Assembly (NCBI GenBank): GCA_032358255.1
Contig: JAULBX010029069.1
Location: forward strand, 1 to 24,410
Direction of reading: 5' to 3'
DNA length: 24,410 bases
From: Heterotrichella gracilis
Taxonomy: Eukaryota; Sar; Xanthophyceae; Tribonematales; Xanthonemataceae
Of this stretch, positions 1 to 24,410 are shown piece after piece (within the stretch, counting starts at the first letter, position 1; each line of letters begins with the position of its first letter). A program made the position numbers and the translations under genes. The notes under the pieces were generated by a model. The model did no database searches, had not been told where the DNA came from, and worked only from the letters and a program-made list of their open reading frames with translations.

Positions 1-512
1 GAGGTACGGTAAATATCTCCAAAACTGGCCATCATTACCCCGTCATTTGGGGACAGTACGCAAATCACAAAAACACCGAGGTTCCCAGCTGTTCACCCTG
101 ATTGACATTGAAATTGCATAGCAACCCTGGAATGAGGTACGGTAAATATCTCCAAAACTGGCCATCATTACCCCGTCATTTGGGGACAGTACGCAAATGA
201 CAAAAACACCCAGATCCCCTGCTGTTCACCCTGATTGGCATTGAATTGCATAGCACCCCAGGACCATGGTACGGTACATACCTCCAAAACTGGCCATCAT
301 TACCCCGTCATTCCGGGGACAGATGCAAATCACAGAAACACCGAGGTCACCAGCTGTTCACCCTAATTGACATTGAATTGAATAGCAACCCTGGAATTAG
401 TTATGGTAAATATCACCAAAACTGGCCATTATTACCCCGTCATTCCGGGGACAGTATGCAAATCACAAAAACACCCAGGTTCCCAGCTGTTCACCCTGAT
501 TGACATTGACTT
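1..512. repeat. Tandem repeat, about 132-bp unit, nearly 4 copies
   Basis: Four head-to-tail copies of a 131-133-bp unit are visible. The anchor GGTACGGT starts at 3, 136 and 268, and the matching point of the fourth, more diverged unit is near 405. Each unit carries the core CCAAAACTGGCCAT, then CCCCGTCATT, then CAGCTGTTCACCCT. The array begins at the window edge, so it probably continues to the left. It stops where the LINE reverse-transcriptase reading frame begins. It may be a satellite into which a truncated LINE landed, or repeated 5' material of the element itself. No gene is seen in it. Confidence 0.9.
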
Positions 513-2087
513 GTGAGACATGGCATGCCCATTGGGCGAAACCAAACTTACAAAGACGTTGCTGTTGCCATTAAGTCTTTGAAGAACAACAAATCCGCGG
601 GGGCTGACAATATTTTTGCTGAGCAGTTGAAAAGGAGGGGCAGTGGTATGGAGCGCTGGTTGCATCGCATAATAGCTGCGGTATGGGAAGCGGGTGTAGT
701 GTTGGATGACTGGAGGCATTCTGTGCTGGTGCTGGTATTCAAGAAGAAAGATATGAGTTTATGTGACAATTACCGGGGCACCAGTTTGCTCAGCATGCCG
801 TGCAAGGTATTTTCCTACATTTTATCAGCGCGGCTACAAGAGTGGATTGAGTGCCAGCTCTTAGACGAGCAGTGTGGCTTCCGGCCTGGCCGAGGCTCTG
901 TTGATGCCCTTTTTAGCTTGCGGAGGCTATTAGAAGGGGCATGGCAAGCAAATGTGCCTGTTTTTCTCTGTTTTATTCATTTGACAAAAGCATACGATTC
1001 TGTAGATAGGGGGCTTGCGTGGGAAAACATGCTGCGGCGGGGGGCAGATGCCAAGTTGGTGCACATGCTTAGGGAACTACACTCCGGCACCACCTGCTCT
1101 ATCAAGGCTTTTGGTGGGTGCTCTGATGCCTTTCCTATACGCACTGGTTTCAAGCAGGGGTGTGTGCTCGCACCAAGCCTTTTTACTTTTTTTATAGATA
1201 GCGTGGCAAGACAAATAATGCCAGTTATTATACAATATGGGGTGGAGGTGCGTTGCCGGATAGATGGGCAACTGATGGTGGCAAAACCGTCTGACAAGGA
1301 CATGGTGGTGCTCGTTTGGATGTTAATGTACGCGGATGATCTTACATTGATGTGTAGTAGTGCAGCCAACGTAGGTTTGGCAATGCAGGCCATCTTTGGT
1401 ATTTTTGATAAGTGGGGGATGAAGGTCAGTGTTCCAAAGACGAAGATTTTGGTCGTACCTAAGGCCCCCCAGGACACACCTGCCGTTGTTCTAGATGGGC
1501 AGGTGGTGGAAATAGTGGAAAATTTTACGTGCCTGGGTAGTGTCTTCTCGCATGACAATACGATGGACGCTGAGTTTGCGCACCGGCTGAGTAGGGCTGG
1601 CGCAGCATTTGCAGGGCTGCGAACTTGCTTGTGGTATGACAAGCACATTTCTTTGCGGACAAAAATAAACATTTTCAATGCAATAGTCGTTACTACCCTT
1701 CTGTATGGGTCAGCGAGTTGGGCAATTACTCAAACACAACTGTCGCGGTTTGAAGTTTTTTAAAATCAGTGCCTCAGGGCAATTTGTGGTATTTCGCGGT
1801 TAGCGCACATAACGAATGCGGAACTTTTAGATAGATGTAGGCAATCCTCAGTGGAGGAAAAGCTCAGGGTTATTAGGCTAAAATGGCTGGGGCACTTATG
1901 ACGTATGGCAGACGACAGAATACCTAAGAGTATGGTGTTTGGGCAGCTGGTTGGAAAGCGGTCTAGGGGAGCACCCAGGGCCACATGGGCTGCTCTTGTC
2001 ACTAAGGACTTGCAGGCGAGAAACATCACAAAATGGTACAAGCAATGCCAGGATAGGGACGGGTGGCGCATGCTTGTGCAAGGCTGA
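513..2087 (+). pseudogene. 5'-truncated, inactivated LINE (non-LTR) reverse transcriptase
   Basis: An open frame from 513 to 1763 encodes a non-LTR retrotransposon reverse transcriptase, beginning in the fingers (LKNNKSAGADNI). It continues through FRPGRGSVDALF, the motif-A block ending KAYDSVDR (about residues 154-166), the motif-B block FKQGCVLAPSLF, the catalytic YADD (residues 273-276, bases 1329-1340) and the thumb (LLYGSASWA). The same frame continues past the stop at 1761-1763 and a second stop at 1899-1901, to RMADDRIPK, KRSRGAPRATW and a final stop at 2085-2087. Both internal stops look like single C-to-T changes of CAA and CGA codons. In motif A the first catalytic aspartate is replaced by histidine (residue 156, CAT at 978-980). 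No endonuclease domain precedes it. The copy is therefore dead on three independent counts. The exact LINE clade was not determined. Confidence 0.93.
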
Positions 2088-2134
2088 TTGCTGATCTGGC
2101 TTTGTTGCCGGTACGCGTGTAATAATAATAATAA
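2088..2134 (+). mobile_element. LINE 3' UTR and (TAA)5 tail
   Basis: About 30 bases after the final LINE stop, the sequence enters five TAA units (2120-2134), after which resemblance to the element ends. A short trinucleotide tail instead of poly(A) is typical of several LINE clades and marks the 3' end of this insertion. I could not define a target-site duplication, because the 5' end is truncated against the tandem repeat. Confidence 0.7.
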
Positions 2135-3167
2135 ACTTACAAACACAACGCCATAATGTGTTTATGATCTGCTGCGAACGCATACTGCTAGGTATCTCCA
2201 AGGTGGACAAACTACTCAGCAGCGACGTTGTCAATTTGTGTGATAACCAGACCAGCATTTTTGAGCTGCTTAGGATGCAGCGCCTAAATAATTTGGAGAT
2301 GTTATGTGTATGTCTAACAGTAGGCTGCTTAGGCAGATATTTCACGCTCAAATTCAGGGGAAGGGCAGCGGTAGCAATTTAGGCAATTTGATATGCAATA
2401 TCAGCACTACATGTCTTTTGGGGGCTGGTACAGGTCCAGGTCTGGCAGCGTATTGTGTTGGACAGGAGTGTCTGACGCTCGGTTACTCACCGATAGTATT
2501 GGTGGATGCATCATCCGGGGGCACGTATGAGAAGAAATGAACCGGCAGGGGTGGAGCAGCTTGCTGCTACGAATAAGTCATTGCTTGCCAGGTTGCCTGC
2601 AAACATTGGGGAAACTGACGTGGGAATATGAACTCCCAATCAAAGAGGGGTTCAATTTTGCTAGCGCCCCGCTGCTGAAGCCTAGGAGAGTGCACCGCAA
2701 ACCCTGGATGGGTGACATGACAATGCAAAACATTCAGTGATTTCTGAATGAGGTTTGAACATAACCCAAGTATTGTATAGGGTTGGTTTAGGGTTTAGGG
2801 CGCAAAACAGTGGTAGGCATGCGTAATGATAAGCGTGCCTGGGTGAACAGCAAAGCAGAGCTTATGGAGGCAGCTTGTAAACCCCATGATCACAACTTCT
2901 TGTACCAATTTAAATTCCAGCCGCCAGGTTTACACCAATGGCTGGGCTCCTCAGCAGTACAGGGGAGATGTTATACGTTGATGCAAAGAAATGGACAGAT
3001 ATAAGGATCATTTTAGCAGGGAAATTGTCAATTGGAAATTGTGGGATTAATGGATTCCCAAGCCCGTGCCCTAGTATGTGTTGTCTGTGATCAAAACATT
3101 AGCTTACGAGATATTGTGACATTTATGATAGTGTGACATTTATTGAGGGATTAGCCTTCTCGGAATG
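2135..3167 (+). other. Unassigned stretch, possibly decayed LINE linker
   Basis: No intact gene is seen. Short open stretches on the plus strand look weakly like the linker between endonuclease and reverse transcriptase in LINEs: around 2650-2735 (FNFASAPLLKPRRVHRKPW) and 2818-3000 (NDKRAWVNSKAELMEAA). This would fit the upstream half of the second LINE relic, which starts just downstream. Several stops and frame changes break it. The part from 2158 to 2540 is open in two overlapping frames but I recognise neither. A TTTAGGG motif lies near 2791. Confidence 0.35.
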
Positions 3168-5056
3168 TTGTGCGCAAGGTATTTGCCTATGTTTTACTAA
3201 ACCGGTCGAGCGACTGAGTAGAAGAGCAATTAATAAATGAACAGTGTGGGATCAGAAAGGGTGGAGGAACCATAGATGCGCTCTTTATTCTCAGGAGGTT
3301 TTTGGATAGTACCTGGGATAAAAATGTCCCTGTTCATCTTGCTTTTGGCATACATATAGATGGCCAATCCAAACAGCTGCCAATCCTGACCCCTCTTTTC
3401 TTTCATGGCCTATCTTGTATGCTGATGACATCACCCTTGTTTGTGGCATCCAGGCTAACCAGGTAAAGCTTTCTAAAGATCAAGCTTTTACAATTTTCAA
3501 GCAATTGGGAGTTGACATAGCGCCACTAGTAATTTGATGCAAAGATTACGCTTTTACCTTTATGAAAATATTTTTAGACATTTGATGGGGGAATATCTTT
3601 CGCCTTCTTGGTATATTACTTTTACTCTTTCTCCCTTGCAAATGGCAGCAAACACTCTTTTGCACAGTTTTGCCAAACCTATAAATACTCAGAGAGCGGC
3701 TACTTTGCCGTCTTTTGAGTCCAGAAAGTCCAGAGATGACCAGATTGACCAGATCTTTCTTCTGACATTGGCACCAGTACCCACGGCCTCCAAGCCAGCG
3801 TTGTCCACGATTGGTATTGTAACATACCAAGGAGCCAACGTGTGTCCTCGCCTCTTGTCCTCGCCTGGGCATGTGCAAAGCAGTGCTCGCAGCGCTGTTG
3901 CCATCTGCACGCACTTGCACCTACACCCACCTGCACCTGCACTTGCACGCACCCGCATCGCACGCACAAAGCTGCAAGCCCTGCTGAGCTTCAGGTAAGT
4001 ACACGCCTAAGGCGCTGCTGGCGCTGAGCACCATTCAAGGACCAGGCTAAGGCCGCAACTAGGCGCACCAGTTGCCCTGTTGACAATGGCAAGGAGTGGC
4101 CAGTGGTGCCATCTGGCCTTGATATCATCTTTCCGGCTAACTTGGCCCTGAAGGGCAGGCAGTCCGGTGCTACACAGACCACTGTTGTGTCTGAGTTGAG
4201 GAGGGAGTGCCCTTCGCTGCTGTGCTACGCACCCGAACACATCAGCTTCGCCCTTCTAGCCCCACACACCCGCCTTAGTGACAAGTATGGCCATGGATAC
4301 AAGGGACACCAATTACCACCATCTGATGTGTCAAAACATGTACTAACCATTTATTTTCAGACTTTTTATCAGCATTTTCTAGATGCCATGCGCGCATGTC
4401 AGATGCATTGCCGACATTATGGTTGAACGGCAGGATTATTGGCAGAGCCAGGCCGGTACACCCCACACACGCTGTTCACTCCATAGGCCCTGACAGAGTA
4501 CTCTTCAGTGTTCCAAAACCAAAAATTAAGGTGGTGGCCCAGGCACCATAGGAGTTGCCCGTCATATCTTTACATGGCAAGGCAAAAGAGGTAGTGCAAA
4601 GTTCCAAGTGTTTGGGCAGCTTTGAGGTCTGCCCTGTGGCACAACCTGTTTGTGAGCCATAACACCAAAATTAGGATGTCTCACTCTGTTGATTTATCTA
4701 CATTGCTCAATGGGTCTGAGGCTTGGGCTTTAAAACAAACTCAAGTAGGTAGCTCTAAAGGTTTCCCATAAAAACTGCCTTACAACTCTTTGCAGTGTTT
4801 CCAAGATTGTACATTTTTTCTGTTTAAAAACCTGTTTGTGGGCAAGTTTCAATAGCTGATAAACTTAGCAATCGTCATTACGCTGGCTGGGGCACGTAGG
4901 GCGCATGTCCGATGAGAGGCTGCCTAAAATGTATGTTGGTTGGTAGTGTGCTGGGTAAGCGGTCTAGAGGGAGGTCCAGGGCCGCATGGGCTGACCAGCT
5001 ACTAGGGATCTGAAAGCGCGTAAGACCAGAGATGGTACAAGCAGTGTCTGGACAAA
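3168..5056 (+). pseudogene. Second, heavily decayed LINE reverse transcriptase, interrupted
   Basis: Pieces of the same type of reverse transcriptase as at 513-2087 appear in order but in different frames. RKVFAYVLLNR starts near 3174; EEQLINEQCG and GGTIDALFILRRFLD follow at about 3220-3309; YADD is at 3418-3429 followed by ITLVCGIQANQ; VPKPKIKVV is near 4510; LLNGSEAWA is near 4706; KRSRGR is near 4958. Between the segment ending NVPVHLAF and YADD about 300 bp are missing relative to the first copy, which removes motif A and motif B. There are many stops and frameshifts. Foreign DNA (about 3518-4490) splits the palm from the thumb. It is much older than the upstream copy, judging by the number of lesions. 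Confidence 0.82.
3518..4490. mobile_element. About 0.97-kb insertion inside the second LINE relic, unknown origin
   Basis: The homology to the first LINE stops after the segment FKQLGVD (about 3516) and resumes with VPKPKIK near 4510, where the first copy has only a few residues. The intervening DNA is flanked by TGACA at 3513-3517 and again at 4491-4495, a possible 5-bp target duplication, although about 10 further bases at the right junction do not match. The interior has an open frame of 154 codons (3534-3998) ending at a good donor-like CAGGTAAGT, and another of 107 codons (4103-4426) that is compositionally protein-like. I recognise neither product and see no terminal inverted repeats. 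Confidence 0.4.
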
Positions 5057-5171
5057 GAATATTTGAGCACGTGTACGTCACATACATATATGTGCATAAG
5101 CGTGTTCAACAAGTTATTATGACAACTACACCATGTATGCAATGGACAGCGCTGCCCAATGCTATTGCAAA

Positions 5172-5255
5172 TGCATGAAGTAGGTTGTGATGCCATGAGG
5201 CGAGGGCAGCACGTGCATGAAGTAGGTTGAGATGCCATGAGGTGAGGGCAGCACG
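5172..5255. repeat. 42-bp direct repeat, two copies
   Basis: Two adjacent 42-bp units start TGCATGAAGTAGGTTG at 5172 and 5214 and differ at only a few positions. The segment GCTGCCCAATGCT also occurs twice around them, near 5151 and 5267, so the whole block may be a larger local duplication. It adjoins the end of the Gly-rich minus-strand frame, and the arrangement resembles the duplicated exon tails found in the three genes downstream. Confidence 0.75.
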
Positions 5256-5701
5256 GGTACCCATGCGCTGCCCAATGCTGCCCACTTCCAGTCTCGGACA
5301 ATCACCAATTCCCTCATGCGTTCTGGAGCAAAGCCTCCCGCCTCCACCCCTCCTCCTCCAGCCCTGGCTTCTGCACCCTGGATGCGTCCAGCTGCAGCCG
5401 TGTCCATGGCATGATGCCCACCACCCCCACCGCCACCGTGCCACTTGGCACCGCTTCCACCACCCTTTGCGCCACCTCCACCGGCAGGTTGCCCGCCACC
5501 CCCCACCCCACCCTTGCCACCACCACCACCACCGTGTCCGCTCGCACCGCCGCTAGCGTGCGCGCCCAGCGCTGTGCCCCCCACCACCCTTCTCCACCGT
5601 GCGCACCACCCCCACCACCACTGTGCCCACCACCTCCGCCTCCCCCATGGCCACCCCCCCCCCTCCACGGTGACCACCTCCACCTCCTTTGCCACCACCA
5701 C
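5256..5701 (-). CDS. Gly-rich open frame, possible exon of an unknown gene
   Basis: The minus strand is open for 179 codons over 5162-5701. The first two thirds are glycine runs that simply reflect the CCACCN-rich plus strand. The last part, over about 5256-5340, is not low-complexity (GGFAPERMRELVIVRDWKW) and ends beside a possible donor at GGGTAC near 5258. A partial copy of this end lies about 110-120 bp downstream (5140-5170), as seen for exon ends of the confirmed genes here. This is suggestive of a real terminal exon piece, but no domain is recognised and no further exons were found. It could equally be chance. Confidence 0.22.
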
Positions 5702-5705
5702 CCAT
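5430..5705. repeat. CCACC-rich low-complexity tract
   Basis: The plus strand is an irregular run of CCACC, CCACCC and CACCACCAC steps. All three plus frames read Pro/Thr/His-rich and the minus frames read Gly/Val-rich, so the long open frames here are compositional. The minus strand has many G-runs and could form G-quadruplexes. Confidence 0.85.
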
Positions 5706-6369
5706 GATGGATGTGAGATCAGTCGAATTGGACGCAGTAGTGACTAGTGCTGGGACCCGGTCCCTAATGGTGCCTCGATATTCGCTGTGGCGCACTGCAT
5801 CGGTATCTGCTGGTTTGTGGCTCGATGTTTAACTCGAACACTCAATCCAAGACGTTGTAGGCCGAGGTTCACATACCAGTCATGCAGGCTTGCTGCTCTG
5901 ATAGCTCATATTATTGAAGGAATCAGTTGCAAGGAGCAACTCTTATCGGAATCCCCTCTCAGTCTGCATAGTACGGAAATTGCTGGCTTCGAAAGTTCCT
6001 CAGGATCCTTGACTGCAGGTCCCCTGCCTTGTAGGTACAGGAAAACACATGCACAGGTGCAGGCGTCTCAGGAACTTGCCAGCACCTGGCAGAATTGCAT
6101 GCGTTTGTGCGCGCCCTCAGGCGCGAGTTGTACTAATTATAGAAACATCTCATCCCGGGGGCTTAACTCATCCCCGTCAAATTAGAGAAAAGACTGCCTA
6201 GGGTGAAAAACCCTGGGTGTTTATTACTCTTGAGACTCAACTCAGGCTGTGCTCACTCAGTCACTGTAGTACAGTAACAGGGCATTCACAGCCATCCACT
6301 TGGCTTGTTGTCGGACTCCGCCAGATGTGCCCCCTTTCCAAGAGCCTGAATTGAATGAATGTTTGGAAC
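5706..6369. other. Unassigned intergenic stretch
   Basis: One open frame of 132 codons on the plus strand (5787-6185) and one of 96 codons on the minus strand (6257-6547) have no recognisable domain, no consistent flanking splice sites and no similarity I can name. The segment lies beyond the 3' end of the hydroxylysine-kinase-like gene and may include downstream flank. No RNA gene is seen. Confidence 0.5.
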
Positions 6370-6430
6370 GTGTCACTGAAGTACATGACACTTGCAATGC
6401 CATGGAAATAATTTTACACATTTCCATGGC
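6370..6430. repeat. Two consecutive inverted repeats (hairpins)
   Basis: GTGTCA (6370-6375) pairs with TGACAC (6386-6391) across a 10-base loop. GCCATGGAAAT (6399-6409) pairs perfectly with ATTTCCATGGC (6420-6430), also across a 10-base loop. Both lie about 300-360 bases past the stop of the minus-strand kinase gene and surround its best polyadenylation-type signal. Confidence 0.7.
6414..6418 (-). terminator. Candidate TGTAA polyadenylation signal for the kinase gene
   Basis: Read on the minus strand this is TGTAA, the usual green-algal polyadenylation signal, about 320 nt after the proposed stop codon at 6735-6737. It sits in the loop and arm of the second hairpin. The 3' UTR would then cover about 6400-6734. 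Assignment rests on position only. Confidence 0.4.
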
Positions 6431-6734
6431 TACGGGACCGGGGATCTGGAAATTGGCCCTTCCCAATATTGCTGTGTAGATAGCATGGTGAGTTGAAAGA
6501 ATTGCGCCGCATACTGCGGCTGAGGATAGCTCCCCATGCGCACCCATCCACCAAAGGGATTCACCATCCTATCCTTTCCTACCCTATCCTAATCCAACCC
6601 TCTCCACATCTGCTCCAGGCCAGCGCAGTCACCCCCCACCCCCCACAGCTGCACTCCCGCTGGACCACGCAGCCCTCCATTGCTGCAACCTCACCCCCCA
6701 CCCCCCACCCCCTGCCGCTGCACCCGCTCGGGCG

Positions 6735-9700
6735 CTAGGCACCACCTGGCCACGCCACCCCCCACCGCTGCGCCCTCTCCTGCATGCGTGCAAGGAACAC
6801 CCCTTCTCGCAGTGACTCAAGCAGGTCCAGGAGGCACCTGGGGTGGTGGTGGGGGGGATTGCACATGGTTGGGGTTGCAGTCGGCATGATTCTTGTGCGG
6901 TGACGGGTGCACGTGGCGGTGCACTAGGGGTTGCACCAGGCGGTGCACTTTACCACTTGTGCCGCGGGCATGCACATGTGTTGGATGCAACTGGCATGGC
7001 GCATGCGGTGAGACGGTGAAGTTGATGCGTGACATGAGTGACAGGGTCATCCTGTGTGCCACTTACATTCCAGGCAGGCTGCTGGTCAGGGTGTACTCCG
7101 CATTGTCAGGGTCCTGCATGGCGAAAAACCGTGTCAGTGTTTTTGCAGATTTTTCCATATCAATTTCGTTTCAGTTTGGTGATCACCACGCATAAACCCC
7201 CCTCCTGTTACTGCATTGAACCCTTGAGGGACAGGTGTCTGAAGTGGACTGGTGCCTGATGTGCACAGCATGTTCTTGCATAACATAAACGAGCATAACA
7301 TAACGAGCAGCGTTTGTGCAATTTGCAGGGCTGTTATTTCTGGTGCTTGGTATGGCCGGATTTCTGGCAAATTTGGATAGCATAAATTAGGGTTTAGGGT
7401 TAAGTTTTTGGCATGCACCTGTGTTGCTGAGTAGTGGCCCACTGCCAAGCTCTGCACCACCCGTAGGCACATGAGGGGTTTAGGGTTTGGGTTTAAGGGT
7501 TTAGGGTTTAGGGTTTCCTTGCACCTTTGCAGCTGAGTAGTGGCCCACTGCCAGGCTCTGCACCACCCTGAGGCACATGAGGGGGGATAGCACGGCAAGC
7601 TCACTGGGGAGGAGAGGGGACACATGCAGGTAGCCAGCCTGCAGGGAACATGTCAATATGGGGTTAGGGTTTAGGTTCCGGTGAGTTGCTATGCCCATCC
7701 TTGCTCTTATCATCCGTCCACTTACATACAGCAGAAAATCCACCATCAGCCCACTGCCATCTACCACCATTTCCCACCCCTGTCACCCCCACAACCCACA
7801 CCCACCATCACCCCATACACCACCACACTACCACCTCCATGCCGTCACCCCACCCCACCACAATAACCACCTACCCACCACCCACCAGCACATTCCCGGC
7901 TCCCTCCAGTGCCTGCTCCAGCCACATCATAGCGGCATAGCTCATAGCGATAGCTATGTTACTTGCCCACCACCACCACACCCAGCACTCCCACCACCAC
8001 CACACCACCACACACAGCACCACCCCAGCCCTTTAATCATCCGCAACCCACCAGCACGTCCCCAGCCCCCTCCAGTGCCTGTTCCGGCCACATCATAGCT
8101 GCATAGCTCATGGCGAGAGCCACCTCACCCACCACCCATCCGTGCACACAGTCGCCCCAGTCCAATAGGCCTATCACCTGCACGCACATGCCACTTGTCA
8201 ACCCTAAACCGTGACCAGGGATTTAAACCTAAAACGCCACCCGCTCAAGGGGATTTAGATGTCTGCATTAACCCAAATTTGAATTGATTAATAAAAAGTG
8301 TCAAATTGAATTCAACTTTTGTTTAATCTAGATTGCTTTTTATTTTCTACCCTTTGACATGCCCCTGGTCACACACCAATCGCACGGCGGTGGACGTGTG
8401 ACAATCACCCTGTAATTTAGGTTGGTGTCGAAGAGTTTTCAGCCACCTGTCTGCCTCCCTGGTCTCCAGCACAAGCCATTCCACCCACTACTGCTGGAAC
8501 GCATGCAACCAACCAATCAACCCGAGAAGGAGTTGTAACAACCTAGAGTGTATGCCTTTGGCTTGGGAGTTGCGTACGGTATTGCACCTCACCTTGCCAG
8601 CACCCCTGTCCACGAGCACGTTTGCCTCGTTTGCATCCCCGTGAATGGCCTGACGCCGCAGGGGTGGGTGGGCAGCGGCCAACGCGGCCTCTACCCTGTC
8701 AGCCACACCTAGTAGCCGTGACCTGCATACATCACGACAGGGGATGGTTTACACATACAGATTTGGTGTACATACAAATTCAGCTACATGATTCGCAGCT
8801 TCTACATGATGCTTGTATGTATGCAACTCATACGTGTTGCCTGGTCAAACACCTGCCAGGTTGAACCAGGTTGAACCAGGTCGAACTCCTGAACACCTCA
8901 TCTGGCAGGTATCATTGCAGCTGACGACTGGGGCTTGCACTGCTGCCAGGTTCCGCAGGCCGGGCACTGAAACTGGCGACGCAATCATTCAGACTAAAAG
9001 CAACGTTTATGGATACTCTATATTGGCCCATTACTGTGGCAGAATCTTGCAAATCTTTTTACCTGAGCAGCTGATCCGGGAGATAGCTATCCGGGAGATA
9101 GCCACTAGCCAACTGATCCGGGAGATAGCTATCCGGGAGATAGCCACTCCGGAGATAGCTATCCGGGAGATAGCCACTATAATGCGCCAGCTGGCGCACA
9201 GTGGCTGGTGCTGCCGCTGGGTCTCAATGGTCAGCCTTGAACGCTATCATGCACAACAATACACAAAAAGCTATTCTAATTGTCTGTACTCTGCTCTATC
9301 AGGATATGCTATGCCTGGCCGAGTACCTGAGCGCCTGATCCTGGAGGTAGTGTTCCAGCTGGCGCACTGTGGCTGGTGCTGCTGCCAGGTCCCAGTAGTG
9401 GGTGGTGGGCAGGGAGGGGTGGTGGAAGTCAGCCAGTGCATCGTCGAGGTCAGCAAGGTAGGAGCCAAGGGAGAAGAAGAGGGAGTGGAGGGTGGCGTCC
9501 TGGGAAAATTGATAAATGATCCATGGTAAACAACAAATAAATCTTCATGTGCCAGGTAGGTTGGTAAAGACCGGGCAGGGTTGCACACTGAACACCCCTA
9601 ACAATTGGCCAGATCGGAAGATAATCCATTAATAGTCCCTGTGCCCACCTTTGTTACTCCTTTGATTGATCTCCAGGCATTTAAAAGGAAAAGTACAAAT

Positions 9701-11070
9701 AAATTTGCTCAGGCATTTAAAGGATAAGTAAGATGCCAGCCCTGCACCCACCTTTGGTGCTCCCTTGAGCAGTTCTCCAGGCATGTAGGTCAGTAGCCGC
9801 ACGATGTGGGTGGACTCACTGGAATGGTCCCTGATAAATGGCAACCACAATACATGTATGATTATGCACTCACCATCAGATTCACAGTCACAGTCACAGT
9901 GACAATCACAATTACAATGGTCCCTGGTGCATGGCGTATGGAGCCTTGGATGGCAATGACAATGCATCTCACAACACCGCGGTTGGAAATTGCAAAGCCA
10001 GGCATAATCACAATCAACAATGACGATAATAACTGCATTTTGTCCTCGTGTGGAATATATTTGTTGCATAGAAGTGGAGGGCGATAGCTTTACACACCCA
10101 GGTGGCAACATTGCAAACACTATTTTGGAAGCATCTGCAGATGTCTAACTCTGGGTTGCAACACCACCTGAGCCGTGCAGCGGGTACCCCAGGTACATGG
10201 GCTCTGTCCATTTTCCTTGGTAATCAAATGTGTGGTAAGCTTGCTAGCATACATGCCGTACCTGTTGGGAAGTCGTCGGCTGACGAGGAAGCTGCCGGAC
10301 AAGTCGGGTACTGGGTGGTTGCACTTGATTGACTTCCCTTGTAGGTGTTCCAGGATGGCATGCTGCGCCTGGGCATGCATGCGCCAAGGTGAGATTGAAT
10401 ATAAATTGTAAATAGATGCTCATCAGGCGTAACAATCCTGAATTCTGAGTGATTTAACTAAAAATATGGTCAATTTTCATCTACGTATAATGTGAAGTGC
10501 AAGATGCTTGTTGAGGCTTAATAGTTTTATTTACAAAATTTCATTAGTATTCCAAAAGGATGCGCAAATCAAGCACAGTTTAAAAAAGATATTAAAAATG
10601 TACACTACCTCAATGTGCAGCCGCTGCTCTGAGTCTAGGCTGTTGTGGATTTTCAACACAAATTTTTCGCCAGGCTCTCCACCTACACACAGGGACACAG
10701 CATGCGCATCACTTCTCATCTCACGCCCCTGACAGAAAGACCCATGTATATTATTGTGGTACCGGCACGGCTTACCTTGTCCATCCACAGTGATCAGGAA
10801 GTTTCGGTCATCGTATGACACCAGCTCTTGGCATTGGCGGGCGTGCGATCCAAACAGTGTCTCAACAAGCCGCACAGCATGCTCTTCTGTAACCCACGGC
10901 CGCTCAATCTGCTGTGCAGACTGGCGTTATTCCTGGCTGAGGTGGGTAAAAGACTGGCAAGGTGCATGAATCCTTCCTAAGCTTCCATGGCGTCAATTAA
11001 ATATGCACAATAAGTGTTTAATTGTGTAGTGACTGCGTGAATGTGTCCAGCTCACCTGCTCTTTGTCCAT
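6735..11070 (-). CDS. Hydroxylysine kinase-like protein (HYKK/AGPHD1 family), 11 exons, 367 aa
   Basis: Exons in order are 11070-11056, 10911-10776, 10682-10609, 10368-10262, 9830-9752, 9499-9327, 8722-8593, 8177-8052, 7638-7525, 7113-7067 and 6837-6735. All junctions are GT-AG, phases agree at every join, and the total is 1104 bases. The product has the aminoglycoside-phosphotransferase kinase fold: ELVSYDDRNFLI (residues 34-46), the ATP-binding lysine in FVLKIHN (K61), VRLLTYMPGE, the catalytic loop IHGDANEANVLV (H222, D224, N229) and the metal-binding LLDWGD (D244). The C-terminal DPDNAEYTL and a short leucine-rich helix match the end of animal 5-hydroxylysine kinase, as does the length (about 373 aa there). 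The family phosphorylates 5-hydroxy-L-lysine with GTP; the algal substrate is not shown. The start is chosen because MDKEQ joins in phase to QIERPWVTEEHA; the exon stays open upstream to 11202 after an AG, so a longer N-terminus is possible. No M23 peptidase or aminotransferase domain, seen fused to this kinase in some proteins, was found. Confidence 0.88.
7388..7516. repeat. TTTAGGG arrays flanking a duplicated exon tail
   Basis: Telomere-type GGGTTTAGGG motifs occur at about 7389-7401 and again, more extensively, at 7477-7516 (several TTTAGGG, TTTGGG and TTTAAGGG steps). Between them lies the copy of the end of kinase exon 9, and immediately after them the genuine exon 9 end. The arrays are intronic and short, so this is interstitial telomere-like DNA, not a chromosome end. 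Confidence 0.75.
7411..7478 (-). repeat. Copy of the 3' end of kinase exon 9 with its donor, in intron 9
   Basis: This repeats 7518-7583 with about six or seven mismatches at an offset of about 106 bp. It includes the codons for CLRVVQSLAVGHYSA and a preserved GT at the donor position. The genuine exon is the one continuous with the acceptor at 7638. The copy contains no acceptor and has no start of the exon. Confidence 0.88.
7880..7954 (-). repeat. Copy of the 3' end of kinase exon 8 with its donor, in intron 8
   Basis: This repeats 8046-8120 at a constant offset of 166 bp, covering the codons for MSYAAMMWPEQALEGAGDVL and the GTGGGT donor. About ten substitutions have accumulated. The metal-binding LLDWGD part of the exon is absent from the copy, so it cannot replace the exon. 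Confidence 0.88.
7960..8050. repeat. CCACCA-rich low-complexity tract in intron 8
   Basis: CCACCACCACAC steps here and at about 7760-7880 separate the genuine exon 8 end from its copy. All frames through it are compositionally Pro/His/Thr-rich. It is probably slippage-derived. Confidence 0.7.
8882..8955 (-). repeat. Old copy of the 3' end of kinase exon 6, in intron 6
   Basis: On the minus strand it aligns over about 70 bases with the end of exon 6 (coding LAAAPATVRQLEHYLQDQAL) with many substitutions, and the donor GT has become GA. It is the more distant and more decayed of two copies in this 604-bp intron. A triplicated CAGGTTGAAC (8857-8885) adjoins it. Confidence 0.65.
9059..9226 (-). 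repeat. Copy of the kinase exon 6 end with internal amplification, in intron 6
   Basis: The right part (9187-9226) matches exon 6 at about 9355-9394 (CAGCTGGCGCAC, GGCTGGTGCTGC). The left part (9059-9075) matches the exon end and donor at 9323-9340, with GTA retained on the minus strand. Between them, where the exon has one CTGATCCTGGAGGTAG, the copy has an array of CTGATCCGGGAGATAG-like steps. The copy therefore expanded after it duplicated. Confidence 0.8.
9071..9179. repeat. Array of 42-bp units built from GGGAGATAG steps
   Basis: Units begin CTGATCCGGGAGATAGC at 9071 and 9113, with a shortened third from about 9148. Each contains two GATAGC/GATAGCCACT half-steps. The plus frame reads as a repeated LIREIAIREIAT, which is a by-product. 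It resembles the coding sequence for YLQDQ at the end of exon 6 and probably amplified from a copied exon tail. Units are adjacent without spacers, so this is not a CRISPR array. Confidence 0.85.
9634..9682 (-). repeat. Copy of the 3' end of kinase exon 5 with its donor, in intron 5
   Basis: This repeats about 9736-9784 at an offset of about 102 bp, covering the codons around MPGELLKGAPK and the donor GTGGGTGCAGGG (GTGGGCACAGGG in the copy). Next to it, CAGGCATTTAAA occurs twice (9676 and 9713), a further short duplication filling the gap to the genuine exon. Confidence 0.82.
9881..9918. repeat. TCACAG/CAATCA microsatellite in kinase intron 4
   Basis: A short run of TCACAGTCACAG steps grading into CAATCACAATTACAATGG. 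The Cys/Asp-rich minus-strand translation over it is an artefact of the repeat. Confidence 0.6.
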
Positions 11071-12032
11071 AGACAGCAACCCAATGTCGAAGAGCACTGC
11101 CTGACACAGCTGAGCAGCTCCTGGTTCTAGGTCAGTGTTACCACGCCATGCCGCTAACAGTGTGTGGGGACTCCCGAGCATGCCCTTGCACTTGTAGCCA
11201 GCCTAACACGTAATCAGAGGTACGAGTTCACTTTTAAGGCTAGCTGTGACGCGCAATGCACCCAAGAGAATGTCTGACAAGCTTGCAGCTGACGTGGATT
11301 TTGGCTCAACTGAGCTACAGTGACAGGTGTTTATGCGTGTGGTTTCCAGCGTCGTGCTTTGCAGCTCAACTTTATGCTTTCTTGTGTTTGCTAGTTAGGT
11401 TTAATGGTTGCAGTTGCAGGTAGCGCTGCGATAGAACTGCTTTTGCACTGCATGCACTGGTTTATTGGGCATTAGTGCATGCATCTGCTGTTTTTTGCTG
11501 TCCTCGTTGCACCGATCATAATATCTCCCTTATGTGGGGCTTGATGGATGCCAACTTCACTGAAAAGGAGTGCAAACAACTATCCATGGTATTCTTGTAC
11601 GTCCTAAGTGGCTGCATTCGCGGCGGGGCGTAGCAGTGACTGTCGCACGCTGAGGGCAAAGCTGCACTAAGTGGCAATAGCACCCCCATCTTTGGGTTTA
11701 CATCCATTACAGCAAGTGCACCCAGCTTTACTGTCCCCAGGTTCCGGTGACTAGGGTCTTTGGTACGAGCGTGTTGGGTTGCTGCGTTTGTCCCCGCTTC
11801 GCCCGGGGCCGTTGCTTTACTAGCACGCCAGGGAAGTGGTGAACAGCTATTTCCACAGCTGTCATCACATCCCTCAGCAAACAACCACACACACCCTTCT
11901 ACCTCAGCTACGACTTAAACTACTTGACACCACCTCTCCACGCAAAAACTCTACCCAGCGTTTCCAGCACCGAAAACTAGCACGCCCACCAGCCAACTCC
12001 CCACCTGCTAACAAACACTTAGCCCCGCCAAG
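11071..12032. promoter_or_regulatory. Divergent intergenic region between the kinase gene and SLU7
   Basis: It separates the minus-strand kinase start (11070) from the SLU7 start (12033) and must hold both promoters and 5' UTRs. The last 180 bases before SLU7 are CA-rich and purine-poor, as expected of a leader, and end GCCAAG before the ATG. The first 132 bases past 11070 stay open on the minus strand (to 11202) and could be extra kinase N-terminus. A 124-codon minus frame (11516-11890) has no recognisable features. No TATA box or other defined element is assigned. Confidence 0.55.
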
Positions 12033-15000
12033 ATGGCGTCCTCAAACACCATGTTCAAGTCCCATGAGGAGTTCAGACGAAACAAGGAGCTTGAGGAGGC
12101 TCGTAAGGCCGGCCTGGCACCAGCAGAGCTCGATGAGGAGGGCAAGGCCATCAACCCCCACATCCCACAGTACATGTCACAGGTAAGCATGACTGGACTT
12201 GAAGCTCACACTGGAAACAGTGCACTGCCAAGCCTTGATCCTTGAAGTGTGGTGAAGCATACGCAGCAGTGCTACCCCGCTAGGAAGCTGGACTAAATTG
12301 CACATTCCCCATTCCGTACCTCATAACCCAATTGCTACTGTGACCCAGGCGCCCTGGTACCTGAACAGCAACCACCCCAGCCTGAAGCATATCCTTAGTG
12401 CTAGCTTGAAGCTGGAATGAAGTGCACGTTGCATCCTGTACCCACATAACCCAATGTTTTGCTACCGTGTCCCAGGCGCCCTGGTACCTCAACAGCAACC
12501 ACCCCAGCCTGAAGCATCAGAAGGACTGGCGGGACAAGGCCAAAGATGACCAGTGGTATGACAGGGGCGCCAAGGTGTTCCAGGCCAACAAGTGGAGGAA
12601 GGGGTCTTGCGAAAAGTAAGCCGCTGCCGCACCCCATGGCATAGCCATGGCAAAGCATGTGTCTCAAGTTTCTGCACTTGAAGTAGTTTTTCCTCGCATT
12701 TCCTATTACTGCAGACATATATCCTGTCTGCTCACTTACTTTGCAGCAAAAACAGCAATGCATGCATATGGGTTGGCACCCAATGCACCCCTCATGCACC
12801 CTTACCCCTGATGTCCCGATGCCCCATCGCATCATCTGCGTACAGCATTTACCTCCCATGCCGCATGCCCCATGCACCATGGCTTCCCATATACACCCCC
12901 CTGGCGCCCTTTCCCCTGCCCAGCTGCGGCTCCATGTCCCATGCCACCAAGGATTGCCTGGGGCGCCACAAGGGCGGATTCACCAAATTCCCTGATTGCA
13001 AGTCTGCACATCCTCATTGCACCACCAGCATTTCCCTCATCATTATTGCATGCCCTCTTACAAAGCCCTCCATTGTCCCCCACCCAGCTGCGGCTCCATG
13101 TCCCATGCCACCAAGGACTGCCTGGAGCGGCCGCGCGCCAAGGGCGCCAAGTTCACCAACAAGCACATAGCTGCTGACGACAAGGTGGAGGAGATCAAGC
13201 TCACCTCATTTGATGCTAAGCGGGACAGGTGGAACGGGTAAGCAACAGGGCATCTTCTGGGTCCAGGGCATGACAGTGACGACCACCTGTCGCCATTGGG
13301 CACGCACTCGTTGGCACCAATCGATTCCATAACGGGGTGGTAATGTTGGTACTGCTGGGAGGCTAGAGTGGCCAACCAGGGCCTGCAATTGCAAGTCAAT
13401 GATTATCAATTTGCCCCTCCCCATCCCAAAATGCAACAGATTACGGTTGTGCAGGTATGGCGCACCTGAATATGGCCGGGTGATACCGCTGTGAATATAG
13501 TCAATTTTATACACAACTTTTGCAAAAATATTTAAATTACAATAACACCACACCTGTGCGCAGGTACGATGCAGCCGAGTACGGGCGGGTGATGGACCGC
13601 TACGAGAAGCTTGAGGGTCTGAAGGATGAGATCCGCAAGAAGCAGGAGCTTGAGGCGCGGTTCAAGGAGGGGGGGGAAGCCACGGAAACCAGCGGGGAGG
13701 GGCAAGGGGAGGGGGAGGGGTACCACGTGGATGAGGACAAGATACTGGAGGAGGAGGAGGCAGGTGAGTGCCCTAGGGTTTGGTTAGGGTCTAATTAGGG
13801 TTAGGAAACCAGTGGGAAGGGGAGGGGGAATGGTACTTTACGTGGATGAGGATAAGATCCTGGAGGAGGAGGATTCAGGTGGATGTCCTAGGGTTTTTAG
13901 GGTCTTGTTAAGGTTAGGAGAGGAAGGGGAGGGGTACCACGTGGATGAGGACAAACAATATCCTGGAGGAGGAGGAGGCAGGTGGGTGGCCTAGCGTTTG
14001 GTTATGGTCTGATTAGGGTTAGAAAACCAGTGGGAAGGGGAGGGGAGGGGTACCACGTGGATGAGGACAAGATCCTGGAGGAGGAGGAGGAGTGGGTACC
14101 CTAGGGTTTGTTAGGGTCTGGACTGGGTTGGGAAAGCCTATCTGGGGTCCAGAGGGGGGATGCTATGTGTATGCATGACCATGGTAGAGCATTTTCTCTT
14201 TGGCATTAGTCATGTCTTGCATTTCAGTATTATTGTGTCAATTATTTCAATATCAAAGATAGAGGTGCAGTGCAGATTGCCTTCTTGGTCTCATACACAC
14301 CCTGCTGACATTATTCACCGCCATTCCCCACCCAATCGCACTGTGCGCCCTTCCCCACTTTCTGACCCTGCCCCCTCCCCATGGCCCTCCCCTAGGGTTC
14401 AGCAAGGTGGAGAAGCGCGTGCGCACCACCGCGGGAGGAGCCACGGGGTCGGTGCGAAACCTGAGGATTCGCGAGGACACCGCCAAGTACCTGCTGAATC
14501 TGGACGCCAATTCCGCGCATTACGACCCCAAATCCAGGTCCATGCGAGAGGACCCTAATCCTGATAGGGACCCGGCGCTCAAGACCTTCCATGGGGACAA
14601 CTTTGTGCGCCAGGGGGGCGATTTCGAAGGTATGAAGGGTGGGGATTCGGCTGCACTCTGCCTGCAGGGGTGGGGCTGTGTATTCCTGGGTGGCAGTGGG
14701 TGGATGTTAATGGTACAGCCATGCGGTGGTGGCTTGGATGAGGTTGTTCAAGCCCTGCAACTCAACCATTCATCCCGTTGCGACAAGCGCACGCGCATGC
14801 GCGGCTTTGCGCTAAAGCACCCCCACATCCCACCCATCTACCCATCAATCGCAGACCCTCAAATCTCCATGTCAGACATACACAGGTGGTCAAACCAGAC
14901 ACATGCGGCGACGTGTCAGGCTTGCAAACTCGATTACCTTAAGCTTTGAACCTCTTGACATTCATAAGTGGGGCTAATACCCCATGACATCTCCATGCAA

Positions 15001-16999
15001 ACCCTGAAGCCTGACCCCGAATTCCACCCCGCAGGCTGGCAGGCGCTCAACCTGTACGCCATCCAGTCGCACGACCGGGGGGCAGACATACACGCGCAGG
15101 GCGTGCCCTCCCAGGCCGAGCACCTGCACCGCCTGGCGGCCGCTAAGAAGGCGCAGCTGACAATCAAAGACAAGGTGGCGGTGGTGGAGGCGTATGGGAA
15201 CGCGGCTGAGGCGCCCCCTGAGCAGGAATTGCTGCTGGGTCAGACGGAGGCGTATGTGGAGTACGATGCTGCAGGTGGGTGGTGGGGGTTGAGGCGGCAA
15301 AGATAATTTTTTTTGTGAGGAAGAAACTTCAGAGGAAGCTTAAGAAGGGGGAAGCCTGCGCTGGGTGGTTGGTGGCTGGTGGCCGGCGATGGTGGAGGCA
15401 TTCGTACAATCTTTGTGCTAGTGTGTAACGAGGATGTCATCACAATTGATCAACAACCACACATCTGTGTGGGATAATGGCGGCGCGATGCAAAAAATGC
15501 GTCATAAACCCTACATGAACCCTAAACCCTTCTCACCCCCACTTCTGCAGGCCGCCTGATCCGAGGCGTGGAGATCAAGCCCAAGTCCCGGTGGGAGGAG
15601 GATGTGTTCATCAACAACCACACCTCTGTGTGGGGGTCCTGGTGGCGCGAGGGCCAGTGGGGGTACGCCTGCTGCCACCAGGGGGTGAAAAACAGCTACT
15701 GCACGGGGAAAGCAGGGGAGGCGGCGGCAGCGCAGGCGGCGGGCGCCATGCAGCGCAACATGGAGGTCAAGCTGGCGGAGCAGGTGGGTTTGGTTTAGGG
15801 TTTTGTGAAGGGTTTGTGTGGGGCTTGGGGACATTAGCATAGCAGCAGGGATCCGCCTGCTGCTATTATGGGTGGAATATAGCTTCAGCATGGAAAAGGG
15901 GGAAGGCGGCGGCGGCGCAGGCAGCGGGGCACGCAGTGCAACATGGAGGGCAAGAGGTTTGGGGTTTGATAGCTTGTGATCAGGGTGCGAGGAGGTGGCA
16001 GCGGGAGGCCATGTGGGCCAAGCATCGCAGCATGGAGGTCGATTTCGCAGAGCACATGGGGTTGGGGTGGGTCGGCGGGGGAGCAGGGCAGTTTATGGGA
16101 CCAAACCGGTGCCGCTGATGTGGGACCGATTTGATTATTGTTCCATGTTAGAACATATCTTTTATGTCTATCTCTATCTTCTAATGTATTGTGAGTTACA
16201 CCCCTTCCACTTAGGTTGTAGCGGGCTGTTCATTCCCTTTTAGTGGGAAATAAAAGGTTGTAGCGCAAGTGCACCCAGCCATTATTCTTTGCCAACATAA
16301 TTAAATCTTTTGTATTTTGCCCCAGGCTCGCAAAGGGGAGTCGGATGCGTCCGGCACCGGCAAGCCCCCCTTGGCTCCCAAGCAGGCCGTGTGGGGCAGC
16401 GAGGCCACGGAGGTGGTTGAGCTGGATGAGGCCAAGCTGGCTGCGGCGCTGGCGCGTGCCCGGGCTGGTATGGAGGAGCAGGTGGAGACTGATGAGCGCA
16501 AGCGAAAGTACAACTCGCTGGCGCAGGAGGAGGTGGGTGGGCGGTTTTCAAGGGTTTAGTGTAGACCTAGGGTTTGGGGTACCATGGTAGCGAGCGAGGC
16601 CACAGAGGTGGTTGAGCTGGATCAGGCCAAGGTGGCTGGTGCGCTGCGTGCCTGGGCGGGTATAGAGGAGCAGGTGGAGACTGATGAGCGCAAGCGCAAG
16701 TACAACTCGCTGGCGCAGGAGGAGGTGGGTGGGCGCATGTTACTTCTTAGGTCTTTTGGGTGCCATCGGGGGTGGGGGAGGGTTGGGCTGAACAACTGGT
16801 GGGGGGCAATGGGGAGGGTGTAAGTGCCCGGGTGGGTCTTGATGAGGAGGTGGAGACTTATTCCCTGAAACCCTGCAATCCCTTTTTCCAGGTTGGCGCT
16901 GAGGAGATGGAGGCCTACCGCTTGGTGCGCTCGCGTGCAGATGACCCTCTTGAGGCCATCAACAAGGCCAAGGGGGAGGGGGGATACGACTATGTGTGA
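12033..16999 (+). CDS. SLU7: Pre-mRNA-splicing factor SLU7, 9 exons, 553 aa
   Basis: Exons are 12033-12182, 12476-12615, 13088-13237, 13564-13763, 14396-14629, 15035-15274, 15551-15783, 16326-16532 and 16892-16999. Every junction is GT-AG, phases agree, and the length is a multiple of three. SLU7 acts in the nucleus in the second catalytic step of splicing and in choosing the 3' splice site. The protein shows the early block [14 protein letters not shown] (52-65), the CCHC zinc knuckle formed across intron 2 ([14 protein letters not shown], ligands C95, C98, H103, C108), [14 protein letters not shown] (233-246), [16 protein letters not shown], and [19 protein letters not shown] (392-410). It ends with [13 protein letters not shown] and [16 protein letters not shown]. 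Length is close to plant and animal SLU7 (roughly 535-590 aa). Exon 4 ends in a Gly/Glu-rich acidic stretch that is tandemly repeated in the next intron. Seven of its eight introns contain partial copies of neighbouring exon ends. Confidence 0.96.
12286..12391 (+). repeat. Copy of SLU7 exon 2 head with its acceptor, in intron 1
   Basis: It repeats 12411-12517 at an offset of 127 bp, including the intron tail (CATAACCCAAT), the CCCAG acceptor and 42 coding bases with a single mismatch ([14 protein letters not shown]). After the word for KH it diverges. The genuine exon is the downstream copy because only that continues to the donor at 12615. The copied AG is a strong decoy acceptor. Confidence 0.93.
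12908..12995 (+). repeat. Copy of SLU7 exon 3 head (zinc knuckle) with acceptor, in intron 2
   Basis: It repeats 13072-13160 at an offset of 164 bp. The pyrimidine tract, CAG acceptor and the next 38 coding bases differ at one position, and the copy stays open to beyond 13100. It keeps the knuckle residues contributed by exon 3 (C, H, C in [11 protein letters not shown]). After CLG it diverges, and no donor as good as that of exon 3 is evident. It could be a poison or alternative exon, or a neutral relic. Confidence 0.92.
13445..13495 (+). repeat. Copy of SLU7 exon 4 head with acceptor, in intron 3
   Basis: It repeats 13554-13604 at an offset of 109 bp: GTGCAG acceptor, then codons for YGAPEYGRV matching the genuine YDAAEYGRV. 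It runs into a TGA about 13 codons in, so inclusion would truncate the protein. It is older than the copies in introns 1 and 2. Confidence 0.85.
13804..14115 (+). repeat. Three tandem copies of the SLU7 exon 4 end plus donor, in intron 4
   Basis: The source is 13684-13803: coding for [17 protein letters not shown], the GTGAGT donor and a stretch of CCCTAGGGTTTGGTTAGGG. Copies have the anchor ACGTGG at 13840, 13939 and 14055 (source 13725), giving steps of 115, 99 and 116 bp. Each copy still has a potential donor (GGTGGATG, GGTGGGTGG, AGTGGGTA). TTAGGG-type motifs form the joints between units. Confidence 0.93.
15429..15490 (+). repeat. Copy of an internal part of SLU7 exon 7, in intron 6
   Basis: It repeats 15590-15650 (codons around [14 protein letters not shown]) at an offset of about 161 bp, with a small insertion and roughly ten substitutions. 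CCCTAAACCC motifs follow between the copy and the exon 7 acceptor (about 15507-15530). The acceptor itself is not clearly duplicated. Confidence 0.8.
15841..15864. repeat. Hairpin in SLU7 intron 7
   Basis: AGCAGCAGG (15841-15849) and CCTGCTGCT (15856-15864) are perfectly complementary across a six-base loop. No function is assigned. Confidence 0.6.
15893..16070 (+). repeat. Two copies of the SLU7 exon 7 end, in intron 7
   Basis: The source is 15706-15800, ending with the codons for [12 protein letters not shown] and the donor. The first copy has ACATGGAGG at 15941, offset 183 bp from the source (15758). The second has GCATGGAGG at 16030, a further 89 bp on, and retains CAGAGCACATGGGG matching the donor region. 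The first copy is closer in sequence. Confidence 0.82.
16590..16860 (+). repeat. Near-complete copy of SLU7 exon 8 plus a third fragment, in intron 8
   Basis: 16596-16732 repeats 16401-16538 at an offset of 192-195 bp and stays open, coding for [13 protein letters not shown] through [11 protein letters not shown] with the same GTGGGTGGG donor. Only a few residues differ. A third scrap (GATGAGGAGGTGGAGACT, 16841-16858) sits 176 bp further on. The first copy lacks an in-phase acceptor. CTAGGGTTTGGGG separates the source from the first copy. Confidence 0.9.
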
Positions 17000-17440
17000 A
17001 GGAGGGGAGGGGGGAGAGCGCTGTCCCACAGAGTGGGTGTGGGGGACGGTGTGACTGGCTGGGGGAAGGGGGTGCGCTGAGCTTCAAGCATGGATGGAGG
17101 GCGGGACCAGGGGGGTGGCGAAGTGTTTGGACATGGGGTGGTTGGGGAGCGTTTCCTTTTACCCACATCAGGGCGTACTTGCCTGCGCCTTTGTGCCTAA
17201 TCAGTCATGTGTTTAAGACTTTGCACTGGTGCTGGAGTTGTTGGGCTGGGGACAATGGGAGAAAACTTGCTGCACCGTAGGAAAGGGGTGTAGGGGACAT
17301 ACTTGCTGAGAAAATTGACCATCTTTTGCCAACTCGCTTTCTGTAACCTAACACAGTATCGTTTCTGAAGTCACCGATATGGTAGGGGCGTAGTGGGCAA
17401 GACAGGCCACCTCGCTATCTTTCCCTTGATCACGAGCGCC
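17000..17440 (+). promoter_or_regulatory. SLU7 3' UTR and sigma-factor promoter region
   Basis: The stretch is G-rich just after the SLU7 stop and becomes mixed later. A TGTAA at 17342-17346, 343 nt past the stop, is the best polyadenylation-type signal. The next gene's proposed ATG is at 17441, so its promoter must overlap this interval or the transcribed 3' end of SLU7. No defined promoter element is recognised. Confidence 0.5.
17342..17346 (+). terminator. Candidate TGTAA polyadenylation signal for SLU7
   Basis: TGTAA is the standard green-algal polyadenylation signal. This is the first convincing one after the SLU7 stop codon and lies just before the next gene. Confidence 0.5.
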
Positions 17441-20400
17441 ATGCACGCATCTATGCGTTGTAACCTGGTCACAGACACATCACGCGACCTCGGTGCGTAT
17501 CCCACATGTAACTCCAGTAGTGGACCCACCTCCTGGATAAGGCCCAGCAAGAGGCGAGACATCGTGCCAAGGGCATCCCTGGAAACATCTTTACCACTGC
17601 CAGAAGATGGTATGTAGTTTGAGCCACTGATGAGATAGTCCAAAGTGCACTGTAGTATACTTTGGTAGTCGTTATTTGTGCACTTGGGTTGGTGCGTTTT
17701 GAAAGGGCTGTAGATCAAGCTATCTTGCAAGGTTGTGGTGTTGGAAGTGTCCCAGGCACCACAGTAGACCCCAGGACCCACACGCACTATGGTCAAGGCT
17801 AACCCCACCCCAACCTGCCCTTCAGGGGTACCCCTGGCGGAGGCCCCCTCTCCTGCCACTGGCACCAGCAACTCCCGTTGGGCCACAATACCCTCCACAA
17901 GGGTTTGCCGGGCCACCAGAACCAAGGCGCAATCACTGCTCCACACACCCTCTGCCCACCGCTCCGATGGGACCACCATACCCTCCACCAGAATACCCCT
18001 TGCCCAGACCTCCGTCAGAGCGCGACAGCCAGCCAGAGCCAATGCCGCCCCCCCTGTGCCTCCCAAGGACCACGTCGGGTGGCAGGTGCTGGCCAACACC
18101 TACGGGCAGTGGAGCTGCCACAGCCACGACAGCGTTCGCAGCAGCATGCAGCTGCAGACACAGCTGTGTGAAGCCTACCAGGTAAGGGGAGGTGAGGTGA
18201 GAGGTTTGCAGGGCGAACCAGGTATTTGTCGTGGTGGTGCGAGTCAACCAAGGCATGGGGAGCATGTGTATACAGTTTAGGGTTTGGGTTGTAAGTTATA
18301 ACTCAAAAAAAAAGGGGTGGATTCGATTGCTTGTTGAGCCACTGTGCTGGGCAGCTTCCTTCCCGCCAGAACTTCCACGCCATGCTTAAGGAGTTGCCGG
18401 CCGCCACCAAACCCTGAACCCTAAACCCTGGACCCTTAACCGCCACCAAACCCTGAAACCTAAACCCTGAACCTCAAAGTTGTTCCCGCAACTTTGCAGG
18501 ACTCCCACGCCATCCTGGCGGCACAGGCCAATCGGGCCCAGGGCAAGCCACTGGCCGCCTCTGAAAACCCTAATGTAGAGACCCTAATTTGAAAACCCTT
18601 CCTGCAGGACTCCCACGCCATCCTGGCGGCACAGGCCAAACAGGCCCAGGGCAAGCTACTGGCCGCCTCCGAAACAGCCCTCCTGTCCTCGCCCAATCTA
18701 AAGGAGAGGGTGGAGCGGGGGAGGGACGCGCTGCAGCTGATCATCGACGCAAATGCGGGCCTGGTATACTGGGCGGCATGGAAATTGGACAAGAGTGGGT
18801 CGATGTTTGAGGACCTGCTATTGACCGGTGAGGGGTGGGTGGTGGGAGGTTAGGGATGGGGGCTGCACCACACGTATGCACCGGTTGCTGGCTGATCCGA
18901 CATAAAGTAACATAAAGTATAGATCCAACAAAAAGTGTCAGGTCGGACACCTCAACCCCCTAAACCTGACCGCAACCCTGATTCTAAACAAAACCCCAAT
19001 TCCCCATGCAGGCAAGGCTCTTAAGTAGGTCATCGCGCTGCTCATTGATGTCGTGATCCAATCAAATCATTGATTGAATCATGAATTTAATTTTTGTGCG
19101 GCACAGGAGCAACAACGTTAATGCCGTAAAGCCATGAAACAGCCGCACAACAGAAGAAAACGTTGCCACCAGGGATTGAAAACTATTGCCCCTCGCCCAG
19201 CCCCCAACCTATCCCAATTCCTCCACCTACCCCGCCCTGACCTCGATGCCATGCTGCACACTTGTTTCCCTGACCCTTGAACCCAAACCCTTGACTCACC
19301 TGCATGCCCGGACGCCATAGAGGCCCGATCTAGAGGCAGATCCGGACCCAAACCCTAATCAACCCTAAACTTACCCGCAGGTCCTGATGCCTTGGAGGCT
19401 ACCGCGCTGCGCTTCAGCGCCGCGCATGGCTGCATGTTCAGCACCTACGCGTGGTGGTATCTGCGACACCACATGACCCGGGTGCTGCAACTGGAGGTCG
19501 AGGTGGTGCACTTGCCTATCTATGTGCAGGCTCGGGTGGCAAAGGTGGGTATTTTTGTAGCAAGGTGGGGGTGTATGTGGCGTGCATGGCATTGAGCATA
19601 CTCGAGCGCCTGTCAAAAGGGTGCGCGAAGGGTTGGGCACCCGGACTGTTTAGGTTATTAGTAAATAACCCAGAGTAGGGTTGATGGTTTAGAACGTGTG
19701 CACCCAGTCACTGTCCCACCTCTAGGGGCTGTGCAAACTGGGGTACAAAGTATTCAGCCCCAGTCGTAGGTGCCCGGGTCACGCACCAGGAAGCCACCAT
19801 AAACCGTATGCTATTTACCATTTTCCATAAACCCTATTCTAGATGCCGATGCCATCCAATGCCATCCAATCCATTCCTCCCCAGCCTGTAGATCTGGCAC
19901 AGGCACGCTCACGCCGCCCCTAACCCTCAACCCAATGGACACTGCGACTGCACACACCAAACCCTCACCTGCCACCCACCTGCCACCCACCACCAGGCAC
20001 CACCCACCAAACTTTAAAAAAACGAAATAAAAATAATAATAACTAAATTTATTCATTTCTTTTATATGTTAATAAAAACCACCACCCCACCACCGCAGGT
20101 CAGATTTGGCTACTGGGTGCTGCGGCAAGAGCTGCACCGCAACCCATCGCACGAGGAGATCGCGACCCGCACAGGGCTGAAGCTCGCCCAGGTAAGTTAC
20201 GTCAGCACTAGTAAATGATGATGGCGCCGTGTTTTGATAAATGATAATCGTTTAATATGATGATATGGCAACGGCATAGGTAACGTAACTATAACCGTTA
20301 TAACGTTATAATAACGTTAGCAGTGGGTTGGCCAGCCCTGCCAGAAAATCGAAGACTCACCCACATGAACAAATGAGTTCTGCTTGTAAGGTCAGCTAGC

Positions 20401-23079
20401 TAGTTACACTCACTCCAGCTTTACACCCAGAGTCGCAGGCAGCCCTGCATGCCTTGTGCTGTTGAGTTCAACGCAGCAAGGCGCAGAACCATATGTCCGG
20501 TGTCCTTGACTGTGGATTTAATGCGACCCCGCGCGCGAGCGTTCACTGGATGCCCTTGGTCTTCCCTGCTCCACCGCTGATGACATTGCAATTGTGGGGA
20601 ATTTTCTACTGTTCCCCATGTGCATGTGGCCCAGGTACAAGCAGTGGAGCGCTTTGCGTGATACATACTAAACCATACCCGAACGTGTATATACCGTACC
20701 ATACCCAAACGTGTCCCCTACCAAATGGTGCGCGCTACAAATCCGCCCCCTACAAATGTGCCCCAGGTACACGCAGTGGAGCGCTTGCGTGAGGTGCGCT
20801 CACTGGATGTGCTTACTTCTCCTCCTTCCAACGACAATGCTGACACGCTGCTGGACCAGATGACTGTGGGGCAGGCCAGCGACTTAGATGTGGAGGACAG
20901 CCAGACAGCGAAAAGGTGGGTGCGGGTGTGGGGGGCGGGGGGAAGAGGGGGTGGTATGCCTGTATGGCCTGGGAGCAATTTGCGGGATTGGAGAGGGGAG
21001 GGATTGGGTAGTATAGTGGCGGAGGGGGTAGAAATGACCACTACCTGTATAGGACAAGAGCCCGGTATACTGGTACTAAAGTCCCTTGCCAATGCTGTGG
21101 GTTGCCATATGTGGATGCACGACATGCATCAGCTGTCACACAAGTGCCGTGCAGCCCAGAGACACTACATAGACACTACGTGACACGTACTATGCTGTGG
21201 GTTTTGTGGGTTTTAATATATTTTGCCCTGCACCTCTCCATTGCAGGCAGCGCGACTTTGAGATCGATTCGTTGCTGGGGCTGCTCACTAAGCGCGGGCA
21301 GGTGGCAATAGGGCTGAGATACGGGCTGGGCGATGGCTATCTGCGCACATACCCGCAGATGGCCGAGCACATGGGGGTAAGCAGGCAGCGCGTGCAACAA
21401 CTTTGCAAAACAGGTGACTGCATAGAGACCCAGGCTGTGAATCTTGATACACCGATGGGTTCAGTGCGTGGGCTCCAAAATGTCCAGTGTTTTTCTCCAT
21501 CACTGCATCTAAATCATGGTAGCATCACCCTGAACTTCTTCATGTCGTCGTTTTTATGCGGGGCACAGAACCTGGCGTGCCCCACAGGTGCAGATGAGGC
21601 CAAATAAAACCCAGGACCAGGCCCTGAACCCTAATCCCGGGAGCGGTGTGCATCAACGGTGATAGCTACTGCCTCCCACGACTTGACAGGATGCAGAATT
21701 CAGTGTGAAGGGTTGAGGGTTTAGGATTGCCAGGGATGGGGTACAGTGGTCCCTCAAGATCAAACAGCTGGCCGCCCCACCTGCAAGCCTGCAGCGCTGC
21801 CAAAGCTTTCCGCCCATGTTCACCTCAGGGTGTGGGGTTTGGTAGCAGCCCTTTGAAAGCTTACCTGAAAGCACACAGGCATGAACCTTACTTAGCTTGT
21901 GTAATTTCTTTGTAGGCTTCCAAACCAGAAACCACACAGACATATATTTTACTCCTCACCCTAAACCCTAAACCCTACCCTTTGCGCACAGGCCTGGAGC
22001 GCCTCAGAGCGCGATACTCAGGGAGAATGCGCAAGCGGCACGGACCGCTTTTGCACAGAATGCGCAAGCTGCCGTCGGAGGCCCCCCAAGTGGCGGCGCT
22101 GGACGGGTCATTCGAGGAGGAGGAGGAAAACAAGGTGAGGCAGGGGATTGGGCTGCTGGGGCTGGTGCACAGGGCCTGATGGGTGGTGTGCTTGGAGAGG
22201 GTGAGGTGCTGGTGGTTGCCTGGGTGGAGGGAGGGTCATCAATCGCATGATCCGTTGCATGGTCTGGGGGAGGGGAATGGATGAACCAGGAATGGTGTAA
22301 ATTGTAACACCCCTGATGAACCTAGCGACCCTGGTGGCGTTTAATTGTGTGCCAAAGTTGACGATCTTCCATGGGCCTGCTATTGTAGGGCGTTGTTACC
22401 ACGCGTTAGGGTGAATACAACGACACGCGGGGTGATTTTACGGGGACATTGTGTTTGATGCTTTCCATGAAACATGGGAGGCAAATGAAGCTGGACGGCA
22501 AAGGGGACATTACGTTTCATGCTCTTGTTCTTCTCATCAACATCATCATTATCATCACTGCCTTATGCAAGTGCACATGTGTTGCCATGTAATGCTCATG
22601 TATACTAAATATCGACTGTGCAAGCTGCATGATTTCATGCAATGTCGTGCCAATGATTGTCGGATTCCATCATTCAGGGACATGACAAGACCGAATTGCA
22701 GCCCGGGGATTTATCCCTGTCCCTACGCAAGAACAACAATCCCAGCTTCTTGCTGTAATAGATATAGATTTGACAATGTACCATTACGTTAGGCACTTGG
22801 GTTTTGGTACAGTCAATGACTGGCTTCAAGCCAAACACTGGCTTATGCCATACAAGGTTTACAAAATTTCAAGGTATTCACATCCAGTGTAGTGGAGTAA
22901 TCATAAAATTAAGCAACTGCGGGGAAGTGACAGGTCTCAAAGAAATCAAAGGGGGATTTTTTGGTAAGCGAAGCCTTGATCACTAACAGTGCCGCGTCTC
23001 CTTGCAGGAGATTACCCAGCCAAAGAAAGTGGGGAAGCGTGGTGCACTGCGGCCAGTGGAAGTGGTGCCAACAGAGTAA
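17441..23079 (+). CDS. Plastid RNA polymerase sigma factor (sigma-70 family), 9 exons, about 527 aa
   Basis: Exons are 17441-17609, 17775-18181, 18608-18827, 19381-19544, 20099-20191, 20767-20915, 21247-21413, 21992-22134 and 23008-23079. All are GT-AG with matching phases. Sigma factors give promoter specificity to the cyanobacterial-type plastid RNA polymerase. Region 2 is seen in RDALQLIIDANAGLVYWAAW (core binding, about 231-250) and FSTYAWWYLRHHMTR (285-299, promoter melting and -10 recognition). Region 3 is HRNPSHEEIATRTGL with REVRSLDVL. Region 4 has RYGLGDG and the -35 helix-turn-helix TYPQMAEHMGVSRQRVQQL (435-453). A basic tail ends RPVEVVPTE. The first about 160 residues are Ala/Ser/Thr/Arg-rich with few acidic residues, as in a chloroplast transit peptide, and hold a 90-bp internal duplication (IPSTR twice). 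Exons 3-9 are secure. Exon 1 and its ATG are inferred from a GTATGT donor and phase agreement; the alternative start is ATG 17789 within exon 2. Confidence 0.9.
17886..18010 (+). repeat. 90-bp internal duplication in sigma-factor exon 2
   Basis: ATACCCTCCAC occurs at 17888 and 17978 with related flanks (GGGCCACA and GGGACCACC before). The protein reads ATIPSTRV and TTIPSTRI 30 residues apart. It keeps frame and adds length to the presumed transit peptide or linker. Confidence 0.65.
18359..18567 (+). repeat. Two copies of sigma-factor exon 3 head with acceptors, in intron 2
   Basis: The nearer copy (18490-18567) repeats 18598-18675 at an offset of 108 bp, with TTTGCAG acceptor and only four mismatches in 67 coding bases (DSHAILAAQA and on), then breaks into CCCTAAT-type sequence and stops. 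The farther copy begins after CCAG at 18370 (NFHAML), 130 bp further up and more decayed. CCCTGAACCCTAAACCC repeats (18412-18480) lie between the two. The genuine exon is the last copy because only it continues to the donor at 18827. Confidence 0.9.
19228..19345 (+). repeat. Possible decayed copies of sigma-factor exon 4 head, in intron 3
   Basis: Segments near 19237 (GACCTCGATGCCATG) and 19310 (GGACGCCATAGAGGC) resemble the start of exon 4 (GTCCTGATGCCTTGGAGGC at 19381) and are followed by CCCTGACCC or CCCTAATC runs. The match is short and degenerate; this may be chance. Confidence 0.35.
19853..20008. repeat. Short tandem repeats in sigma-factor intron 4
   Basis: GATGCCATCCAATGCCATCCAATCC (GCCATCCAAT twice) starts near 19847, and CACCTGCCACC occurs at about 19967 and 19977 followed by CACC-rich sequence. 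These are simple local repeats without coding content. Confidence 0.6.
20301..20319. repeat. 19-base perfect palindrome in sigma-factor intron 5
   Basis: TAACGTTAT and ATAACGTTA flank a single central A. AACGTTAT-like words also precede it from about 20280. AT-rich palindromes of this kind are prone to cruciform formation; no function is assigned. Confidence 0.6.
20619..20660 (+). repeat. Copy of sigma-factor exon 6 head with acceptor, in intron 5
   Basis: It repeats about 20751-20791 at an offset of 132 bp: CCCAG acceptor and codons for V-AVERL with one extra T, which shifts the frame into TGA. Between copy and exon, the words CCATACCC and AACGTGT are themselves repeated. The genuine exon is the downstream one, open to 20915. 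Confidence 0.85.
22442..22530. repeat. About 61-bp direct repeat in sigma-factor intron 8
   Basis: GGGGACATTGTGTTTGATGCT at about 22442 recurs as GGGGACATTACGTTTCATGCT at about 22503. The rest of this 873-bp intron contains a TCATCATTATCATCA run near 22545 and no recognisable gene. Confidence 0.55.
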
Positions 23080-24267
23080 CACGGCTTGCGCGCTCAACTT
23101 GCTCCGCATCCTTGAGAACAGGCCAGTGTACGACGGCAGTGCAGGCTGCCCGCCAATCACAGCAGGGGAGCTGAAGGAGGCAAACGCAGTGAAGAACCCA
23201 GCCAGCATCCCACCTCCCCAGTAGTAGAGTTTGTGTCCAAGGTACTGTGGGAGGGCAGTCGAGGCGCCTGTGAAGAGCAGAGATGCCATCGTGCGGGCAA
23301 GCAGGCATGCCATGGTGTGTCAGCTGATACAGTCTGGGTGTGGTTAGGGTTTAGGGTTTGTTCCCCACTTGTAGCTGATGCAACATCACAGGTTTGTGGG
23401 CCCCATCGGATGTGTGTGGGTGCTGTACTTGTAGATGGAATTGACCCGACATTGTCGGTCTGTGAGTGATAGTACAGGTAGGATCCTTGGAGAAATGATA
23501 TATTATAATGTATATTATTGCCTGCTAGACATTTGATCAACTTCTTTTACTTCTTTGGGTAACATGTTTTTTGACGGAGGGTTTGGAAGGAGGTTTGAGT
23601 GGATGGGGCGGCGGATTGCCAAGTTACGTGTGCGGCAGTTGATGTCCAAGACGAGGATACCGCCAGGCGCTTAATCAATGAATAGCGTGGAATTAACTTC
23701 AACAAAATAGTTACAACTACAAATCTTGTAACATCGATTTGCGCTATCCACCGCGTTGCACTCGAGGTCTGCTTCAAAGCAAATGCCTAGAGTCCTGGTG
23801 CCACCTCAGCAAGCCTTCTGGATGAACTAAACTTGCAATTGAAGATGTCTGCACTTTAGCACCCCCACGTGCAAAATGCTCAACAGTAAATACTTCAATT
23901 GGCCCAACCTTGTAGCGCAAATGAGGGGCTAATAATAATATATAAATGTAACAAATGCCCACCATGTACACATATTGCTCACATGTGCCGGTTGCTGACC
24001 ATGTGACTAGAGGTCAACGAAGTCCTTGAATTTCAGTGAAGAAGAGTGAACCTAGTAGAGATTGATGGGGTGTGCTTTGGCAGTGAATACCCATGCTCAG
24101 AGTGTGAACTCAGCCAGCCAGAGCAGTGAAATCAACAGATTAATGAGTCAAACCACATATTTTAAGTTGTAATTTAAATGAATAGCAAAATCAAGTTGTA
24201 AAATACTTTATTATACCTAGAAGTTATAATTGTTTACCGGGGTTGAAGTCACCTCACTCGTGCCCAT
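23080..24267. other. Downstream flank of the sigma-factor gene, no gene seen
   Basis: This contains the sigma-factor 3' UTR and intergenic DNA. A GGTTAGGGTTTAGGGTTTG motif lies at 23341-23360. TGTAA polyadenylation-type words occur at 23727-23731 and 23947-23951; which is used cannot be told. Open frames on both strands (for example 22909-23313 and 23157-23540 minus) are shadows of exon 9 or have no features. The composition becomes AT-rich after about 23500. Confidence 0.55.
23727..23731 (+). terminator. Candidate TGTAA polyadenylation signal for the sigma factor
   Basis: It is a clear TGTAA downstream of the sigma-factor stop, about 650 nt away, which is long but not unusual for algal 3' UTRs. 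The later TGTAA at 23947 is an alternative. Confidence 0.3.
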
Positions 24268-24410
24268 CATTCAATCCTTCACTCTGGAAAAGAAATACAT
24301 TTTCGTTCACATGCTCAGCCCCCCCACCCCCACCCCCCAGTTTCAAAGCCTTCACTTCATTCAATATTTCACTCTGTAAAAGAAATACATTTTCATTTAC
24401 ATGCTCAGCC
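24268..24410. repeat. 90-bp direct repeat at the right edge
   Basis: CATTCAAT followed by TTCACTCTG and AAAAGAAATACATTTTC occurs from 24268 and again from 24358, ending at ATGCTCAGCC both times, with a C-rich spacer between. The second unit stops at the window edge, so the array may continue. Confidence 0.8.

Follow-up and report, generated by a model that had tools for sequence, protein, structure and literature searches.

Junction-abutting direct duplications and telomere repeats in the introns of an algal genome

Internal gene duplication was reportedly treated by Gao and Lynch in 2009, and tandem duplication in genes is said to supply splice sites in this way. In mouse and human cells, fill-in by CST-guided polymerase alpha-primase at complementary 3′ overhangs gives rise to small tandem duplications (excerpts of PMC8355091). 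For mammals, the insertion of telomere repeats at breaks has been described, and six out of 130 loci in rodents and four out of 25 in primates showed a duplication of the flank (excerpts of PMC2246262). In the RdRp gene of potato, a tandem duplication across an intron-exon boundary rendered former exon sequence intronic, which shows that a junction-crossing duplication with an exon turning into intron can be tolerated (excerpts of PMC4974935).

Here, a stretch of 24,410 nucleotides (the window) and 283 kb outside the window, taken from a draft assembly of 68.5 Mb in 903 contigs, were analysed for copies of exon ends within the adjoining introns. The copies resemble the products in the excerpted text of PMC8355091 in being short, local and direct duplications, and the fill-in machinery of that work is also telomeric; they differ in that the breaks there were induced, with overhangs as small as 43 bases, and that the excerpted text holds neither a telomere scar nor a junction pattern. 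Scattered telomere repeats and an occasional duplication of the flank are shared with the mammalian loci, but in the excerpts of PMC2246262 duplication is the minority, whereas here 23/73 clusters of telomeric tracts (9% of controls) were flanked by direct repeats of 25-160 bp, several of them at splice junctions. As in the potato gene, splice signals are inherited from the copy and a boundary is crossed; the excerpts of PMC4974935 describe a single case that created a new intron, whereas existing introns were recurrently lengthened here. Tandem duplication in genes also supplies splice sites in the excerpted text of PMC3443670, but no new intron is apparent here and the copied unit contains an existing junction. 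Intron gain of the Rogers type, in which the intron ends come from two copies of an exon segment with AGGT, does not describe the present copies, since their unit holds an existing junction, and neither does tandem duplication of (mutually exclusive) exons, as the copied part was a single exon end or an inner stretch of the exon in the cases examined. No paper on the combination of break-repair duplication, junction pattern and telomeric scars came up in the open-licence papers that were searched. Each mechanistic ingredient is already known; new as far as searched are the density of the duplications, the limited fit of plain tandem copying and the telomeric scars. A previous interpretation of the window from its letters (the sequence-only reading) had held that no established name exists for such a pattern. 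This was too strong, since the potato case (PMC4974935) and the staggered-break mechanism (PMC8355091) are described in the excerpted texts; that interpretation was right in outline, but incomplete in its mechanism, and it overstated the novelty of kind.

Genes and junction copies in the window

The models of three genes were rebuilt, all of them in frame and with zero internal stops: a SLU7 splicing-factor gene (12033..16999, plus strand, 9 exons, 553 aa), a gene for a sigma-70-type factor (17789..23079, plus strand, 8 exons, Pfam regions 3 and 4) and an APH-type kinase gene (7525..11181, minus strand, 9 exons modelled, without the 3′ end). Among the matches listed, the best relative of SLU7 was 63% identical at 100% query coverage, and the closest proteins among the best 120 of 4,959 matches belonged to trebouxiophycean green algae (Apatococcus 63%, Coccomyxa 61-64%). 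The genome with this SLU7 probably has a trebouxiophycean green algal affinity, without a close sequenced relative. Near the start of the window, a frame with a reverse-transcriptase domain (PF00078; 510-1763, plus strand) lies downstream of a tandem array of 132-133 bp units (1-513), and the two together look like a decayed non-LTR retrotransposon. At the other end, positions 24267-24410 hold an extra direct duplication of 54 bp with 91% identity and an offset of 90.

According to the sequence-only reading, about 13 of 26 introns of these genes carry partial copies of the adjoining exon, which follow a junction rule: the acceptor with the exon head is copied upstream, or the exon tail with the donor downstream. 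All 13 listed copies were recovered, 11 of them with a score of at least 40 (11/24 modelled introns) and two as weak ghosts, the latter tested against 500 shuffles (p=0.002 each). The 11 copies are located in SLU7 introns 1, 2, 4, 6, 7 and 8, kinase introns 6, 8 and 9, and sigma introns 1 and 4 (numbered 2 and 5 in that reading). Most of the listed pairs were visible in a self-comparison of the window.

All copies of the SLU7 gene were found on the plus strand. The ghost acceptor with the exon 2 head in intron 1 (12349..12390) is 97.6% identical over 42 bp to its source at 12476-12517 and shows ACCCAG at the ghost site; it is part of a full-unit tandem copy (pair 12284-12390 / 12408-12517), with homology through the intron part of the unit. 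In intron 2, a ghost acceptor with the exon 3 head (12924..12965, ghost site GCCCAG) is 95.2% identical to 13088-13129; its extension into the intron is 18 bp at best, and the joint between the copies is single-copy in the genome. The weak ghost of the exon 4 head in intron 3 (13455..13490, source 13564-13601) begins exactly at the junction. The first part of intron 4 is occupied by an array of the exon 4 tail with its donor (13704..14119, period about 113 bp), with a third copy at 14029-14090 (93.7% identical) and telomere-like stretches in the region, and no copy of the exon 5 tail was found in intron 5 (shuffle test, p=0.70). An internal stretch of exon 7 (15607-15650) is copied with 84% identity in intron 6 (15446..15488), 56 bp off the junction, and forms an exception to the junction rule. 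The copy of the exon 7 tail in intron 7 (15848..15954, source 15660-15771, 77.7% identical in an alignment of 112 columns) ends 12 bp from the donor, and a quarter of the joint consists of telomeric 7-mers. In intron 8, the exon 8 tail and donor (16398-16543) are copied at 16593..16735 (91% identical in the exon part, ghost site GTGGGT); the homology ends 11 bp past the donor, and a telomere-like tract (16551-16575) lies between the copies.

The sigma-factor gene, likewise on the plus strand, carries a ghost acceptor with the exon 2 head in intron 1 (18500..18566, source 18608-18674, 94% identical), and the two copies enclose a telomere-like tract (18565-18599) at distances of 0 and 3 bp. A ghost acceptor with the exon 5 head is located in intron 4 (20635..20661, source 20767-20792, 92.6% identical, ghost site GCCCAG, score 41). 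On the minus strand, the weak ghost of the exon 5 tail in kinase intron 5 (9649..9683, source 9752-9787) ends exactly at the junction, and the copy of the exon 6 tail in intron 6 (9187..9226, source 9355-9394, 87.5% identical) lies 28 bp from the donor. The ghost of the exon 8 tail with its donor in kinase intron 8 (7886..7954, source 8052-8120, 87% identical, ghost site GTGGGT) belongs to a full-unit copy (pair 7788-7954 / 7966-8120). In kinase intron 9, the ghost of the exon 9 tail with its donor (7426..7478) is 94% identical to its source at 7532-7584, and a tract of telomere repeats (7476-7516) is placed between the copies, 0 and 3 bp from them.

Frequency and placement of the copies across the sampled loci

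The loci outside the window were found by a Pfam search as conserved exons of chaperonin, kinesin, tRNA-synthetase and HSP70 genes. The matches used were 57/58 for chaperonin (without C180, which is intronless), 91/93 for kinesin (without the weak C387:105547 and C197:15181), 15/37 for tRNA synthetase (contigs C85, C902 and C508; all matches on other contigs were dropped, as were two C902 rows, of which one contained five stops), 25/53 for HSP70 (C95, C55 and C717) and 0/13 for aldehyde dehydrogenase. A usable pair of neighbouring exons was present in 37/43 sampled loci; L013, L018, L024, L029, L037 and L039 were excluded, and still included in the duplication counts. Contigs C1, C68, C111, C180, C222, C331, C369, C442 and C520 look intronless, and long intronless aldehyde dehydrogenase and tRNA synthetase genes are located on C1, C68, C111, C222 and others, which suggests that the intronless contigs are bacterial and mixed into the assembly.

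A copy of the adjoining exon with a score of at least 40 was detected in 26/148 modelled introns of the 40 genes sampled and in 11/40 of these genes. With 11/24 introns the window is unusually rich, compared with 15/124 introns, about one in eight, in the 37 other loci. At the same threshold, the far ends of the same exons gave 1/122 matches, non-adjacent exons 0/625, exon ends of other genes 0/1004 and the reverse complement 0/295 (1/295 at a score of at least 36). The single far-end match came from SLU7 intron 8; the exon involved is 207 bp long, and its copied stretch extends into the first 100 bases. In a first survey of 163 exon cores from the first 40 loci, a same-strand copy within 600 bp with a score of at least 45 was found for 15 cores, compared with 0/163 for the reverse complement, 0/163 for flanks 600-1200 bp off and 0/815 for other genes; the intron count given above took in three further genes. 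The comparison of adjacent with non-adjacent exons had been suggested by the sequence-only reading as a genome-wide check, and in the sampled loci it came out in favour of that reading. Its junction rule held for most copies, the copy ending within 7 bases of the true junction in 22/27, but failed for the other five, which end at 12, 12, 28, 50 and 56 bases. The offsets of junction copies with a score of at least 40 ranged from 65 to 331 bp in the whole sample, 331 bp being the distance of a third copy in an array. The junction copies are local, direct and mostly bound to the junction, and they occur far above chance. Introns with a copy are longer, as had been proposed, with a median of 427 bp (n=11) versus 233 bp without a copy (n=91; p=1.6e-5, first 40 loci).

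Duplications were also recorded irrespective of gene models, with search offsets of 40-400 bp. In 307 kb, 65 direct duplications were found, all at offsets of 62-271 bp, which corresponds to about one recognisable duplication per 4.7 kb in the sampled stretches; the units are 60-210 bp long and about 70% to 98% identical. In a census of the window and the first 40 loci with simple and telomeric sequence masked, 56 direct pairs were counted at offsets of 40-400 bp, none at 400-1600 bp and three at 1600-3200 bp, and inverted pairs numbered 0 up to 400 bp and two at 400-800 bp. The direct orientation and close neighbourhood (56 direct versus 0 inverted pairs up to 400 bp) are what is expected of fill-in at staggered breaks. 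Without masking, direct pairs were also seen at offsets of 698 (L034) and 403 (array in L038), which means that the limit on offsets is not strict. Among the 65 duplications, offsets of 62-136 bp and of 161-214 bp were observed, together with 235 and 271 bp, and none at 137-160 bp; this gap, which was spotted post hoc, is close to the nucleosome core length (gap test p=0.0016, Silverman p=0.063), and no conclusion was based on it. Multi-copy arrays were observed in L038 (3484-3982 and 7132-7587, with telomere-like pieces in the region) and in L030 (5592-6001), with periods of about 134, 90-111 and 90 bp, and give the impression of an initial duplication to which others were added later.

Within modelled gene bodies, 25 duplications span a junction, three are intronic and none is exonic; the duplication at L042 4839 counts as intronic here and as a junction copy in the intron count, being 12 bases from the donor. 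For uniform placement of units of 60-210 bp with exon-only events removed, 52% of the tolerated units are expected to span a junction on geometric grounds, and the observed 25/28 exceed this value in a naive test (p=3e-5). Outside the window, 15/17 duplications lie at a junction, with p=0.002 at an expectation of 52%, and p=0.018 at 62% or 0.056 at 68%, the last two values being our own guesses to allow for detection bias. Part of the excess reflects the fact that similarity in exons survives better. The junction rule needs little biology, as about half of the tolerated units must span a junction and exonic sequence is recognisable for longer.

Joints between the copies and telomere repeats

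The sequence-only reading had proposed a tandem duplication of a segment spanning the junction. This holds for 10/27 junction copies, in which the homology continues through the unit into the intron (extension scores 13-59), but not for 12/27, in which it fades near the splice site (best extension 3-39 bases, scores 3-11) with exon parts that are 2-18% different; the other 5/27 end at a distance of over 10 bases from the junction. Random pairs of introns reached extension scores of up to 11.0 for donors and 10.6 for acceptors, with 95% points of 6.0 and 7.0. The 12 fading copies are within this random range and about half of them are above the 95% point, and the fading copies probably retain a few bases of true homology. 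In six of the 12, the exon parts differ by less than 10%, yet the extension into the intron is only 4-18 bases, so decay is a poor explanation for them. Judged from these alignments, filler between the fading copies, or insertion of the copy at a distance, seems to be the case. The L005 acceptor (offset 89), one of the 12, leaves room for no more than 27 bp of intron part, which aligns weakly, and this copy is therefore ambiguous. A joint of at least 10 bp was present in 41/53 duplications, the longest being 128 bp. Plain tandem copying clearly fits fewer than half (10/27) of the junction copies, which is new as far as searched.

Interstitial telomere repeats are extremely common in the genome: TTTAGGGTTTAGGG had 5,629 genome-wide matches compared with 5 for the reversed word (overlapping matches counted). 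In 100 introns of the window and L001-L040, TTTAGGG was commonest right after donors and CCCTAAA right before acceptors. Non-telomeric direct repeats were present on both sides of 32/113 tracts versus 200/3030 control positions; six of the 32 matches are supplied by one array (L038 3564-3893), a redundancy that was removed by clustering of the tracts. The link between tracts and direct repeats was retained after clustering, with 23/73 clusters flanked versus 131/1421 control placements (p=2.6e-7), and outside the window, with 18/63 versus 69/1231 (p=3e-8). Both copies were located within 25 bp of the tract in 9/73 clusters versus 18/1421 controls, and outside the window in 5/63 versus 9/1231. 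A tract at the breakpoint with modified target flanks, as in telomere insertion, was thus found for part of the tracts. The flanking repeats are 25-160 bp long. The two tracts in the window at 18565-18599 and 7476-7516 are clear cases of a tract between copies; in L026, a telomere-like tract of 44 bp lies between two 52-bp copies, and in L042 copies of 67 bp are each 2 bp from the tract. The counts at tract flanks were relied on, since the telomere enrichment in joints is inflated by the masking of tracts before the pair search. No telomeric 7-mer was contained in 22/41 joints, so a telomerase step could account for a part of the duplications at best.

Fate and origin of the copies

If the ghosts were in use, as alternative exon ends or as decoy splice sites under selection, their splice sites and reading frames should be preserved. 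The splice dinucleotides GT or AG are intact in 17/22 ghost sites, in agreement with the proposal that decoy sites are generated, and the ghosts in L003 and L027 differ from their exons by synonymous changes alone (6/6). The retention of the dinucleotides is near the drift expectation by our own estimate, and across 20 copies the mismatches between exon and ghost fall at codon positions 1/2/3 in the numbers 36/30-31/71-72, close to our own estimate for a neutral ghost and a constrained exon (about 1:1:1.75), with frame-breaking gaps in several. Coding constraint was rejected across all copies, while the two ghosts named look constrained when taken alone. In an alignment with six SLU7 relatives, ghost-sized insertions were absent; the longest insertion had 5 residues and occurred in one relative, at the junction of exons 7 and 8. 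The copies are therefore not regular exons there. Taken together, the ghosts evolve as non-coding DNA and are on the whole decaying leftovers, which bears out the claim that the spare half-exon is nearly neutral; they may act as decoy splice sites, but their use under selection is very unlikely. An assembly artefact, i.e. two alleles or strains set in tandem, could be imagined for a draft of 903 contigs, some of them apparently bacterial, and is highly improbable given identities from about 70% to 98%, ghosts with non-synonymous and frame-breaking changes, offsets that cluster at 62-271 bp, and no second locus from three queries. Just as improbable is an origin from introner-like or other mobile elements with splice signals, which would account for short intronic stretches of unknown origin at splice sites and for telomere-like motifs that recur between introns. 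The usual target-site duplications are shorter than the 25-160 bp repeats that flank the tracts. In an all-against-all comparison of 117 introns, homology among introns of unrelated genes was limited to 22 weak matches of 17-73 bp, which were not inspected singly, and two joints and one whole duplication were single-copy in the 68.5 Mb assembly; an introner or mobile-element origin was rejected on these grounds. Introner elements (PMC9860276) likewise give many intronic insertions in a genome, but no shared element sequence was found among the sampled introns beyond these short weak matches.

More weight has to be given to plain tandem duplication by slippage or unequal exchange, without filler or a telomere link, with the telomere-like motifs being common intron sequence. 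The unit-long homology in 10/27 junction copies and the several multi-copy arrays (L038, L030 and window 13704-14119) fit this explanation, telomeric motifs are common near splice sites anyway, and the ambiguous L005 acceptor may belong here as well. It is nonetheless unlikely as a general account, considering the six fading copies with less than 10% exon difference and only 4-18 bases of intron extension, the three- to fivefold higher frequency of flanking direct repeats at telomeric tracts compared with random placements within the same loci, and the distribution of a G-strand motif close to the donor (within 75 bp), which was present in 6/19 copy-bearing introns versus 3/80 of the others (p=0.0014). 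The account that we consider reasonably likely is fill-in repair of staggered breaks, sometimes with addition of telomere repeats, combined with selection that keeps events sparing the coding sequence. Some observations also speak against the fill-in reading: 12 copies fade so near the splice site, which random overhangs do not predict, and the mammalian duplications are shorter than 100 bp, with induced overhangs down to 43 bases, compared with units of 60-210 bp here.

In the fill-in account, a general and sequence-blind repair process would duplicate short stretches of the genome in place. At a break whose complementary overhangs are long (tens to about 200 bases), both sides would be filled in and the ends rejoined, which would yield a head-to-tail duplication in some cases and direct copies X and X′ separated by a filler J in others. 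We infer the break, its overhangs, the enzymes and which of the copies is the original. In part of the cases the filler would consist of TTTAGGG telomere repeats, as expected if telomerase extends the overhang and CST with polymerase alpha-primase then completes the fill-in. The structure X-(TTTAGGG)n-X, which part of the loci resemble, could be read as a fill-in duplication joined with a telomere insertion, and telomerase may have acted at these loci. An event confined to an exon would be lost by selection, whereas one that spans a junction would be tolerated if the outer splice site stays in use, the spare exon end becoming intron. The ghost would subsequently decay neutrally while the true exon is constrained, and junction pairs would stay recognisable longest. 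A bolder version, which is possible though doubtful, holds that break repair routinely recruits the telomere machinery: telomerase would cap a broken end, and fill-in of the long overhang would be followed by rejoining as X-(TTTAGGG)n-X. Such repair would prefer exon-intron junctions, perhaps via single strands exposed by transcription or splicing, and the addition of telomere repeats would lengthen introns and provide them with G-rich 5′ and CCCTAA-rich 3′ ends that serve as splicing signals.

Under the fill-in account, this genome holds a dense natural record of repair that generates duplications, a process otherwise studied at induced breaks, and offers a route by which introns can grow and decoy splice sites can originate with no mobile element involved. 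Confirmation of the telomeric scars would tie the action of telomerase at internal breaks to intron growth, and both would be datable and countable in one genome.
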